A stretch of DNA of 64,000 nucleotides from Bacteroidaceae bacterium (GTDB lineage: Bacteria; Bacteroidota; Bacteroidia; Bacteroidales; Bacteroidaceae), in assembly GCA_017464345.1 (NCBI GenBank), contig JAFUAH010000015.1, positions 1 to 64,000 on the forward strand, in the 5' to 3' direction. Every line of letters starts with the position of its first letter. Position 1 is the stretch's first letter. Made by a program: the position numbers and the translations under genes. This document shows, piece after piece, positions 1 through 64,000 of this stretch. The notes under the pieces were generated by a model. The model ran no database searches. It was given only the letters and a program-made list of their open reading frames with translations, and was not told the origin of the DNA.

Positions 1-23
1 ATAAAATGTGTACCTTTGTTCAT
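1..23 (-). CDS. IS4-family transposase, first seven codons only (partial)
   Basis: Start codon at 21-23 on the minus strand, reading M-N-K-G-T-H-F before the window ends. The match to the first residues of the transposase at 54493 (M-G-K-S-T-H-F), together with the shared upstream layout, identifies it. Whether the rest is intact cannot be judged here. Confidence 0.7.
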
Positions 24-47
24 GTTATTGATGTTTTGTGGTAAAAA

Positions 48-55
48 CAAAGGTA
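48..55 (-). promoter_or_regulatory. Transposase promoter -7 box
   Basis: TACCTTTG on the minus strand, matching the Bacteroidetes -7 consensus TAnnTTTG, immediately after the terminator hairpin and about 25 nt before the transposase ATG. The same box is at the same place in the complete IS (54457-54464). Confidence 0.6.
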
Positions 56-56
56 A

Positions 57-92
57 CAAAAAAGGTCGAGTTCCAAGCGAGGGACTCGACCT
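57..92 (-). terminator. Hairpin plus T7 in the leader of the edge IS
   Basis: Arms GGTCGAGT (64-71) and ACTCGACC (84-91); on the minus strand the stem is followed by seven T. It sits between the IS end and the transposase promoter, so it should stop transcription entering from outside. The complete IS has a hairpin of different sequence at the same place. Confidence 0.7.
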
Positions 93-138
93 AAATTTAT
101 ATAGGGTTCAAAAAGTTTTAGCGGACACCACTAATAAA

Positions 139-178
139 AAAAAGCGCCGCCCCTGAATGTTTGGGGGCGGCGCTTTTT
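139..178. terminator. Bidirectional terminator downstream of rpiB
   Basis: A 15-bp perfect stem, AAAAAGCGCCGCCCC (139-153) with GGGGCGGCGCTTTTT (164-178), T-rich on either strand. It ends the tkt-rpiB transcript on the minus strand and would also stop plus-strand transcription coming from the IS. Confidence 0.9.
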
Positions 179-190
179 TAATGTATGGCC

Positions 191-631
191 TTACTTGACT
201 GGCATCTTGTCGATGCGCTTCTGGTGGCGACCGCCTTCGAAGTCGGTGGCAAAGAACTCGTCCATTATCTTGCGGGCCATGTCCGTGTCGATGAAGCGAC
301 CGGGCATGACGAGCACGTTAGCGTTGTTATGCTGGCGAATGAGGTGGGCAATTTCGGGAATCCAGCACAGGCCGGCACGGATGTCCTGATGCTTGTTCAA
401 CGTCATGGCGATGCCCTCTCCGGAGCCGCAGATGGCGATGCCGGGATACACCGCGCCCTGCTCAATGCCACGGGCCAAAAGGTGACCGAAATCGCTGTAG
501 TCACATGATTCTTCGCTATAAGTCCCGTAGTCCTTGTACGGCAGTCCCTTCTCTTCGAGGTACTGCTTCACGAATTGCTTTAAGGCATAGCCAGCGTGAT
601 CGCTGGCTATGCCTATTTTTTTTGTATCCAT
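191..631 (-). CDS. rpiB: Ribose-5-phosphate isomerase B
   Basis: Interconverts ribose 5-phosphate and ribulose 5-phosphate in the non-oxidative pentose phosphate pathway. At 146 aa it is a full-length RpiB/LacA-LacB-fold protein. N-terminal IGIASDHAGYALK, the CGSGEGIAMTLNK loop (about residues 69-81, holding the catalytic cysteine of the family) and the HNNANVLVMPGR segment are all present. It starts 3 nt after the tkt stop codon, so the two are almost certainly cotranscribed, and a strong terminator follows. No anomaly seen. Confidence 0.95.
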   Translation of the reverse strand: MDTKKIGIASDHAGYALKQFVKQYLEEKGLPYKDYGTYSEESCDYSDFGHLLARGIEQGAVYPGIAICGSGEGIAMTLNKHQDIRAGLCWIPEIAHLIRQHNNANVLVMPGRFIDTDMARKIMDEFFATDFEGGRHQKRIDKMPVK

Positions 632-634
632 GCG

Positions 635-2659
635 TTACAGCATACTTTTTACTTGTTTGTAGACGTTCTCGGCCGTGTAGCCCAGTTTCTCGTCGAGTAC
701 CTTGTAGGGAGCGGAGAAACCGAAACTCTCGAGGCCCCAAATCTTGCTCTTAGGAGCGGCACCGATGAGGAAGCCCTGGAGGTTGACGGGCAGACCGGCG
801 GTCATGCCGAACACCTTGGCACCCTGGGGCACTACGCTCTGCTGATACTCACAGGGCTGGCAACGGAAGACTCCTTCGGAGGGAACACTGACGATGCGAA
901 CCTTCACGCCATCCTTGCGCAGCAGTTCGGCACCTGCGACAAGCGTGCTGACCTCGGAGCCTGTAGCAACCAGTACAACGTCGGGATTCTCGTCACTCCC
1001 GGCCACGGTGTAGCCGCCCTTGCGAGCGCCTTCGTAGTCGTTGGCCTCGGGCAGGTTCTGGATGTTCTGACGGCTGAGGATGAGAGCCGTCGGGGTCTTC
1101 GTGTTCTCCATAGCCATTGCCCAGGCAACAGTCGTTTCCTTGGCATCGGCAGGACGAAGCACAAGCATCGAGTTCTGGCCGTGGTGATTCTTCAGCTTCT
1201 CCATCAGGCGAATCTGTGCCTCCTGCTCCACAGGCTCGTGGGTAGGACCGTCCTCACCTACGCGGAAGGCATCGTGCGTCCAGATGAACTTCACGGGCAG
1301 TTCCATGAGGGCAGCCATGCGGACGGCGGGCTTCATGTAGTCGCTGAATACGAAGAACGTGCCGCAAGCGGGGATGACGCCGCCGTGCAGAGCCATACCG
1401 ATACAGCAGCAAGCCATCGTCAGTTCGGCCACGCCAGCCTGGAAGAAGGCACCTGAGAAGTCGCCAGCCTGCAAGGCGTGGGTCTTCTTCAGGAATCCGT
1501 CGGTCTTGTCCGAGTTCGACAGGTCGGCGGAGGCGCAAATCATGTTGGGCACTTGCTCGGCCAGTACGCTCAGGGCAGCAGCCGAGGCGTTGCGCGTGGC
1601 GTCGTTGTCCTTCTGCACGCATGCCGTCCAGTCAATTTTCGGAGCCTTGCCGCTGAACCACTCTTCCTGTTGTGCGGCCTTGTCGGGATGCTCGGCTGCC
1701 CATGCCTTTTCCTCGGCATGACGCTCGGCAGCAATCTTGCGCAGTTCCTCAGCACGACGGGCGTAGAGTTCCTGCACGTCGGGGAATATCTGGAAGGGAT
1801 TCTCGGGGTCGCCACCCAATGCCTTCACGGTGTTCACGTATGCGTCACCACCGAGCGGTGCGCCGTGCGTCTTGCAGTTACGCTCGTAACTCGTGCCGTC
1901 AGCCTTCAGAGCACCCTTGCCCATGATGCACTTACCGATGATGAGGGCGGGTTTGCCCTTTACGGCCTTTGCCTTTTCGATGGCGGTGCGAATCTGCTGG
2001 GCATCGTTACCGTTGATTTCCTGCACGTCCCAACCCAGGGCACGATACTTGGCAGCGGTGTCCTCGTTCATCACCTCGCGGGTCTCGGTAGAGAGTTGGA
2101 TGTCGTTGGAGTCGTAGAACATGACCAAGTTGTCCAGGCCCAGCGTGCCGGCGATACGTGCGGCACCCTGCGAGATTTCCTCCTGTACGCCGCCGTCCGA
2201 GATGTAGGCGTAGATGGTCTCCCGTTCGAAGGTAGGATTGCCCGTGTGGGCGGCCAGGAACTTGGCAGCGATGGCGGCACCTACGGCGAATGCATGACCT
2301 TGGCCGAGGGGGCCACTGGTGTTCTCCACGCCGCGCGTCGGGTCGAACTCGGGATGGCCAGTCGTAGGCGAGCCCCACTGGCGCAGGTTGGCCAGTTCCT
2401 CGAGGCTATACTTACCGATGAGGCATAGTTGGCTGTAAAGCATGGGAGCCATGTGACCGGGGTCGAGATAGAAGCGGTCGCGACCGGCCCATGTCGGGCA
2501 TTCGGGGTCGTAGTTCAGGTACTCGCAGTAGAGCACGTTGATGAAGTCGGCACCACCCATAGCACCACCTGGGTGACCGCTCTTAGCCTTTTCCACGGCA
2601 CTTGCAGCCAAAATGCGGATGTTGTCGGCTGCATGATTCAAAACCTTGATGTCATTCAT
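635..2659 (-). CDS. tkt: Transketolase
   Basis: Thiamine-diphosphate enzyme moving two-carbon units between pentose, tetrose and hexose phosphates. 674 aa, the usual transketolase size. The N-terminal GHPGGAMGGADF motif, the DGGVQEEISQGA cofactor-binding stretch, the DSNDIQLS segment, and the pyrimidine-domain THDAFRVGEDGPTHEP motif are visible. First gene of a two-gene unit with rpiB; a good promoter lies 43 nt upstream of the ATG. It receives the xylulose 5-phosphate made by the arabinose genes elsewhere in this window. Confidence 0.96.
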   Translation of the reverse strand: MNDIKVLNHAADNIRILAASAVEKAKSGHPGGAMGGADFINVLYCEYLNYDPECPTWAGRDRFYLDPGHMAPMLYSQLCLIGKYSLEELANLRQWGSPTTGHPEFDPTRGVENTSGPLGQGHAFAVGAAIAAKFLAAHTGNPTFERETIYAYISDGGVQEEISQGAARIAGTLGLDNLVMFYDSNDIQLSTETREVMNEDTAAKYRALGWDVQEINGNDAQQIRTAIEKAKAVKGKPALIIGKCIMGKGALKADGTSYERNCKTHGAPLGGDAYVNTVKALGGDPENPFQIFPDVQELYARRAEELRKIAAERHAEEKAWAAEHPDKAAQQEEWFSGKAPKIDWTACVQKDNDATRNASAAALSVLAEQVPNMICASADLSNSDKTDGFLKKTHALQAGDFSGAFFQAGVAELTMACCCIGMALHGGVIPACGTFFVFSDYMKPAVRMAALMELPVKFIWTHDAFRVGEDGPTHEPVEQEAQIRLMEKLKNHHGQNSMLVLRPADAKETTVAWAMAMENTKTPTALILSRQNIQNLPEANDYEGARKGGYTVAGSDENPDVVLVATGSEVSTLVAGAELLRKDGVKVRIVSVPSEGVFRCQPCEYQQSVVPQGAKVFGMTAGLPVNLQGFLIGAAPKSKIWGLESFGFSAPYKVLDEKLGYTAENVYKQVKSML

Positions 2660-2701
2660 AGTTTTAGTTTAAATTATGTGTGATTACTGATATTCAACCG
2701 A

Positions 2702-2732
2702 CAAATATAGCGATTATTCTCCGCATGTGCAA
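2702..2732 (-). promoter_or_regulatory. tkt-rpiB promoter
   Basis: On the minus strand TTG (2730-2732), 20 nt spacer, TATATTTG (2702-2709), the Bacteroidetes -33/-7 pattern, 43 nt before the tkt ATG. The stretch from 2733 to 2966 between this promoter and the next is G/C-run rich; I see no gene or clear structure there. Confidence 0.75.
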
Positions 2733-2966
2733 GTGGAAGGGCAAAAAAGTGTGGCAGTATGGACGAAAAATCATTACATTGTTGTTCCCTCGAAAAGAGG
2801 GTTATGCAACCCCTGTATAGGGGGTATTCTGACTAGGAATAAAAATCTTTACGTTCCCTCCCTCTCCCCCCTTCATTCAGTGCGTGGACACACGGATTCT
2901 GCCCGTGGACCCATACCCTAAAAAGGGGATAGGGGAGGGATGGCGAAAAGAAAAGGGGGCAAGGAC

Positions 2967-2997
2967 TTGGTGGAACAAAGGATTTTTGCTATCTTTG
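2967..2997 (+). promoter_or_regulatory. Promoter of the Omp28/TlpA operon
   Basis: TTG (2967-2969), 20 nt spacer, TATCTTTG (2990-2997). The next gene starts at 3082, leaving an ~80-nt leader. Probably drives 3082-11805, all on the plus strand with short gaps. Confidence 0.75.
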
Positions 2998-3081
2998 TCC
3001 CGAATACATGCACGTGCGCGTGCGTACGATAATAATAAATGATGGTAAGGTATAGATAACGGAAACTAAAAGAATATAGAT

Positions 3082-4887
3082 ATGAGCAAAAGACTACTCC
3101 GAATGATGGGGCTCCTGGTAGCCTTGCTTTGTACGTTATCGGCTCAGGCTGATAACGAAATCTACTATGGTGTCTATCAAGGCACAGGTTCACTCTTGAA
3201 CTACGGGACGGGCAAGGCCGAGACCTACGATGTGGCCATCCACCTGACCGACCCTTCGCTCGTGGGCCTGGAAATCCGTGGTATACGCATACCCGTAAAT
3301 GCCAGCGCCAAGAACACGACGGGCTACAAGGGCTGGCTGACACGGGAACTGACGTTGGCGAGCGGAAAGACGGTGCCCGACATCGTGAACATCGAGGCTA
3401 CACCCTCCGGTTCCTGGGCAGAGGTGCGTCTGGCCGAGCCCTACGTCATAGAGGAGGGCGGCGTGTATGTCGGCTATTCGTTCACGGTGTCCAGCGTGGA
3501 TGCCAACAATGCGAGCGATGCCAACAAGACTCCGCTCTTGACAACTGCCACGGAGAATCCCGAGGGACTGCTCATCCACACCTCGCGCACCTACCGCAAG
3601 TGGGTGGGGCTGGCCGAACAGGGTTCGCCTGCCTTGGCAGCGCTTATCGGCGGTGAGCGTATTAAGGAGCATGCAGCCATACTGCTGGCTCCCGGTAATC
3701 TTTATACTACGATGGGCTCTGCCATATCGACGACACTGACCTTGGTCAATCATGGCGTGGGGGCTATCTCGAGCATCGAATACCAGATAGAGGCCAACGG
3801 CGTGATGACTACGCGCACCCTTTCGCGTTCGCTGGCGGGCCAGTACTACGGTCGCAGCACCACCTTCTCGGCCACCATTCCGGCCGTAGAAACGAAGGGT
3901 ACCTATCCCACCACATTCCGCATCACGAAAGTCAATGGCGAGGAGAACCAGGATGCCGTAGGCGCAACCACGGTGCCCGTGACCTATCTGGATGAAATAC
4001 CCGTCCACCGCCCCCTGGTGGAGGAATACACGGGCACGTGGTGCCAGTGGTGTCCTCGCGGTTTGGCTTGTTTCGAGCGGATGACCGATGCCTACGGCGA
4101 CAAGTTCGTGGGTGTGGCCTACCACATGAGCGATGTCATGGACTTCGCCGTTTACTATTATCCCGTGGGCACTACGGAGATAGGCCTGCCTGCCGCCTTC
4201 ATCGACCGTGCTGCCTCGTACGACCTGTCCGACGGGCGCCAGGCTTGGCAGCAGCGCAGCAACGGCATTGCCCCGGCCAGCATCGATGTCACGGCTGAGT
4301 GGGCCGACGAGGGAAAGACCCGCATCAAGGCCACATCCACGACCACCTTTGTGCGTGACTTCAACGACAACCGTTGCCTCGTGGGCTACGTGCTCTTGGC
4401 CAACGACCTGCACAAGGACGGCGACAGCGACTGGTATCAGTCGAATGCCTTCTCGGGCAATCAGGGCTACTCCACTGGTGACAAGTTCTTGCAGAAGTAC
4501 ATCGACTCGCCAAACCCGATGAAGAACTTCCACTTCGACCATGTGGCCATTGCCCAGTCGGCCAACTACGGCGCAGGCCTTGAGGGCAGTCTGCCTGCAA
4601 GCGTCAAGGAGTATGAGCCCAACCACCATTCCTACACGTTCGACATCTCTGGCATCGCTCTGCCTTTGGATAAGGAGAAGTTGGAGGTCGTGGCCGTGTT
4701 GGTGGACAGCAAAACCGGCGAAGTGGTGAACTGCAACAAGGCGCACGTCACCGACGCCACGGGCATCAGTGAAGTTGAAAGTTCAACGTTGAAAGTGGAA
4801 AGTTCAACGTACGATTTAGCGGGCCGTCGCATCGTGAAGCCCACAAAGGGCATCTACATAGAGAACGGAAAGAAGATAGTAAAATAA
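3082..4887 (+). CDS. Secreted Omp28-like thioredoxin-fold protein with C-terminal YDLxGRR motif
   Basis: 601 aa with a signal peptide (residues ~1-23, cut after LSAQA). The first ~280 residues look like beta-sandwich material. A thioredoxin-like segment follows with a W-C-Q-W-C-P redox motif (C321, C324), as in the Bacteroidetes Omp28-related family. The tail YDLAGRRIVKP, KGIYIENGKK recurs in five other proteins of this window and looks like a sorting or anchoring signal (inference). The linker before the tail is encoded by five 7-nt repeats (4774-4808). First gene of an operon with a TlpA-like thioredoxin and a second Omp28 lipoprotein, so a role in thiol-disulfide chemistry at the cell surface is likely. 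Confidence 0.75.
   Translation: MSKRLLRMMGLLVALLCTLSAQADNEIYYGVYQGTGSLLNYGTGKAETYDVAIHLTDPSLVGLEIRGIRIPVNASAKNTTGYKGWLTRELTLASGKTVPDIVNIEATPSGSWAEVRLAEPYVIEEGGVYVGYSFTVSSVDANNASDANKTPLLTTATENPEGLLIHTSRTYRKWVGLAEQGSPALAALIGGERIKEHAAILLAPGNLYTTMGSAISTTLTLVNHGVGAISSIEYQIEANGVMTTRTLSRSLAGQYYGRSTTFSATIPAVETKGTYPTTFRITKVNGEENQDAVGATTVPVTYLDEIPVHRPLVEEYTGTWCQWCPRGLACFERMTDAYGDKFVGVAYHMSDVMDFAVYYYPVGTTEIGLPAAFIDRAASYDLSDGRQAWQQRSNGIAPASIDVTAEWADEGKTRIKATSTTTFVRDFNDNRCLVGYVLLANDLHKDGDSDWYQSNAFSGNQGYSTGDKFLQKYIDSPNPMKNFHFDHVAIAQSANYGAGLEGSLPASVKEYEPNHHSYTFDISGIALPLDKEKLEVVAVLVDSKTGEVVNCNKAHVTDATGISEVESSTLKVESSTYDLAGRRIVKPTKGIYIENGKKIVK
4774..4808 (+). repeat. Five 7-nt repeats in the C-terminal linker of the 3082 gene
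   Basis: Units GTTGAAA, GTTCAAC, GTTGAAA, GTGGAAA, GTTCAAC, in frame with residues EVESSTLKVESST just before the YDLAGRR motif. Gain or loss of one unit would shift the frame of the tail only. Confidence 0.8.
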
Positions 4888-4905
4888 CTTAAACTCGAAA
4901 AGACT

Positions 4906-5397
4906 ATGAAACGTATTGCATTGCTTCTTTTTATTCATCACTCTTCACTCTTCACTCTTCACTCTTTCGCCCAACTTCCCGGCATCACGCTGAAGACCAT
5001 GGACGGCCAGACGGTGAAGACCGACACCCTGAACAATCAGGGCAAGCCGTTCATCATCTCCTTCTTCGCCACCTGGTGCAAGCCCTGCAACCGCGAACTG
5101 AGCGCCATCCAGGAGGTCTATGAAGACTGGCAGGAAGAGACGGGCGTGAAACTCATTGCCATCAGCATTGACCAGGCGCAGAACATCAACAAAGTGAAAC
5201 CCCTCGTGGATGAACACGGATGGGAGTACGACGTTCTGCTCGACCCCAACAGCGACTTCCGCCGTGCGCTGGGCATACAGATGATACCCTTCACACTCAT
5301 CGTCGATGGCAAGGGCAAGATTGTGCACAAGCACAACGGCTACACCGACGGTGCAGAGACGGAACTCATAGAGAAAGTACGCGAACTCACAAAGTGA
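4906..5397 (+). CDS. Periplasmic TlpA-like thioredoxin
   Basis: 163 aa: signal peptide to about residue 23 (ending SFAQ), then an AhpC/TSA-Redoxin (TlpA) fold. The redox motif W-C-K-P-C is C58-C61; the cis-proline segment IPFTLIVD and the GKIVHKHNGY strand are in the expected order. Likely a thiol reductase acting on exported proteins. It starts 18 nt after the first gene. The signal-peptide core is encoded by four 7-nt repeats (4941-4968), giving the odd H/S/L/F-rich hydrophobic segment. Confidence 0.85.
   Translation: MKRIALLLFIHHSSLFTLHSFAQLPGITLKTMDGQTVKTDTLNNQGKPFIISFFATWCKPCNRELSAIQEVYEDWQEETGVKLIAISIDQAQNINKVKPLVDEHGWEYDVLLDPNSDFRRALGIQMIPFTLIVDGKGKIVHKHNGYTDGAETELIEKVRELTK
4941..4968 (+). 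repeat. Four 7-nt repeats in the TlpA signal-peptide region
   Basis: CTCTTCA three times, then CTCTTTC. Lies inside the open reading frame, so a one-unit change would put the mature protein out of frame. Confidence 0.85.
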
Positions 5398-5398
5398 G

Positions 5399-5419
5399 GA
5401 TTAGAGATTAGGGATTATG
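5399..5419 (+). repeat. Three 7-nt repeats across the start codon of the 5417 gene
   Basis: GATTAGA, GATTAGG, GATTATG; the ATG of the next gene is the end of the third unit. Confidence 0.7.
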
Positions 5420-7006
5420 AAGCGCATAGCACTTTTAATTTTTAATTTTTCATATTTAATTGCCACGCAGAGTGTGGCGCAGGTGACCGTGAGCGGTAGT
5501 CTGCAGACCGACATGCTCGTCCCCAACAAGGACGCGGAGACGGGATTTGTGAAGGGCAGTGCCAGTGGTGGGTATGAAGACGACTTCATGACCAACACCT
5601 ATGCCGACGTGGCCCTGCAGAGCAAGTACGTGGATGCAGGGCTGCGCTTTGAGTTCTTGGACTATCCCATGCCAGGCTTCAACGATGCAGCCAATCATTT
5701 CAAGGGCAGTGGTATCCCAAACGTCTATGTCAAGGGAAAACTGAAGAATCTGGAACTGACGGGCGGCTCATTCTACGAGCAGTTCGGTTCGGGCTTCATC
5801 CTGCGTACCTACGAGGAGCGGACGCTAGGCATCGATAACTCCCTCCTGGGCGGTCGCGTCGTCTATACTCCCTACCGGGGCATCACCCTGAAGGCTCTGG
5901 CGGGCGTGCAGCGCACTTATTGGGAGTGGAAGAAGAACACCGTCAGCGGTGGCGACCTGGAACTAAACCTCGACGAATGGATAAAGCCCATGCAGCGGGG
6001 AGGCACCCGATTGATGCTGGGAGGCTCGTGGGTGAACAAGCACGAGGGCGACGAGTTCGTCCTGGCCGACCCCACACACCGCTATAACTTCCCCAAGTTC
6101 GTCAATGCCTTTGACGTGCGAGCCAACCTCCAGACCCACGGCTTTGGTCTGCTGGCCGAATACGCCTTCAAAACACAGGACCCCACACGAATCAACGGTT
6201 ACGACTACGACTGCGGTCAGGTGGGTATGCTCTCAGCCTCTTATTCCAAGAAGGGTATGAGTTTCCTGGCCCAGGCACGGCGGTCGGAACTGATGGACTT
6301 CCGTAGCCAGCGCAATGTCGATCGCCTCTCCCGTGCGGCCTACATCAACCATCTGCCCGCCTTCACAATGGACCACACCTATGCCCTGGCTGCTCTCTAT
6401 CCCTACGCTACGCAGCCCGACGGCGAGTGGGCCGTACAGGGCTCGGCTGCCTATACCTTCAAGAAAAAGACCAAATTGGGAGGCAAGTACGGCATGACGG
6501 CCAAGGTGAACCTGTCGCACGTCCGCAACGACGGCCACACCTATTATCAGGACATCAACGTGCAGCTGGAACGTAAGTTCTCGAAGCAGTTCAAGCTGAA
6601 CCTGATGTACATGAACCAGCGCTACAACAAGACCGTCATCGAGGGCGAGGGCGGCATGATACACAGCAACATCGGCGTGGCCGAGGGACGCTATCAGTTC
6701 AACAAGAAGCTGACTCTGCGCATGGAGGTACAGTATCTGCATACGCCCGCCGACGACGGCGATTGGATATACGGTCTGGGCGAACTCTCCATCGTTCCGC
6801 ACTGGATGATAAGCCTCTCCGACATGTACAACCTGGGCAAGACCGATACGCACTACTATCAGGGTAGCGTGACGTACAACATCAAGTCCCACCGCATCCA
6901 GTTGGGCTACGTGCGCAACCGTGCCGGCTTCAACTGCTCGGGCGGCGTCTGTCGCCGTGTACCGGCCAGCCGGGGCGTGACCCTGTCGTATAACTATAAC
7001 TTTTAG
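5417..7006 (+). CDS. Outer-membrane beta-barrel protein, DUF6029-like
   Basis: 529 aa with a signal peptide (to about residue 22, before QVTVSGSLQ). The rest is alternating amphipathic strands (for example LTLRMEVQYL, RIQLGYVRNR) and the protein ends in aromatic F (LSYNYNF), the usual barrel-closing C-terminus. Bacteroidetes DUF6029 proteins have this size and are often next to TlpA/Omp28 genes, as here; the family name is from memory. Function unknown, possibly a channel or scaffold for the neighbouring redox proteins. The signal-peptide coding region contains a second 7-nt array (5432-5459). Confidence 0.65.
   Translation: MKRIALLIFNFSYLIATQSVAQVTVSGSLQTDMLVPNKDAETGFVKGSASGGYEDDFMTNTYADVALQSKYVDAGLRFEFLDYPMPGFNDAANHFKGSGIPNVYVKGKLKNLELTGGSFYEQFGSGFILRTYEERTLGIDNSLLGGRVVYTPYRGITLKALAGVQRTYWEWKKNTVSGGDLELNLDEWIKPMQRGGTRLMLGGSWVNKHEGDEFVLADPTHRYNFPKFVNAFDVRANLQTHGFGLLAEYAFKTQDPTRINGYDYDCGQVGMLSASYSKKGMSFLAQARRSELMDFRSQRNVDRLSRAAYINHLPAFTMDHTYALAALYPYATQPDGEWAVQGSAAYTFKKKTKLGGKYGMTAKVNLSHVRNDGHTYYQDINVQLERKFSKQFKLNLMYMNQRYNKTVIEGEGGMIHSNIGVAEGRYQFNKKLTLRMEVQYLHTPADDGDWIYGLGELSIVPHWMISLSDMYNLGKTDTHYYQGSVTYNIKSHRIQLGYVRNRAGFNCSGGVCRRVPASRGVTLSYNYNF
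5432..5459 (+). repeat. Four 7-nt repeats in the signal-peptide region of the 5417 gene
   Basis: CTTTTAA, TTTTTAA, TTTTTCA, TATTTAA, coding for the LLIFNFSYLI hydrophobic core. Confidence 0.75.
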
Positions 7007-7011
7007 AAGGA

Positions 7012-7043
7012 GAGAGAATGAGAGAATGAGAAAATGAGAAAGG
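7012..7043 (+). repeat. Four 8-nt repeats covering the start of the 7034 gene
   Basis: GAGAGAAT, GAGAGAAT, GAGAAAAT, GAGAAAGG. The array creates three ATGs (7018, 7026, 7034), one in each frame; only the last opens the long frame. Confidence 0.75.
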
Positions 7044-7855
7044 CAATGATAAAGAACATACTGAAACGGCGTTGGGTGTGCGACAGTTTAGCTGTCGTAA
7101 TGCTCCTCCTCGCCTCCTGCTCCCACATCGACGAGAGCGAACAGCTCATCTACGTGAAGCCGGCATCCGTCGGTCGCTCCGTACTTATCGAGGACTTTAC
7201 GGGGCAGCGCTGCATCAACTGTCCCCGTGCCACGCAGACCATAGCTGAACTGCAAGAAGCATATGGTGAGGAAAAGGTGGTGGCCGTGGCTTTCCATTCG
7301 GGTCCCTTCGGCAGCACCGTCCGTGGCGTGCGCTATCCCATGACCACCGACATCGGAGAGGCGTATTTCGCCCATTGGGGACTGAGCTCGCAGCCCGTGG
7401 GCATCGTCAGCCGTCATGGGCCGTCGGACTATTCCGACTGGGGCACGCAGGTCTATACACTCTTGCAACAGACGGCTCGGGTGAAGATGGATTTGGCCGT
7501 TGCCTACGATGCCGATACCCGCAAGACCGACTTCACCGTGACGCTGATGGGTACGGAGGGCGACCTGGACGGCAAGTTACAACTGTGGCTCACTGAGGAC
7601 AGCATCACCGCCTTTCAGTACCTGCCCGACGGCTCGACCGACCAGCAGTACACCCACAACCACATCTTCCGCGATGCCGTCAATGACCTATGGGGCTCCG
7701 ACCTCAGTCTCGCCGAGGGCGAGACGACGGAAGAGACCTTCTCCTATACCATCCCCGTGGACAAGGACTGGAAGCCCGAGCACATGCATGTTGTGGCCTT
7801 CGTCTATACCGACCAGGGCGTGGAGCAGGTCGTGGCAGAGCCTTTGCAACCGTAG
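7034..7855 (+). CDS. Omp28-related lipoprotein with CxxC
   Basis: 273 aa with a lipobox (LLLASC) near residue 28, so a lipid-anchored envelope protein. Right after the anchor comes EDFTGQRCINCPRA with the redox pair C60-C63, followed by the thioredoxin-like VVAVAFHSG segment and a beta-rich C-terminal half. Short relative of the 3082 protein lacking the long N-terminal region and the YDLxGRR tail. A second in-frame ATG (7049) is also plausible as the start. Likely partner of the TlpA-like protein in extracytoplasmic thiol exchange (inference from context). Confidence 0.75.
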   Translation: MRKAMIKNILKRRWVCDSLAVVMLLLASCSHIDESEQLIYVKPASVGRSVLIEDFTGQRCINCPRATQTIAELQEAYGEEKVVAVAFHSGPFGSTVRGVRYPMTTDIGEAYFAHWGLSSQPVGIVSRHGPSDYSDWGTQVYTLLQQTARVKMDLAVAYDADTRKTDFTVTLMGTEGDLDGKLQLWLTEDSITAFQYLPDGSTDQQYTHNHIFRDAVNDLWGSDLSLAEGETTEETFSYTIPVDKDWKPEHMHVVAFVYTDQGVEQVVAEPLQP

Positions 7856-7934
7856 GGGCGTATCCCTGTGTACGTCCGCCTCATGGCCCCGGTGTGAATT
7901 ATACATTAAGATTATAAATTAAAAATAATGGCTT

Positions 7935-9512
7935 ATGAAGAAACATTTACTCTTAATCCTTGCTTGCCTACTGGCAACCGTGACCTATGCACAGCAGTTG
8001 CGCGTGCCCAAGCTCACACCCCTGAAAGCACCCACCAAGGCCGACCTTGTGACGGAGCAGCCCGCCGGTGAGTTGCGTGTCTATAAGCGTACGGGCGGTG
8101 CTACCATGGCTTCCCTCTTCTTCGAGAACGACCGCCGGCAGGACGGTATGGTCGCCCAGGTGGTCTATGCCGCAGACGGCAAGACCGTCTGGTTCAAGAA
8201 TATTATCTCCCACGCCGCCACGGGCACGTGGGTAAAGGGAACCATTGAGGGCGACGAGATACACGTGCCCTACGGTCAGTTGGTCTATTGGTTCGACAAC
8301 CCCGTGGATGAGGACAACAAACCCATTCAGGCCTATGGAATGCAGTTGGCTGAGGTCACTGTCAACGGTGCCATCACCAACTACACCTCTGACAACAAGG
8401 GCTATGCCACCTTCGCCATTCAGGGCGACAGCCTCGTCCTGCAGGGCACCAGCGCCGACATCGGCGAGAACCAGTTCAAGGGCCTTGGCCTGACCTACAC
8501 CAACCAGTTCGATGGCGAATGGAGCTACTATCTCGACTTCGAGACCGTCTATGAGCAGGTGGATGCCAACGGCGTGACGCCCCCTGCCGACCTCAAGGTG
8601 GAGCAGTACGCCATGACCAACGGTATCTATGGCCACTTCGTGAAGGTAGGTTTCGACGGCCAGGATGTCTATATGCAGGGCATCTCTGAGAGTTACTTGC
8701 CCGACAGTTGGATGAAGGGCACCTTCGTCAGCGACACGAAGGTCTATTTCCCCCTGCAGGTGGCTGGTTTTTATTCCACCTATCTGCTCTACTACTGCGG
8801 CACCGACCTGGAGTTCGTGAATCCCAACTACGGTGGTACGTACCGTTACCGCTGGAATGCTGAGGAGACGGGCATCACCTTCGACTATGACCCCGAGACG
8901 CGCAGCTTTACCACCGACCGCGGTCTGGTCTGCAACAACTCCCTCGACTCTCTTGACCGCTACGAGCGCTTTGCCAAGCCCATCCTGCGCCCCTGGGTGG
9001 AGAAGGCCGCCAAGCCTGCCGACCCTGCCATTCTGGAGTGCAACGACCGCTTCTTTGACGCTTATGGCATCACGACGGTTTCCGTCAGCATCCCCTGTCA
9101 GGACGAGGACGGCAACTACCTGAATCCCCAGAAACTCTTCTATCGCATCTATCTCGACGATGACGAGGACTTCCTGTTCTACCAGGACGAGTACGTCAAT
9201 CTGCCCATCGACGGTGTAGATGAGATGCCCTACCTCTACAGCAACGGGCGCAGCATCTTCCCCAACAGCTACGGCTTCTACCTCTATCAGGGCGGCTTCG
9301 AGCGCATTGGTATCCAGAGTGTTTACTACGGTGGTGATGACCGCCAGGAGACCGACATCTTCTACACCGTCCCGGTTTCGGTAGGCGTGGAGTCAGTTCA
9401 AAGTTCACAGTCCACAGTTCAAAGTGAGGTGTATGACCTTTCGGGCCGTCGCGTGGCCAAGCCTACGAAGGGCCTTTATATTCAGAACGGAAAGAAATAC
9501 TTAATCAAATAA
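7935..9512 (+). CDS. Secreted protein of unknown function with C-terminal YDLxGRR motif
   Basis: 525 aa with a clear signal peptide (to TYAQ, ~residue 19). The body is rich in aromatic and acidic residues with no motif I recognise; it contains repeated beta-strand-like segments (for example VWFKNIISHAATGTWVKG and VYMQGISESYLPDSWMKG), suggesting two related domains. The tail VYDLSGRRVAKP, KGLYIQNGKK is the motif shared across the window, preceded by a 7-nt repeat array. Belongs to the operon by orientation and spacing. Confidence 0.7.
   Translation: MKKHLLLILACLLATVTYAQQLRVPKLTPLKAPTKADLVTEQPAGELRVYKRTGGATMASLFFENDRRQDGMVAQVVYAADGKTVWFKNIISHAATGTWVKGTIEGDEIHVPYGQLVYWFDNPVDEDNKPIQAYGMQLAEVTVNGAITNYTSDNKGYATFAIQGDSLVLQGTSADIGENQFKGLGLTYTNQFDGEWSYYLDFETVYEQVDANGVTPPADLKVEQYAMTNGIYGHFVKVGFDGQDVYMQGISESYLPDSWMKGTFVSDTKVYFPLQVAGFYSTYLLYYCGTDLEFVNPNYGGTYRYRWNAEETGITFDYDPETRSFTTDRGLVCNNSLDSLDRYERFAKPILRPWVEKAAKPADPAILECNDRFFDAYGITTVSVSIPCQDEDGNYLNPQKLFYRIYLDDDEDFLFYQDEYVNLPIDGVDEMPYLYSNGRSIFPNSYGFYLYQGGFERIGIQSVYYGGDDRQETDIFYTVPVSVGVESVQSSQSTVQSEVYDLSGRRVAKPTKGLYIQNGKKYLIK
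9396..9423 (+). repeat. Four 7-nt repeats before the C-terminal motif of the 7935 gene
   Basis: GTTCAAA, GTTCACA, GTCCACA, GTTCAAA; encodes the S/Q/V linker before YDLSGRR. Same position relative to the motif as the array at 4774-4808. Confidence 0.8.
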
Positions 9513-9517
9513 AGACT

Positions 9518-10192
9518 ATGAAAAAGACAATACTGACGTTCGCCCTGTTCATGGGCGTAGCCAATTTCCAATTTTCAACTTTCAACTTCCAGCTGGGTAC
9601 AGCCCAGGCTCAGGACTTTCTATTCGAGTTTGCCGACGAACATGGAACCGTCATTCCCGACGGCACTGTACTGACCATCACCAAGGCCGAGGTGGCAGCC
9701 GACGGCTCTGGCGATGTGGTGATGGACGCCGGTGTCTATGCCAAGAACGTGGATGGCGATGCCGACCAGTTGCTGCGTATCAACTACGAGGTGCTGAACA
9801 AGGACAACGGCGACCTGGAAATCTGTTTCCCCAAGGAGTGCATCATGGTACGTCAGGATAAGGGGACGACCATCCCCGGCACACTCAATGGCACGCTCCA
9901 CTCCATTGCCACTGAGTGGTTCCCGTTGGACTATGGCACCTGTACGGTGAAGATTCGTCTGGAGTCCGTAGTGAAGACCATCGGCGACAACTATACCGTC
10001 ACGGACGATGGTCCCTGCATCACGCTGAAGTTCGTCTATGCCGACCCCTCCCATGTCGATGCCACAGGTGCAGCTCTGCCCACGCCCGTGGAGTACTATT
10101 CGCTCAGCGGCCAGCGCCTGCCCTCCACCTATCGTGGCATTGCCGTTGTCCGTCTCTCTGACGGCCGCGTGGAGAAGCGTATCTTGCGCTAA
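9518..10192 (+). CDS. Small secreted protein of unknown function
   Basis: 224 aa, starting 6 nt after the previous stop. Signal peptide to about residue 31 (ending TAQAQ). Most of the hydrophobic segment is encoded by GGCGTAGCC followed by a 7-nt array (9555-9588), a sequence also found at the end of the four-helix-bundle elements in this window. The body is a probable single beta-sandwich; the tail (YYSLSGQRL, then RGIAVVRLSDGR) is a diverged form of the shared C-terminal motif. No function recognised. Confidence 0.65.
   Translation: MKKTILTFALFMGVANFQFSTFNFQLGTAQAQDFLFEFADEHGTVIPDGTVLTITKAEVAADGSGDVVMDAGVYAKNVDGDADQLLRINYEVLNKDNGDLEICFPKECIMVRQDKGTTIPGTLNGTLHSIATEWFPLDYGTCTVKIRLESVVKTIGDNYTVTDDGPCITLKFVYADPSHVDATGAALPTPVEYYSLSGQRLPSTYRGIAVVRLSDGRVEKRILR
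9561..9588 (+). repeat. Four 7-nt repeats in the signal-peptide region of the 9518 gene
   Basis: CCAATTT, CCAATTT, TCAACTT, TCAACTT, directly after ATGGGCGTAG (9551-9560). The same junction occurs at 51727-51768 beside a four-helix-bundle gene. Confidence 0.85.
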
Positions 10193-10221
10193 CGCCTTGC
10201 CTGGCATAAAAGACAAGACTG

Positions 10222-11805
10222 ATGAAAAGAAAATATCTATACCTGTTCCTGCTTCTCCTGTTTGCGGCCCCACTTGCCGCGCAGGAGGAGCAGGCAACTG
10301 TATCGGAGGAACTGGTCTGCCACAAGGATGCCAAGAACGCCTTTTACACCTTCAACTATCCCAGCGTGGATGCCGAGGGTAACCCCATCGTCCTCTCATC
10401 GGCCCTGATAGCCTGGAAAAAGCAGCCCAGCGAGACTGACCGCATCGAGACCCTGCTCATAGCCTGCCATGTGACCATCACCGCCAACTACGAGTGCCCC
10501 TCTGAGTACCCCAAGGATGGCAGTGTTGGTTCGGACGTGGGCATCATGCAGACTATCCCAGTGATGGGGCTGGCCTACGAGCGTCTGCGCCATAGCATCA
10601 TCATCATGCCCGACTATGAGGGCTATGGCGTGACCAAGCACCGCGCCCATCCCTATCTGGCTCAGGCCCTCACGGCACGTCAAGTGGCAGATGCTGCAAT
10701 ATGGGGCATGTACCTCTACCAGAAGTTGGTGGATGCTGGAACCAATCCGGCACTGGCCGACAACTGGAAGTCCTTCTGCATCGGTTACTCTCAGGGAGGG
10801 GCTACGGCTTTGGCTACACAGCGCTATATCGAGGAGGGCGGGCTGGCGGAACCTCTCCACTTTGCAGGATCTATCTGTGCTGCAGGCCCCTATGACCTGA
10901 TGGCCACCATGCGCTACTACATCCAGGACGATGGCACCTCGCATGGAGCCTCTACAGCCCACCGCCAAAACCAGTTGTCGATGCCCGTGGTTATGCCACT
11001 CATAGTGAAAGGAATGTGCGACGCCAACCCTTCCATGAAGGGACGTCAGCTGTCCGACTACTTCACCAAGAAATTTCTGGATACAGGCATCGTAGGCTGG
11101 ATAGAGGACAAGGCAGGGGAGAAGGCAGAGCAAAAGAAGACCGACGACATCACACGCCTGCTTTACGACCTGTGTGAGAAAGGACTTACGGCAGCCGACG
11201 GAACGACGTATACGGCCAAGGAGATGCAGCAACTCTTCCCCACCTACAAGCGCACACTGGGTATTTCGGGCTTCACCTACACCGTCTATGCCGACCTGCG
11301 TGAGGTGTTACGACCAGAGTGTTATGACTACTTTATTCGGCTGGATGACTTGTATAGTCTTCCGGAAGATGTCCGGGAGGACGATGTTGCCGTCCGTGAC
11401 CTCCATCGTGCGATGCTCAGCAACACACTGGCCGACGGGTGGGTACCGCAGCATCGTGTCGTCTTCCTCCATTCCAAGCACGATACCATAGTGCCTTATG
11501 ACAACTACGAGTCCTTTGCCACGCATCATCCCGACTTGGAGAACACCCGGATAGAGATTATCAGCAAGGACGACCACTTGGGCACGGGCACTTCTTTCTT
11601 TGCCAGTATGCTCACCACGGGTTTGAAGGATTACTTCGAGTGGATAGTGGAGGGGTTGGACACCTCCACCGGCATTGAGGCGGCCGGCACTCGTCTGCAT
11701 CCCATGCAGGGGCGCTTCGACCTCACTGGGCGCTGCTTAGATAGGGTCGTTCCCCCTCATAAGGGACTATATATTATAAACGGAAAGAAGGTCGCCAATT
11801 GGTGA
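10222..11805 (+). CDS. Secreted alpha/beta-hydrolase (lipase/esterase-like)
   Basis: 527 aa with a signal peptide (residues ~1-20, APLAAQ). An alpha/beta-hydrolase nucleophile elbow G-Y-S-Q-G puts the serine at residue 190; D421 (HDTIVPYDN) and H452 (DDHLGTG) complete a plausible triad in the right order. The family resembles bacterial secretory lipases. The substrate cannot be told from sequence. Last gene of the plus-strand operon. The C-terminal FDLTGRCLDR, KGLYIINGKK is the shared tail motif, and its last codons form one arm of the terminator that follows. Confidence 0.75.
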   Translation: MKRKYLYLFLLLLFAAPLAAQEEQATVSEELVCHKDAKNAFYTFNYPSVDAEGNPIVLSSALIAWKKQPSETDRIETLLIACHVTITANYECPSEYPKDGSVGSDVGIMQTIPVMGLAYERLRHSIIIMPDYEGYGVTKHRAHPYLAQALTARQVADAAIWGMYLYQKLVDAGTNPALADNWKSFCIGYSQGGATALATQRYIEEGGLAEPLHFAGSICAAGPYDLMATMRYYIQDDGTSHGASTAHRQNQLSMPVVMPLIVKGMCDANPSMKGRQLSDYFTKKFLDTGIVGWIEDKAGEKAEQKKTDDITRLLYDLCEKGLTAADGTTYTAKEMQQLFPTYKRTLGISGFTYTVYADLREVLRPECYDYFIRLDDLYSLPEDVREDDVAVRDLHRAMLSNTLADGWVPQHRVVFLHSKHDTIVPYDNYESFATHHPDLENTRIEIISKDDHLGTGTSFFASMLTTGLKDYFEWIVEGLDTSTGIEAAGTRLHPMQGRFDLTGRCLDRVVPPHKGLYIINGKKVANW

Positions 11806-11818
11806 CCTTCTTTCCGTT
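11779..11818. terminator. Terminator overlapping the end of the hydrolase gene
   Basis: 15-bp perfect stem, AACGGAAAGAAGGTC (11779-11793) with GACCTTCTTTCCGTT (11804-11818). The left arm encodes the NGKKV end of the hydrolase. It separates two convergent operons. Confidence 0.75.
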
Positions 11819-11867
11819 AAAATCATTGCCTTTTGCAATCATTGCCTTTGATGAGATATAGGAATGC

Positions 11868-11895
11868 CTTTCAATTCTCAACTTTCAACTCAGAA
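11868..11895. repeat. 7-nt repeats at the 3' end of the fimbrial operon
   Basis: CTTTCAA, TTCTCAA, CTTTCAA, CTCAGAA; runs into the stop codon of the minus-strand gene at 11890. Confidence 0.65.
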
Positions 11896-13869
11896 CGTGT
11901 AGATGGCACCAATATGGTTGTAGAGGAACAGACGCTCCACACTGCCATTACCGAAGTGATACTCACCCATAGGCTCCAGGACGATGCCCCAGTTGCTCTT
12001 GATGCTCATGCGGGCCTGTATGGCCAAAGCCCAGCCGAAATTGCTATGCTTGCGCTTTGGCAGACTACTGAGTGTGGGATTGTCCCCACCTGCCATCTCA
12101 CCTTTGGACAATCGGTTGCCACCGCGCACCTTCCAAGTGTACGCCGGACCCGTGAGCAGGTTCAGCCGTAGTCGCTGTGCTCTCTCGTGACGGTGATAGC
12201 CCAGCAGACTATTTATGGGCAGGCCATACATGGCCCGCAGGGTGATGAGGTGGTAGTTGATGTCCCACAGACCCTGATAGCTCTTAGGCGTGCTGCCGAT
12301 GTTTACTCGGTAGCTCTGGATTGAGCTGGTGCAGTACAGCGAATAGTCGAACTGTAGTGCCGCAGTAGCCCACGCATTGAAGTCGCGCCCGGCTGAAGCC
12401 TGTATGCTGTTGTTCAGTTTGTAACTGCCCGAGATGGTGGTGTAGCGCTGGATGATACGCATACCACCCCAACTGAGTCGGGCAAAGTTGCGTGCCGTGT
12501 CGCCATGGTAATAATCTTCCTCGGCATACTTGGGAACAGGCATGTCCCTGCTGATGCGCACACCGGCCGAGAGCAGGAACAGGCGTTCCTTCTTTCGCAG
12601 CTCATTGTCCGTGTTGGCATAGGGTATCTTATAGAACATCCACGAGTAGCGCGGTTCCAGGAAAATCATGGCATTGGGGGCCTTCGGCACCTTGTACAGC
12701 ACCTGGGCCGCAACCGTGGCTGCCCAGTAGCGTGTCACCAGACTCTCGCCAGATTTGGCAAAGCGTCCATACTCCGGCCCTATGGAGAAGTCTACGTCGA
12801 AGAAACGGTTCTCACGCCATTTCTGGCTGAAGTTGAAAGGATCCAGCATCACCTCCACGCGTCCTCCACCTATTCCGGCATAGTTGCGTGTGGTGTAGGT
12901 ACCGTGCACCTGTTGCATGGCTATGAGCACCTTCTCGGTCTTCTGCTTATTCCAGACATAGTCTATGCCGATGATGGAGGCCTTCACACCCAGGATGCGG
13001 TTGGGCCAGTAGCCGATGGACAGTGCGTAGGCATTGCCTAGTCCCGTGGATGCCTGTCCCGTGCGAGGGAAAGTGGCACCGAGCGAGGTCTCTACGTAGA
13101 TGGCCGAGGAGTCCAGACGGTGGGTCTGGAAGCGACGGCGCTGAAAGTCGAACTGCACGTTGGCATTGAAGCCGTACATAAATTGGTAGAACGAGGATGA
13201 ACTTTCCTTGTGCAGAAAGTATTCGTCGCGGATGGCGCCCACGTAGGGTTGCAGCGATAGACCGACATTGTTACCCAGACTCAGGTCCACCTGTCCACCC
13301 AGAAGCAGGAAGGGCGACTTGGTCCGTTCGTTGTCGTGTGCCGTCAGTCGTCCACCTAGTCCGCCGTAGAGCGAGAAGGTGAGCAGGCGGGTGGGGGAGT
13401 AGCCCCTGACATAATTGGTAAGGTTCACCAAATAGTGCAGTTCCATGGATGCGCTCTTCACGTCGTAGGCATGGCGGCGATGCAGTTTGGCGTATGAGAG
13501 GCGTCCGCGCAGGGCATGTATGGGGGTGAAGTTGTAAGTCAGCGAGGCCGTGACGGGTATGGCAAAGGTCTTGAACTTCTTGTTGTATTGCCCCAGATAG
13601 CCAGCTCCGGCAGCCAGAGCAAAGCGATTGTAGTAGTGAGTCGAGTCCAGGAAGTCCGTATCGCCTGCCGGAATGTATCGCGGCTGCAACTGGCCTTCCT
13701 CACCCGTCACTTTGGCGGCCCATTCGCTTGTGTCGATGGTGTCTTTCTTTGTCCGTATCGTATCTGCTGCCACCTGTTCCATGTCGTTCATGGGCAGCGT
13801 TTCCGCAGCCGTGGTCATAGTGCCCAGGCAGGCATATAGTGCTATCAGTATTCTTCTCAGTTGTTTCAT
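11890..13869 (-). CDS. Outer-membrane beta-barrel protein, last gene of the fimbrial operon
   Basis: 659 aa from the ATG at 13867-13869, which gives a proper signal peptide (MKQLRRILIALYACLG, cut near AAAET); the frame stays open upstream but only inside the preceding gene. The body is a series of amphipathic strands and ends in aromatic F (IGAIYTF), as in outer-membrane barrels. It abuts the 13871 gene. No family recognised with certainty. Its place at the end of a fimbrillin locus suggests a structural or assembly role. Confidence 0.65.
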   Translation of the reverse strand: MKQLRRILIALYACLGTMTTAAETLPMNDMEQVAADTIRTKKDTIDTSEWAAKVTGEEGQLQPRYIPAGDTDFLDSTHYYNRFALAAGAGYLGQYNKKFKTFAIPVTASLTYNFTPIHALRGRLSYAKLHRRHAYDVKSASMELHYLVNLTNYVRGYSPTRLLTFSLYGGLGGRLTAHDNERTKSPFLLLGGQVDLSLGNNVGLSLQPYVGAIRDEYFLHKESSSSFYQFMYGFNANVQFDFQRRRFQTHRLDSSAIYVETSLGATFPRTGQASTGLGNAYALSIGYWPNRILGVKASIIGIDYVWNKQKTEKVLIAMQQVHGTYTTRNYAGIGGGRVEVMLDPFNFSQKWRENRFFDVDFSIGPEYGRFAKSGESLVTRYWAATVAAQVLYKVPKAPNAMIFLEPRYSWMFYKIPYANTDNELRKKERLFLLSAGVRISRDMPVPKYAEEDYYHGDTARNFARLSWGGMRIIQRYTTISGSYKLNNSIQASAGRDFNAWATAALQFDYSLYCTSSIQSYRVNIGSTPKSYQGLWDINYHLITLRAMYGLPINSLLGYHRHERAQRLRLNLLTGPAYTWKVRGGNRLSKGEMAGGDNPTLSSLPKRKHSNFGWALAIQARMSIKSNWGIVLEPMGEYHFGNGSVERLFLYNHIGAIYTF

Positions 13870-13870
13870 A

Positions 13871-16471
13871 TCATTTCTTAGGTGCGAAATATTTCTTCGC
13901 CAGTTGGTCATACTCTTTTGCGATTTCGCCCATGGGGACACCGTCTTTCATTCGTTCCCAGAAAAAGAAGACCATGGCACGATAGGCATCGTTGAAGAAA
14001 CCGTCCTCCTTCAGGAAGTCTGCCCAGCTAGGGTCAAGCTTGAGGGCCTCAAGCATGGGGGCGGCCCAGTTGTTCAGACTTTTCGGATCCGTATCATATA
14101 TATTCAGACTATTATAGTAATACGTGTCGTATTCTCTGTCTGGGCATTCCACATTGTAACGGCATATGGCAAGCAAATAATAGTATAAGGCTTGTTGCTC
14201 CTTCTTACGGAGGAATCTGCCCTTTTCATTCGTCAGTTTCTCTAAGGCTCGTTTGAATCCTTTTTCTCCGTCAATCAGATTGGCCACCACAAAATTAACA
14301 TCGCTGCTGGCCTCTATTTCTTTTCTCATGTCCTCCTTCTCATCAGCAGAATAGTCACAGGACAGGAACTTGATAAATGTACGGAAGCGATGAAACCTTG
14401 AATCGTCTGCAGGCAAGTGGTACTGGGACAGGATATGGGCTTCTCTGTAGTCTCCCAACAGGCAATACATCATAATCTGAGTGATGGCTATGGCCTCTTC
14501 ATTCCAGTGCTTTCGCCCCTCTTTTTCGATGTACAGCCCCTGATTGGCCACCCGATCCAGATAGTTGAGCAGTATCGTGGTGTCTGCTACACCTTTCTCT
14601 AGTTTGCACTTTGCATAATAGTAGGCAGCCAAAGGATAGGCACGTATTACAGGTATGGACTTGACCTTATATCGGGTTGTATCTTCGGGATTGAGTGTAC
14701 TCTTAACCCTTTCGTTTGTCAGGCTGTCACGGGTCGTTATTTCATTTAAGTCATGATTGGGGTTTGTCTTTGGATAGTTGTATACAGCTTCTGAGACCGC
14801 ATAGAGTTCATCCCATTTTCCGTTCTTATATAAATAATTCAGAAGGTTGTAGTACTGATAAGGATGAATACCATTCCCACTAAAGTACATTGCGTTGTCC
14901 CTTTTGTATCGTTCATAGATTTCAGGGGTGGTCAGTTTCTTTTGTTCAATCACTCCCGTAACGATACGTACACGACGCATAAGTGGGAGTACATTTTCCT
15001 TAACGGAAGGAAACCAACTCTTTTTACTGATAATATTGTTTTGTGCATCAAGACTATTCTTCTGGTTACAGATTTCGCGCAATTCATTAGCCACACCCTC
15101 GTATTCCGATTTGTTGAGGGCATCAATGGTGTCTGCTACCTCTTCCCAACTGAATATACCAGGTGATTCTATGGACAATGGCAATCGATTCCTGTCAGGG
15201 AACCTTTGGGCAAAAAGATTCCTTACCGTTTCTCCACGACGGTGTGCCAGTGTACGATTGGTTGTCTCTCTACCTTCAGGGGATGCAAAACCTTGGATGG
15301 CAAATTGGGTAATACGAGCATCTGTGTTATTATAGTAAGATTCTATCAACTTGTACATTTTCTCCAAACCATCCACAGTAAGACTATCCGAGAAATCCAA
15401 ATCAGCTTTACCCGATTTGAATAGTAGTTTAAGGTTATGGGAATCGGGAACGGGCTCGGTTAAGGCTCTTTTCTCATAGTGTCTTTCATCTATTTCTATT
15501 TTAGGAACGGAACCTCGCCACTCTAGGAATTTAGTAGGTTTCTGGGAAAAACCGGGATACAGGAGGACGGTGTTTTCGTAATAAACCGTATTATAGTCTT
15601 CAAACCAATAATGGCCGATGATTTTCCAGGGCTTGTTCTCATCATAGGGGCGAATCTTACATTTGAAGACCAACGTATCTTCGGCACGTGTGTACATTCC
15701 TTTTTTGAAATAAGTTGCAGAGGGCTCGTCGCCCATTACGGAAGCATTTTCCCAGTAGACATCGTTTTTGGGGTTAAATGCCATGTAGCGTACTTGTGAG
15801 GGAGTGTAGTCTATGCCGTCTACCACCTGAGGGGGCAGGTAGCCAATGGTATCCTTTGGATTGTTCCGGCTAATGACAATGGGGGATAATACGAAGCGGG
15901 CGTTGGAACGTGTGTAAGTACTATCTAAAAACACGTTGCGCTGTGCCATCAGGATACCTCCGCAACTGGAAGAACTGGCATTGACATCCTTCTTGCTTCC
16001 TTGTCTTGTTCCCTGAGCTTTTACTTCTTCCATTACACGATCCAAATCCAACTTGTATTCAATGACACTCTCTCCTAGTTCTGCTGCCGTTACTTGTTTG
16101 GGTGCTTCCACTTGGTCTTGGTCGATGGCATAGATTAAAATCCATCCATTAGTCGGAACTGCAACTTCCGCCATGCCATCATCTTCCGTAATGCCAAAAC
16201 CTACATAGTCATCCTGTTGTTTATCTAATTCGTCGGTTTGGTGCCCCTTTAATTTTAGATAAGCGCTCTCAGCTTTGCTTTTTAAGTAAAAAGTATAAAT
16301 ATAGACATCTCTGACAGGAGGAGCCTTCGTCAATTGCTTATTGTCGCCCTCGTTACTGAAAGTTGATGAACTGACAATTTTTATGACCTTTGTCGCCTCC
16401 TGTCCCCACCCGTTGGCGGAACAGAGGAGGAGTAGGCAGATGAGAAAGCAATATTTGAGGAGCGTGCGCAT
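13871..16471 (-). CDS. Fimbrial-locus OmpA-like/TPR-like exported protein
   Basis: 866 aa with a signal peptide (residues ~1-23, SANGWGQ). The N-terminal ~300 residues look like beta-sandwich domains. A central OmpA-type region (LLFKSGKADLDFSD through GFASPEGRETTNRTLAHRRGETVRNLF, roughly residues 345-450) resembles a peptidoglycan-binding fold. The C-terminal third is alpha-helical with TPR-like character. DUF3868/OmpA-type partners of DUF3575 proteins are usual in Bacteroidales fimbrillin loci. Likely an envelope anchor or assembly factor. Confidence 0.65.
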   Translation of the reverse strand: MRTLLKYCFLICLLLLCSANGWGQEATKVIKIVSSSTFSNEGDNKQLTKAPPVRDVYIYTFYLKSKAESAYLKLKGHQTDELDKQQDDYVGFGITEDDGMAEVAVPTNGWILIYAIDQDQVEAPKQVTAAELGESVIEYKLDLDRVMEEVKAQGTRQGSKKDVNASSSSCGGILMAQRNVFLDSTYTRSNARFVLSPIVISRNNPKDTIGYLPPQVVDGIDYTPSQVRYMAFNPKNDVYWENASVMGDEPSATYFKKGMYTRAEDTLVFKCKIRPYDENKPWKIIGHYWFEDYNTVYYENTVLLYPGFSQKPTKFLEWRGSVPKIEIDERHYEKRALTEPVPDSHNLKLLFKSGKADLDFSDSLTVDGLEKMYKLIESYYNNTDARITQFAIQGFASPEGRETTNRTLAHRRGETVRNLFAQRFPDRNRLPLSIESPGIFSWEEVADTIDALNKSEYEGVANELREICNQKNSLDAQNNIISKKSWFPSVKENVLPLMRRVRIVTGVIEQKKLTTPEIYERYKRDNAMYFSGNGIHPYQYYNLLNYLYKNGKWDELYAVSEAVYNYPKTNPNHDLNEITTRDSLTNERVKSTLNPEDTTRYKVKSIPVIRAYPLAAYYYAKCKLEKGVADTTILLNYLDRVANQGLYIEKEGRKHWNEEAIAITQIMMYCLLGDYREAHILSQYHLPADDSRFHRFRTFIKFLSCDYSADEKEDMRKEIEASSDVNFVVANLIDGEKGFKRALEKLTNEKGRFLRKKEQQALYYYLLAICRYNVECPDREYDTYYYNSLNIYDTDPKSLNNWAAPMLEALKLDPSWADFLKEDGFFNDAYRAMVFFFWERMKDGVPMGEIAKEYDQLAKKYFAPKK

Positions 16472-16492
16472 GATGGTCGGGTGTGGATATAT

Positions 16493-17035
16493 TTACTTGA
16501 TGATATATGCGAAGCTGAGGCCTACCTTGTAGGGCAGCATTTTGAATCCGTGGCTGTTTTGGTGATGCGTATTGGGATTGTACGTGTCACCTTCATAATA
16601 ATAGTGTTGGTAGTATCCGATGAGGGCTGTGCCCCCCGATATCTCCATGTTCCAGCGTTTGTTGAGTGGCTTGACGTAGCCAAACTCCAGGCCGCCGCCC
16701 ACGACGTCGCCTTTGTGGATGCGACCTTTCCAGTTGATGTCGTATGTGACGGCCAGCAGGCCGACGCCTACGTAGAGATGCACCATGGGGCGACCGCCTA
16801 TCCAGTAGCGGTACTCCGGCGCTACGCCCAGTGTGCGGAAACTCTGTCCCAGGACATTCACACTGCCGAAGCCCATAAGGCCCAGGGTGCTCCGGTTCTT
16901 CACTGAGACTTCCAGTTCCAGATTGGGAATCAGGCCTGCGTCCATGAGTGCATTGCTCTTCACGGCCACCATTTGTGCATGGGCGGCCGTACAGAGGAAC
17001 CATAGTAGTGCAATGAGTGTGAAGCGTCTTTTCAT
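16493..17035 (-). CDS. DUF3575 family outer-membrane protein
   Basis: 180 aa with a signal peptide (AAHAQ, residue ~21). VAVKSNALMDAGLIPNLELE followed by GVAPEYRYWIGG and a short C-terminal barrel strand ending SFAYIIK fits DUF3575, small barrels that accompany fimbrillins. It lies between the OmpA-like gene and the fimbrillin genes. A second, longer DUF3575-type protein is encoded at 25137. Confidence 0.75.
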   Translation of the reverse strand: MKRRFTLIALLWFLCTAAHAQMVAVKSNALMDAGLIPNLELEVSVKNRSTLGLMGFGSVNVLGQSFRTLGVAPEYRYWIGGRPMVHLYVGVGLLAVTYDINWKGRIHKGDVVGGGLEFGYVKPLNKRWNMEISGGTALIGYYQHYYYEGDTYNPNTHHQNSHGFKMLPYKVGLSFAYIIK

Positions 17036-17107
17036 CAGTGTTGTTTTGGGGTGGTGAATCTGTGAGGGAGAGACACAGGCTCTCCCTCACAGATGGTAAA
17101 ATAGGGT

Positions 17108-18232
17108 TTAGAGTTCAAGTATGGGACCATCTACATCGTTCCAGGGAGTCAGGTTGCCCTTGACCTCGATGGCACGCGGACCGTGAACAATGACGCGAAC
17201 GGTGTAGGAGTTGCCACGCAGAAAACCACCGGCAGTGCTGAGCATGAGGGGAATCTCACTCACGTGCTCTTCGCCGTTGGCATCTATCAGAGCCACTCTC
17301 ACCACATACTGGTTGGCAGGGTAGAGCATGATGCTCTCGCCAATCTGCAGAGGATCTTCCGTGTGAGCAGGCACCTGGGTCAGTGCGAAGGGTTCACCCG
17401 TCTCATCACACAGAGACAGGGTGTCAGTGACTTCGTCGCGCAGTGTCAGGCGGCGTGCGTAGTCGGGGTTACTGTTCTCTGCATTGTCGAACTCGGCAAT
17501 CAGTACGTCCAGATTGGTGTACACGTCACACAGCTTGATGGACTTCACCTGCATATTCTCGGCTTCCGTATAGTCGCCGGAGCCTACGTAGCTTTCGCCG
17601 GGCTCAGCAGTGAAGACCAGACGGGTGAGCAGGTGCTTCAGATCCAGCGTGGGGTCTACGGCTGATGTGCCATAGGTGCGATAGTACTTGGCGCTGTAAG
17701 CATAATCCTCGTCGCTGGTGGCACGTCCCCAGATGAGGTCGTTGGTTCCGTCGATAGTGTAGTGTGCGGTCACACTGTTATTCGTGCGGGTCAAGTCCTC
17801 GGTGTAGGGATAGTAGCCGTAGAAGTCGTAGGAATAGAACTGCGTGATAGGATAGAAATAGATGCCCTCCCAGGTGATGTCGCCGTTCTCCATACGAGCC
17901 AGTACATTGTCCATCAGGCAGTCACTCCAGTTGTGGGTGTTGTTCCACCACTGGATGTCGCCAGCCGACTCATTCACACCCTGCTTGTCACGGGCCAGGG
18001 AGAAGATGCCCATCCGGTCCAGAACGGCCCGGGGGTCGGTCTCGTTGCCCTCAACTGCAGCACGAGTGGTAGCCGATACTGCGGTGGAGCCATGCAGGCG
18101 CACGGGGTACTCGCTGTTGCCGGGCACGTACTCCGAAGTCTCGTTCAATGCTGTTGTCGTGACATCATCGGAAGCACAACTGGCCAGCAGCAGCATTCCC
18201 AGTGCTAAAGTGCTTAAACTTTTAATATTCAT
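17108..18232 (-). CDS. Fimbrillin-family lipoprotein
   Basis: 374 aa; lipobox LLLASC at residues ~15-20. A short propeptide leads to TTRAAVEG, an Arg site of the kind used for maturation of FimA/Mfa1-type fimbrillins. The rest is two beta-sandwich domains with a late TVRVIVHGPRAIEVKGNLTPW segment typical of fimbrillin C-terminal domains. Probably a pilus subunit, either minor or major. Confidence 0.75.
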   Translation of the reverse strand: MNIKSLSTLALGMLLLASCASDDVTTTALNETSEYVPGNSEYPVRLHGSTAVSATTRAAVEGNETDPRAVLDRMGIFSLARDKQGVNESAGDIQWWNNTHNWSDCLMDNVLARMENGDITWEGIYFYPITQFYSYDFYGYYPYTEDLTRTNNSVTAHYTIDGTNDLIWGRATSDEDYAYSAKYYRTYGTSAVDPTLDLKHLLTRLVFTAEPGESYVGSGDYTEAENMQVKSIKLCDVYTNLDVLIAEFDNAENSNPDYARRLTLRDEVTDTLSLCDETGEPFALTQVPAHTEDPLQIGESIMLYPANQYVVRVALIDANGEEHVSEIPLMLSTAGGFLRGNSYTVRVIVHGPRAIEVKGNLTPWNDVDGPILEL

Positions 18233-18249
18233 AGCGTGTATGCTTTAGT

Positions 18250-19524
18250 TTAGTTTTCAGTGTTCAGGGGCTCTACCTCATCGCCTTCACCCCAAGCCTC
18301 AAGGCTAGCCTTTAGCTCAACCTCGTGCAGACCATAGACGGTAATAGCTACGTGGTAAGACTTGGCACGCTGGAATTTGCCACCGTTGGTCAGCTTAACC
18401 TTCAGAGGTACCGAGTGAGTCATCGGAGTCAGAATGGGAGTTACACCATCAGCTTCTACACCAGTTTGTGCCAACTGTGAGAGGTGGAGCACGATGTCGT
18501 ACTCGGTCTCATTGGGCTTTACATAGAAACCATCAGCATAGTCACCACCGGCCTGAGTAACAGTGCCGTTTGCACCTACTTGGAAAGGAACCATTGCAAT
18601 CATAGCGGGCTTTCCACCAACCAACGTAGCGGCAGCAGCAGCAGGATCCTTCTGCATCAGCGTCATGTCTACAAGAGGTTCGTCCTTCCAAGTGATAAGT
18701 TGGTCAATGTCATAGCCGTCCTCATCCTGTACGGCAACGGTCAGTGTACCTGTGGCCTGGGCTGCGATGGTGATGGCATCTACCTGCAACTGAGTAGCAA
18801 CATTCTGGTCGTCACCAGACTTCACCTCGAAGGTGAAACGGCTGAGCAGGTGCTTCATGTCGATTCTGGGTACAATGTTGTAGGGATCACGTGCAGAGGT
18901 GCCAGAGTAGCCACGCTTGTCATAGCCATTGTTAGTTGCACCGTCTGCATAGTTCGTAGCCTTGCCGGCCATGATGTCCTGAGAACCGTTGAGGGTGAAG
19001 TCCAGCGTAATGTCTGTTTCTCCAACTGTCAGGTTAGGATTGTTGTCTGCATCCAGACCTGTAGCAGCATCGTCGATGTAGTAACCGAAGAAGTCGCTCC
19101 GGGTGTCCAGCGGATAATACTTCAGGGCGTTGCCAGTGAACTGCTTATAGTTCAGAGCAAAGACACCAGCTTCGCCTGTAGCCTCGGGGCGGCAGAAGAA
19201 GGAGTTGTCGAACTGAGTACCCAGTGCACCACCGCAAGTACTGTAAGTCCAAGGATGAAGGTCACCACCTGTGACATCCATCATCAGAACGTAGATGTTC
19301 TCGTACTGGAAATCGTTAGTACCACCTTCGAGATCACCGACGATACCAGTACCACGAGTCTCAGTGACGCTGGCAGAGGCAGTGTTCAGACTCAGATTAA
19401 CGGGTACAAGCCCCTGAGCCTGTGCCTCGGCGTCCAGTTGCTGAGCCAGAGTCAGCGTGTCGTCAGACGAGCAACTGCTCATTGCAGCAGCTACGATAGC
19501 TGCCAAAAACAAACTTTTTTTCAT
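18250..19524 (-). CDS. Fimbrillin-family lipoprotein, candidate major subunit
   Basis: 424 aa; signal peptide with lipobox (AMSSC, cysteine ~18), then TETRGTGIVGDL as a probable Arg processing site. The C-terminal YHVAITVYGLHEVELKASLEAW matches the fimbrillin pattern seen in the neighbouring gene. Codon use is noticeably less G/C-biased than neighbours, compatible with a highly expressed or fast-evolving surface subunit. It is 17 nt upstream of the 17108 fimbrillin. Confidence 0.75.
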   Translation of the reverse strand: MKKSLFLAAIVAAAMSSCSSDDTLTLAQQLDAEAQAQGLVPVNLSLNTASASVTETRGTGIVGDLEGGTNDFQYENIYVLMMDVTGGDLHPWTYSTCGGALGTQFDNSFFCRPEATGEAGVFALNYKQFTGNALKYYPLDTRSDFFGYYIDDAATGLDADNNPNLTVGETDITLDFTLNGSQDIMAGKATNYADGATNNGYDKRGYSGTSARDPYNIVPRIDMKHLLSRFTFEVKSGDDQNVATQLQVDAITIAAQATGTLTVAVQDEDGYDIDQLITWKDEPLVDMTLMQKDPAAAAATLVGGKPAMIAMVPFQVGANGTVTQAGGDYADGFYVKPNETEYDIVLHLSQLAQTGVEADGVTPILTPMTHSVPLKVKLTNGGKFQRAKSYHVAITVYGLHEVELKASLEAWGEGDEVEPLNTEN

Positions 19525-19567
19525 AGGTTTAATTGTTTAAGTGAAACATAAAAAAGTTATTAATCTC

Positions 19568-21013
19568 TTATTTTTTTTCTTTATTTACGGTATTATCTTC
19601 ATCCTGTTGTAGGGAGATGTCCTCATCGTGTTTCTTCCATCCTTCGCCTGTGATGGCTTCAATGGATATTTGTTCGGGTCCCCATACTTTTATAAGTATT
19701 GTATATTTGCCTCCTGGTCTGAATGGTTCGCCACTGGCTAATTTTAAAGAAGTTGGATTTCGTCCGTTATTTAGAGAGTTTCGGCGTGTCTGTGGGATAT
19801 TTAGTACCCATTTGCCTGTAGAATCTTGTTCGATGAACATATACTTATAACCAAAAGCAATGCTGATGGAGTCTACGGCAGGTAGTATAATGGAGTCGCA
19901 CAGCGTGACTGGCATTTCCGTTCCTATCTGGTGGTGAGGTATGCTAAGGTCAATGATGAGTGAATCATAGAGTTCCTTCCAGAGTTCAGACCATTCCACG
20001 TGATAGCCCAAAGAATCCAAATGCTGCAGATAGGGTTCATCGCCCTTCAACTCCTGTTGTTTTATGTTGGGATAAAATTCGCGGAGGTTACTTTTGTCCC
20101 AGTGCATAACCTCATGATTAGCCACGGCTGCATTGTAAGTTTCCTTACTGTCCCAAGTATTTTTAGCCACGGTCATCGTCCCTTTATATGGAGCCTTGAT
20201 AATCAGTGTATCTAGAATTACTTGAAGGAAAGAATAAGTTTTGTTCTCATTCGTACTGCGCAAACCTTGCACTTTCACGTCGAACATGGCCATCTGGTGA
20301 GTTAGGTGGAACTGCGGATGCACGCCCCGGTTGCCAGAGGTGGCACTGTAGAGGTAGTTGCGTCCGTTGTCGTTCTCGCTGTTGAAGAGCTTGGTATCGT
20401 CATTGTTTGGCATACGGGCGAAGAGGGTCTGCAGTTCCTCGTCGGTGTGATATGCAAAACCGTGCATGATGTCCTGATAGCCATTGATGGAATCGATGGT
20501 CAGAGTGACTTCATCCTTGGTGGCAGAGAGTTTACTGGGAATGTCGTGCGTGGCATCGTCCACATGGAAAGTGAAGAACTGATAGCGGCGGTTGCGGAAG
20601 TTTGTATAGTAACGGTGCACCTGTTGTGTGGGTGCATTGTTGTCATAGAAGCGGACGGTGCCCTGTGCATCCAGGATACGCATAAGTTGATTCCACAAGG
20701 CGTGATTACTCTGGTTTGAAAAGTCGTGGTCGTGGACGAACGAATTTTCGGTCAGCAGTCCGAAGGTGTAGAAGTTAGCCTGTTTCCAGTGCTCGGCATC
20801 GAGGCTCCACCGCTCGAAGGCTCCCGTGCTGCGAGTGCTGGATAGGCTGACGTTGAGGCTCTGTCTGCCCACGGCAGGCAAGAGCTCCACGGACACGGGG
20901 TCTATGTAGTCTGCGCCAGCCAGTTCCTCCTGGTCGCTGCAACTCACCATTTGGAGGCAAGCCACTGCCAGCATGGCAAGTATGAATGGGGTCTTATTCT
21001 TCATCAGTTGCAT
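19568..21013 (-). CDS. Fimbrillin-like lipoprotein, paralog 3 of the tandem set
   Basis: 481 aa; lipoprotein signal (LQMVSC). STRSTGAFERWSLDAEHW marks the start of the mature part and is shared with the 21035 (TRSTGPFERWSLDQAHW) and 22429 (SRGTGIFHDWYYDADHW) products. All three also share a MHGFAYHTD or similar segment and a late KYTI(L)IKVWGPEQIS-type strand. Probably a minor or tip fimbrial component. Confidence 0.7.
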   Translation of the reverse strand: MQLMKNKTPFILAMLAVACLQMVSCSDQEELAGADYIDPVSVELLPAVGRQSLNVSLSSTRSTGAFERWSLDAEHWKQANFYTFGLLTENSFVHDHDFSNQSNHALWNQLMRILDAQGTVRFYDNNAPTQQVHRYYTNFRNRRYQFFTFHVDDATHDIPSKLSATKDEVTLTIDSINGYQDIMHGFAYHTDEELQTLFARMPNNDDTKLFNSENDNGRNYLYSATSGNRGVHPQFHLTHQMAMFDVKVQGLRSTNENKTYSFLQVILDTLIIKAPYKGTMTVAKNTWDSKETYNAAVANHEVMHWDKSNLREFYPNIKQQELKGDEPYLQHLDSLGYHVEWSELWKELYDSLIIDLSIPHHQIGTEMPVTLCDSIILPAVDSISIAFGYKYMFIEQDSTGKWVLNIPQTRRNSLNNGRNPTSLKLASGEPFRPGGKYTILIKVWGPEQISIEAITGEGWKKHDEDISLQQDEDNTVNKEKK

Positions 21014-21034
21014 ATCGTGTGTATAGGGAGTGCA

Positions 21035-22432
21035 TCAGTCGTGAATGTCGAATGGATTGTCGGAGTTCTCGTCAGTCCACTGTTCCTCGTCCAGTCCGGC
21101 CACGGTTGCGGTTATTTCCTCGGGACCGTATATCTTGATGAGTACGGTGTACTGGCCGCCAGCCTTGAAGCGAACGGGCTGCCCGCTCGTGTCGCGCGGC
21201 ATTAGGCGCGTGGAGTTCTGCCACTGATTTGTGGCGGCATTGGTAGATTTCGCATCCACAGTCCATGTCCGTGTGGCACCGTCCCAGTGGGCAAAAATGT
21301 AGCGGTAGTAGACGTGGATGGATACCCCTTCCTCGGCTGCCGGAAGCAGGGCGGCCTGACACAAAGGAGTGGGCAGCGTGTCACAGATTTGGTGGTAAAC
21401 CATACCAGAGGTGATGATACCGAGATCCTGCAGCGAATCTTGCAGGATACTATAGTCCACACCGGGCAGGCAACCACCATCGGTTAGCGTGGTGTGTGGG
21501 ATGAGTTCCAACTGATAGTCCGTGCTGTCGGTGCCCCAGGTGAGTATGTTCTGTGCCTCCACAGCCTGATTGTAGGTGATGCTGTCAGTCCACTGGTCAT
21601 CGGCGATGGTCAGGGTGCCACGGGCGGGAGCTTTGATAACCACGCTGTCCACGAGTACCTGCAGAAAGCTGTACTTTTCATTGGCCCCCTTCATGCCCTG
21701 CACCTGGACGTCGAAGCGTGATAGTAAGTGATGGAGATGGAAGCGTGGGTGTATGCCACGGTTACCAGACATGCCACTATAGAGATATTCGCGTCCGCCA
21801 CGGCTCTCGGGCGTGGTGGTGAAGTTGGTCTTGTTTTCGCCGTCAGGCATGTTGTCTATCAGTGCCTGCAGTTCGTTGTCGGTGTGATAGGCAAAACCAT
21901 GCATGATATCCTGATGGCCGTTGATGGTGAGGCTGGCCGTAATCTTGTCGGTGGACGGATTGAGGGACAGCACTGCATCGTCTGCATGGTAAGTGAAGAA
22001 CTTATAGCGTCGTGCACGCCAGTTGCTGTAGTAGCGGAAGACCTCTTGTGTGGGGGCGTCGTTGTCGTAGAAGCGGACATTACCCTGTGCATCTTGGATG
22101 CGCATGAGCTGATTCCACATGACGTCGCTTGTACGGAAGTTCAGTTCACCGGCCTCTACGCCGCCGATGGTGTTTCGGGTCTGCAGGGCAAAGGTGTAGA
22201 AGTCAGCGGCCTGCCAATGAGCCTGGTCGAGGCTCCAGCGCTCGAAGGGCCCCGTACTGCGGGTTTCGATGCTGACGTCGAAGTCCTGGCCTCCTGCCGA
22301 GGGCAGAATCCGGACGGGGGGGGTTTCGTAGACCTCCTGAGCCGGGACGGTAAGGTCTTCCGACTGGCTGCACGAGACGGCCAGTCCGACGGCCAGTGGC
22401 AGCATGAGGTATGTCTGTATCTTCTTCATCAT
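21035..22432 (-). CDS. Fimbrillin-like lipoprotein, paralog 2 of the tandem set
   Basis: 465 aa; lipobox LAVSC at residue ~21. Mature start ETRSTGPFERWSLDQ; GHQDIMHGFAYHTDNELQ and the RGIHPRFHLHHLLSRFDVQVQG core are nearly identical in layout to the 19568 product. Its start overlaps the end of the 22429 gene by 4 nt (ATGA), so translation is probably coupled. Confidence 0.7.
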   Translation of the reverse strand: MMKKIQTYLMLPLAVGLAVSCSQSEDLTVPAQEVYETPPVRILPSAGGQDFDVSIETRSTGPFERWSLDQAHWQAADFYTFALQTRNTIGGVEAGELNFRTSDVMWNQLMRIQDAQGNVRFYDNDAPTQEVFRYYSNWRARRYKFFTYHADDAVLSLNPSTDKITASLTINGHQDIMHGFAYHTDNELQALIDNMPDGENKTNFTTTPESRGGREYLYSGMSGNRGIHPRFHLHHLLSRFDVQVQGMKGANEKYSFLQVLVDSVVIKAPARGTLTIADDQWTDSITYNQAVEAQNILTWGTDSTDYQLELIPHTTLTDGGCLPGVDYSILQDSLQDLGIITSGMVYHQICDTLPTPLCQAALLPAAEEGVSIHVYYRYIFAHWDGATRTWTVDAKSTNAATNQWQNSTRLMPRDTSGQPVRFKAGGQYTVLIKIYGPEEITATVAGLDEEQWTDENSDNPFDIHD

Positions 22433-23937
22433 AAACGTGTATGTTCTTTGCTATTGTGTTTCTGAGGGCGTTGGCGTCGTGGGGCACGGTCTTGGTCGTT
22501 ACCGAACTGGAAGGGGTCGTCGGAGTTCTCGTCGGTCCACTGTTCGCTGTCAAGGTCGGCTACGTTGGCCGAAATACGTCCGTCGCCGTAGATGTAGATA
22601 GTGATCGTATACTTGTGTCCGGCCTCAAATGCCTTGGGGCGTCCCTGTTCGTCACGCAGGGAGAGAGTGGTTTTAGAGGCAATGGGGTAGTAGTACTGGC
22701 CTTCTATCTGCATCAGGTGCTTGCCGTCGGGGGTAATATTCAGACGTCGGCCGCTGAGTGAGACCTCATAGGTGGACTGTGGCGGCAGCAGCCAGGCCAT
22801 GGAACAGAGGCTGTCTCGCACGTCGTTGCCGGCGCGGTAGAAGGAGTAAGTATCTGCTGGGAACTGTTCGGCCCACTCGCGTCCGATGGTGCTGTAGTCA
22901 TACAGGGGAGCATGGGTGCGGCTGTAGTCGCTGTTGGCGATGTTGTTGTTGTAGCGGATGTCGGGCAGATAGGTACCGATGGCATTGCTGGTGAGCAGGG
23001 GCATGGGCAGGGCGAGGTCCTGCAAATAAGAGGCTTCGGTCCATGTGTCTTTGGCCACGGTCAGAGTAACATCCTTGGGAGCCTGGATAGAGAGTTGGTC
23101 GAAGAGAATGTTCAGGAAAGGGGCCTCCCACTGGCTCTCGGGCACATCCTCTTTGACCGTGGGCACGCCTTGGATATGGAACTCGAATTGGCAGAGCAGG
23201 TGGTGGAGGTGGAAGATGGGGTTGATGCCTCGGCTGGCGGAGAGTCCACTGTAGATGTAGCGCCGTTCACCGTTCGGATTGCCATAGCTGTCCAGGTTGC
23301 CTTCACGCAATTTCACGGAAGCCCCATCGGCATAGAGTGAGGTCAGCGTGCTCTTCAGTAGACTGTCAGTATGATAGGCATAACTATGGATGAGGTCGGT
23401 GGTACCGTCCAGGGTCAGGCGTGCCGTCAGGGTGTTCTGAGTACGATCATAGGTGGGTGTCAAGTCGTCGCAGAAGAAAGTATAGAAACTGTACTTGCTC
23501 TCATGATTGCTGCCTCCGAGATAGAAGCGCTCGACGTACGTCTCCAGTTGGCTGGGGGCCGGGCCTTCGCAGAACTTCACATTGCCCTGTCCGTCCACGA
23601 GTACAGTGGTCTGGTCGTTGAGCAGACACTGGGGCGTGGTCAGTCGGGTGTAGTCGGAACCGCTTCCCGAAAGGTAGGCAAAAGTGTGGAAGGGAGCGTG
23701 AGTCCAATGGTCGGCATCGTAGTACCAGTCGTGGAAGATGCCTGTACCGCGCGATACCACGCTATAGGAGGGGTCGGAGAAGGAGGGCAGAATGGGGATG
23801 TCCGAAGCCTCGCCTTCGCCGTTCTCTACGGCCTGGTCCAGGGGCACGTCTTCCAGGATGCGGGGATAGCGATCCTCAATACAGCTGTTCAGTGTAAGGA
23901 TTACTATTATATAATATAATAAGGTATGTGCCTTCAT
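22429..23937 (-). CDS. Fimbrillin-like lipoprotein, paralog 1 of the tandem set
   Basis: 502 aa; lipoprotein signal ending LNSC (cysteine ~19). Contains SRGTGIFHDWYYDADHWTHAPFHTF and RGINPIFHLHHLLCQFEFHIQG, aligning with the two downstream paralogs, and ends with a K/R-rich tail (RRQRPQKHNSK) that they lack. The most diverged of the three. Confidence 0.7.
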   Translation of the reverse strand: MKAHTLLYYIIVILTLNSCIEDRYPRILEDVPLDQAVENGEGEASDIPILPSFSDPSYSVVSRGTGIFHDWYYDADHWTHAPFHTFAYLSGSGSDYTRLTTPQCLLNDQTTVLVDGQGNVKFCEGPAPSQLETYVERFYLGGSNHESKYSFYTFFCDDLTPTYDRTQNTLTARLTLDGTTDLIHSYAYHTDSLLKSTLTSLYADGASVKLREGNLDSYGNPNGERRYIYSGLSASRGINPIFHLHHLLCQFEFHIQGVPTVKEDVPESQWEAPFLNILFDQLSIQAPKDVTLTVAKDTWTEASYLQDLALPMPLLTSNAIGTYLPDIRYNNNIANSDYSRTHAPLYDYSTIGREWAEQFPADTYSFYRAGNDVRDSLCSMAWLLPPQSTYEVSLSGRRLNITPDGKHLMQIEGQYYYPIASKTTLSLRDEQGRPKAFEAGHKYTITIYIYGDGRISANVADLDSEQWTDENSDDPFQFGNDQDRAPRRQRPQKHNSKEHTRL

Positions 23938-23967
23938 TGTGTATAGTCTGCTTGTCTCGTCGTTCGT

Positions 23968-25140
23968 TTAGAAGTCAATTCCTATATCGGTGTTGTCCAC
24001 CCACTTGTCCATGTTCACGTCATCCACAGCCTCTATCTTCTCATGAGTCAGTTGCATGACGTTCTCAATGACGAGGTTTATTTCGGACTTAGTCTGGCGG
24101 GCAAAACCGTCGGCATCATTCCACTTCAGCGAGGGAGTCTCGGTGAGGGTCTTATAGAGGTTGATGGCCCCCTCCAGAGTGCGGTAGTGCTTGCGTCCCT
24201 GGCTGTCACGGTAACTTATCGGGATGTTCACCTGCAGGATGCCTGGTCCCGTGCGCATCAGACTGTCTGGACTGCGTATGATGCCCGGTGCCAGTATGTC
24301 GCCCATCACCTCGTAGCGGCGCACGAGGGTGCTGTCTTTGCTGAAGGTGGGTTTGTAGAGCACTTTGTAGGTACGGTCGGTGAGCACTTCGCCATTGGCC
24401 ATACGAATGGAACGACACACTCCGCTCATGCAACAGGTGATGTCCTCGACGGTGATGTCGTTCTCCTTGGGCTCGATGGTAAACTTGATGTTCACCTTCT
24501 GCGTCAAGGGCTTTGGGGTGAAAGTGCATGTATAGACCTGGTTGCCAGTGACCTGCAGGGGAATGTCTACGTGTGACGACCCTGAATAGATGTGCATGCG
24601 GTCGGCCACCTTGATGTACCCGCTGTAGGGATTGCGGTCGCGCCAGGTGCGGAACTCCGGTTCCAGCTTGTCCAGTGAGTCATAGATGGAGTCGGAGATG
24701 AGGGCATTCATGATTTTGCTGGAATGAAGGTCGCCCCAGTTTGGCTTTCCTGTGGCATCGTCGGTAATGGAGAACTCGAAACCGTCTCCTGTGCTATTGA
24801 AGGCCAGCAAGTTATATTCTCCGCCACGCAGGTATAGCACGTCGCGCAGACTATCTATGGTAGTGAAATAGACAGAGTCGGCTGGCCCTACGGGGTAGAG
24901 CACCTTGCCCGTGTTGCCGGTGGGCAAGCTGGTGGTCTCGAAGACGTAGTGGGTCTCCTTCACCACGCGCACGGCCACGACGTTCATGTGTGGAGGGATG
25001 TCGGCATGGCTGGCTTCCCAGTTATAGTTGAACTGCACGCGAGCCTGATGGGGATGGTTGGCAGCGCAGTAGTCCACGTCTATCTGGCAGGCCGCAAGTG
25101 TGGCCAGTATGAAAAGGAAAAGTAGGGTCTTATGCTTCAT
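23968..25140 (-). CDS. DUF5119 lipoprotein (FimB/Mfa2-like)
   Basis: 390 aa; lipobox LAAC at ~residue 18. The N-terminal RVQFNYNWEASHADIPPHMNVVAVR and the GGEYNLLAFNSTGDGFEF region match the DUF5119 pattern, lipoproteins that anchor or cap fimbriae in Bacteroidales (family role from general knowledge). Start overlaps the stop of the DUF3575-type gene by 4 nt. Confidence 0.7.
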   Translation of the reverse strand: MKHKTLLFLFILATLAACQIDVDYCAANHPHQARVQFNYNWEASHADIPPHMNVVAVRVVKETHYVFETTSLPTGNTGKVLYPVGPADSVYFTTIDSLRDVLYLRGGEYNLLAFNSTGDGFEFSITDDATGKPNWGDLHSSKIMNALISDSIYDSLDKLEPEFRTWRDRNPYSGYIKVADRMHIYSGSSHVDIPLQVTGNQVYTCTFTPKPLTQKVNIKFTIEPKENDITVEDITCCMSGVCRSIRMANGEVLTDRTYKVLYKPTFSKDSTLVRRYEVMGDILAPGIIRSPDSLMRTGPGILQVNIPISYRDSQGRKHYRTLEGAINLYKTLTETPSLKWNDADGFARQTKSEINLVIENVMQLTHEKIEAVDDVNMDKWVDNTDIGIDF

Positions 25141-26852
25141 GATTCACCTCCTTCCTGAGGAGTATCGGTTTCTGGGGGAGCCGGGATTTTCGAATTATCC
25201 GGGTTATCCGGATTTTCTGGGTTGTTTTCTGGGGCTTGTTCGGGAGTGTCCGGGCTGTCTGGAGTATCTGGAGCTTCCGGAGTTTCTGAGGTTCCCGGGC
25301 TATCTGGGGTGCTCTCAGGAGCCTGGTCTTCTTTATCGGTTTGCTCGGGATTCTCGGCTTGCTTGGCTTTTTTAGCCTTCTTGCCTTCTTTCTCAGGCTT
25401 CTCAGGTTTTTCGGTCTTCTTAACTTTCTTGGCCTCCTTTTCGGCCTGCTGGCGGGCGGCAATACGCTCGGGGAAGAATTTGGCTTCCAGTACAGAGTCG
25501 AGACCATGGAAGACGACGGTGCTGTCGATGAGGATGGCATTGGCCAGACGACGGCGGTGGTACTTGTCCCAGAAGGTGATGGAGTCGTTCATGACGGACA
25601 TCTTGCTCTGGATGTCGGTCATGCGTGTCTGCATGTGTTCGATGGAGTCCTTCATCTCAGATATGCGCTTGTCGCGCCGTTCCTCAAACCTCTGTACCTT
25701 GGCCATATAGTCGTCCACGATGGAGAGGTCTACCTTGTGGCTGATGGAGCGGAAACGATAGACGAGGGCAATGTGTATGTCCTCGCAAACAGGGTATTTC
25801 ACAAAGCGGAACTTGGCACCGCCTTGATTGGTGGGCACAAAGCAGCGAAATTCTTCGTCAAAGCGGTACTTGTCGTTACGGGCTATCTTCAGTCCCAGGC
25901 TCACACCCAAGTCGAGATCCAGTCCGCCTTCGTGGGGGTAGCGATTAGGCAGAATGGGGATGCTCCAACCTGCCACGGCACCGATGCCAAGGCCGGAGCC
26001 CTGATTGCCCTTGCCCTGGATGCACAGGGAGTGCTTACTCATCATACCGTAGAAGCCCAGATAGTAGGCCCGCCAGTTACGGGGCTGTGTGACGGTGCGT
26101 GTGGACAGGCGGCGGCGCACCTTGTGGTAGTGGTTGTACCACCACCCTCGGTTGGGGTCGCCGTTGTAGAAGTGGCCGTTAGCTGCCACACTGTCCTCGT
26201 GGGTGACGTAGAAAGAGTCGATGCGTTCTGCCTTCACGCCTGGGAACTCCACGACGCGCATCTTCTCTTGTTCCTTACTCAGTTTCTTGCCGGGATTATT
26301 TGAGGTGCTGTATCCGGATTCGGGCAGTTCTATTCTCGTTTCCGGGAACTCCATGGCACGCCTGTTGCTGGGCTTATGTAGGTAGATACGTTTGTATTCG
26401 GAGTAGGTGCGCTTGGCACCGATATTGCCCGTTCGCCAGTATTTGCGGAACTCTCCGCGCACCTGCATATAGTTGAATATCATCTTGGAGCCGACGGACT
26501 GCTTGCCGTTGCCGTTGAACTTGCCGAAGAGCAGCAGTGAGCGCCGGTTGCGGTTGCCCTTCTCCAGATCCAGTTCCAGACCGAGGTTGGGCAGCGTGAG
26601 AACCCAGTCCACCAGATTGGTGTGGATGGAGATGCGTTTCCAGAAGTTGTCTTTCACTTGCAGTTCCTTTCGCAAGTATGTGGAGTCGATGACGGGCTTA
26701 TGTGCTCGGAAGATGGAGTCGGCGCGACTGCTGATAGTCGTTGTAGTTGGTCGGGTCATCCCCGTGCTGTCGGCCTCCACCTGACCGTAGGCCCGCATCG
26801 CAGGGAATGACAGCAGTATTATTATAATATATGTATATAGTCGGTATTTCAT
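25137..26852 (-). CDS. DUF3575-type barrel protein with long charged tail
   Basis: 571 aa with a signal peptide (MRAYGQ). The central part has barrel-like strands with LVDWVLTLPNLGLELDLEKGNRNRRS, as in DUF3575 proteins. From about residue 370 there is a predicted coiled coil, then a lysine-rich block (KKVKKTEKPEKPEKEGKKAKKAK) and an acidic P/D/E/T/S-rich tail to the C-terminus. The tail looks disordered and could span the periplasm or bind peptidoglycan (inference). Confidence 0.65.
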   Translation of the reverse strand: MKYRLYTYIIIILLSFPAMRAYGQVEADSTGMTRPTTTTISSRADSIFRAHKPVIDSTYLRKELQVKDNFWKRISIHTNLVDWVLTLPNLGLELDLEKGNRNRRSLLLFGKFNGNGKQSVGSKMIFNYMQVRGEFRKYWRTGNIGAKRTYSEYKRIYLHKPSNRRAMEFPETRIELPESGYSTSNNPGKKLSKEQEKMRVVEFPGVKAERIDSFYVTHEDSVAANGHFYNGDPNRGWWYNHYHKVRRRLSTRTVTQPRNWRAYYLGFYGMMSKHSLCIQGKGNQGSGLGIGAVAGWSIPILPNRYPHEGGLDLDLGVSLGLKIARNDKYRFDEEFRCFVPTNQGGAKFRFVKYPVCEDIHIALVYRFRSISHKVDLSIVDDYMAKVQRFEERRDKRISEMKDSIEHMQTRMTDIQSKMSVMNDSITFWDKYHRRRLANAILIDSTVVFHGLDSVLEAKFFPERIAARQQAEKEAKKVKKTEKPEKPEKEGKKAKKAKQAENPEQTDKEDQAPESTPDSPGTSETPEAPDTPDSPDTPEQAPENNPENPDNPDNSKIPAPPETDTPQEGGES

Positions 26853-26854
26853 CC

Positions 26855-28459
26855 TTATTTCTTTCCTGCCCAGAAATCTTCTTCGGCTTTTTGCTTGGCT
26901 TTGTATGCATTGTAGGCATCCATTTGTGCTTGTCTGTTCTTGGCATTAGCCAGGTTCTTGTTGCGGGCTTCTACTTCTTTTTTCATCGCATCGTTGTTCT
27001 TATCCACATTGATGCGGGAATTATTAACGTTTTGCATATTGATGGCAGGATACGCAATGGGGGCTTCTTCCAAGGCATCGTAGGCCAGCGTCATGGCACT
27101 TTCCTCTCTGGTGCGTGAATAAGCTAATGCCATACTTAGGTAAAGTGAGGCCCAGTCTTGCGCAGGCATACCAGCCTGCTTGGCGTAGTCTATGGCTTCC
27201 TGGAGTTTGTTGGCGGCAATCTTCTGGCGTCCGCGCCAGGCATAGATGGCTTCGTTCTTCTGCTGCGGAGTGTATGAGGCATATTCCAGAGTCTTTTGAG
27301 GTTCCTGTTCGTCCATCATGGCCGTTCCAATCAGGCTGCTCGTCAGGTAACGTTCTTTGGGGGCGGAGGCATATTCGTCGGCCTCCTTGAAGTATTTGAG
27401 TGCTTCGTCCTTGTCTTGAAATTCCTCCTTCGCCTCCAAGGCCAGCCCGATGCAGTTGAGGTAGTCGGGCTGAAGGTTGTAGGCCAGGTGGCACGCTTTG
27501 TAGAACACGAAACTCTTCAGCATATCCTGGCAACCTAACATCAGCTTGAGTGCATTGGCCAGTGCGTTGTAGTCCCCCTTGATGGAATCCAGCCGTGGCT
27601 TATAGTAGGCCTCAAGGCTTTCCACGTTGTTGGCTCCGGCCTGGATGAAGTAGTATTGGATGTCGTTGTATGCACCTGCGTACCTTTTCCAGTTGTCGGG
27701 GTCCACCCCATTGGCGTAGGCGGCCATCATTTTGCTGGAGGATTCGAGACAGGCGGTGTAGTCTGTAAGAAATTGCTCGAAATACCTCTCCTTGTCCGTT
27801 TCAAACAGGTCACGACAGGCCAAGATATATTCCACGAGGTAGCCGGCGGACATCTCGTCGTTGCCTGCATTTGCGGCCTCGCGTATGGCGGCAAAGGCTT
27901 TCGTGAACTTCTCATACGCAATCAGGGGTGTATAGCCCGAACCCTTCACCTTGGGGGCGGTGTCGCGAAATACGCTGGCTGCTTTCACCATGACGGCCGG
28001 GCGCGAACGCTTGTATTTCTCTTCTTTCACCATGGAGTTGAGGCTGTCCAAGCGGCGTATGCGGTCGTCATAGACTTGCATCAGATCCTGAAAGTACAAA
28101 AGGCGCTCGGCCTCGGACTTCTGTGTGGCATGGAGTGCCATAGAGTCCAGCATCGTGGCCCCTTGGATGTATATATTCTCGTGGACAAAGGGGGCGGCAG
28201 TGTAGATACGGCGCCAGCACTCGTACATCGAGTCACAGGGCCACGTATCGGCAGGCTCTTTGTCGAACTTCCCAATACGGTCTGTGCTGAAACGGTCGCG
28301 GAACTTGTTGAAACTGTTATAGTATTTCAGGTTCTCGCTGTATTTCTCTTTGCCGCCGAGGAGTTCTTCGTCAGTGGCATTCTCGAACTGTGCTTGTACC
28401 CCTGTTGTGCAGAACAGGAGCAGCAGGGCTGGAATGATGTGACAGATGCGGCTGCTCAT
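26855..28459 (-). CDS. Exported TPR-like protein, first gene of the fimbrial operon
   Basis: 534 aa with a signal peptide (TGVQAQ, ~residue 23). All-helical with TPR-like pairs (for example LNCIGLALEAKEEFQDKDEALKYFKEADEYA). The last 60 residues form a long charged helix. Likely a scaffold for assembly of the fimbrial system. It starts 59 nt downstream of a consensus promoter, and every gene down to 11890 follows in the same direction with small gaps. Confidence 0.65.
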   Translation of the reverse strand: MSSRICHIIPALLLLFCTTGVQAQFENATDEELLGGKEKYSENLKYYNSFNKFRDRFSTDRIGKFDKEPADTWPCDSMYECWRRIYTAAPFVHENIYIQGATMLDSMALHATQKSEAERLLYFQDLMQVYDDRIRRLDSLNSMVKEEKYKRSRPAVMVKAASVFRDTAPKVKGSGYTPLIAYEKFTKAFAAIREAANAGNDEMSAGYLVEYILACRDLFETDKERYFEQFLTDYTACLESSSKMMAAYANGVDPDNWKRYAGAYNDIQYYFIQAGANNVESLEAYYKPRLDSIKGDYNALANALKLMLGCQDMLKSFVFYKACHLAYNLQPDYLNCIGLALEAKEEFQDKDEALKYFKEADEYASAPKERYLTSSLIGTAMMDEQEPQKTLEYASYTPQQKNEAIYAWRGRQKIAANKLQEAIDYAKQAGMPAQDWASLYLSMALAYSRTREESAMTLAYDALEEAPIAYPAINMQNVNNSRINVDKNNDAMKKEVEARNKNLANAKNRQAQMDAYNAYKAKQKAEEDFWAGKK

Positions 28460-28517
28460 TGGGTGTGCTGGCTATTCGTATAATAAGTTGTTACGTTGCA
28501 TGGTTGCAAATTCGTCG

Positions 28518-28548
28518 CAAAGGTACGGATAAATCTTTGATTGGCAAA
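28518..28548 (-). promoter_or_regulatory. Promoter of the fimbrial operon
   Basis: On the minus strand TTTG (28545-28548), 19 nt spacer, TACCTTTG (28518-28525), a full Bacteroidetes consensus. No other strong promoter was seen inside the locus. A 12-nt C-run lies about 90 nt upstream. Confidence 0.8.
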
Positions 28549-28635
28549 AGAAAAAAGATGTTCTTTTAGTGTGCAAAACGAAAAAATAAGAATCAAAGCG
28601 TAAAAGGGCAAAAATGTCGCAAGAGGACTTTTTTA

Positions 28636-28647
28636 CCCCCCCCCCCC
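28636..28647. repeat. Homopolymer run of 12 C
   Basis: Twelve consecutive C on the plus strand between the fimbrial promoter and the 3' end of the 28683 gene, preceded by a T-run. Such tracts slip during replication. It is outside any supported gene. Confidence 0.9.
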
Positions 28648-28682
28648 GATTTTGGGTCAATTGCTTGATATATAGTATGTTG

Positions 28683-30521
28683 TCAAGGGAGGACGTGCTT
28701 CCGTCCCCCCTTGATGTAAAGACCCTTGACGGGTTTTGTCACGCGACGGCCCGCGAGGTCATAAAACTCATTTTTCATCCTTTGTCCGGCATTGCCGCTT
28801 GACTTCTCCAAGACATCATTGTCCTCTATGGCCCTGATGCCGTCGGTGCCGAGAATGGTCTGGGTGGCATTGAGCACCTGGTTCTCGCGGATGTTTTCCT
28901 TATCTACCTTGTGGATGAAGGCCACGAGGCGACGGCGGGTGCCGCCGAAGCCCTGCTTCGTGACGGCAGGGTAGGAGATGCTGTAAGCGCCGTTGTCGCC
29001 AACCGAGAGCTGGTCGCCCAGGGCCTCCGTGGTATAGTAGTGGAGAATGATGCCGTTGTGACGGAACACGTCGGCCAAGTCGGCAGGTGCATCGGCATCG
29101 TCCATGCCCTTCTGGTAATACTTATCCACACTGATGCCGTCCTCCACCAGGTAGCAGGAGAGATAGAGCGGCTGGCCTACGAGGTCGCGGGCCACACGGC
29201 CATAGACGCGCACCTGGTCGCCCTCTTCTTCGACGTTTACCTCTGCCATGGCAGGCATGGCAGAGGCCAGTGCCAGTGCGGTGAGGTAGGGCGCGGGCGA
29301 CATGTCGCGCACACCTTGTATGACGTTGCTTTCGCCCTCCAGTATGGCGCGGTTGTACATGATGGCCGGGTTGTACTCATTGGCGTAGCCACCGAAGAAG
29401 TAGAGCACTTCGCGGTCGGGCTGTGTGGTGAATACGTCCTCGGCAAAGCCCGTGTGGTGGGAGACATAGACGTAGTTAGGGCCATACTCTTCCAGTGCCT
29501 TGTCCAGGAAATAGGCCATCTGCGGACAGTTCACGCAGCGTTGGCTGGTGAACTCCTCGATGAGCGGCGTGCGCTGGAAGTCGTCGTAGGTGACGTAGAG
29601 CCGTGTCGTGCCCGGACGTGCGGTCTGGGCCTCCTCGCCGTTGATGCGGGTGACGTTGGCCGTCCATGCGACGCTGGTGCCCTCGGTCAGTCCGGCCCGC
29701 AGGCGTGCGGTCACTACCGTGCTGCCCAGTGGGGGCAGGGGAGAGGGGAGTTGCAGGGTCAGGTAGGTGGGGGCCGTGGCACCCTCTCCCTGCATGGCTA
29801 TCTCTACGTCGCGGATGGTCTCCTGTGAGCAGTTGTGGATGTAGAGGCCGCCTGTGAAGTCGCGGTCGGGGGCCACCGTCTGCGGGTGGGTGGTGTTCTG
29901 GGCGTAGGCCGCACGGCTGAACTGCGGAGCCTGGCTCTCATCGACGAGGGCCGAGACGAGCAGTGTGCCGCGGTCGGTGTATTCCTCCCACTTGCTCTTG
30001 GACAGATTGACCAAGCACGACTGAGGTACCGTGGCAGCAGCGAAGGTCACGAGCGGGTAGGGCGTGCCCACGGTCTCATAGACCTGCAGGCCCAGGAAGA
30101 TGGGCTCGTCGCCGATGACAAGGGGTTCGTCGAAGAGCACGTCGTTCCAACCCTCGGTGAAGTCGGCGTAGGTCGTGCGCACGATGTTGGACACGGAGCC
30201 CGTGCTGGCCAGGATGGCCGAGCGCTTCTGCTTGGCCTGTTTGTAGTCGGCCCGCAGGTAGCAGCGCACGCCCCGGATCTGCTGTCCCTTCATGCGGCCC
30301 AGCACGGCATCGGTCTGTGGGTCGAAGAGCGCCATGCCCTGCACGAAGCCGCTCTTGTTGCCGATGCCCAGGGCCGACAGTTCTTCGTTGGCAGCTCCCT
30401 CAGGTGCATAGCCATAGGGCACTTGCGCTTGAGCACGGGTGCCAATTGATAATTGACAATTGACAATTGACAATTGGGCTACGCCAAGTAGGAGGGCGAG
30501 GGTGAGGATGAGGCGCTTCAT
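28683..30521 (-). CDS. Secreted Omp28-like protein with CxxC and YDLxGRR tail
   Basis: 612 aa. The signal peptide (to AQAQ, ~residue 33) contains a repeated LSIVNCQLSI segment made by a 7-nt array behind GGCGTAGCC. The N-terminal region is beta-rich; LIEEFTSQRCVNCPQM carries the redox pair C329-C332, followed by a thioredoxin-like YVYVSHHTG segment. It ends FYDLAGRRVTKP, KGLYIKGGRK. Same architecture as the 3082 product; the 30566 gene upstream is a related protein. Confidence 0.75.
   Translation of the reverse strand: MKRLILTLALLLGVAQLSIVNCQLSIGTRAQAQVPYGYAPEGAANEELSALGIGNKSGFVQGMALFDPQTDAVLGRMKGQQIRGVRCYLRADYKQAKQKRSAILASTGSVSNIVRTTYADFTEGWNDVLFDEPLVIGDEPIFLGLQVYETVGTPYPLVTFAAATVPQSCLVNLSKSKWEEYTDRGTLLVSALVDESQAPQFSRAAYAQNTTHPQTVAPDRDFTGGLYIHNCSQETIRDVEIAMQGEGATAPTYLTLQLPSPLPPLGSTVVTARLRAGLTEGTSVAWTANVTRINGEEAQTARPGTTRLYVTYDDFQRTPLIEEFTSQRCVNCPQMAYFLDKALEEYGPNYVYVSHHTGFAEDVFTTQPDREVLYFFGGYANEYNPAIMYNRAILEGESNVIQGVRDMSPAPYLTALALASAMPAMAEVNVEEEGDQVRVYGRVARDLVGQPLYLSCYLVEDGISVDKYYQKGMDDADAPADLADVFRHNGIILHYYTTEALGDQLSVGDNGAYSISYPAVTKQGFGGTRRRLVAFIHKVDKENIRENQVLNATQTILGTDGIRAIEDNDVLEKSSGNAGQRMKNEFYDLAGRRVTKPVKGLYIKGGRKHVLP
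30444..30473. repeat. 7-nt repeats in the signal-peptide region of the 28683 gene
   Basis: Plus-strand units TTGATAA, then TTGACAA three times, followed by GGGCTACGCC (30476-30485). On the coding strand it reads GGCGTAGCC then the array, the same junction as in the 9518 gene and the four-helix-bundle elements. Confidence 0.85.
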
Positions 30522-30523
30522 AG

Positions 30524-30579
30524 TTACGAATTACGGGTTATGAATTACGGGTAATGAGTTGCGGGTTATGAGTTGCGAA
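30524..30579. repeat. Eight 7-nt repeats between two Omp28-like genes
   Basis: TTACGAA, TTACGGG, TTATGAA, TTACGGG, TAATGAG, TTGCGGG, TTATGAG, TTGCGAA without interruption. It fills the gap before the 28683 start and includes the last codons and stop of the 30566 gene. Confidence 0.85.
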
Positions 30580-32497
30580 TGACGATTTTCTTTCCATTCA
30601 TAATGTAGAGGCCCTTCTTGAGCCCATTGGCATTGGCCTTTACCCCATCGCTGACGCGACGGCCTGCAAGGTCGTGGACCTCATTCTTCATTCTTATTTC
30701 TTCATTCTTAACTTCTTCTATGCCGTCAGCATCGAAGTCAATCTTTCCCTCGGCAGTGTTGAAGACATGCATAGCCCGGCCACCCTGGCTGCCGTCGCGG
30801 TGCACGAAGGCCACGAGGTAGAGGTCGCCTTTCTTCCATTCGGGGTCCAGTTCGGTCTTATAGACTCCCGAGCGGAAGTACTTGCCCTCTGCTATGAGTT
30901 CGTCGCCCTCGGGTGCCGACAGCACTTCTCGGATGACGTTGGCGTGGACGTATTCTCCCTGGTATTCTTCCTTCTCCTTTTCTGTCCAGAATATCTGGCT
31001 GTCGGTGTGTACGTTGCGCTCCATCAGATAGACGGTCAGACGGGGACGTTCGCCCTCGGGCATCACGCCTTCGGCCATCTCGCCGGTGACTTCCACTTCG
31101 AGAGAGGACGATGCCTCGTCGGCGTTCCAGGTTTCCGTGCCCTTCACTTCCAGTTCCAGGAAAGTTGGGCGGTTCATGGCTCCGGTCATAGCCTCCCGGA
31201 AGAGCGAAAGGCCGTCGGTGGTATATACGGGGAACATGGGGTTCTTCGTCGCGTTCTGTTGGATGAGGTAGTTCTCAGTGCCCATGGCGCGGTCGATGGA
31301 CATGGCGGGGATGCTGACTTGCGAGGAGTCGTTATCGCAGAGTCGCAGGGCGAGCGTAGTGGCATCGTCGTCGCCCGTCATGAACTGGTCGTCGAGGTGC
31401 TGGCATACGAGGGTGATATCCTCTGTGTAGCCCCGGAGGCAGGGGACCACGTAGTCGTCGTAGTAACGGGCAGACATGTAGTTGTTCTCCGACTCGTAGT
31501 ATTCCACGAGCGGACGGCGCATGTAGGTCTCGTCCACCTCACGCGGCACGCCGATGACGTTCAGCCGATACACCTCGGGATGGGGGACGGGATTGCCATT
31601 GACGCGAGTGATGCTCATCTCCACGTCGCCTGAGTGGAAGCACCATGCGGGGAGGAGGAAGGACTTGCTGGTGCGGCCTATGAGGAGGCTGACGGGGACG
31701 TTGCTGCTGGTCCACTCCTGTTCGCCCTGGCGCCAGGTGACGGCCAGTGAGGTGATGCTCTGCGAACCGTTGTTCTTGAGGCGCACCAAGCAGTCGCCGG
31801 CCTCCTCGGTGGCCATCACGCCGTTGTGGGTGAGCATGGTGACGGTGGGGATGTAGTTGAAGGTGCCCTGGGTGTCCTTGATGCCCAGGATGATGGGCAG
31901 TATGCCGTGGCCTGTGCCGTACTGGTCCGCCACGTTGTGCATGTCGCGCCAGACGGGGGCGCCCTGTTCGTCGTTGTCTCCCTCTACCCACAGGTAGCAA
32001 CTGTTCTCCACGCCCTTGGGATAGAGCATGGGGATGGCGCAGACGTCCTTCTTCAGCGTCGTGGTGAAGCCTACCACCAGCTGCTCCACGTCCTCTGGAA
32101 TCTGGTAGTCCGTCATCGTGATGTTGTTCCAGCCCGGATAGGTGCTGCTATAGCTATAGGAGACGGTGCCGGAGCCTGTGGACAGGTCTTCGCCGTTGAA
32201 CGTCGAGCGTACGAATCCGTCGTACTTGCCCGTCTGTGTGCTGGTGTCCCAGCCAGCCCGCAGCGACACGATGGTGCCCCCGATGTAGGGCTCCAGCATC
32301 TCGCGGGTGAGCAGGACGGCACAGCCCACCCGGGCCGTGTGGTCGAGCGAGAGTCCGTCGTACTCCCAGATCTGGTCGTCGAAATTAGCATAGCCAACGA
32401 AGGCGCGGCCCGATGTGTTCTGGGCATTCAGCCCGGCGGGTATGGTTGTTAGGCATACCATGAGGATGAGTTGATAGAGGTGTTTCATAGTTTGCAA
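30566..32497 (-). CDS. Secreted Omp28-like protein lacking the CxxC
   Basis: 643 aa (ATG at 32486-32488 is an alternative start) with a signal peptide ending LNAQ. The layout parallels the 3082 and 28683 proteins: beta-rich N-terminal half, then RRPLVEYYESENNYMSARYYDDYV where the others have EEYTGTWCQWC or EEFTSQRCVNC. The redox cysteines are absent. Ends VHDLAGRRVSDG, KGLYIMNGKK, preceded by a 7-nt array. Probably a structural or binding paralog without redox activity. Confidence 0.7.
   Translation of the reverse strand: MQTMKHLYQLILMVCLTTIPAGLNAQNTSGRAFVGYANFDDQIWEYDGLSLDHTARVGCAVLLTREMLEPYIGGTIVSLRAGWDTSTQTGKYDGFVRSTFNGEDLSTGSGTVSYSYSSTYPGWNNITMTDYQIPEDVEQLVVGFTTTLKKDVCAIPMLYPKGVENSCYLWVEGDNDEQGAPVWRDMHNVADQYGTGHGILPIILGIKDTQGTFNYIPTVTMLTHNGVMATEEAGDCLVRLKNNGSQSITSLAVTWRQGEQEWTSSNVPVSLLIGRTSKSFLLPAWCFHSGDVEMSITRVNGNPVPHPEVYRLNVIGVPREVDETYMRRPLVEYYESENNYMSARYYDDYVVPCLRGYTEDITLVCQHLDDQFMTGDDDATTLALRLCDNDSSQVSIPAMSIDRAMGTENYLIQQNATKNPMFPVYTTDGLSLFREAMTGAMNRPTFLELEVKGTETWNADEASSSLEVEVTGEMAEGVMPEGERPRLTVYLMERNVHTDSQIFWTEKEKEEYQGEYVHANVIREVLSAPEGDELIAEGKYFRSGVYKTELDPEWKKGDLYLVAFVHRDGSQGGRAMHVFNTAEGKIDFDADGIEEVKNEEIRMKNEVHDLAGRRVSDGVKANANGLKKGLYIMNGKKIVIRNS
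30681..30715. repeat. Five 7-nt repeats before the C-terminal motif of the 30566 gene
   Basis: TCATTCT, TCATTCT, TATTTCT, TCATTCT, TAACTTC on the plus strand; codes for the E/K/N-rich linker next to HDLAGRR. Confidence 0.75.
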
Positions 32498-32533
32498 GAT
32501 ATGGTTTTGTGTTGTTCGAGTGTCGTTTGGTGG

Positions 32534-34057
32534 CTATTTTTCCCATCCGTCGAAGACGTGGTAGTCATACTGGTTGTCCTCGTCGGCATCGTGCAGAGGT
32601 GCCCACAGCTGGGCAAAGAACGGGTTGCGACGGGCCTCGGCGTCCCATTGCCACGGACGGCTGTCCCGGCCCGGATAGGGATGGGGGAAACACTCGGGGC
32701 ACCAGTGGCCTCCGAGCAGAACGAGGCGGGGCGATGCCATGAATGTGTGGCCCTGGGCACACTGCCACTGGAGCGGCGTGTCCCAGTCGCCCTGCTGCAT
32801 CTCCTCGCTCAGGCAGCGCCCGCCACGGAAGCGAGCCGCCTCCTGCATGTCGGCGAGTGTAAACTCCGACATCGGCTTCTTCTCGTCGTAGCCGTGACTG
32901 AGCAGGACAGCCTCCTCTGACGGGTGCGACAGGTCGGTGTGCTTCCAGTCGGGGATGGCGTGGTACTTCTCCAGCGAACCGTAGTAGGCCGCGATGCGTA
33001 GCGGATTGCGCTTGCGTATCCACGTCTGTGTGCCGTGGACGGGCATGTAGGCCATGGCAGCCATGGCCATGCGCACGATGTGGGGGATGAGGCGGGCCAC
33101 ACGGGTATGCTTGGCTATCTTGATGCCGAAGGGCAGTTCCGGGCTGCGGCTCAGTTGCTCGAAGTACTGGCGCACGGGGACGTTGGCCCGGAAGTGGAGA
33201 TACTGCTCCAGTACGTCGCCGTCGAGATACCACATGCCGTGGAAGTTACGCGTGGTGAACCACCGTGCGCGGAATATCTGTTCGGGCCGCGGACAGCCGA
33301 TGACCTCCAGCAGTAGGCACTCGAACTCGTAGTTGCTGATGCGATATTCGGGCCCTGAGCCGATGTTGTAGTAACGGTTCCAGAACTCGTCGGGCACCTC
33401 GTCACGGCAGACGCGCTCCAGCAGGCGGCCACTGTCCTCCACCGTCGTCCACTCCAGCACGCCACGGATGGGGACATGGAACATGATGGGGTCGTAGTTG
33501 TTCAGGATGGCGGGATAGAGGATGCCCGACTGGCGTAGACTGACCCAACGGCGGATGCCGGAGTCGGTGAGGATGCGCTCGGCCATCGTCTTTGTGATTC
33601 CATAGTGATCGTAGGCGGAGACACAGATGGGGTCGCCCGTCCGGCCCCAGTGCAGAGGCTCGCGGCGGTCGCCCATCTGGGCCACACTGCCGATGTAGAC
33701 GACCCGTGGCTGACGGTCGCCCTGTGCCAGGACGGCATCGCGGATGTTACGGGCTGCCCCGACGTTGGTCTCGTAGGTGGTCCGGGGCTTGTAGTCGGCC
33801 TTGGGCGATACCATGCCGCCCACGTGCAGCACGATGTCGGCTCCACTCACACCGCGCAGCACGTCGTCGTATCGGCGCAGGTCGCCCCACACTATCTCTA
33901 TCCGTCCCTCGTAGGGAGCCAGTTTCTTGCGGTCGCGACGGGTGGGCAAGGCCAAGACGCGCACGTTGTACTTGTCCCCCCGTGCCAGCAGTTCCTTCAG
34001 TCCTGCGCTACCCATGATACCCGTGGCACCGGTCAGGAATACGGTTGTTTTCTTCAT
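32534..34057 (-). CDS. NAD-dependent epimerase/dehydratase (extended SDR) with C-terminal zinc-ribbon-like extension
   Basis: 507 aa from the ATG at 34055-34057, which places the Rossmann motif FLTGATGIMGSAG at the N-terminus (G10, G13, G16); the frame is open further up but adds nothing recognisable. The active-site YGITK, a D-rich loop and a substrate domain follow in SDR order to about residue 330. The last ~150 residues are not part of the usual fold and hold QCAQGHTFMASP and GGHWCPECFP, a cysteine/histidine pattern that could bind zinc. Substrate unknown; sugar-nucleotide epimerases are the nearest relatives. A weak promoter-like TAATTTG lies at 34109-34115. Confidence 0.75.
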   Translation of the reverse strand: MKKTTVFLTGATGIMGSAGLKELLARGDKYNVRVLALPTRRDRKKLAPYEGRIEIVWGDLRRYDDVLRGVSGADIVLHVGGMVSPKADYKPRTTYETNVGAARNIRDAVLAQGDRQPRVVYIGSVAQMGDRREPLHWGRTGDPICVSAYDHYGITKTMAERILTDSGIRRWVSLRQSGILYPAILNNYDPIMFHVPIRGVLEWTTVEDSGRLLERVCRDEVPDEFWNRYYNIGSGPEYRISNYEFECLLLEVIGCPRPEQIFRARWFTTRNFHGMWYLDGDVLEQYLHFRANVPVRQYFEQLSRSPELPFGIKIAKHTRVARLIPHIVRMAMAAMAYMPVHGTQTWIRKRNPLRIAAYYGSLEKYHAIPDWKHTDLSHPSEEAVLLSHGYDEKKPMSEFTLADMQEAARFRGGRCLSEEMQQGDWDTPLQWQCAQGHTFMASPRLVLLGGHWCPECFPHPYPGRDSRPWQWDAEARRNPFFAQLWAPLHDADEDNQYDYHVFDGWEK

Positions 34058-34284
34058 CGCTGTTGCTTGCTGATATTTCGTTTTTGTCCAAGGTTTATTT
34101 ATGAGGTGCAAATTACGTAATAATTATTGAACAAAACAAATAAAAGCCCGTCTTTTTGGTATATAAGAAGTTAAATAGCCGTGGAAGGGGAACTATCCGT
34201 CTTCGTCCCCCACAGGCTTGGTGTAAAGATTTTTCGTCGGATTTACGTTGTTTTATTGGAGAAGATTTGGAAAAAGACTTGGAA

Positions 34285-34983
34285 ATGAGTAATGCCTATC
34301 AGCACATCAACCAGGTCTATATGAAGAACTATAGCAGTGCAGAGTCCGAACGCCTGATAAGCAAGTACATCGCCGAACGCTTCGAAGAAGACATGATGTA
34401 CAAACTCATGCTTCCCGTGGTGAAGGAGCGTGTGTCCGAGGACGACCTGCGCACACTTGCGGCCCTCTTCTCCACACCCGAGGGGAAAGAATTCATAGCA
34501 CTGGACAATAAAATGGGTGAACTGGGCGAGTCGCCTGAGTTCCTGCAGACAATGAGCCAGGCCGGCATGGCCATCGGTCACGGCCAGAAACCCCAGGCCG
34601 TGAAGCTCAACAGCAATGTCTCTGCCAGCTATGCCACACTGTGCGGAGCATACTTCGATGCCTCCGGAGCAGATGGCCTAGTAGAACAGATGTGTGCTGG
34701 AATGGCCCAGATGGCCTCCTCGGAAGAGGAAAAGGAGATGTATGGCCAGATAAGCGCCTACATGCGTGACAACTTCAAGAACATTTTCATCAACTACGCC
34801 CACGGCATCATGAACGAGAAACAACTGAACTATGGCATCAAGGTCTGTTCCATGCCAGCCCAGAAGAAAATGATGGAAGCCTTGGGAAACTACATGACCA
34901 ATATGCAGTCTCTGGGCATGAACCTCCTTGATTATTATGTGGAGTGGCTCGAAGCACAGGGCGTGGAACTCAAGGAGATGTAA
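34285..34983 (+). CDS. Small helical protein, DUF2059-like
   Basis: 232 aa from the first ATG in the frame (34285); an upstream TTG at 34156 would add 43 residues without a recognisable feature. SSAESERLISKYIAERFEEDMMYKLMLPVVKERVSEDDLRTLAALFSTPEGKEF has the alternating helices and STPEGK turn of DUF2059 proteins, which are normally exported; no signal peptide is visible, so this may be an N-terminally shortened copy. Stands alone between two minus-strand units. Function unknown. Confidence 0.5.
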   Translation: MSNAYQHINQVYMKNYSSAESERLISKYIAERFEEDMMYKLMLPVVKERVSEDDLRTLAALFSTPEGKEFIALDNKMGELGESPEFLQTMSQAGMAIGHGQKPQAVKLNSNVSASYATLCGAYFDASGADGLVEQMCAGMAQMASSEEEKEMYGQISAYMRDNFKNIFINYAHGIMNEKQLNYGIKVCSMPAQKKMMEALGNYMTNMQSLGMNLLDYYVEWLEAQGVELKEM

Positions 34984-35092
34984 CATCGCTGAAGTACAAT
35001 GGCCGGCGCTATCTGTTCTGTGAGACCATTTTATCTGCTCGTTGGCGTAAGGTATTATAGTTGGCTATATGCTGCCGTCCTCTTCTGCTGCT

Positions 35093-35319
35093 AAAGAGGG
35101 AATGGTTCCTATGGGCTTTGCTTGTGGGTCAATTGTCCGTCAAGCGAAACCCGTACGGGACGAAGCCCAGACTCGGGCGAGTCGGCCTTGACGGACAATT
35201 GACCCACAAGAGCATCCCCTATGGGTTCTCTGATTATCCTCTTGACGAGAGCTGCAAATCTGTCAGACTTTTCGCCCCACTCTTCGTAACTCTGCCGATA
35301 AATCGACGAAATTAAAGGC
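35093..35319. repeat. Long-palindrome repeat, copy 1
   Basis: About 225 bp shared with 62590-62820. The core is a perfect 24-bp inverted repeat (35121-35144 with 35187-35210, starting CTTGTGGGTCAATTG) around a 42-nt loop that itself contains CCCGTACGGG. Copy 1 is bracketed by 27-bp direct repeats (35048-35074 and 35332-35358, one mismatch). Both strands have short open frames but differences between copies are mostly amino-acid-changing, so it looks like a MITE- or REP-like repeat. It fills most of the 424-bp gap between 34983 and 35408. Confidence 0.8.
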
Positions 35320-35407
35320 GTTTGTGTGCCATAAGGCATTATAGTTGGCTATATGCTGGCATTTCTTCCGCGGCGCAAAGTACATTCTCCTCACTGGGCA
35401 TTGTGTA

Positions 35408-35662
35408 CTAGGAGCCAATGGCCGTACCGTACTCATATAGGGTGTCGCTGGGTAGGTCTATCTGGTCGTTCCAATAGATGCAAGTGCGGCTTCCGTCGAG
35501 TTGCGCTTGGTGGAACAGACCATGCACAGCCAGCAGGTCTTGAAAAGCAGGTATCGTACGAATGTCATCCATCACGTCATATCGCACAGCGTAACCGTCG
35601 TCGAAGGTCACCAGTAACTGATAATCGTCGGTGGTCGTGAATGACTTTATACGTGGAATCAT
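35408..35662 (-). CDS. DUF2442 protein, second gene of a toxin-antitoxin-like pair
   Basis: 84 aa. TTTDDYQLLVTFDDGYAVRYDVMDDI is the compact beta hairpin unit of DUF2442 proteins. It follows the DUF4160 gene by 12 nt. DUF4160-DUF2442 pairs are common in Bacteroidetes and are treated as putative toxin-antitoxin-like modules; no activity can be read from sequence. A similar pair in the opposite gene orientation lies at 39323-39831. Confidence 0.7.
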   Translation of the reverse strand: MIPRIKSFTTTDDYQLLVTFDDGYAVRYDVMDDIRTIPAFQDLLAVHGLFHQAQLDGSRTCIYWNDQIDLPSDTLYEYGTAIGS

Positions 35663-35674
35663 GGCAGCAGGACG

Positions 35675-35926
35675 TTATAGTGGAGGTAGTTTTACGATAC
35701 GTTGTGTCTGCCACATGTTGAGCAACTCGTCTTGGTGTTCTGAAAGCCACTCCCGTACCAATGACTGTGCTCGAAGTGGCATGTCGCCCTCTGTCATTTC
35801 ATAGGTATGAATATCGAACACACCTACAGACTCATTGTATAGGGCATGGATGTGGGCGGGGTCATGCTCTTTTGGCTTAAAGAACATCTTGATTATAATT
35901 CCGTAGAAACGAGCGATTTCTGGCAT
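35675..35926 (-). CDS. DUF4160 protein, first gene of a toxin-antitoxin-like pair
   Basis: 83 aa starting MPEIARFYGIIIKMFF, with EHDPAHIHALYNE matching the conserved HxPxHxH segment of DUF4160. The frame is open further upstream (to 35986), but the promoter's -7 box sits at 35957-35964 and the transcript would begin near 35950, so the ATG at 35926 is the right start. Partner of the DUF2442 gene. Confidence 0.7.
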   Translation of the reverse strand: MPEIARFYGIIIKMFFKPKEHDPAHIHALYNESVGVFDIHTYEMTEGDMPLRAQSLVREWLSEHQDELLNMWQTQRIVKLPPL

Positions 35927-35956
35927 GATTGGCAGATAAATTCTTGGTTCTTGTGG

Positions 35957-35987
35957 CAAATTTACGAAATAATGCTGATGTGGCAAA
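35957..35987 (-). promoter_or_regulatory. Promoter of the DUF4160-DUF2442 pair
   Basis: TTTG (35984-35987), 19 nt, TAAATTTG (35957-35964) on the minus strand, a perfect consensus. It decides the start codon of the DUF4160 gene. Confidence 0.8.
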
Positions 35988-36058
35988 GCATTTTACGATG
36001 ATAAATGTATATGGCACACAGATAAAGGCGTTTGTGCCAATAGTGTACGTAAAGAGAA

Positions 36059-36100
36059 AGTGAACCCCGAAAGTTATTCGTTTAACTTTCGGGGTTCACT
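36059..36100 (-). terminator. araB terminator
   Basis: 18-bp perfect stem (36059-36076 with 36083-36100, core GTGAACCCCGAAAGTTA) followed on the minus strand by a T-rich run. Confidence 0.9.
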
Positions 36101-36140
36101 GCATCTTGAGGCGTCCTCGTGAGGAGGGGGTGGCAGGTTG

Positions 36141-37733
36141 TTACTTCTTGCACTCCGTGGCGGCCTTCTCGATGGGCAGGCCTGCCTTGTAGGTCTCGAT
36201 GTAGCGGTTGAAGCCGGCCACGTCCTCGGGGGTGGGCTTAACCTCTACGCCCGTGTTGCCAGCGAAGACAACCTGGTCAAGGTAGTCGGCCAGCGAGAGT
36301 TTGTCGTGGTTGTTCACGGCGTAGGCTGCCAGCAGGGCGATGCCCCATGCACCTCCTTCGCCTGCCGTCTCCATGACGGAGATGGGGGAGTTGAGGGCTG
36401 CGGCCAACATGCGCTGACCGACCTGAGGCGTGGTGAAGTAACCACCGTGCCCCATGATGCGGTCCACACGGATGCGCTCCTCGTTGAATAAAATGTCGTT
36501 ACCCAGTTTCAGCACACCGATGGCGCCGTAGAGGTGGGCACGCATGAAGTTGGCAAGGTTAAACTTGTCGGTAGCCGAGCGCACGAAGAGGGGACGGCCG
36601 TCCATCAACCCGGCAACGGGCTCGCCGGAGAAGTAGTTGTACGACATGATGCCGCCGCAGTCGGGGTCGCCCTGTGCGGCAATGTTGAACAGCGTGCCAT
36701 AGAGGTCGCTCGTGGCTTGCTTGATGCCGAGCAACTGCTGGTACTCCTTGAAGATATTGACCCAGGCGTTAATGTCCGAGGTACAGTTGTTGCAGTGTAC
36801 CATGGCCACGAGCGAGCCGTCGGGCGTGGTCACGAGGTCGATGGGCTCGTAGGGCTTCGACAGCGGGCGCTCCAGCACAATCATCGAGAAGGAGGAGGTG
36901 CCGGCCGAGACGTTACCCGTGCGCTGACGGACGGCGTTCGTGGCAACCATGCCCGTGCCTGCGTCGCCCTCGGGAGGACAAACGGGGATGCCGGGCTTCA
37001 GGTGACCGCTGACGTCCAGTTTCATGGCACCCTCGGGAGTCAGGAAACCGGCGTTCTCGCCTGCATTCAGCGACTTGGGCAGGATGTCGAGCAACTTCCA
37101 TGAGAAACCACGTGGGGCGATGAGTTCGTCGAACTTGCGCACCATTTCGGCGTCGTAGGTCTTCGTGGCGGGGTCAACGGGAATCATACCCGAAGCGTCG
37201 CCCACGCCCAGCACGAACTGACCCGTCACCTGCAAGTGAACGTAGCCGGCCAAGGTGGTCAGGTACTTGATGTCGGGCACGTGCTCCTCGTTGTCGAGGA
37301 TGGCCTCGTAGAGGTGGCTGATGCTCCAGCGCAGGGGGATGTTATAGACGAAGAGTTCGGAGAGTTCAGCGGCGGCCTTGCCCGTGTTGGTGTTGCGCCA
37401 GGTGCGGAAGGGCACGAGTATTTCCTGCCGTTCGTTGAAGGCCATGTAACCGTGCATCATGGCCGAGAAGCCGATGGCGGCCAGGGTCTCAATCTCGCAG
37501 TCGTATTCCTTCTGCACGTTCTTTCTGAGGTCGGCGTAGCAGTCCTGCAGACCGTACCAGATGGCCTCGGTCGAGTAGGTCCAAAGGCCGTCCACCAGTT
37601 GGTTTTCCCACGTGTGGCTACCCTGTGCGATGGGCTTATTCTCGGGGTCGATGAGGACCGCCTTGATGCGGGTCGAGCCGAACTCAATACCGAGTATGGC
37701 CTTACCCGACTCAATAACTTGTTTTGCTGTCAT
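36141..37733 (-). CDS. araB: FGGY-family sugar kinase, probable ribulokinase
   Basis: 530 aa. ILGIEFGSTRIKAVLID at the N-terminus is the phosphate-1 motif of FGGY kinases; GDAGTGMVATNAV and TGNVSAGTSSF are in the ATP-binding half, and MGHGGYFTTPQVGQRMLAAALN near the C-terminus matches the family signature. With araA and araD in the window the substrate is most likely L-ribulose, as in the Bacteroides arabinose kinase; xylulose cannot be excluded. It has its own promoter and terminator and is separated from araA by about 9 kb of accessory DNA on the same strand. Confidence 0.8.
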   Translation of the reverse strand: MTAKQVIESGKAILGIEFGSTRIKAVLIDPENKPIAQGSHTWENQLVDGLWTYSTEAIWYGLQDCYADLRKNVQKEYDCEIETLAAIGFSAMMHGYMAFNERQEILVPFRTWRNTNTGKAAAELSELFVYNIPLRWSISHLYEAILDNEEHVPDIKYLTTLAGYVHLQVTGQFVLGVGDASGMIPVDPATKTYDAEMVRKFDELIAPRGFSWKLLDILPKSLNAGENAGFLTPEGAMKLDVSGHLKPGIPVCPPEGDAGTGMVATNAVRQRTGNVSAGTSSFSMIVLERPLSKPYEPIDLVTTPDGSLVAMVHCNNCTSDINAWVNIFKEYQQLLGIKQATSDLYGTLFNIAAQGDPDCGGIMSYNYFSGEPVAGLMDGRPLFVRSATDKFNLANFMRAHLYGAIGVLKLGNDILFNEERIRVDRIMGHGGYFTTPQVGQRMLAAALNSPISVMETAGEGGAWGIALLAAYAVNNHDKLSLADYLDQVVFAGNTGVEVKPTPEDVAGFNRYIETYKAGLPIEKAATECKK

Positions 37734-37783
37734 AGTAATAAGATTATAGTTACAGTTAATGATAATGTCCCTAAAAATTTAGA

Positions 37784-37815
37784 CAAATATATTCATTTTC
37801 CCCGATACCCACAAA
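37784..37815 (-). promoter_or_regulatory. araB promoter
   Basis: TTTG (37812-37815), 20 nt, TATATTTG (37784-37791) on the minus strand. The 69-bp repeat on the other side begins at the next base. Confidence 0.8.
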
Positions 37816-37884
37816 GTTTTCGGCCTCAAATTGATAAAATCCCGTCCATCTTTCCTCGTTTCTCGGGATTTGTTTGTATATTTG
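37816..37884 (+). promoter_or_regulatory. 69-bp promoter repeat, copy 1
   Basis: Identical over 69 bp to 39234-39302. It ends in TATATTTG, a -7 box, 29 nt before the antitoxin ATG; the -33 region is weak (TTTCC). Contains ATCCCG and CGGGAT 20 nt apart, a possible operator hairpin or repressor site. Confidence 0.85.
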
Positions 37885-37913
37885 CCTGCAGAAAACAATA
37901 GAAGTGTAAGTTT

Positions 37914-38165
37914 ATGGCAACAGTTTCGGCATCAATGCCTCGCCCCGTGACACTCAATGTCAGTCTTGAAGATACTTCAATGTTGCGAGATGTAAAGAAG
38001 GCCATCTCCATGTTACGCGGTGTAACTAAGGTAAGCGTACCGCGTACTAAGAAGTATGACATCACCAAAACCGCAGGTTTTCGTGAGGCCATGGAAGACG
38101 TAAAGTGTGGACGCGTGACACACTACGACTCTCTTCAGGACTTTTACAAAGAGATGGGGCTGTAA
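37914..38165 (+). CDS. Putative antitoxin of a YafQ-type pair
   Basis: 83 aa, 1 nt before the toxin gene. N-terminal beta strand TLNVSLEDTSMLRDVKKAISMLRGV followed by a basic linker and a C-terminal helix (GFREAMEDVKCGRVTHYDSLQDFYKEMGL) as in antitoxins that wrap a RelE-fold toxin. No strong match to RelB or DinJ recognised, so the call rests mainly on its position. Confidence 0.7.
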   Translation: MATVSASMPRPVTLNVSLEDTSMLRDVKKAISMLRGVTKVSVPRTKKYDITKTAGFREAMEDVKCGRVTHYDSLQDFYKEMGL

Positions 38166-38166
38166 G

Positions 38167-38442
38167 ATGGAATATCATGTAATCATTTCCTCACGCTTCA
38201 AGAAAGACTTCAAGCGTTGCATGAAGCGGGGGCTTGACATGCGTCTCATCACAACAGCAATGGACATGCTCAAGGCTACAGGTACGTTGCCGGCACAATA
38301 CCATCCCCATAAACTTGTTGGAGAAAAGCGTGGTATCTGGGAATGTCACATCCAGCCCGACTGGCTGATGACGTGGGAACAGAATAATCAAGAACTCACC
38401 CTCCTGTTCCTACAGACAGGTACGCACGCAGACCTTTTTTAA
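38167..38442 (+). CDS. YafQ-family mRNA interferase toxin
   Basis: 91 aa, RelE/ParE fold. SSRFKKDFKRCMKRG, LPAQYHPHKLVGEKRGIWECHIQPDWLMTWE and the terminal LLFLQTGTHADLF carry the YafQ signature, including the histidines and the C-terminal phenylalanine associated with ribosome-dependent mRNA cleavage in that family. Pairs with the preceding antitoxin gene. Confidence 0.85.
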   Translation: MEYHVIISSRFKKDFKRCMKRGLDMRLITTAMDMLKATGTLPAQYHPHKLVGEKRGIWECHIQPDWLMTWEQNNQELTLLFLQTGTHADLF

Positions 38443-38451
38443 TTACTTAAC

Positions 38452-38675
38452 CCTTACGCCCATGAACAGATAAACAAACGTAAAAACATATAGGAAGAAG
38501 CGTCCGCTTTGATTCTTGTTTACCGTAATTTAGCCAAAATTATTAAACTATCAAGATTGAAGAATGGATGCTCACGCCGATGGCGTGGGCTTTTACTCGT
38601 TGATGATAGTTGGGTGTTTGGCGACACCTCGGTAAACGTAGACGAAAGTAATTGTCCACGTTTCTTTTTTGTGTA
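38452..38675 (+). ncRNA. Structured RNA element, copy 1
   Basis: Rod-like series of nested helices: AAACGT (38476) with ACGTTT (38658); CGTC (38501) with GACG (38641); GTTTACCG (38518) with CGGTAAAC (38630); GCCAAA (38533) with TTTGGC (38617); ACTATCA (38547) with TGATAGT (38604); GCTCACGCC (38570) with GGCGTGGGC (38582). In the second copy (39834-40060) the middle helices have different bases that still pair, which is strong evidence of a functional RNA or single-stranded DNA fold. No known family assigned; the rod shape recalls 6S RNA. Confidence 0.75.
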
Positions 38676-38721
38676 CTTATTCGTAAGACATCTTATTATT
38701 AACTTTTAAAAATAAACAAAA

Positions 38722-39126
38722 ATGAAAAAACTTTTAGGAATGTTGCTGCTGACCTTAATAGCAGCAGTTAGTTTCACTCTCGTATCGTGTGGGGATGATG
38801 ACGATGACAAGAACAAGGCTGGTGAAGTGACCGAAATGTACGGCCTTTGGGTGTGCATCACCAGCGAAGACAGTTGGTCGGGCTATATTGCTAAAGACCA
38901 GTTTGTGGGAGAGGAACTTACTATTAACTCTGATGGAACATACACATCTACAGCAGAATCGTTCGGCTATACGGGAAAATGGAGCGTTTCGGGCAATTCG
39001 TTCGTAGCAAAAACCAGTTATGGCAAAACTATTACTGCTACATTTTCTGTAAGTGGTAACTACATGACTCTATCAGGTAAGACGAACGAGGGAGTTACCT
39101 TCAATTATCATTTTAGGAGGAAGTAA
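38722..39126 (+). CDS. Small lipoprotein, lipocalin-like
   Basis: 134 aa; lipobox TLVSC at residue ~22 followed by an acidic G-D-D-D-D-D-D-K stretch that favours surface or outer-membrane retention. MYGLWVCITSEDSWSGY, GTYTSTAESFGYTGKWSVSGN and YMTLSGKTNEGVTFNYHF look like a small lipocalin-type beta barrel. Lies 46 nt after the structured RNA. Function unknown. Confidence 0.65.
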   Translation: MKKLLGMLLLTLIAAVSFTLVSCGDDDDDKNKAGEVTEMYGLWVCITSEDSWSGYIAKDQFVGEELTINSDGTYTSTAESFGYTGKWSVSGNSFVAKTSYGKTITATFSVSGNYMTLSGKTNEGVTFNYHFRRK

Positions 39127-39156
39127 GGGCTCGACAGAATACTATACGTCAAAGAA

Positions 39157-39191
39157 CAAGGGCAGCCAGTCGGAGTAACTTGTTGCCCTTG
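39157..39191 (-). terminator. Orphan terminator hairpin resembling the araA terminator
   Basis: Stem CAAGGGCA...TGCCCTTG with the interior GTCGGAGTAACTTG. It matches the araA terminator at 46535-46569 at almost every position and is T-rich only on the minus strand, although no minus-strand gene precedes it. Treated as a displaced copy. Confidence 0.7.
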
Positions 39192-39233
39192 AATCATGGC
39201 TTTTGTCGGTTGCAATGAGTTGGAAAATGTTAG

Positions 39234-39302
39234 GTTTTCGGCCTCAAATTGATAAAATCCCGTCCATCTTTCCTCGTTTCTCGGGATTTGTTTGTATATT
39301 TG
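39234..39302 (+). promoter_or_regulatory. 69-bp promoter repeat, copy 2
   Basis: Identical to 37816-37884, ending in a TATATTTG box 20 nt before the DUF4160 ATG at 39323. It stands at the head of the second cassette as copy 1 does for the first. Confidence 0.85.
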
Positions 39303-39322
39303 TGGCACAAATATGTAATGCG

Positions 39323-39562
39323 ATGCCTACGATATTCATCTTTTTCGGATTCCGTTTCATGTTCTACTCTAACGACCACGAGCCAGTGCATGTGCATATT
39401 TTCAAGGATGGGAACGAGGCTAAGTACAACGTCACGGGGATAGAACTGATATACAATCACGAATTCAAGAAACAGGAACTGGCACTTATCGAATCCATCA
39501 TAGAAGAGAACAAGGAAATAATCATAGAACGCTGGAAGGCTCATTTTGACAAGAAGAAGTGA
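39323..39562 (+). CDS. DUF4160 protein, toxin-antitoxin-like pair
   Basis: 79 aa starting MPTIFIFFGFRFMFYSNDHEPVHVHIF, the HxPxHxH pattern typical of DUF4160. The start was placed after the promoter repeat; earlier codons in the frame would be upstream of transcription. Second gene (DUF2442) follows. Compare the pair at 35408-35926. Confidence 0.7.
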   Translation: MPTIFIFFGFRFMFYSNDHEPVHVHIFKDGNEAKYNVTGIELIYNHEFKKQELALIESIIEENKEIIIERWKAHFDKKK

Positions 39563-39573
39563 TAACGCAGGCA

Positions 39574-39831
39574 ATGATAACCAAGGTGTGGGTAGATGAG
39601 ACCCATGTGTATGCCGAAACGAAAGACGGCAGACAGGCTCGTTATGCATTTGCGGAATGGCCGCGTTTGGCTAATGCCACAGACGCGCAACGGCGTGACT
39701 TCTATCTCTCATACGGTGGCATTCATTGGCCGCAAATCGACGAAGACCTAAGTTTCGAGGGCATGTTCGAAGACAGCGGCGTGCTCTATGCTGCCGAGCC
39801 GGAAGCCCCTGAGTATAATGTAAAACAGTAA
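39574..39831 (+). CDS. DUF2442 protein, toxin-antitoxin-like pair
   Basis: 85 aa from ATG; a GTG at 39559 overlapping the preceding stop is an alternative. VWVDETHVYAETKDGRQARYAFAEWPRLANATDAQRRDFYLSYGGIHWPQIDEDLS fits DUF2442. The stop is 2 nt before the start of the structured RNA copy 2. Confidence 0.7.
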   Translation: MITKVWVDETHVYAETKDGRQARYAFAEWPRLANATDAQRRDFYLSYGGIHWPQIDEDLSFEGMFEDSGVLYAAEPEAPEYNVKQ

Positions 39832-39833
39832 AA

Positions 39834-40060
39834 CCTTACGCCAATGGACAGATAAACAAACGTAAAGACATATAGGAAGAAGCGTCCGCTTTGATTCTTG
39901 TCTTCTGAAAATCTGCAAAATTTAAGAAGTACACGAGAGTAAAAGGCTCAGACGCTCACGCCGATGGCGTGGGCTTTTACTCGTAGATGTGTACATAGGT
40001 TTTTGCAGATACCTCAGAAGACGTAGACGAAAGTAATTGTCCACGTTTTCTTTTTGTGTA
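39834..40060 (+). ncRNA. Structured RNA element, copy 2
   Basis: Same fold as copy 1: CGTC (39883) with GACG (40026); GTCTTCTGA (39900) with TCAGAAGAC (40014); CTGCAAAA (39913) with TTTTGCAG (40001); GTACAC (39929) with GTGTAC (39989); GAGTAAAA (39937) with TTTTACTC (39975); GCTCACGCC (39954) with GGCGTGGGC (39966). Outer and apical parts are conserved in sequence, the middle helices only in pairing. Confidence 0.75.
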
Positions 40061-40109
40061 AATATGACACAACCACTATTAATTAATAATCTTTTAAATA
40101 TAATTAACT

Positions 40110-40304
40110 ATGAAAAAAGCGACTTTAATGGGACTTGTAGGCAGCATTATTATACTGCTGATACAAGTGTATTATTTTATTGGGAGTTTCAGTGTCATCC
40201 AGTATGGCGGTGGCATTGTACACGTAGTTACTAATTTGCTGGGAATCGCAGCATGGTGTTGTATTGCCTATTTCTTTTTTACCCTTTATAAAAAGCAGAA
40301 GTAA
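40110..40304 (+). CDS. Small two-span membrane protein
   Basis: 64 aa with two hydrophobic stretches (residues ~8-25 and ~38-58) and a K-rich C-terminus. No family recognised. Lies 49 nt after RNA copy 2, the slot filled by a lipoprotein gene in the first cassette, and 2 nt before the next gene. Confidence 0.55.
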   Translation: MKKATLMGLVGSIIILLIQVYYFIGSFSVIQYGGGIVHVVTNLLGIAAWCCIAYFFFTLYKKQK

Positions 40305-40306
40305 TT

Positions 40307-40663
40307 ATGGAAGAAAGTAATGTATTTGAGGAGTTAGGAATCGAAACCGTAAAAGAGCAGAAGTCGCAAACTGACGAAAAGATTGAAGTCGGCACTAATA
40401 ATAGTGCAGAAAACATGCTGGAGTCAATTTCTTACTTTATACTGATTGGGGGAATTATCGTGACGGTTATTCTGCTATTTAGTATCTGCTTTATTCAGAA
40501 TCCTGCTTACCACTATTACAAGGAGTATATGTTTAACCCGACCGGATTCGGAATAACATGTGGGACACTACTTTCAACGCTGGCCTCATGGGCTGCCTTG
40601 AAAGTTTTTGCCAACATCTCTAAGACTCTGAAGGAGATTAAAAACCGGATGCCCAAAGCATAA
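40307..40663 (+). CDS. Small membrane protein with acidic N-terminus
   Basis: 118 aa: about 40 charged residues, then a membrane segment (ISYFILIGGIIVTVILLFSICF), a short loop, and a second span near GFGITCGTLLSTLASWAALKVF. Probably cotranscribed with the 40110 gene. Function unknown; the pair recalls small membrane proteins of toxin or defence modules only by context. Confidence 0.5.
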   Translation: MEESNVFEELGIETVKEQKSQTDEKIEVGTNNSAENMLESISYFILIGGIIVTVILLFSICFIQNPAYHYYKEYMFNPTGFGITCGTLLSTLASWAALKVFANISKTLKEIKNRMPKA

Positions 40664-40725
40664 TACATGTTTTCCGATGAGAAGCCATATAGTACATACT
40701 TCCTTTATTAGCCCACCGTCGTGCA

Positions 40726-40881
40726 CGCTATTAGGGAGAGGGGTGTGCTCATTAGTAGTGCGCAAGATTCCTCGCTATTAGCGAACAAACTTGCTGGCTA
40801 TTAGTGAGCATACCCTGTTGGCTATTAGCGAGACGAATTGTTCGCTAATAGCGAGGAAAGAGGCGGGCTAATAGTGAGTAG
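40726..40881. repeat. Cluster of CTATTAGCGA-type near-palindromes
   Basis: Six or more copies of a 10-13 nt near-palindrome (CGCTATTAGGGAG, CTCGCTATTAGCGAAC, GGCTATTAGTGAGC, GGCTATTAGCGAGAC, TTCGCTAATAGCGAGG, GGGCTAATAGTGAGTAG), spaced about 20-45 nt. CTATTAGCGA (40821-40830) and TCGCTAATAG (40841-40850) can form a 10-bp hairpin. It occupies the 300-bp gap between the small membrane protein and the ATPase gene. Confidence 0.7.
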
Positions 40882-40906
40882 CATGGTGCGTTAGTGGTTG
40901 GATAAA

Positions 40907-40940
40907 CAAGTGCGGCAAGCCAATCGGCTTTCCGCACTTG
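40907..40940 (-). terminator. Terminator of the ATPase gene
   Basis: CAAGTGCGG (40907-40915) with CCGCACTTG (40932-40940) plus an inner AAGCC/GGCTT stem; followed by TTTAT on the minus strand. Confidence 0.75.
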
Positions 40941-40963
40941 AATCTACATCCTCGTGGGGGGAA

Positions 40964-42277
40964 TTAAATATCGTCCAAAGAAAGTGCTCTCAGCGATAAT
41001 GTATATGCGCCAAAGGTGTTCGATGTCAATGATGTGAGTTTTTCCTTTAGTCGGTTTAGGTCGATTTTGTGCGGATTCCGCTTTATCTCAGCACAGATAC
41101 CCGTATGGTTGAACTCGTTCAGGGCAATCATGTCAATTTCATTCTCCCCCTTTCTATCCCACCAATTTCCCACGAGGGTATATAGCCCCGACTCCATCGC
41201 CCTTGTCTGGAAATATTGCTCCAACGTGCGACCAGAGAACTGTTCGTAGTGTTGTCCCATGTGCTGGCGTAGGAGTGCGAGTTGGCGACGTTCAATGAGT
41301 GACTGATATGGCCAGATGAAGCGGAACCAGAAGCGTAGGAACTGGTCGGAGATTTCGTAGGCCGTGGTTTTGCTGTTCGGCTTTGCAAGCAATGGCTTCA
41401 GGCGCGTGACCATGTGGTAGTTCTTTTCCAGATTCTGCAGGTAGACCCCCATGTCCTTCTGCATGGCACCGTCGATGTCGGAACGCTTGGTCATGCCACC
41501 GGCTATCAGTTGGAGGATGGAGAAGTAGGTGGCACTCTCATCACTGAATTCCTGATTCACAAGGTCTCGGCCTTCTGTCAGGAAATAGGAATCCTGTCGG
41601 CAAACGTAGTTGAGCATTTTCTCTTTTGTATAGCATTGGGCATCCATCAGCAACTCCACATACTTCGCTACACCACCAGTTATCATATATAGGCACAGCA
41701 GGTCATCATGCTTATAGTCGGGGGCGTGGTCGAGGAAAATCTGTTTAATGACAGCGGTACTGAACGGTAGCAAGGTCAGTTTGGAGGTTGGGCGACCATA
41801 GAGTGGCTCGTGTTCGTCTTCGAAGATGCGCTTCATCAGTGACTGAATGCTGCCCGAGGCAATCAGGTAGAGGTGTGAGTCGCGATGATAGCGGTCCCAC
41901 AGGTCTTGCATCTCGCTGAAAATGGCAGGATTGACCTTGTATAGTGTCTGAAACTCGTCGAAAATAATCGTAAAGTGGCGTTTAAGAGATTCTTTCATGA
42001 TGACCTCGAACAAATCGCGGAATCGCGAGAGCACGCCGTACACATGGATTCCCAATTGTTCTTCTAACGTCTGTTGGAATTTTTGGCAAAGTACGGCTTC
42101 ACTATCCTTGGAAACAAAGAGATAAGCATAGTCGCGCCCCTCCAATGTAGTTGTCAGGAGCGTGGTCTTTCCGACACGCCTGCGCCCCATCAATACGGTG
42201 AAGACCGCGCTTCGTTCCGCTTGTTTCTCATTCTCTCGAAGGATGGCAATCTCTTCTTGCCGGTCGTAGAATCTCAT
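40964..42277 (-). CDS. ATP-binding protein of the ATPase_2/DUF234 type
   Basis: 437 aa. MRFYDRQEEIAILRE leads into Walker A GRRRVGKTT (residues 31-39); Walker B is IIFDEFQ (~100). The C-terminal part holds a winged-helix-like region (LQLIAGGMTKRSDIDGAMQ) and a DUF234-type domain ending VGNWWDRKGENEIDMIALNE, which contains an E-x-D pattern of PD-(D/E)XK nuclease folds. Such archaeal-type ATPases are common in Bacteroidetes; physiological role is not established. Own promoter and terminator. Confidence 0.8.
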   Translation of the reverse strand: MRFYDRQEEIAILRENEKQAERSAVFTVLMGRRRVGKTTLLTTTLEGRDYAYLFVSKDSEAVLCQKFQQTLEEQLGIHVYGVLSRFRDLFEVIMKESLKRHFTIIFDEFQTLYKVNPAIFSEMQDLWDRYHRDSHLYLIASGSIQSLMKRIFEDEHEPLYGRPTSKLTLLPFSTAVIKQIFLDHAPDYKHDDLLCLYMITGGVAKYVELLMDAQCYTKEKMLNYVCRQDSYFLTEGRDLVNQEFSDESATYFSILQLIAGGMTKRSDIDGAMQKDMGVYLQNLEKNYHMVTRLKPLLAKPNSKTTAYEISDQFLRFWFRFIWPYQSLIERRQLALLRQHMGQHYEQFSGRTLEQYFQTRAMESGLYTLVGNWWDRKGENEIDMIALNEFNHTGICAEIKRNPHKIDLNRLKEKLTSLTSNTFGAYTLSLRALSLDDI

Positions 42278-42323
42278 AATGTAAATCGCTATTTATATTA
42301 ACGGCCATTTATATTTGGCGTTA

Positions 42324-42354
42324 CAAATATATGGACTTTTTCTGAATCCTCAAA
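42324..42354 (-). promoter_or_regulatory. Promoter of the ATPase gene
   Basis: TTTG (42351-42354), 19 nt, TATATTTG (42324-42331) on the minus strand. Confidence 0.8.
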
Positions 42355-42400
42355 GAATATTCGAATAAAATACTATGAATGCTCATGTTTAGAAGAAAAA

Positions 42401-42434
42401 CAAGGGCAGCAAACCAATCGGCTTGCCGCCCTTA
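42401..42434 (-). terminator. Terminator hairpin at the outer edge of the R-M island
   Basis: CAAGGGCAGCAAACC against GGCTTGCCGCCCTT with T5 on the minus strand. Related to the araA terminator at 46535-46569 and followed (minus-strand upstream) by a copy of the araA 3' end. Confidence 0.8.
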
Positions 42435-42462
42435 ATTATAGGAGTTAATTACTAAGGCTCCG

Positions 42463-42518
42463 TTACTTCAGTGCCTTGTTCAGCATGTAGTAAACCTCGT
42501 TGTTGCGGAGGGTCTGCT
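42463..42518 (-). pseudogene. Duplicated 3' end of araA
   Basis: 43 bp (42476-42518) identical to 46627-46669 inside araA, extended to a stop codon at 42463-42465. It would read QTLRNNEVYYMLNKALK and stop, against ...NKALR and stop in araA. No start or upstream araA sequence is present. Together with the hairpin beside it this is a second copy of the araA terminus on the far side of the restriction-modification genes. Confidence 0.85.
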
Positions 42519-42520
42519 GC

Positions 42521-43609
42521 TTATTTCTTTTCGATAGATGAGAAAAATGTTTTGTTGTCAATATAGCCGTATTGTTTGCCTTGGTGACCAATGAAATTGA
42601 TGGCATATTTCAACAACTTGCAATATTCTATAGAATCTTTGCTAAAGATACGCATCTCATAGTCGCGTTCAGACAATCTGGTCAAGGCCATAAGGTCTTG
42701 CCTGTTTGCCACTTTTGTCCCTCGAAGCCTTGATGTACCCAGACGGAAATCGTAGTTATTCTCGGCTTCAAATGTTACTCGTTCTTCTGATTGCAGCCCA
42801 AGGTTCTTGTAGTCGATATTGATGAGTGTCTGGAAGGTTTTCTTGCTTCCCCTTTTGTTGGGTATATTTAGTGCGGGGAAAAAGTCGTATGAGTCCTTCT
42901 ATAGCCAGATGTATTGTGTACCCTTGGCTTGGTTGCTTCCAGGCAGGGCTTGGATTCGGGCGGTGTCAGAATGGCTAAGTGTGATAAGTAATGTGGAATA
43001 TCCTTCACTGGATTCTTCTTCCTCGACTCTCCCTTTTTCCTCATTGAACAAAAGTTTCCAGAAAGGTGCATCGGCTTTCTGGCTTGCCTGATAGTACTCA
43101 AATTTCTGTGCCTTGATTCGTTGGAACATGTTTTCCCATTCGAAACCGCATACTTTTGTGTCTTCAAAACTTAAATGCAGTGACGCTTCTATATTCTGGG
43201 TCAGTCCTCTGCTCGTAAAATTACCTGATGATACTATCAGACTGCTGCCCTTGTCGCATTTGTAGCCGTAGCATTTGGCATGAAAGATGGCTTTGCGGTT
43301 GATTATGCCCACATCGCAACCTATGTCAAGCAACTTTTCTACAACTTGCCGACTTGACATGTTCTGCCTGCTACTACCTCCGAGGATAATCTGGCAGCGG
43401 CCACCTGCCTGAATATGTCGTTCGATATGGTTGTAGAAGCGCACACCGCCATTGAAATTGGAAAAGCCGGAGAGTATGAACATAGAACCTTGGCCCATAA
43501 GTCCATTTTCTTGCAAATCGTTAATCCACACCTGTTCTAATAAAGTAAGAAGATTTGGGGGCATACTCCTGGCTGTGGAGTAGATGTTGGGCTGAAGTGT
43601 GAAATCCAT
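42521..43609 (-). pseudogene. BfiI/NgoFVII-like PLD-family restriction endonuclease interrupted by an in-frame TAG
   Basis: Reads 236 codons, a TAG at 42899-42901, then 125 more codons in the same frame to TAA, for about 362 in total. The catalytic region has H110, K112, N130 and E141 (FHAKCYGYKCDKGSS, SSGNF). The spacing H-x-K-17-N-10-E equals what I recall for BfiI (H105, K107, N125, E136; 358 aa). BfiI cuts with a single PLD-type active site at a dimer interface and binds DNA with its C-terminal domain, which is where the stop falls here. It lies 3 nt after the methyltransferase genes. Inactivated enzyme, or readthrough, or sequencing error: cannot be settled here. Confidence 0.75.
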
Positions 43610-43612
43610 AGA

Positions 43613-45097
43613 TTATGCAGTTCTTAAAATGATTAATGCTTCACTCGTGATGGCTTGTTGCGCATGGAGACCATAGCGTTGATAGGTTTCCAATGGGATT
43701 ATTTCTTGCAGCAGAAAACCTTTTGCCTTTGCCTCTTCCGCTAATAGTCTTGGAGTGTCAATTATTTTGTATCCGCCGATGGTGGTCTTGTTATATCCTA
43801 CGACCAAGCAGTAATAGCCTCCCTCCCTTAGCAAGCGATATACATTCTCAAACATCTGGGCCATTTCTGCAAAATATTTGTAAAGCAACAGGGGGGTGTA
43901 TTGTTTTCTGAAGCCATCGGCTGGGGTCAAGGCCATTTGCAGTTCCTTGCAAAGACTGATTGTAGTGGAGGAAAGATTGTCGGTATTGTGGCTCATGCAT
44001 GAGAAGAGTTTGTCCCTTTCTCCTTTTGACATAAGTTCTCGGCTTCCAATTAGCGAACATTCCAAGCCTCTTATGTTTCCAGGGATATCCAATCCCAGCC
44101 AGACAATGCTTAGCCTCTGTGTGTCAATGTAGGGCAATGCAGTGGCGTATGGTGGGCTTGTAACGGCCAAGTCGAATTTGGGCAGCATGTCGGCCTGTAT
44201 GTCTTTTATGTTCCGATTGATGATTTGAGGCTCATGTAGTGATTCTGCATCAACCTTCGCAAGGAACTGGTTAATACAACTTTGTGATTTCAAGAAACTA
44301 TTCTGGGCAGCCTCTTCCATAGGTATTGTAGGATAGGGGGTGTTTCGTCTCCTTATTCTCAGGTCAGAAGGTTCCTGTTCAGAGTACTCACGCAATATAT
44401 TACTGAGGGCTAGCAGCAACAGCCCTCGTAATGTCTTGTCTTCCTGATTCTCTGCTTCTCTTTTCCATGCTTCGATATATGGCAGATAATCCTGTCGAAA
44501 CCATTTTCGCAAGTAATTTGTTCTTGCGTCATCGGATAATACAATGTTTTCAGCAGAATGTTTGACCTCGTCTGCAAACTTGTCAATATCGAATTGGATT
44601 ATTTTTTCGCGGCTGAATATTGCATGGGTCTTGATGTTTGCAATGAAGGTAGCCATAGGATTAACATCTACTCCGTATGCTCTTATGCCTTGAAGTTCGG
44701 CCTCCAGAAGCGAAGTTCCGCTACCACAAAACGGGTCTATAATTTGGACTCCTCTATTGCATTGGCAAATGTTCATAATAGCCCTAACAATTTGTGGATT
44801 GAACTTGCCTTTATATTCATGAATTCCGTGGGAAAAATAGCGGGTGTTTTGTTTTTTGGAGGTTGTGCCTTCACGTTCATACTGACGCGTATATGCCGTC
44901 ACACCGTCAATAGCGTATGCTGAAAAGTATACTAAATCCTCTGCCAATTCTGGCCGCCTACATCCCTTTGCTGTCAGACTTCCTCTATCTTCCACTATCT
45001 CAATAGGTTGGAGTAGAGCCTCAACTTCTCGTCTGCCCAACACCTTCTCATAAGGGAATAGCCGATAAGATTGCCAAAACAATGTTACGTCCTTCAT
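43613..45097 (-). CDS. DNA methyltransferase (SPPY class), second gene of the R-M operon
   Basis: 494 aa. Motif I DPFCGSGTSLLEA (residues 121-133) binds AdoMet and motif IV TSPPY (313-317) is catalytic; TSPPY is typical of N4-cytosine methylation, with N6-adenine possible. GIHEYKGKFNPQIVRAIM upstream of motif I is also family-typical. Overlaps the preceding methyltransferase gene by 4 nt. BfiI-type systems with asymmetric sites use two such enzymes, one per strand. Confidence 0.8.
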   Translation of the reverse strand: MKDVTLFWQSYRLFPYEKVLGRREVEALLQPIEIVEDRGSLTAKGCRRPELAEDLVYFSAYAIDGVTAYTRQYEREGTTSKKQNTRYFSHGIHEYKGKFNPQIVRAIMNICQCNRGVQIIDPFCGSGTSLLEAELQGIRAYGVDVNPMATFIANIKTHAIFSREKIIQFDIDKFADEVKHSAENIVLSDDARTNYLRKWFRQDYLPYIEAWKREAENQEDKTLRGLLLLALSNILREYSEQEPSDLRIRRRNTPYPTIPMEEAAQNSFLKSQSCINQFLAKVDAESLHEPQIINRNIKDIQADMLPKFDLAVTSPPYATALPYIDTQRLSIVWLGLDIPGNIRGLECSLIGSRELMSKGERDKLFSCMSHNTDNLSSTTISLCKELQMALTPADGFRKQYTPLLLYKYFAEMAQMFENVYRLLREGGYYCLVVGYNKTTIGGYKIIDTPRLLAEEAKAKGFLLQEIIPLETYQRYGLHAQQAITSEALIILRTA

Positions 45098-46311
45098 TTC
45101 TGTAGAATCACGATATATTCGTCTTTGATTCGCGCATGGGACAGGTTGAATGATTTCCGCTTACAATTGATTTCACGCTGGAGCGTTGTTATATGTCTGA
45201 AACCGGCATTCATGCCAATCTCAGCAATAATCTTGTCATTGCAGTATATCTCTCCATGTATTTTTGAGCGGCCGATGACGAAACACAGATATGCATCATC
45301 CGAACAGTAAGGATAAAGCATCGATAGCAATTCGCTCATTTGAATAGCAAAGTCATAGCCCTCATATTTGCTCTTTTTGAAATACTGAGCCCTTGCGCCT
45401 ATTTCCTCATTTTTTACCTGTATCGGGTTGAATCCCAGCCAATACATGCGATATTTATGGTATAGCCAATATTCGTATGCGTTAGGATAGGGGGGGGAGG
45501 TTACAACTAAGCCTATCTTGCCAGGCAAGTCTTCACTTGTCAGTTTCAGCGAATTCTTATTTAATACCCTTGCCTCTGCATGCGGATTTCCCATCATCGC
45601 CTTTGTCAATTTTCTGGCAGACAATAAGAAGTATGAATATACGTCACTGGCAGTTTTACCTTTGTCTCTAAAAGCATATCTTGTGTCGCTATCCTGATTT
45701 GACACCTTGACTATGATGCTCGAAAAACAATACAGGAGTGCATCGTATACCTCTGTACCTTTATAATTGTCGATAGAGTGTTTCAATTTAGCCAAAGCCT
45801 CTTGAATGTCAGCCTTAAACCAATGGTCAATGTTGGGCAATGCAGGTACTTCGATTATCGTGTCTAAGGTTTGGCAATCTTTGACAATTGCTTCGCAAAT
45901 GTTAAGAAAGGCTTCTGGGAGTTGATTGGTACGAACCCGAGAAATCAAACAGGCTATGGGGTTAAGGTCGATGCCTACAGATGAAATTCCTCTCCTCTGT
46001 GCCTCTTCCAAGGTTACTCCACTTCCACAGAAAGGGTCTAAGACAAAGTCACCCTGCCCATGCCACAAGTTTTTAATCAAGGTGGCGGGAATTTCATTAA
46101 TAAATTTTGCCGGATAGGGGTGGATGGAACTAAATGGAGATGCTTTCGCTTCAGTGAAATTCCACTCTATACTCTTCAAAATATCCACATTCTTTGTACT
46201 GAAATTGCACGCTATTTGTGATTGTTCCCTTTTGTAGAAGGAATTTGAGCATCCCAAATGTGGGGGATATGAATGTGGGGATGTTTCGTATGAGTAGGTA
46301 TGCGATTTCAT
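45094..46311 (-). CDS. DNA methyltransferase (SPPY class), first gene of the R-M operon
   Basis: 405 aa from the ATG at 46309-46311 (MKSHTYSYETS). The frame is open for 27 more codons, but the operon's -7 box is at 46335-46342, so transcription begins after the earlier ATG. Motif I DPFCGSG (92-98) and motif IV TSPPY (271-275); HPYPAKFINEIPATLI precedes motif I as in the related gene. Likely N4-cytosine, modifying one strand of an asymmetric site. Confidence 0.8.
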   Translation of the reverse strand: MKSHTYSYETSPHSYPPHLGCSNSFYKREQSQIACNFSTKNVDILKSIEWNFTEAKASPFSSIHPYPAKFINEIPATLIKNLWHGQGDFVLDPFCGSGVTLEEAQRRGISSVGIDLNPIACLISRVRTNQLPEAFLNICEAIVKDCQTLDTIIEVPALPNIDHWFKADIQEALAKLKHSIDNYKGTEVYDALLYCFSSIIVKVSNQDSDTRYAFRDKGKTASDVYSYFLLSARKLTKAMMGNPHAEARVLNKNSLKLTSEDLPGKIGLVVTSPPYPNAYEYWLYHKYRMYWLGFNPIQVKNEEIGARAQYFKKSKYEGYDFAIQMSELLSMLYPYCSDDAYLCFVIGRSKIHGEIYCNDKIIAEIGMNAGFRHITTLQREINCKRKSFNLSHARIKDEYIVILQK

Positions 46312-46334
46312 CTCTATTCTTTCGTTTTCGTCCA

Positions 46335-46365
46335 CAAAGATACGAATTAGCGAGCGAAATCGCAA
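46335..46365 (-). promoter_or_regulatory. Promoter of the R-M operon
   Basis: TTG (46363-46365), 20 nt, TATCTTTG (46335-46342) on the minus strand. It sets the start of the first methyltransferase. Confidence 0.75.
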
Positions 46366-46534
46366 GTTTTTATGTGCAGAATTCACGTGCAATCATGCGC
46401 CTCAGTGTAATGGTTCCTTCTTATTGACTATGTGACATGTTTAAGGAGATTGATATTTTTTGCTTAGGTAAACGTCTTTGTGAGTTGTCTTGGGAGTTTA
46501 CAATGCACAATTCACAGTTGGAAGTTGAAAAAAC

Positions 46535-46569
46535 AAGGGCAGCAGGTCGGAGTGACTTGCTGCCCTTGA
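46535..46569 (-). terminator. araA terminator
   Basis: CAAGGGCAGCAGGTC (46535-46549) with GACTTGCTGCCCTTG (46555-46569), followed by six T on the minus strand. End of the arabinose operon. Similar hairpins at 39157 and 42401. Confidence 0.9.
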
Positions 46570-46612
46570 ATCATGAATTGCTTAATTGTTTTAATCTTTC
46601 AATTCTTCAATT

Positions 46613-48148
46613 TTACCTGAGCGCTTTGTTCAGCATGTAGTAAACCTCGTTGTTGCGGAGGGTCTGCTTGAACTCGCTGGTCTTCGTCTCCTTGTTAATC
46701 TTGACATATTCGATGCCGCAGATTTCGGCGAAGTCTTCCCAGTACTCCTCGGTGATGTCGTAGGAGAAGGCGCTGTGGTGCGTACCACCGGCTAGAATCC
46801 ATGCGCCGGCACCGATCTCGAACGTCGGCTGGGGTACCCACAGGGCAGAGGCCACGGGCAGTTTGGGCATGGGCTTGGGCTCGATGCACTCAACCTCCTG
46901 CGAGATGAGGCGGAAGCGGTTGCCGAGGTCTACGACGGTGGCCTTCAGGCCACGGCCGGTCTTCGAGGTGAAGACGAGGCGAGCGGTCTGCTGCTTGCGG
47001 ATGCCGATGCCGAGGAAGTGGACTTCCAGTTTGGGCTTGTCCTCAACGGCGATGAGCGGACATACCTCGAGCATGTGGCTCTGGAGGCAAGAGGAGCGGT
47101 CGCCGGCGAAGTTGAGCGTGTAGTCCTCCAGGAACGAGCAACCGGTGGGGAGGCCCTGCTGCATCACCCAGAGGGTGCGATAGAGGCAGGCGGTCTTCCA
47201 GTCGCCTTCGGCACCGAAGCCGTAACCCTCGGCCATCAGGCGCTGAGAGGCGAGGCCTGGTATCTGGTCGAAACCGAAAAAGTTGGGGTCGTCGATGTTG
47301 GCATCGCCCAGGTCGTCGAAGTTGGTGGTGAAGGCGGTGGCACCCTCGTCCTTCAGTACGCGGCGCAGGGCGATTTCGGCCTTGGCGGCGTTCTTCACCT
47401 TCTCCCAGTAAACCTCTTCGCCCGACTCGTCAATCTTGATGGTGTACAGGCGCTTGTACTCCTCCACGAGGGCGTCGGCCTCTGCGTCGGTCACCTGCTT
47501 CAGGTACTCCATCAAAGAAGAAACGGGATAGTAGTCAACGTGGTAACCCAGACGCTGCTCGAACTCTACGCGGTCGCCGTCGGTCACGGCTACGTTGTTC
47601 ATGTTCATGCCGAACATCAGGCAGCGCACGTTCTTGGCATCAGCCACACCGGCGGCCACGCGTGCCCAGACGGCAATCTTCTTCTGAGCCTCTTGGTCCT
47701 TCCAGTAACCGCAAACGACCTTGCGGGGAACGCGCATGCGGGTGCAGATGTGTCCGAATTCGATGTCGCCGTGAGCCGACTGGTTGAGGTTCATGAAGTC
47801 CATGTCGATTTCGCCCCAGGGAATCTCGGCGTTGTACTGCGTGTGGAAGTGGAGGAGAGGCTTCTGCAACTGCTGGAGGCCCTTAATCCACATCTTTGCG
47901 GGCGAGAAGGTGTGCATCCATGTGATGATGCCGACGCACTTCTCGTCGTTGTTGGCGGCGAGCATGACCTGTTCAACCTCCTTGCTGCTGTTGGCCGTGC
48001 CCTTGTAGACAACCTTCACGGGGATGTTGCCGCCTTTGTTCAGGCCTTCCACCATTTCCTTGGAGTGAGCGTCGACTGCGATGACTGCGTCACCTCCGTA
48101 GAGTAACTGTGCACCAGTTACCCACCAAATCTCATAATTTTCAAACAT
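46613..48148 (-). CDS. araA: L-arabinose isomerase
   Basis: 511 aa, the normal AraA length. Converts L-arabinose to L-ribulose. ENYEIWWVTGAQLLYG at the N-terminus, CVGIITWMHTFSPAKMWI, YGFGAEGDWKTACLYR with the metal-ligand glutamate, DRSSCLQSHMLEVCP and GTHHSAFS with metal-ligand histidines are all present. Last gene of the operon; a four-helix-bundle element sits between it and araD. Its final 43 bp plus terminator are duplicated 4.1 kb downstream. Confidence 0.97.
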   Translation of the reverse strand: MFENYEIWWVTGAQLLYGGDAVIAVDAHSKEMVEGLNKGGNIPVKVVYKGTANSSKEVEQVMLAANNDEKCVGIITWMHTFSPAKMWIKGLQQLQKPLLHFHTQYNAEIPWGEIDMDFMNLNQSAHGDIEFGHICTRMRVPRKVVCGYWKDQEAQKKIAVWARVAAGVADAKNVRCLMFGMNMNNVAVTDGDRVEFEQRLGYHVDYYPVSSLMEYLKQVTDAEADALVEEYKRLYTIKIDESGEEVYWEKVKNAAKAEIALRRVLKDEGATAFTTNFDDLGDANIDDPNFFGFDQIPGLASQRLMAEGYGFGAEGDWKTACLYRTLWVMQQGLPTGCSFLEDYTLNFAGDRSSCLQSHMLEVCPLIAVEDKPKLEVHFLGIGIRKQQTARLVFTSKTGRGLKATVVDLGNRFRLISQEVECIEPKPMPKLPVASALWVPQPTFEIGAGAWILAGGTHHSAFSYDITEEYWEDFAEICGIEYVKINKETKTSEFKQTLRNNEVYYMLNKALR

Positions 48149-48160
48149 GGTTTTAAAATT

Positions 48161-48638
48161 TTTAATTCACAATTCACAATTAACAATTCACAATTGTTTG
48201 TTGTGCATCGTGAAAAGGTTAATAATTAGTTGTATTGTTTTCTTTAGTTTTCTTTATGATAGATATCAGTAGTTTGTTCAATTCAGCACAATCACAATTA
48301 AGACTATTATATTGGTCGGTATCGATATATTCTGTTTTGTGAAGTATCTCTAACCAATATTCCGTTTCATTTGCCTCTTTTAATGCGATTTTCAACTTGT
48401 GAATAAAATCTTCTGTGCTTTCTGCATGTTCGGCTTCGCGTATATTCGCTCCAATACTAGTGCCAGACTTCAGTATCTGTGTGCAAATAGGATGTTCTGC
48501 ATATGGTATTCTGCGAATAAGGTATTTTACCATCTTTACAATCCTGACAGCGAAATCAATACTTTTTGTCTTTACAATATTGTCTTGCTTCATGGCGCGC
48601 AGCCTAATTGTGAATTGTCAATTGTCAATTGTGAATTA
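48161..48638 (-). mobile_element. Four-helix-bundle element A (araA-araD spacer)
   Basis: 478 bp bounded by inverted arrays of a 7-nt unit: ATTCACA, ATTCACA, ATTAACA, ATTCACA (48165-48192) and TTGTGAA, TTGTCAA, TTGTCAA, TTGTGAA (48608-48635). The arms pair over ~34 nt with few mismatches. Inside is one gene, preceded by GGCTGCGCGCC directly before its ATG and followed by TAATTATTAACC. Resembles 23S rRNA intervening sequences in layout (terminal stem, four-helix-bundle ORF), but lies in an mRNA. No target duplication identified. Confidence 0.75.
48219..48593 (-). CDS. Four-helix-bundle protein (23S IVS/Avd-like), element A
   Basis: 124 aa, all helical. SGTSIGANIREAEHAEST, DFIHKLKIALKEANETEYWLEILH are the diagnostic stretches of the TIGR02436/S23 four-helix-bundle family, which includes proteins coded in 23S rRNA intervening sequences and Avd of diversity-generating retroelements. 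These proteins bind nucleic acid as pentamers in known cases; function here unknown. Shares the core with the 51362 product. Confidence 0.85.
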   Translation of the reverse strand: MKQDNIVKTKSIDFAVRIVKMVKYLIRRIPYAEHPICTQILKSGTSIGANIREAEHAESTEDFIHKLKIALKEANETEYWLEILHKTEYIDTDQYNSLNCDCAELNKLLISIIKKTKENNTTNY

Positions 48639-48640
48639 AA

Positions 48641-49345
48641 CTACTTCTTTTTCTGTCCGTAGTACGCATTAGGGCCGTGTTTCCTCATATAGTGCTTTTC
48701 CACCAAGAGGGGATTCATCGTGAGGTCGGGATTCACCGAGAGGGCGACGAAGGCCATCTTGGCACACTGCTCCATGACCTTGGCGTTATAGACGGCATTG
48801 TCGGGAGAGGTGCCCCACGAGAAGGGCCCGTGATTCTTGACGAGCACGGCAGGCGTGTGGTCGGGGTTAATCTTGCGGATGTTCAGGATTTCGTCCACGA
48901 TGACGTTGCCCGTCTCCAGTTCGTACTGCCCCTTGACCTCCGCTTCGGTCATGTCGCGCGTGCAGGGGATATCCTTGTAGAAGTAGTCGGCGTGCGTGGT
49001 GCCGATGTTGGGGATGTCGCGCCCTGCCTGAGCGAACGCCGTGGCGTAGGTGGAGTGGGTGTGTACGACACCCTGGATGTTGGGGAATGCCTTGTAGAGC
49101 ACGAGGTGCGTGGGCGTGTCGCTCGATGGGTTGAGGTCGCCCTCTACCACCTTGCCTGTCTGCAGGTCAACGACCACCATGTCCTCGACCTTCATCTCGT
49201 CGTAACTCACGCCCGAGGGCTTGATGACAACCAATCCCTTTTCGCGGTCGATGCCCGAGACGTTGCCCCAGGTGAATATCACAAGGCCTTGCTTCACCAA
49301 GTCAAGGTTGGCCTTAAATACTTTCTCTTTTAACTGTTCAAGCAT
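48641..49345 (-). CDS. araD: L-ribulose-5-phosphate 4-epimerase
   Basis: 234 aa, a class II aldolase-fold enzyme making D-xylulose 5-phosphate. [20 protein letters not shown], the [11 protein letters not shown] loop, [13 protein letters not shown] with the zinc histidines and NHGPFSWG are present. Element A ends 2 nt downstream of the stop, and an inverted 10-nt repeat spacer lies upstream. Confidence 0.95.
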
Positions 49346-49360
49346 ATCTTTCGATGTTTA

Positions 49361-49486
49361 AGAGGAGATAGAAGAAGATAGAGGGAGATAAAAGAAGATA
49401 GAGGACGTGTGTTTCGAGCCTTGAGAAGATGTCATTCATCAGAACTATCGTCCTTTATCTCCATCTATCTCCTTTTATCTCCCTCC
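49361..49486. repeat. Inverted 10-nt repeat arrays between araD and the transporter
   Basis: Left array GGAGATAGAA, GAAGATAGAG, GGAGATAAAA, GAAGATAGAG (49364-49403); right array CTTTATCTCC, ATCTATCTCC, TTTTATCTCC (49453-49482) in the opposite sense, about 50 nt apart. Could fold into a long stem. Same design as the neighbouring 7-nt arrays but with a 10-nt unit and no gene inside. Confidence 0.75.
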
Positions 49487-49503
49487 CATTCCTATATTAT
49501 TGT

Positions 49504-51288
49504 TTACCAGAAATACCAATAGAAGCAAGCGCAGAGGCCGATGACGATGAGCGAGCCGATGATGTCGAACAGGCCCCAACTCTCGCGGATGCTCTTCTTG
49601 AAGTCAGCGGTGAAGGTGATGGCCTCTACCTGTGCCTTCCAGGGTGCCGGCGTGAAGAAACTTACACATACCATGAGGCAGATGATGAACACCAAAAGCC
49701 AGCACTCGAAAATGAGCCAGTTCGTCTGCCAGAACCATGTGGTGTTCTCCCAGAAAGCGCCGTGCATAATCTGACCCTCAAAATTTGGAATAAGAGCAGC
49801 CTGAGCATCAGAAAGCGCCTTGCCGGAGTCGGTGAGCACGTTGGTGAGCAGGCGAATCATGCCGATGACGAAGCCGCCAATCAAGCCCCACTCACCAGCC
49901 TTCGGGGTAATCTTCTTGGAGAAGATACCGAGCGTGAAGACGGCTACCATGGCGGGAGCAATCAGCGACTGGATGTCCTGCAGGTAGGAGTAGAGGTTGC
50001 CCATGTTCATCATGATAGGCATCCAGGCGAGGCCCAGCAGCACGACAACCACCGTGGCGATGCGGCCAACGAGTACGTAGTGCTCCTCGGTCATGCCCTT
50101 CTTCATGGGCTTGTAGAAGTCCTCGGTGAACAGCGTTGCGCACGAGTTGAAGAAGGCAGCCAGCGAAGCCACCAGGGCGCATACGAAGCCGATGGTGACG
50201 ATGCCCTTAATGCCGACGGGCAGGATGTTCTTCACCATCATGGCGAAGGCACCGTCCGTGGATTCGTGGTTTGTGATGTCCATCTCGATGCCGCTTCCGG
50301 CCTTCAGCGACAGGGCGTAAGCCACCATGCCGGGGATGAGGAACATGAAGCAGGGGAGAATCTTGAAGAAACCGGCGGCGATGGTACCGCGACGAGCACG
50401 CTGAATCACCTTGGCATTGTCCTCACCGGGCACCTGACCCAAGACACGCTGTACGATGTGCTGGTCGGTGCACCAGTACCAGAAACCGATAATCGAAGCG
50501 CCGAGGAACACCACATAGCCGGGGAACTGCGGGTACATGGGGTCGGCGGGGTCGGTGTGGAACATGTGGGTCGTACCGGAACCGTCGTGAGCGGCATCGC
50601 ACACCGACTTCATCGTCTGCCAACCGGCTACGATGCTACCGTCGCCCAGAGAGGCAAGACCCAGGAACAGTACGAGGAACGAGCCGATGATGAGGATGGG
50701 TGTCTGGATGGTGGAGAGCGTCATCACGCCCTTCATGCCGCCAAACACGGTGAAGACAGCCGTTACGGCAATCAGGCCGATGGCACCTACCCAGAAGTTC
50801 AGGCCCAGCAGGTACTTGAAGAAGATACCGCCCGTGAAGGCCGTCACCGAGACTTTCGTCAGCACGTAGGCAATCAGGGTGATAATAGACAACCAGGAAC
50901 CCGTGCGCTGGGTGTAGCGCATCTTCAGGAAGTCGGGCATCGTGATAATCTTGCCCATCTTGTTAATCATCAACTGATAGAAGGGGACGAACAGCCAGCC
51001 GAGGATGAGAATCATCCAGCCCTGCATCTCCCAGTGTGCCATGCCCACACCGTCCTTGGCACCTGTACCTGCGAGGCCCACGAGGTGTTCCGAGCCGATG
51101 TTGGCCGCAAAGATGGCCATACCGATTACGTACCAAGGCTCGCCCTTGCCGAACAGATAGTCCTGCGAGTCGGCACCCTTCATTTTCTCTTTGTCTTTCT
51201 TGATGGCGCGATAAACCGCCCACACTACACCTACGATGCCCACTGCAAGGACAATCCAGTCAAGTGTAGCAAATCCACCTGTGTTCAT
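49504..51288 (-). CDS. Sodium:solute symporter (SSS), probable arabinose transporter
   Basis: 594 aa with about 14 hydrophobic segments, first one LDWIVLAVGIVGVVWAVYRAI. SEHLVGLAGTGAKDGVGMAHWEMQGW and IQTPILIIGSFLVLFLGLASLGDGS are characteristic of SGLT-like Na+/sugar cotransporters. Arabinose is the likely substrate because the gene lies between araD and an aldose epimerase. Inner membrane. Confidence 0.85.
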   Translation of the reverse strand: MNTGGFATLDWIVLAVGIVGVVWAVYRAIKKDKEKMKGADSQDYLFGKGEPWYVIGMAIFAANIGSEHLVGLAGTGAKDGVGMAHWEMQGWMILILGWLFVPFYQLMINKMGKIITMPDFLKMRYTQRTGSWLSIITLIAYVLTKVSVTAFTGGIFFKYLLGLNFWVGAIGLIAVTAVFTVFGGMKGVMTLSTIQTPILIIGSFLVLFLGLASLGDGSIVAGWQTMKSVCDAAHDGSGTTHMFHTDPADPMYPQFPGYVVFLGASIIGFWYWCTDQHIVQRVLGQVPGEDNAKVIQRARRGTIAAGFFKILPCFMFLIPGMVAYALSLKAGSGIEMDITNHESTDGAFAMMVKNILPVGIKGIVTIGFVCALVASLAAFFNSCATLFTEDFYKPMKKGMTEEHYVLVGRIATVVVVLLGLAWMPIMMNMGNLYSYLQDIQSLIAPAMVAVFTLGIFSKKITPKAGEWGLIGGFVIGMIRLLTNVLTDSGKALSDAQAALIPNFEGQIMHGAFWENTTWFWQTNWLIFECWLLVFIICLMVCVSFFTPAPWKAQVEAITFTADFKKSIRESWGLFDIIGSLIVIGLCACFYWYFW

Positions 51289-51299
51289 AATGTTTTTTA

Positions 51300-51769
51300 G
51301 TTGAAAGTTGAAAGTTGAAAGTTTTGGCTTCGCGTTTCAGCATTCAACTTTGGGTTAATAATTAATGTTTATTGTTATTTGTTTTTGTTGTTTTAATGAT
51401 GCTTGTCAGCATTGCGGTAAGTTCTTTGTTGTCCGTAATCATGGAGTCAAACTCATCATCTCCGAGGTAACTTGTTTCGTGGAGTATTTCCAACCAGTAT
51501 TCGGTTTCGTCTGATTCCTTGAGTGCTATTTCAAGTTTACTAATGAAATCGGCCGTGCTTTGTGCGTTCTTGCTTTCGCGGACATTGGCTCCTATGCTTG
51601 TTCCGCTTCTCAGCACTTGTCTCGAAAGCACGTATTCATGTCTCTCTTCTTGCAAATGGCGAGACATCCTCACAATTCGTATGGCAAATGCCTTACTCTT
51701 TGTCCGGATGGTACTTTCCTGCGACATGGGCGTAGCCAAACTTTCAACTTTCAACTTTCAATTTTCAAC
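51300..51769 (-). mobile_element. Four-helix-bundle element B (transporter-epimerase spacer)
   Basis: 470 bp. Left array TTGAAAG three times then TTTTGGCTTCGCG (51301-51334); right GCGTAGCCAAA then CTTTCAA three times and TTTTCAA (51730-51768), ending at the epimerase stop codon. The arms are inverted and near-perfect. Inside is a four-helix-bundle gene whose ATG directly follows GGCTACGCCC on the minus strand, and TAATTATTAACC follows the stop region, as in element A. Confidence 0.75.
51362..51727 (-). CDS. Four-helix-bundle protein (23S IVS/Avd-like), element B
   Basis: 121 aa from the ATG at 51725-51727 (MSQESTIRTK); an ATG nine codons upstream would read through the repeat array and is unlikely. 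SGTSIGANVRESKNAQST, DFISKLEIALKESDETEYWLEILH align with the protein of element A. The N-terminal context (GGCT-CGCCC then ATG) is shared too. Confidence 0.85.
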   Translation of the reverse strand: MSQESTIRTKSKAFAIRIVRMSRHLQEERHEYVLSRQVLRSGTSIGANVRESKNAQSTADFISKLEIALKESDETEYWLEILHETSYLGDDEFDSMITDNKELTAMLTSIIKTTKTNNNKH

Positions 51770-52963
51770 TTAGCGGATGCTGAACTTGTATGCGCAATGG
51801 CTGAAATACTTCTCGCCGGGCTTCAGGTTTGCCGAGGGCCAGCCTTCGCCAGCCTTGTTGGGAGAGTCGGGATACTTCTGGCTCTCGAGGCAGACACTGA
51901 CGTGCTTCGGGTACTTGATGCCATGCTTGCGCAGGATGTCGGCATCGCGGCCAACGCCCTGGAAGTTGCCCGTATAGACCTGAATGCCAGGCTCGTTGGT
52001 GAAGACCTCCAGCAGGATGCCCGTCTCGGGCGAGTAGAGGGAGGCGGCCACCTGCGTGTCGTCGCCCTTGCCGGTCGAGTGGTCGTAAGTGTTCAGGCAG
52101 AAGTTGTGGTCGACGCCCGTGGCGTTCTTAATCTGCTCGAAGGTGGTGTCGTTCACAACCTCGGCAAGAGCCTTGGGCTGACGGAAGTCGAAAGGCGTGC
52201 CATCGACGGCTTGCAGTTCGCCCGTGGGGATGTAGTAGATGTCGGAGGGCGTGAAGCAGTCGGCATTCACATACAGTTCCATGTTCGTGCCCACGCGACT
52301 GGGGTCGCCGTTGAGGTTGAAGTAGCAGTGGTTTGTCTGGTTGATGACGGTCTCCTTCGTGGTTGTAGCCTCCCACGTGATGTCGAGCACGTTGTCGTCG
52401 GTCAGGCGGTAGGTCGTGATGGCCGTAACCTCGCCGGGGAAACCATTGTCGCCGTCGGGGCTTACGATGGTCAGGCGGATTGTCTGGTCGTCCACCTGCT
52501 CGGCATCATACACCTGATACTGCCAACCCGTGGGGCCGCCGTGCAGACAGTTGTCGCCGTCGTTGGCCACCAGTTCGTAGGTTTCTTCGCCTATCGTGAA
52601 CGAGTGCTTGCTGATGCGGTTGGCATAGCGGCCGATGCTTGCTCCGTAGTCGCTGGGCGAGTTCTCGGAGTCGGCATACTGAGCCACGTTGTCGTAACCC
52701 AGCACGACATCCTTCAGGTTGCCGTCGCGGTCGGGCACCATAATACTGACAACGCGACCGCCAAAGTTGGTGATGTCCACCTCCATGCCGTTCGCGTTGC
52801 GCAGTGTGTACAGGGCCGTCTGCTTGCCGTCAATCGTACTCTCGAAGTCTGCGGGATTCAATCCCGAGGCCAGTTCGGCCTTCGCGTCCTTCTTGCAGCA
52901 ACAGGATGCCAGAAGGGCAGCCGTGGCCACGCCGAGGAGCGCTGTTTTCATGATACTTTTCAT
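51770..52963 (-). CDS. Aldose 1-epimerase (mutarotase), lipoprotein
   Basis: 397 aa; signal with lipobox ALLASC (cysteine ~21; further cysteines follow), so an envelope enzyme. GalM fold: GASIGRYANRIS, the NDGDNCLHGG motif with the catalytic histidine, INQTNHCYFNL, VDGTPFDFR, GVDHNF and TNEPGIQVYTGN. Supplies the preferred anomer of an imported sugar, here probably L-arabinose. First gene of the arabinose operon. An unlipidated paralog is in the galactose operon (61408). Confidence 0.9.
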   Translation of the reverse strand: MKSIMKTALLGVATAALLASCCCKKDAKAELASGLNPADFESTIDGKQTALYTLRNANGMEVDITNFGGRVVSIMVPDRDGNLKDVVLGYDNVAQYADSENSPSDYGASIGRYANRISKHSFTIGEETYELVANDGDNCLHGGPTGWQYQVYDAEQVDDQTIRLTIVSPDGDNGFPGEVTAITTYRLTDDNVLDITWEATTTKETVINQTNHCYFNLNGDPSRVGTNMELYVNADCFTPSDIYYIPTGELQAVDGTPFDFRQPKALAEVVNDTTFEQIKNATGVDHNFCLNTYDHSTGKGDDTQVAASLYSPETGILLEVFTNEPGIQVYTGNFQGVGRDADILRKHGIKYPKHVSVCLESQKYPDSPNKAGEGWPSANLKPGEKYFSHCAYKFSIR

Positions 52964-53019
52964 GGTTGTTTATAGTTGTTAGTGAATGATAATGGCACGC
53001 AATATGCAGTTAAACCTCA

Positions 53020-53027
53020 CAAATATA
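53020..53027 (-). promoter_or_regulatory. -7 box of the arabinose operon
   Basis: TATATTTG on the minus strand, 57 nt before the epimerase ATG. No good -33 element at the normal spacing, which would fit a promoter needing an activator. A TTGCATAACCC motif lies at 53156-53166 upstream. Confidence 0.55.
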
Positions 53028-53207
53028 ACGAAAAAAAACGAAAGAATAATGCCTCCAAGGTACTTTTTTTGTGAAAGGGAGTAAAAAAATCTTGCATATA
53101 GGACATCCCTGATAAAAAGAAACCTTTCAGGGGTTATATAACCTCGGGCTCTTGATTGCATAACCCTTGGAGGCTAAGAGGACAATGTAAACTTTTTTGG
53201 TTTATGA

Positions 53208-53239
53208 TTTGCAGGAATGGAATATTTGGCGTACCTTTG
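53208..53239 (+). promoter_or_regulatory. Promoter of the membrane regulator gene
   Basis: TTTG (53208-53211), 20 nt, TACCTTTG (53232-53239), 22 nt before the ATG at 53262. Confidence 0.8.
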
Positions 53240-53261
53240 ACTTAAATAAGGAAAGAAAGCA

Positions 53262-54227
53262 ATGGAGCAAGATAGGATGGCAGAGACGGTGACCGACTTG
53301 GCGCGGCTGCGCAAGGCTGTGGAGCAGGAACTGGGGCAGCGGCTGCTGAACCCGAAGGACTTCGTCTATCTCTCAGAGTGCATCGGCGAGCGCACGCACC
53401 AGCACATCGGTGTGAACACGCTGAAACGTATCTGGGGACAGTTGGACGACCACGTCACGCCGCGCCTCAGTACGCTGAACCTGCTGGCACAGTTCGTCGG
53501 AGCCGACAGTTGGGAGGCTTTCCGCCAGCCGCTCCGCCCGGCGGACGAAACTCTGGCTCCTGCCCAGCCAGGGGATGCAGGAGTGGAGACGGCTCTCCCC
53601 AGGAGCACCGCCGCGGAGGCGTCCCTGTCCGTCCGAAGGCCTCGGTTCCTGCTGTGGGTGGTTCCCGTGCTGGCACTGCTGTCGCTCGCAGCCATCGGGG
53701 GTGTGCACTACTATCGGGTCCACACTGCCCACATCGCGCAACTGGAGGACTCGCTGCAGCGGGCCTCCGCTCGGCACTACCTCCTGCGGTGTGGCCAGCG
53801 CTTCGCTTCCTACGACGACTATCTGCAGCTGTTTGGCCTCGTGGATGTCCGCGAATTCCCCTATTTCCAGATTCATCCCCAGCATCCCCATCTGGTACTC
53901 TGGGGGCCGGAGTACCACCATCCCCACTGGCACAACGACGGCGATGCCTCGCAGATGATGCCCACCATCACGGAACGCTGGGAACCGGCCGACACCCTGC
54001 CCGAACTCGTGGCCTTGCAGAATAGCGAACTCTACTACAACGGCCGCCGCAACCGCGACATCCGCCTGACCTTTATGAAAGGGCTTGACGGCGACACCAG
54101 TTTCGTATTCCTCGGGGTCTATCGCTTCTCCCTCACCCAGAGCGACACCACGCACATCGTCTGGGAGCGTGTGGCCGACGAGGCCGACCTCCTGCATCTG
54201 GAAGCCCTGGAACGCTTCCGTGAATAG
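53262..54227 (+). CDS. Membrane-anchored protein with N-terminal DNA-binding-like domain
   Basis: 321 aa. Residues ~1-85 (LNPKDFVYLSECIGERTHQHIGVNTLKRIWGQLDD, TLNLLAQFVGADSWEAF) match an N-terminal helical domain common in Bacteroidetes regulators (vTLKRlWG...TLNaLAqFlG). A Pro/Ala-rich linker leads to one membrane segment (~128-146, LLWVVPVLALLSLAAIGGV) and a ~170-residue outer domain rich in H/Y/W. Likely senses an envelope signal. Followed by a gene pair with its own promoter, which may be the target (inference). Confidence 0.65.
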   Translation: MEQDRMAETVTDLARLRKAVEQELGQRLLNPKDFVYLSECIGERTHQHIGVNTLKRIWGQLDDHVTPRLSTLNLLAQFVGADSWEAFRQPLRPADETLAPAQPGDAGVETALPRSTAAEASLSVRRPRFLLWVVPVLALLSLAAIGGVHYYRVHTAHIAQLEDSLQRASARHYLLRCGQRFASYDDYLQLFGLVDVREFPYFQIHPQHPHLVLWGPEYHHPHWHNDGDASQMMPTITERWEPADTLPELVALQNSELYYNGRRNRDIRLTFMKGLDGDTSFVFLGVYRFSLTQSDTTHIVWERVADEADLLHLEALERFRE

Positions 54228-54322
54228 TTCAACTCCCGTTTGATATTCAGCCCGTTGCCCCGAATGGACGAAATGGACGGCATTTGGGGCGAAATGGACG
54301 AGGGTAACGACGCGCGAATGCG

Positions 54323-54330
54323 TATCTTTG
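54323..54330 (+). promoter_or_regulatory. -7 box of the 55839 gene, now separated from it by the IS
   Basis: TATCTTTG with a weak -33 region. Three AATGGACG copies (54263, 54272, 54293) lie just upstream and could be operator sites. The IS at 54382 is inserted ~50 nt downstream, within the leader. Confidence 0.5.
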
Positions 54331-54421
54331 CCCTCGTCATTTGTAGTTATGTCTTTGCCTTCATTGTCTATTTTTTGCAATTATTACTGTCCGCTAAACT
54401 TTCGACATTAGGCTAAAAATG

Positions 54422-54453
54422 GGGCTGATACCAGATTCGGTGTCAGCCCTTTT
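54422..54453 (+). terminator. Inward terminator at the IS left end
   Basis: GGGCTGATACC (54422-54432) with GGTGTCAGCCC (54439-54449), then TTTT. Lies between the IS end and the transposase promoter; should block transcription entering from the interrupted leader. Confidence 0.75.
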
Positions 54454-54456
54454 GGT

Positions 54457-54464
54457 TACCTTTG
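54457..54464 (+). promoter_or_regulatory. Transposase promoter -7 box
   Basis: TACCTTTG immediately after the terminator, 28 nt before the transposase ATG. The -33 region lies within the hairpin and is weak. Confidence 0.6.
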
Positions 54465-54492
54465 TAGTCGCCAAACAAAATCAAACGTAACC

Positions 54493-55716
54493 ATGGGCAA
54501 AAGTACACATTTTTTCGGACAGCCGGTGTATGGTCAGTTAATAAAATCACTCGACCGGGATAAAATTGTTGAAATAAGCCGCAAAAACGGCGGTGAAAAG
54601 TATGTAAAGAGCTTTAACGGGTTCACTCATCTGCTCACGATGCTGTATGCCGTCATCATGCGCTTCGACTCTTTGCGCGAGATAGAGGCGGCGATGACGG
54701 CCGAGGTGCGCAAACTCCATCACATAGGCATTGATAGGGTGCCCAAGCGCAGCACTCTGTCCGATGCCAATGCCAGACGCTCGGAAAAGTTCTTCGAGGA
54801 CGTTTACCGTGACCTTTACCTGTCGAACAAAGACAAACTTTCTTCGGACAGCCGACGTAACGGCACAGAGGAATGGGTGAAAAGGCTGAGGATTATTGAT
54901 TCCACGACCATAACCCTGTTCTCCAACGTCATCTTCAAGGGCGTAGGCCGTCATCCTAAGACGGGAAAGAAGAAAGGTGGCATAAAAGTCCATTCTGTCA
55001 TTCATGCCAATGAGGGCGTTCACTGTGACGTAAAGTTCACCTCCGCAGCCACCAACGACTCCTTCATGCTTGCACCGAGTCATTTCCAGCACGACGAGAT
55101 CGTTGCACTCGACCGCGCTTACATCAACTACACGAAGTTTGAGGAACTGACGGAGAGAAACGTGGTGTACGTCACGAAGATGAAGAAAAACCTAAAATAT
55201 GAAGTCCTGGTGGACTGCATGGACATGAACACTGACGGCAAGATGGAGTACCGTGAGCAGGTGGTTGTCTTCTGGAAGGACGATGTCAACCACATTGCAC
55301 GTATCATCACATACGTGGACATCAAGAAGGGAAAGCCTGCCAAATTGGTCTCGCTGCTCACCAACGACTTTGACATGCCTATGGAAACCATCGTGGCCAT
55401 ATACCGAAGGCGGTGGCAGATAGAGTCGCTCTTCAAGCAGATAAAGCAGAACTTCCCACTCAGATACTTTTACGGTGAATCTGCCAACGCCATCAAAATC
55501 CAAATATGGGTTACACTGATCGCCAATCTGCTACTCTCACTGTTGCAAATCTCGTTGGAAAGACGCTGGAGCTTTTCCGGGCTTGCAACAATAGTGCGTA
55601 TCGTGTTGATGGAATATCTCAACATGGCCACGTTCTTCAATATGCCGGACGCAGACATGAAATTAATGCTTGAAGAGGCGGCTGAATCACCTCCAAACAC
55701 TACTGAAAATGAGTAA
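54493..55716 (+). CDS. IS4-family DDE transposase
   Basis: 407 aa. DDE triad D136 (IIDSTTI), D207 (ALDRAYINY) and E311; the last lies in YRRRWQIESLFKQIK, which fits Y-2-R-3-E-6-K, the IS4 signature. An N-terminal DUF4372-like region (STHFFGQPVYGQLIKSLDRDKI) is also present. Full length and apparently functional. Confidence 0.95.
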   Translation: MGKSTHFFGQPVYGQLIKSLDRDKIVEISRKNGGEKYVKSFNGFTHLLTMLYAVIMRFDSLREIEAAMTAEVRKLHHIGIDRVPKRSTLSDANARRSEKFFEDVYRDLYLSNKDKLSSDSRRNGTEEWVKRLRIIDSTTITLFSNVIFKGVGRHPKTGKKKGGIKVHSVIHANEGVHCDVKFTSAATNDSFMLAPSHFQHDEIVALDRAYINYTKFEELTERNVVYVTKMKKNLKYEVLVDCMDMNTDGKMEYREQVVVFWKDDVNHIARIITYVDIKKGKPAKLVSLLTNDFDMPMETIVAIYRRRWQIESLFKQIKQNFPLRYFYGESANAIKIQIWVTLIANLLLSLLQISLERRWSFSGLATIVRIVLMEYLNMATFFNMPDADMKLMLEEAAESPPNTTENE

Positions 55717-55734
55717 GGGGGCTTGTCATTAACA

Positions 55735-55774
55735 AAAAAGCATCCCAACTCCTGTATTACAATGAGTTGGGATG
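55735..55774 (-). terminator. Inward terminator at the IS right end
   Basis: CATCCCAACTC (55741-55751) with GAGTTGGGATG (55764-55774), followed on the minus strand by six T. It would stop transcription entering the IS from the right, so the element is insulated on both sides. Confidence 0.7.
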
Positions 55775-55838
55775 GGGTGTCCTATGTTTAGCGGACAGTA
55801 ATATTTTGCAATACACATATTATCAACCCTAAAAAAGT

Positions 55839-57218
55839 ATGGTTATGACAAAAATGAAAAGTTGCACCAGCGTGGTGCTGATGCTCTGCACCATGTTCTT
55901 CATGGGCAGTTGTGACTCAAACAAAGGAAAGTCCAAGGAACTGGCCGAACAGTTCATGGTGGCCCTGAACGACGGCGACAAAGCCGGCATCTACGACCTC
56001 TATCCTACGGCTAAGGCCTATGCCAACCTGGAGATGGTGACAGAAATGGCAACGGGCGACCTCAAGGTAGAAAAGGACAAGGAGACGGGGCTCTACACTG
56101 TGAGCATCGAGAACACTCGCCAGCAGAAATTGGTCTTCAAGGCCGACTCGCTCGGACAACTCAGCATCGTGGATTCGTACGGCGTGCTGCTGCTGACCTC
56201 GCAATGCAGTGAATTGGCCTTGCAGACAGGTGTGCCCATCAAGAAACTGAGCGACATGGAGCAGGCAAAGTTACTGGATGAGCAGTCGCTCTACATTACG
56301 TACCTGAAGGAGCAGAACCCAGCCGCTGTCTATGGCACCCTCTCTGAGTTGCCAGGCACCTATTCCTGGGGGCGCGATGCTTCGGGCTTCTACATGCGTG
56401 TGAACATTAACATCCAGAACAACGGTAACCAGACGGTGCAGGGAAGCGACTATTATCTGGCAGTAGATATTCAGCGCCGCTCAAAAGCCTTTGGCTATTC
56501 AAACATCAAGACCTGCGAGGGCGTGGACCTTGCTCCGGGCGAACGCCACGTATTCGTAATCAACGACCCCGCAATGTATAAATACGCTAACCAACGCGAC
56601 GTGACTTGGACGTGCAGCATCAACTTCCGCAATGCCACGGCAGTGGACGCCCTGCTCAAATACTGCAAGTTTACGGGTGAAGAGTACGGCCAGTTCCTGG
56701 AGGTGAAGGAAGGCATGGAAATCCGCATGAACTCCCAACAGGCAATGGCCATTGCAGAGAAGGTCGGACACATAGACCTCTATGAGCAGCCCTCGGCTGA
56801 CAGTCAGGTCATGGGTACCGCCTACCACCGCCAACCCATCTACGTCGTGGATGAGGACGAAACCGACGAATGGGCCAAGGCCTACGACCTCGTGGAAATG
56901 GACAAGTACAAGTTCCTGGGCAATGTGCGTCGCAGCGATTTCGAGTATTCCGACCGTAGCGAACTACTGCCTCTCTATCTTTCCGACGGCGTGGCTCAGG
57001 GTGAGGACGGCGGCGGTGTGCCTGTCTATAAGGAGGCCGATGCCGAGAGCAAAGTGGTGAAGACGCTGAAGTCGGGCACCAAGGTGCAGTACGAATACGA
57101 CTTTGCCAGTCAGATGAACATCATCTACGAAGCCGACGGCAAGGGGGGCTACAAGGTGGCCGGCTACGTGCCTATGGAACTCATCCAGTTCGAAAGCACC
57201 GAGATGGAAACTCCCTAA
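55839..57218 (+). CDS. Exported lipoprotein with C-terminal SH3-like region
   Basis: 459 aa; lipobox FMGSC (cysteine ~25). An N-terminal small alpha/beta domain (SKELAEQFMVALNDGDKAGIYDLYPTAK) resembles the nuclear-transport-factor-2-like/DUF4878 group. Two C-terminal beta segments (DLYEQPSADSQVMGTAYHRQPIYVV and GVPVYKEADAESKVVKTLKSGTKVQYEYDF) look like bacterial SH3 domains. Probably an envelope protein; cotranscribed with 57260. Its leader is interrupted by the IS. Confidence 0.65.
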   Translation: MVMTKMKSCTSVVLMLCTMFFMGSCDSNKGKSKELAEQFMVALNDGDKAGIYDLYPTAKAYANLEMVTEMATGDLKVEKDKETGLYTVSIENTRQQKLVFKADSLGQLSIVDSYGVLLLTSQCSELALQTGVPIKKLSDMEQAKLLDEQSLYITYLKEQNPAAVYGTLSELPGTYSWGRDASGFYMRVNINIQNNGNQTVQGSDYYLAVDIQRRSKAFGYSNIKTCEGVDLAPGERHVFVINDPAMYKYANQRDVTWTCSINFRNATAVDALLKYCKFTGEEYGQFLEVKEGMEIRMNSQQAMAIAEKVGHIDLYEQPSADSQVMGTAYHRQPIYVVDEDETDEWAKAYDLVEMDKYKFLGNVRRSDFEYSDRSELLPLYLSDGVAQGEDGGGVPVYKEADAESKVVKTLKSGTKVQYEYDFASQMNIIYEADGKGGYKVAGYVPMELIQFESTEMETP

Positions 57219-57259
57219 ATCCGCGTACAATAATTTTTATTAAACAATAAAACAAACGT

Positions 57260-58534
57260 ATGAAAAGAGTATTTCGCTTGCAGACCATCGTTTGTCTGCT
57301 GACATTGGGCGGAGCCACTCAGACATTGGCCCAAGGCTTAGAGGGATACACCCTGAAGGAAACGAAGAAAATCGGCAACATCACAGAGAAGACTTATGTC
57401 CAGGAGGACGATTTCGGCAATGTAAAGCAGTCGTATTACATGTGGGAGAAAAAGAACGGCGACTACTATATCAGTAAGGATAGGTATGGCAAGGATGTGA
57501 TTAAATACAAGCATACAGTACCTAAATACGAAAAAGATGGAAATGAAGGTATCACTCCCATCGGAACCGTCTATACTTACGAAAACGGAATTGGCACCAT
57601 TACCTATCCCAATGGAAACAAACTCGTAAACGTGAATCGGAAAGAGGATCTTGTTAGTTACGAAGCCTTCCAAGAACGCGATAACGGTTGGGGAATAACA
57701 ATAAAGGCAAAGGCATTCGGAAACCCTAATAACTTCGCGATAGACAAAAGTTATCAGACGGCAGAAAAACCACTGATGGCCATTCCTGCCAAGCAGACAG
57801 AGGGATACCGTGCGGTTTTCGACATCATGGTTGTGGGGCAACAAGAACCAAGGTCGGGTTTCTCAAAAGGCGACGATAGAATATATATGGTCACACTGAA
57901 CGGAGAATTTGTACCCTACTTGCAAAAAATCCCCTACTGCCGGGACGACAATGGCACGGAATACTATTACTGGGCCTGTGCAACGGACGACATAGAGAAA
58001 CTGACAAACAACCCTACGACGATACACTACAAGAACGGCGACCTAATTCAGTATCCCGGGCCGAATATGAAACTGCACAGGAACGGGGGGACGTACCTGC
58101 ATAACAATACGAGCAGCGTCTTGAAATTCGCCGATGGCTCAAGGTTTGAGTTCGCCTCGCCTGCCTTTGACTGGTTTAAGATTGTAAAGCCGGAAATGGT
58201 GCTGACGGACGGATGGCTGATAAAAACCGACGGGACGAAAGAGCAGTACAAGAATGGCGTGAACCTGGCCAAGAAAGCAGCCGAAGAAGAGGCAAAGGAG
58301 AAAAAGAGATACAACGCTCTCTGCCAGAAGTACGGAAAGGCCCATGTAGATCGCCTGAAACGGGAAACTGTATGGATTGGGATGCCTGAGGGCCTGTTGA
58401 AGGAATCCTACAAATACACGGTGGAGCATCGCTCGACAACGAGCACGCAGTACTACCTCTATAATATAATGGATAAACCGTTCAAGTCCGTCTGGGTGTC
58501 CCGAGGCCGGGTGACGTCCATCACCAATTTCTGA
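57260..58534 (+). CDS. Exported protein with repeated YENGxGxI-type strands
   Basis: 424 aa, signal peptide cut after LAQG (~residue 26). Segments such as TYENGIGTITYPNGNKLVN, IHYKNGDLIQYPGPNMKL and LKFADGSRFEFASPAFDW look like MORN-type or related beta repeats. The C-terminus is helical then basic. Function unknown; lies 41 nt after the lipoprotein gene. Codon use is A/T-richer than in neighbours. Confidence 0.6.
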   Translation: MKRVFRLQTIVCLLTLGGATQTLAQGLEGYTLKETKKIGNITEKTYVQEDDFGNVKQSYYMWEKKNGDYYISKDRYGKDVIKYKHTVPKYEKDGNEGITPIGTVYTYENGIGTITYPNGNKLVNVNRKEDLVSYEAFQERDNGWGITIKAKAFGNPNNFAIDKSYQTAEKPLMAIPAKQTEGYRAVFDIMVVGQQEPRSGFSKGDDRIYMVTLNGEFVPYLQKIPYCRDDNGTEYYYWACATDDIEKLTNNPTTIHYKNGDLIQYPGPNMKLHRNGGTYLHNNTSSVLKFADGSRFEFASPAFDWFKIVKPEMVLTDGWLIKTDGTKEQYKNGVNLAKKAAEEEAKEKKRYNALCQKYGKAHVDRLKRETVWIGMPEGLLKESYKYTVEHRSTTSTQYYLYNIMDKPFKSVWVSRGRVTSITNF

Positions 58535-58593
58535 TTACTCCTTGCAGAATCGCTTTGGGGAACCTTCCCCATGACAGGCGTTTGACCAAAAGC

Positions 58594-58625
58594 ATCCCGC
58601 CCTTCCGAGTTCGGAAGGGCGGGAT
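58594..58625. terminator. Bidirectional terminator
   Basis: 15-bp perfect stem ATCCCGCCCTTCCGA (58594-58608) with TCGGAAGGGCGGGAT (58611-58625), between convergent 57260 and galK. Confidence 0.9.
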
Positions 58626-58644
58626 TATATATGAGATGTCAAAT

Positions 58645-59805
58645 TTACAGGAGACGGCGGGCACCAGGGCCGATGACTACGTCGATGACGATGGGCTTCT
58701 TGCCGTACTTCTCGAAGAAACGCTTCTGGACGACTTCCTTGAAGTGGTCGTACATCTCCTCGGCTACGAGGTTGATGGTGCAGCCACCGAAGCCGCCGCC
58801 CATGATGCGAGAGCCGGTTACGCCCTCTTCCTTGGCCACGTCGTTCAGGAAGTCGAGTTCCTCACACGATACCTCGTACTCCTTCGACAGGCCGTAGTGG
58901 GTCTCGTACATCTTCTGGCCGACGAGTTCGTAGTCGCCCTTCTCCAGTGCGTCGCAGACGGCCAGCACACGGTCGATTTCGCCGATGACGTAGCGGGCGC
59001 GCTTGTACTCAACCTCGCTAATTTCGCCCTTCACCTCGTCCAGCATCTCCATGTTGGCGTCGCGCAGGGTGTCCACCTCGGGGTGGTGCTTCTTGATAAT
59101 CTCAGCCACGTGCTCGCACTGCAGACGGCGCTCGTTGTAGGGAGAACCTGCCAGTTCGTGCTTAACACAACTGTTCACGAGCATCAACTTGTAGCCCTTG
59201 GGCTCCCAGGGGAAGTAGGCGATTTCGCCCGAACGGCAATCCATGCGCATGAGGTGACCGGCCTTGCCGAGGCAGGAGATGGCCTGGTCCATGATGCCGC
59301 AGTTGCAGCCGATGTATTTGTGCTCGGTGCGCTGACCCACCTTGGCCAGTTCCATGCGGTCAATCTTATTGTCGCCGAACATGTCGTTCAGGGCGAAGGC
59401 AAAGGTGCTCTCCAGAGCAGCGCTGGAACTCATACCAGCACCAAGGGGTACGTCGCCAGCGAAGGCGGTGTTGAAGCCTTGTACGGGAACGCCCAGTGCC
59501 ATCATCTCGCGGCAAACACCGTAGATGTAGCGAGCCCATGTTGCGTTAGGTCCCTTCTCGTCGTCGAGCGAGAACTCCACCTTGTCCTTTAGGTCGATGG
59601 AGTAGGCACGCACGTTGCGGGTGCCGTTGGCCTTGAGTTCGGCAATCATGCCCTGCTCAACGGCGCCGGGGAATACGTAACCGTTGTTGTAGTCGGTGTG
59701 CTCACCGATGAGGTTGATACGGCCAGGAGAAGCATACACATTTCCTGTGCTTCCGTCGAAGTGCTTGATAAAGCGACTCCGAACATCTTCGATTGTTAAT
59801 TTCAT
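58645..59805 (-). CDS. galK: Galactokinase
   Basis: 386 aa GHMP kinase, phosphorylating galactose at C1. GRINLIGEHTDYNNGYVFP is the galactokinase signature (residues ~28-46), GAGMSSSAALE the ATP-binding GHMP motif, and GSRIMGGGFGGCTINLV the C-terminal glycine-rich motif. Last gene of the gal operon. The usual galT/galE partners are not in the window. Confidence 0.96.
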   Translation of the reverse strand: MKLTIEDVRSRFIKHFDGSTGNVYASPGRINLIGEHTDYNNGYVFPGAVEQGMIAELKANGTRNVRAYSIDLKDKVEFSLDDEKGPNATWARYIYGVCREMMALGVPVQGFNTAFAGDVPLGAGMSSSAALESTFAFALNDMFGDNKIDRMELAKVGQRTEHKYIGCNCGIMDQAISCLGKAGHLMRMDCRSGEIAYFPWEPKGYKLMLVNSCVKHELAGSPYNERRLQCEHVAEIIKKHHPEVDTLRDANMEMLDEVKGEISEVEYKRARYVIGEIDRVLAVCDALEKGDYELVGQKMYETHYGLSKEYEVSCEELDFLNDVAKEEGVTGSRIMGGGFGGCTINLVAEEMYDHFKEVVQKRFFEKYGKKPIVIDVVIGPGARRLL

Positions 59806-59811
59806 AGTTTT

Positions 59812-59977
59812 TAAGTTGAAAGTTGAAAGTTGAAAGTTGAAAGTTTTTGGCTTCGCGTTTCAACATTCAATGGTTTATAATGTATTTAGTTCTTTCGTTC
59901 TTTGCTGAAACTGAAAGCCGAAAGATGACAGCATAGCCGTAGGCTAACTTTCAACTTTCAACTTTCAATTTTCAATT
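59812..59977 (-). repeat. Deleted four-helix-bundle element (galK-transporter spacer)
   Basis: Left array TTGAAAG four times, then TTTTTGGCTTCGCG (59816-59857); right array GTAGGCTAA, then CTTTCAA three times and TTTTCAA (59940-59975). Both junctions match element B (including GCGTTTCAACATTCAA at the left). The gene is missing: on the minus strand, an ATG after the GGCT motif reads only about 19 codons to a stop. Looks like an internal deletion. Confidence 0.75.
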
Positions 59978-61267
59978 TTATTCTACTGGAATATCCGTAT
60001 TCACGTTCTTCGAGCCCCAGAGAGCATAGTACAGGATGTAGGCGGCGCAGAGCAGGGGTACCCAGTAGGAGGTGAGGTACGAGCCTGTCCAGTCGGCCAC
60101 GAGACCCTGGATGCCCACCATGATGGCGAAGCCGCAAACCATGGTCATGAAGGCACCGGAAGCGATGGCGGTGTACTTGCCGAGGCCCTCGGTGGCGAGG
60201 TTGAAGATGCCACCCCACATGACGCTGGCGCAGAGGCCTACGAGCAGGAAGCAGAAGATGCCCACGGGGATGTTGCCCCAGATGAGTTTCATGTTGGTGT
60301 AGTCGATACCGGGAACGCTGACTGCAACCGTCTGAGGCAGGTAGATGCCCAGCAGGAGCAGCACGATGGCCGAGGCACTGACGAAGGTCATCATGGCCTT
60401 GGTGCTGACTTTGCCGCCCACGCTGGCGCCGACGAAACGACCGATGAGCATGAACAGGAAGTAGATGCTGGCCAGTGTGCCCACATAGCCGGCGTCCATG
60501 GCAAGGCCGGGAGTGGCTGCATCTTCTGCGGCTGTCAGGTACTGGAGTATGTAGCCGGGAATGCCCATCTCAACACCGCCGTACAGGCCGATGGCCAGGA
60601 TGCCGAGGTTGAAGTGGCGGAAGGAGAAGGCCGAGTGGGGGTCTTTCTCGCCCGACTTGACCTCAACGGCCTTTTGGGGCTCTTCGATTTTGGTGAAGAA
60701 GATGACGATGAAGGCCACAACGAAGATGGCCAGGGCAATCATCAGGGCCGGAGTGGCGTCGCTAATCTTTGCCTTGGCGGCATCGCCGATGAGGGCACCC
60801 ATGATGATGTAGACGGCCACGGCGGCGGTGGAGTTGAACACGCCACCCGTCTGGATGAGCTGGTTACCCTTGTTGCCACCGCCTCCGAGGAGGTTCAGCA
60901 TGGGGTTGACGACGGTGTTCAGGATGCACATGCAGCAACCCGAGATGAGTGCGCCGCACAGGTAGACGGCCATACCGCCCCAACCGGAGAGCCACTGGAC
61001 GATAATACCGGTAATGCCAACCAAGAGGCCGATGAGGGCAGTGGTCTTGTAGCCCCACTTCTGAATCATCATGCCGGCAGGGAAGCCCATGACCAGATAG
61101 GCCATGAAGTTGCCATAGTTGCCAATCATGGCCATGAAGTTCGTGGTGCCGAACTGATTTTTTACAATGACGCCCATGGGCGAACAGAGGTTCGTCACGA
61201 AGGCAATCATGGCAAACAGGGCAATCATCACGATGATGGCCCCCCATTGAGTTTTTTCTTGCTTCAT
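59978..61267 (-). CDS. MFS glucose/galactose transporter (GluP/FucP-like)
   Basis: 429 aa, 12 hydrophobic segments. FVTNLCSPMGVIVKNQFG, MGFPAGMMIQKWGYKTTALIGL and MWGGIFNLATEGLGKYTAIASGAFM match the FucP/GluP family of proton- or sodium-coupled hexose carriers. Lies between a mutarotase and galactokinase, so galactose is the likely substrate. Confidence 0.9.
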   Translation of the reverse strand: MKQEKTQWGAIIVMIALFAMIAFVTNLCSPMGVIVKNQFGTTNFMAMIGNYGNFMAYLVMGFPAGMMIQKWGYKTTALIGLLVGITGIIVQWLSGWGGMAVYLCGALISGCCMCILNTVVNPMLNLLGGGGNKGNQLIQTGGVFNSTAAVAVYIIMGALIGDAAKAKISDATPALMIALAIFVVAFIVIFFTKIEEPQKAVEVKSGEKDPHSAFSFRHFNLGILAIGLYGGVEMGIPGYILQYLTAAEDAATPGLAMDAGYVGTLASIYFLFMLIGRFVGASVGGKVSTKAMMTFVSASAIVLLLLGIYLPQTVAVSVPGIDYTNMKLIWGNIPVGIFCFLLVGLCASVMWGGIFNLATEGLGKYTAIASGAFMTMVCGFAIMVGIQGLVADWTGSYLTSYWVPLLCAAYILYYALWGSKNVNTDIPVE

Positions 61268-61303
61268 AATATACTATTTAATTACTTGATTATTAGTTTT
61301 GTT

Positions 61304-61400
61304 TTACTACGAATTACACGAATTGAACGAATTTATGTTTCCGTGCCACTAAATCAGTGAAACTGATAAATAATTCGTGAAATTCGTGTAATTCGTAGTT
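61304..61400. repeat. Inverted 9-nt repeat arrays between transporter and mutarotase
   Basis: Left ACGAATTAC, ACGAATTGA, ACGAATTTA (61309-61335); right TAATTCGTG, AAATTCGTG, TAATTCGTA (61371-61397), in the opposite sense, around a ~35-nt core. Folds into a long hairpin. Same design as the other sugar-operon spacers with a 9-nt unit. Confidence 0.75.
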
Positions 61401-61407
61401 AAAAATA

Positions 61408-62487
61408 TCACTTGTCTGTGCCGAACTTATAAACGGTCTTTTGTGTGTACACTTCGCCGGGCTTCAGAACGACCGAGGGGAAGTACGGGCGGTTGGGCGA
61501 GTCGGGGAAGTGCTGAGCCTCGAAGCAGAGGGCAGAGCGGCGGGGGGCCGTGCAACCGTGCTGGAGGGCGTAGCCCGTGGCCCAGTTGTCGCTGTAGAAC
61601 TGCACGCCGGGCTCCGTTGTCCACACCTCCATGGTACGACCGCTGACGGGTTCCGTCATTTCGGCAGCCAGGGAGAGTTCGCCGGGCTCCTTCTTGTTCA
61701 GCACGAAGCAGTGGTCGTAGCCGGCGCCGTTGCGAATCTGCTCGTCGTCGGCGTCGATGTCCTGGCCGACGGGCTTCGGGGTGCGGAAGTCGAAGGGGGT
61801 GCCGTCCACGCGGAGGATTTCACCCGTGGGGATGGAGGTGTCGTCGATGGGCACGTAGAAGTCGGCATTGATGCGCAGGACTACGTTCGTGGCCTCGGGC
61901 GTGGGGTTCTGGATGCCGGAGAGCGAGAAGTAGCCGTGCGAGGTCATGTTCACGATGGTCTTCTTGTTCGTCACGCCGCGGTAGTCGATGACCAGTTCGT
62001 TGTCGTCGGTCAGCGAATAGCGCACCGTCATCTTCACTTCGCCGGGGAAGCCTTCCTCATAATAGGCAAAGGTATAGCGCAGGACGAGTTCGCGCTCGTT
62101 CACCTGCTCGGCGTCCCATACGCGTGCATGGGCACCCGTGGGGCCTCCGTGGAGCGAGTTGGGGCCGTTGTTGATGGCCAGGGTGTACTCCTTGCCGTTC
62201 ATCGTGAAGCGGCCCTTGCAGATGCGGTTGCCGTAGCGGCCGATGAGGGTGGAAAGGAAGGGCTCCGGGCTCTCGATGACGTCCTTGATGTTGTCGTGTC
62301 CCTGGATGACGTTGCCGACGTTGCCGTCGCGGTCGGGCACCATTATAGACACGAGAGCACCACCGTAGTTGGTGATGTCCACTTCCATACCATTATTATT
62401 TACTAAGGTGAACAGGTCAGTCTCTTTGCCCTGTACCACAGCCTGAAAGTCTTCGCGCTTCAGGCCCGAAAGATGTTGTGGTGTCAT
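61408..62487 (-). CDS. galM: Aldose 1-epimerase (mutarotase)
   Basis: 359 aa, cytoplasmic (no signal). GalM fold: STLIGRYGNRICKG, NNGPNSLHGGPTGAHARVWD with the catalytic histidine, NMTSHGYFSL, VDGTPFDFR, GYDHCF and TEPGVQFYSDNW with the catalytic glutamate region. First gene of the gal operon. Confidence 0.93.
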   Translation of the reverse strand: MTPQHLSGLKREDFQAVVQGKETDLFTLVNNNGMEVDITNYGGALVSIMVPDRDGNVGNVIQGHDNIKDVIESPEPFLSTLIGRYGNRICKGRFTMNGKEYTLAINNGPNSLHGGPTGAHARVWDAEQVNERELVLRYTFAYYEEGFPGEVKMTVRYSLTDDNELVIDYRGVTNKKTIVNMTSHGYFSLSGIQNPTPEATNVVLRINADFYVPIDDTSIPTGEILRVDGTPFDFRTPKPVGQDIDADDEQIRNGAGYDHCFVLNKKEPGELSLAAEMTEPVSGRTMEVWTTEPGVQFYSDNWATGYALQHGCTAPRRSALCFEAQHFPDSPNRPYFPSVVLKPGEVYTQKTVYKFGTDK

Positions 62488-62521
62488 AGCTGTTTAGAGT
62501 TAAAGTTAATACTTCTGCCTA

Positions 62522-62552
62522 CAAATTTATAGAAAACTTTTCAACCTTGCAA
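62522..62552 (-). promoter_or_regulatory. Promoter of the gal operon
   Basis: TTG (62550-62552), 20 nt, TAAATTTG (62522-62529) on the minus strand, 35 nt before the galM ATG. The -33 lies in the palindrome CCTTGCAAGG, a possible operator. Confidence 0.75.
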
Positions 62553-62589
62553 GGCTTTATAGGGAAAATGTGGTGAAGTTTTTCTAATC

Positions 62590-62820
62590 AAAGGGGGAAT
62601 GGCCCCTACAGGCTTTGCTTGTGGGTCAATTGTCCGTCAAGCGAAACCCGTACGGGACGAAGCCCAGACTCGGGCGAGTCGGCCTTGACGGACAATTGAC
62701 CCACAAGAGCGTCCCCTACGGGTCCTCTGATTGTCCTCTTGGCGAGAGCCGCAAATCTGTCAGGCTTTTCGCCCGACTTTTCGTAACTCTGCCGATAAAT
62801 GGACGAAGTTAAATAGGCGA
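62590..62820. repeat. Long-palindrome repeat, copy 2
   Basis: About 225 bp homologous to 35093-35319. The 24-bp arms (62618-62641 and 62684-62707) and loop are identical to copy 1; flanks differ at scattered positions. Lies in the galM-dxs intergenic region. No 27-bp direct repeats around this copy. Confidence 0.8.
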
Positions 62821-62856
62821 AGTTACCCACTTCGGCATAAGAAATAGATGAATTTA

Positions 62857-62888
62857 TTTCGTTCTGCTCTCGATTTTTCGTAACTTTG
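62857..62888 (+). promoter_or_regulatory. dxs promoter
   Basis: TTTC (62857-62860), 20 nt, TAACTTTG (62881-62888). Only 4 nt separate the box from the ATG at 62893, so the transcript should be leaderless or nearly so. Confidence 0.6.
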
Positions 62889-62892
62889 CGCG

Positions 62893-64000
62893 ATGAATCT
62901 GCTCGAACGCATACAATACCCTGCCGATTTACGGCAGTTGGACATAACTCAGTTGCCAGAAGTCTGCAAGGAACTGCGCAACTGCATCATCCACGAACTA
63001 GCCGACAACCCCGGCCACTTTGCCTCCAGCCTAGGCGTGGTGGAACTGACGGTGGCTCTGCACTACGTATTCGACACTCCCGACGACCGCATCGTCTGGG
63101 ACGTGGGGCACCAAGCCTACGGTCACAAGATACTGACCGGACGCCGTGAGCAGTTTGCCACGAACCGTAAGCTCCACGGTCTGCGCCCCTTCCCTTCGCC
63201 CGAAGAAAGTCCCTACGATACTTGTACCTGCGGTCATGCCTCGAACAGCATCTCCGTGGCACTAGGCATGGCCGTGGCGGCCCGCAGGCAAGGCCTACGG
63301 CGCAAGGTGGTGGCCGTCATCGGTGACGGCAGCATGACGGGGGGGCTGGCCTTTGAGGGCGTGAACAATGTCTCCTGCATCCCCAACGATATGCTCATCA
63401 TCCTGAACGACAACGATATGAGCATCGACCGCAGCGTCGGTGGCATGGGCCATTATTTGCATAAACTGCATACTAGTTCCACCTATAATAAAGTGCGCTA
63501 CAAAGTGGCCAAGATGCTCTATCGCTGGGGATGGCTGAACGACGATTGCAAAGGGCGCGTCCTGCGCTTCAACAATGCAGTGAAGTCGTTGCTCACCAAC
63601 CAGCACAACCTCTTCGAGGGACTGGACATCCGATACTTCGGTCCCGAGGACGGGCACAATGTCATCGGACTGGTGCAGACGTTGCAGCGCATCAAGGACA
63701 TGGAGGGGCCGAAGATGCTGCACATACATACGGTGAAAGGGAAAGGCTTCGAACCGGCAGAGCGTGATGCCACTGTATGGCATGCGCCAGGGAAGTTTGA
63801 CCCCGAGACGGGAGAGATACTGGAGACCAAGGCTGAGGGGGACGTGCCGCCTAAGTTCCAAGACGTCTTCGGCCTGACCATGCTGGAACTGGCCCGGCAG
63901 AATCCGCGTATCGTGGGTGTCACGCCGGCCATGCCCACTGGCTGCAGTCTGAATTTGATGATGCGTGAGATGCCAGACCGCGCCTTCGACGTTGGCATAG
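62893..64000 (+). CDS. dxs: 1-deoxy-D-xylulose-5-phosphate synthase (cut by window end)
   Basis: First step of the MEP isoprenoid pathway: pyruvate plus glyceraldehyde 3-phosphate to DXP; also feeds thiamine and pyridoxal. About 369 codons are in the window, with no stop. Start [17 protein letters not shown], then [49 protein letters not shown], and the ThDP motif [13 protein letters not shown] ending LNDNDMSI. The start suits the family length, with no good alternative ATG near. Confidence 0.95.

Follow-up and report, generated by a model that had tools for sequence, protein, structure and literature searches.

Ribosome-mediated attenuation is known from leaders of the trp, mgtCBR and ermC type, and the EAR/epsC and JUMPstart leaders of surface operons recruit a factor. 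Two further systems are relevant here. According to passages of PMC8708949, a two-codon minigene in the axe-txe toxin-antitoxin (TA) operon raises translation of the toxin 15 nt downstream, and parts of PMC2864571 describe Bacteroidales-1, Bacteroid-trp and other motifs as candidate structured RNAs of the phylum studied here. The DNA that we analysed, termed the window, is a 64,000-nt stretch of a Bacteroidaceae genome (contig JAFUAH010000015.1), in which two adjacent units carry the same structured RNA. From its sequence patterns, this RNA is probably a cis-acting, switch-like and bistable leader (an attenuator) of Bacteroidales genes for secreted and surface proteins.

Two units with one RNA and different genes

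The first-pass annotation of this DNA had recognized two adjacent cassettes built on one promoter and one folded RNA, and this stands: the two units (Table 1) share an exact 69-bp repeat, identical in both copies, and, behind each TA-type pair, a structured RNA of about 190 nt, with 81% identity between the copies (38449-38680 versus 39831-40060). The YafQ, DUF4160 and DUF2442 assignments are likewise borne out by Pfam. The YafQ gene is over the Pfam cut-off and has a small gene adjoining it, which marks a putative type II TA module; DUF4160 and DUF2442 are a putative TA pair as well. The genes of the two units belong to different Pfam families upstream and have no blastp match to one another downstream. 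They are not homologous, so the similarity is not explained by a single local duplication, the case that the annotation had set against its own reading.

Both RNAs fold far better than dinucleotide shuffles (z of -4.80 and -4.66, with 0 of 200 shuffles equal), and within the window a 33-mer and a 24-mer taken from the RNA mark these two sites and no others (chance expectation 0.00). The same genome holds further copies, one at 148 bits (C21) and a degenerate one at 53 bits (C16). These extra copies, the start-stop mini-ORFs and the hairpin with a T-run that ends each RNA had been overlooked at first reading. At the orthologous locus of another genome (G016:C6), a 228-bp block comprising RNA copy 2 (39829-40056) is 98.2% identical, and the sequence directly flanking this copy on both sides has no match there. 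The first 69-bp promoter region is orthologous to the G016 promoter, which in that genome directly precedes the RNA. Of the modular framework proposed for this locus, the RNA recurs widely with genes exchanged on both sides, but the 69-bp sequence does not qualify as a general part, being a local feature present in just 2 of 61 genomes.

Table 1. Features of the two units, in window positions
Feature	Position	Strand	Basis or remark
69-bp promoter region, copy 1	37816..37884	+	TATATTTG element at its end
Putative antitoxin, 83 aa	37914..38165	+	named from its place ahead of YafQ; nothing in Pfam at E<=0.1
YafQ toxin (PF15738)	38167..38442	+	Pfam 7e-28
Start-stop mini-ORF ATG-AAC-AGA-TAA	38462..38473	+	sequence
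Structured leader RNA, copy 1	38486..38672	+	profile match
Terminator-like hairpin and T-run, 3' end of RNA copy 1	38636..38672	+	
Secreted lipoprotein-like protein, 134 aa	38722..39126	+	signal-peptide-like N-terminus with Cys; all Pfam matches below cut-off, best DUF4923 (0.013)
69-bp promoter region, copy 2	39234..39302	+	start of homology to copy 1
DUF4160 protein, 79 aa	39323..39562	+	Pfam 3e-19
DUF2442 protein, 90 aa	39559..39831	+	Pfam 3e-16
Start-stop mini-ORF ATG-GAC-AGA-TAA	39844..39855	+	sequence
Structured leader RNA, copy 2	39868..40057	+	profile match
Terminator-like hairpin and T-run, RNA copy 2	40021..40057	+	
Small membrane protein, 64 aa	40110..40304	+	single Pfam match, below cut-off (Cation_efflux, 0.0067)
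Membrane protein, 118 aa	40307..40663	+	no Pfam match

The RNA family, its fold and its mini-ORF

A profile search of genome contigs yielded at least 164 distinct copies of the RNA; among the matches listed, 214 hits were reduced to 201 and then to 164 distinct ones, with hits below 75 bits or spanning fewer than 120 columns dropped, and with the G016 RNA merged with the window's second copy because their cores are identical. The hosts are gut and rumen Bacteroidales, with the majority of copies coming from related ruminant MAGs. Matches occur in 30 of 393 Bacteroidales genomes, 12 of them strong, and none was found outside the Bacteroidales in a phylum sample. One matching contig (L126) is titled Lachnospiraceae, contrary to a purely Bacteroidales range, and may be mis-binned. 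Two carriers, Prevotella sp. tc2-28 (2 copies) and Prevotellaceae bacterium MN60 (1 copy), have assemblies not titled as MAG or uncultured, so the RNA may be experimentally accessible.

Rfam 15 gives no gathering match in the window and none over the RNA at E<=10, and for four other copies (L053, L161, L132 and L187) none over the RNA at E<=5. Of the motifs in the parts of PMC2864571 available to us, none with an Rfam number matches the RNA; the unnumbered ones (e.g. GUCCY-hairpin) lie outside this comparison. The literature searched, consisting of titles and listings and passages of a few papers, contained no printed description of this layout, and the family is apparently undescribed. A phage or plasmid origin was rejected: the hairpin pattern has no match in viral contigs, the six stretches of viral contigs with an RNA 16-mer contain no RNA by profile scan, and BLAST against phages and plasmids returned short, weak matches only.

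This is a structured RNA, as helices B, B', C and F exhibit compensatory covariation beyond that of permuted partners. In an alignment of 156 of 160 rows, the doubly changed pair cells number 309 in B, 131 in B', 313 in C and 72 in F, against highest values of 112, 51, 130 and 46 in 300 partner permutations that disregard relatedness; by count of pair types, neither B' (5 versus a permuted mean of 5.7) nor C (16 versus 19.5) exceeds the permutations. The signal in F is specific to a register one column off the first-guessed one, which gave 19 against a permuted maximum of 21; the evidence for B, B', C and F also includes an unsupervised covariation scan. For helix H, a possible pseudoknot, 14 cells are doubly changed, and the permutations reach 6 at most. 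Covariation is no test of helices A, A2, E, D and T, which are almost invariant.

RNAfold gives helices F, A and A2 values of 0.72, 0.70 and 0.78 in a partial transcript, and B, B' and C values of 0.87, 0.89 and 0.78 at full length, where E reaches 0.48, D 0.57 and T 0.19. D and T, both of them predicted helices, have bases in common. Given its equilibrium value, hairpin T could mostly not be a terminator. The end of the RNA looks like a transcription stop signal, with T frequencies of 0.98, 0.99, 0.98 and 0.94 immediately 3' of the hairpin.

At the head of the RNA is a mini-ORF of one to three codons, ATG included, with a conserved in-frame stop. It was analysed in 155 of the 164 copies; 143 have a usable ATG, and in 137 of these the chosen ATG meets a stop after zero to two sense codons. 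When any ATG of the region is permitted, a start-stop is present in 138 of 155 copies, against a mean of 16.3 and a maximum of 30 in shuffled sequences. All three stop codons are used across copies, and the second codon is variable, so there is no amino-acid code to be read. From the alignment we rejected a longer peptide encoded within the hairpin, as changes in loop length shift the frame. The mini-ORF lies about 260 nt upstream of the next gene. Ribosomes possibly read the RNA there; against this, the footprint expected of a ribosome on the mini-ORF stops a few nucleotides before helix D.

Genes on either side of the RNA

Searching genomes with the RNA profile and listing the genes in both slots, as the first-pass annotation had suggested, recovered the same RNA beside diverse genes on each side. 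Its prediction of an exchangeable membrane and lipoprotein slot is upheld by the unrelated secreted proteins found downstream across the collected copies. Among 149 copies with at least 400 nt downstream, 143 have an ORF (script-made), and by a hydrophobicity rule this next gene is signal-peptide-like in 129; compared like for like, the counts are 109 of 120 next genes of at least 150 aa versus 183 of 503 control genes. The next gene starts 30-70 nt behind the RNA in 113 of 143 copies (median 49 nt), and the promoter motif TAnnTTTG lies between the two in 2 of 134. Among the 25 commonest Pfam families listed, LRR_5 (BspA type) occurs in 34 and Dockerin_1 in 10 of the 143 next genes, and the target proteins range from <100 to >1,300 aa. 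A coherent gene set at a consistent distance points to a cis-regulatory leader, and a terminator-like hairpin with a T-run before the gene, with the promoter motif all but missing between them, is the arrangement predicted for an attenuator.

These targets also bear on processive antitermination or mRNA stability, in which the leader would recruit a factor and act beyond its own hairpin with no two-state switch. Surface-protein targets, some above 1,300 aa, are consistent with this, as is a compact fold with the possible pseudoknot H. However, the targets extend down to fewer than 100 aa, the terminator-like hairpin is part of the element, and we know of no start-stop ORF in the EAR/epsC and JUMPstart systems; we therefore find this explanation doubtful. 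That the RNA acts in trans, as a small RNA ended by a terminator of its own, is rather improbable. Copies of the promoter type do form a complete promoter-RNA-terminator-like unit, and their site before secreted genes might be incidental or selected for co-expression, but the close spacing of the next gene, the rarity of a motif between and the secreted character of that gene all argue against it.

The first-pass annotation had offered the RNA either as a regulator or as a folded recombination site; the leader-type signals favour the former, and the latter is not supported. A folded single-strand site of the integron attC kind, at which gene cassettes are exchanged, would agree with gene content that is unlike on both sides of similar RNAs (at a flank-score threshold of 25, chosen once the scores were known), with more than one full RNA at 5 of 158 loci, and with RNA identity that is 0.773 within and 0.731 between genomes, slightly over the permuted-label maximum of 0.752; TA cassettes are also common in integrons. 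However, integron arrays are homogenised within a genome, and here just 6 of 71 copies have their closest relative within their own genome. Moreover, the directional start-stop ORF with all three stops, the promoter motif, the T-run and the spacing to the start codon indicate an RNA that is read one way. An attC-like site was thus rejected as the main reading and is very unlikely.

Upstream, a same-strand TA-type ORF lies within 150 nt in 51 of 152 copies (by clustering), about a third. The clustering was seeded with 48 ORFs chosen by inspection among these same upstream ORFs, so that the seeds themselves make up 48 of its 77 hits and 46 of the 51 direct cases. The promoter motif is present in 2 of the 51 copies with a TA-type gene versus 68 of the 101 others (Fisher 4e-15), and 33 of 152 copies have neither. 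Pfam places 45 of the 51 slot genes over its cut-off (NTP_transf_2, HepT, HEPN, DUF2442, YafQ, YoeB, PIN and ParE); two are below it and four have no Pfam match (L053, L170, L203 and L062). It also adds one TA case beyond the 51, RelE in L121. The 25 commonest families listed for 138 control upstream ORFs include no TA family. Dyads occur in 16 of the 68 promoter-type copies, barely more than the maximum of 15 in shuffled sequences (mean 7.8), and these dyads have no common sequence that would indicate a shared operator. Taken together, the promoter-RNA junction appears to be a site repeatedly occupied by unrelated TA operons. The variety of small toxin-like genes claimed for this slot is borne out, but such genes are not obligatory, as 101 of 152 copies lack a direct TA-type gene.

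A full RNA lies behind YafQ at 2 of 30 loci examined (of 50 matches listed) and behind DUF2442 at 4 of 30 (of 44 listed), with a partial RNA at 2 more; some of these loci end at contig ends. Outside those 30, the window's YafQ and the DUF2442 of G001:C35 have the RNA behind them, and the YafQ of G026:C58 is followed by a 39-nt RNA match. On these counts a general TA tail was rejected, and despite the third of copies with a TA-type gene directly upstream it is highly improbable that the RNA merely closes TA operons at their 3' end (as a terminator or TA regulator) with the secreted gene a bystander, as most copies lack such a gene, 68 of those carry the promoter motif instead, and the next gene is constrained in spacing and class.

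A candidate switch and its relation to known systems

The cis-acting attenuator that we favour would operate as follows. Transcription would begin at the promoter just upstream, or arrive from a TA operon occupying that position, so that TA transcription would extend to the leader and its gene wherever a TA operon sits at the junction. The head of the leader would present the minimal ORF, with usually no more than two sense codons between ATG and stop. An early hairpin (helices F, A2 and A) would form first and then rearrange to a long rod (B, B', C and E), and the 3' end would carry the terminator-like hairpin T and its T-run. Helix D would form between the 5' end of the RNA and the 3' strand of T, so that T and the closed rod would be mutually exclusive. 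In one state transcription would stop about 50 nt ahead of the secreted gene, and in the other polymerase would pass; T would be the terminating state, the rod would be the read-through state, and a ribosome at the mini-ORF may be the input.

A more tentative and rather unlikely reading is that the RNA gauges, across the Bacteroidales, the ability of ribosomes to start and stop: through the start-stop ORF at its head, a bistable terminator would convert this translational state into a choice of surface proteins, with TA operons as an input. Many TA toxins adjoining such RNAs belong to translation-targeting families, so TA operons in the 5' slot would both drive the leader and feed the sensor. 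If ribosome sensing is indeed involved, this would be a transferable circuit from stress to surface coat, in which TA input and surface-protein output are freely exchanged. These results add a family of structured RNAs, carried by bacteria common in gut and rumen and linked to BspA-type LRR, dockerin-like and lipoprotein genes, and a start-stop minimal ORF as a further conserved leader element. They also suggest that the location of TA modules is not random, and so make the reasons for the placement of particular TA operons testable.

Several described systems have features in common with this RNA. Integron attC sites and their cassettes share a folded element between exchangeable genes and TA-rich cargo; in contrast, here there is evidence for RNA function, the copies are mostly dispersed and the nearest relatives are mostly in other genomes. 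Riboswitches are also long, conserved, structured leaders with a terminator-like end, but the targets here are alike in location (secreted) and not in pathway, with no Rfam match and no candidate ligand. The EAR/epsC and JUMPstart elements are likewise leader RNAs of cell-surface genes, whereas this RNA has another sequence and other hosts, a start-stop ORF and single-protein targets. As far as the passages of PMC8708949 go, axe-txe shares an ATG-codon-stop minigene that acts in cis in a leader, and a TA operon; here, the mini-ORF instead precedes a structured RNA and is well separated from the next gene. The trp, mgtCBR and ermC leaders share a short ORF, alternative helices and a terminator-like hairpin before the regulated gene; in contrast to these, the ORF here is an ATG with usually zero to two further codons, the second of them variable, the targets are secreted proteins, and TA-type operons occupy the 5' slot.

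The two units and the structure of their RNA

The first-pass annotation had described two adjacent units with the same promoter and the same RNA, and this description is borne out: the two 69-bp promoter copies are identical, and RNA1 and RNA2, the window's two copies of the structured leader RNA, are 81% identical and both fold far better than shuffled sequences. Its gene names stand for YafQ, DUF4160 and DUF2442, which are recognised by Pfam, whereas the gene ahead of YafQ is called an antitoxin solely for its position. Rfam 15 gave no match at gathering score anywhere in the window, and at E<=10 (a 3-kb stretch) or E<=5 (four other loci) all matches lay off the RNA copies.

Using a profile, we gathered 164 distinct copies, and an unsupervised covariation scan was run on 156 rows of a 175-column alignment, to which column numbers refer. 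The strongest signals were three rod helices, B (25-30/137-142), B′ (37-41/126-130) and C (53-57/113-117), with 309, 131 and 313 doubly changed cells against 112, 51 and 130 in the best of 300 partner permutations, and paired fractions of 0.91, 0.98 and 0.85 against permuted means of 0.62, 0.77 and 0.46. The number of pair types is above permutation for B (21 vs 16.1) and not for B′ (5 vs 5.7) or C (16 vs 19.5). The early helix F (7-11/72-76), whose register was chosen after the adjacent one, with 7-11 moved by a single column, had failed, has 72 doubly changed cells against 46; a short hairpin, H (120-123/132-135), has 14 against 6 and would put B′ in a pseudoknot. The early helices A and A2, the rod helix E, the terminator-like hairpin T and the end-closing helix D hardly vary, and covariation speaks neither for nor against them. 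G-U cells are more numerous than A-C cells in F (135 vs 42), B (32 vs 15) and C (9 vs 6), which is what a + strand functioning as RNA would show; in B′ the order is reversed (2 vs 7).

Folding predictions for partial transcripts up to column 95 give F/A/A2 values of 0.72/0.70/0.78. For the full RNA, they give B/B′/C at 0.87/0.89/0.78, E at 0.48, D at 0.57, T at 0.19 and F at 0.04. T and D have the 3′ strand of T in common, and T overlaps B by two columns. We lean towards the idea that the leader RNA acts by two-state transcription attenuation.

Coordinates of features in the window, in its own genome and at RNA-carrying loci elsewhere (L plus number)
Feature	Sequence	Position	Remark
69-bp promoter copies	window	37816-37884; 39234-39302	
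Promoter dyad AAATCCCG...CGGGATTT	window	37837-37872	just 5′ of the -7 element
RNA1	window	38486-38672	
RNA2	window	39868-40057	
Third RNA copy	own genome, contig C21	24111-24340	
Second DUF2442/DUF4160 pair	window	35408-35986 (-)	~2 kb left of the units, opposite strand
GCTATTAGCGAG-like repeats	window	40704-40890	directly after unit 2
Hairpin after the repeats	window	40901-40946; 42395-42440	two occurrences
Tandem RNA copies	L161	1833-2059; 5368-5594	two or three full copies within 8 kb
Tandem RNA copies	L187		two or three full copies within 8 kb
Tandem RNA copies	L167		two or three full copies within 8 kb
Tandem RNA copies	L081		two or three full copies within 8 kb
ORF6N protein, upstream slot	L149	2593-3162	Pfam 8e-33
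PD-(D/E)XK transposase-family nuclease, upstream slot	L074	2136-3113	Pfam 1e-23
Retropepsin-like aspartyl protease, upstream slot	L021	3672-4085	1e-5, below cut-off
60-aa protein (MSNSE..., ending ...VIAEHAEFQ), upstream slot	L113; L173	1128-1307; 4100-4279	two assemblies

The start-stop ORF and the genes on either side

A conserved GCCT-ATG lies ~24 nt 5′ of the first modelled base. A stop follows within three codons of any ATG in this region in 138 of 155 copies (shuffled mean 16.3, maximum 30). From the best-placed ATG (143/155 copies), picked without reference to stops, the number of sense codons before the stop is 0 in 27, 1 in 91, 2 in 19, 3 in 4 and 4 in 1, with none within reach in 1. 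Stop trinucleotides number 27, 91 and 19 at the in-frame offsets 3, 6 and 9, against 5, 1, 3, 12, 4 and 24 at the out-of-frame offsets 4, 5, 7, 8, 10 and 11. The stops are TAA (86), TGA (29) and TAG (27), the ATG-NNN-stop form has 13 different second codons, and the start is GTG in one copy (L097) and ATA in several. This mini-ORF occurs both with a toxin-antitoxin (TA) gene upstream (46/51 copies) and without one (86/101). Its sequence pattern suggests that it is translated; that ribosomes there are the input of the leader RNA is a tentative proposal.

Behind the RNA, an ORF of at least 60 aa starts within 200 nt in 143 of the 149 copies that have >=400 nt of sequence there, in 113 of the 143 at 30-70 nt. 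By a hydrophobicity rule, 129/143 are signal-peptide-like; in a like-for-like comparison (>=150 aa, both-strand overlap removed), so are 109/120 next genes versus 183/503 other genes of the same loci (Fisher 3e-29). Families in the first 330 aa (n=143) include BspA-type LRR_5 (34), Dockerin_1 (10), divergent InlB repeats (4) and OMP barrel (4). TAnnTTTG, which we take to be the Bacteroidetes -7 motif, occurs between RNA and start codon in 2/134 copies. The RNA is very probably a leader that acts in cis on genes for secreted proteins.

Upstream, TAnnTTTG is present at -120 to -35 in 68/101 copies without a TA-type gene versus 2/51 with one, and in 9/152 of the same windows on the reverse strand. 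These 51 are the copies, among 152 with enough upstream sequence, in which a same-strand TA-type ORF ends within 150 nt: HepT 12, MNT 9, RelE/YafQ/YoeB 9, DUF2442 (presumably with a TA role) 8, PIN 6, HEPN 5 and ParE 2. Pfam places 45 of the 51, five of them DUF2442, above the cut-off of a TA-type family, and adds one RelE (L121). Among all 138 upstream ORFs, many of them spurious, it finds NTP_transf_2 12, HepT-like 11, ParE 9, DUF2442 7, YafQ 6, PIN_3 5 and HEPN 5; among 138 control ORFs upstream of other secreted genes, the 25 commonest families (each with at least 2 members) include no TA family. Within up to 3 kb on either side there are 77 TA-type ORFs, 48 of them search seeds; the other 29 lie upstream on the same strand (23), upstream on the other strand (2) or downstream (4). 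Because the window's TA-type pairs occupy the leader position, their transcription should continue into the RNA.

A full RNA stands behind 2/30 YafQ and 4/30 DUF2442 loci, and a partial one behind 2 more DUF2442 loci; most TA genes are therefore without the RNA. We infer that the association far exceeds expectation from few RNA copies among about two thousand genes. The upstream slot also houses other proteins (see table) and small genes of unknown family; the 60-aa protein, whose L113 copy has no Pfam match, is possibly an unrecognised antitoxin-like gene.

Three observations concern the units' surroundings. A profile scan found no RNA copy behind the second DUF2442/DUF4160 pair. The GCTATTAGCGAG-like field consists of direct and inverted repeats with 57-nt arms, 74% complementary. 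The promoter dyad, AAATCCCG...CGGGATTT, is possibly an operator; no sequence in common with it was seen in the promoters of most other RNA copies.

Exchange of genes around the RNA

That genes are exchanged around a conserved RNA, as the first-pass annotation proposed, agrees with the finding that 64 of 73 RNA pairs of at least 85% identity have no similarity (local score below 25, some flanks ending at contig ends) in either 300-nt flank. A slowly evolving RNA would heighten this contrast. Homologous recombination via the shared RNA and promoter would suffice for the exchange and is the explanation we prefer.

Two relatives' genomes, G016 and G025, are informative. The window and G016 have in common an FGGY kinase gene and promoter (92.4% over 1,746 bp, up to the -7 element), the second promoter copy (97.3% over 74 bp) and RNA2 (98.2% over 228 bp). 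Only a few nucleotides separate the promoter and RNA blocks in G016, where the RNA match starts 12 nt behind the 69-bp sequence with no intervening gene; beyond the RNA2 block, no matching sequence follows at this position. In G025 the neighbour gene and the order of promoter and RNA are the same, so two unrelated pairs would have been either inserted between promoter and RNA in the window's own genome or lost in both relatives. Behind RNA1, 41 bp around the start codon are 85% similar to the G016 gene start, and the G025 match to RNA1 (76% over 291 bp) extends to about the start codon; thus, the leader and the start of the coding sequence can move together with the RNA.

Distribution and comparison with described systems

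The window's own genome (1.9 Mb, 61% complete) carries, besides the window's two RNAs, a third copy and a degenerate one on another contig (C16). By BLAST, whose counts miss diverged copies, the RNA matches 26 of 61 genomes (the own genome and 60 relatives; maximum 8 per genome), 22 of them of the own genus. In the order, which the titles of named contigs indicate to be Bacteroidales, it matches 30 of 393 genomes (12 at E<1e-10), spread over 25 of 207 genera; among 395 genomes sampled across the phylum, at least five others of which are of the same order, it matches the own genome only. The proposed place of the 69-bp sequence in a conserved framework is not supported: among the 61 genomes this sequence was found in two only, twice in the own genome and once in G016. 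The 3′-hairpin pattern occurs in at least 120 stretches of named GTDB contigs and has no match in viral contigs. Among the matches listed, titles are nearly all uncultured Prevotellaceae, Bacteroidaceae or other Bacteroidales, and ruminants are the source of many; one contig with the RNA (L126) bears the title Lachnospiraceae, reflecting either mis-binning or transfer out of Bacteroidales. Tandem units, with two or three complete RNAs inside 8 kb, were found in 5/158 loci, the window included; in L161 they alternate with PIN, HepT and secreted genes.

A literature search of titles and abstract openings found no publication with this layout, nor do the structured-RNA surveys PMC2864571 and PMC8040213, in the parts consulted, describe it. 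The axe-txe TA operon has a translated two-codon minigene that acts in cis (PMC8708949), and the consulted part of that paper describes nothing comparable to the leader RNA.
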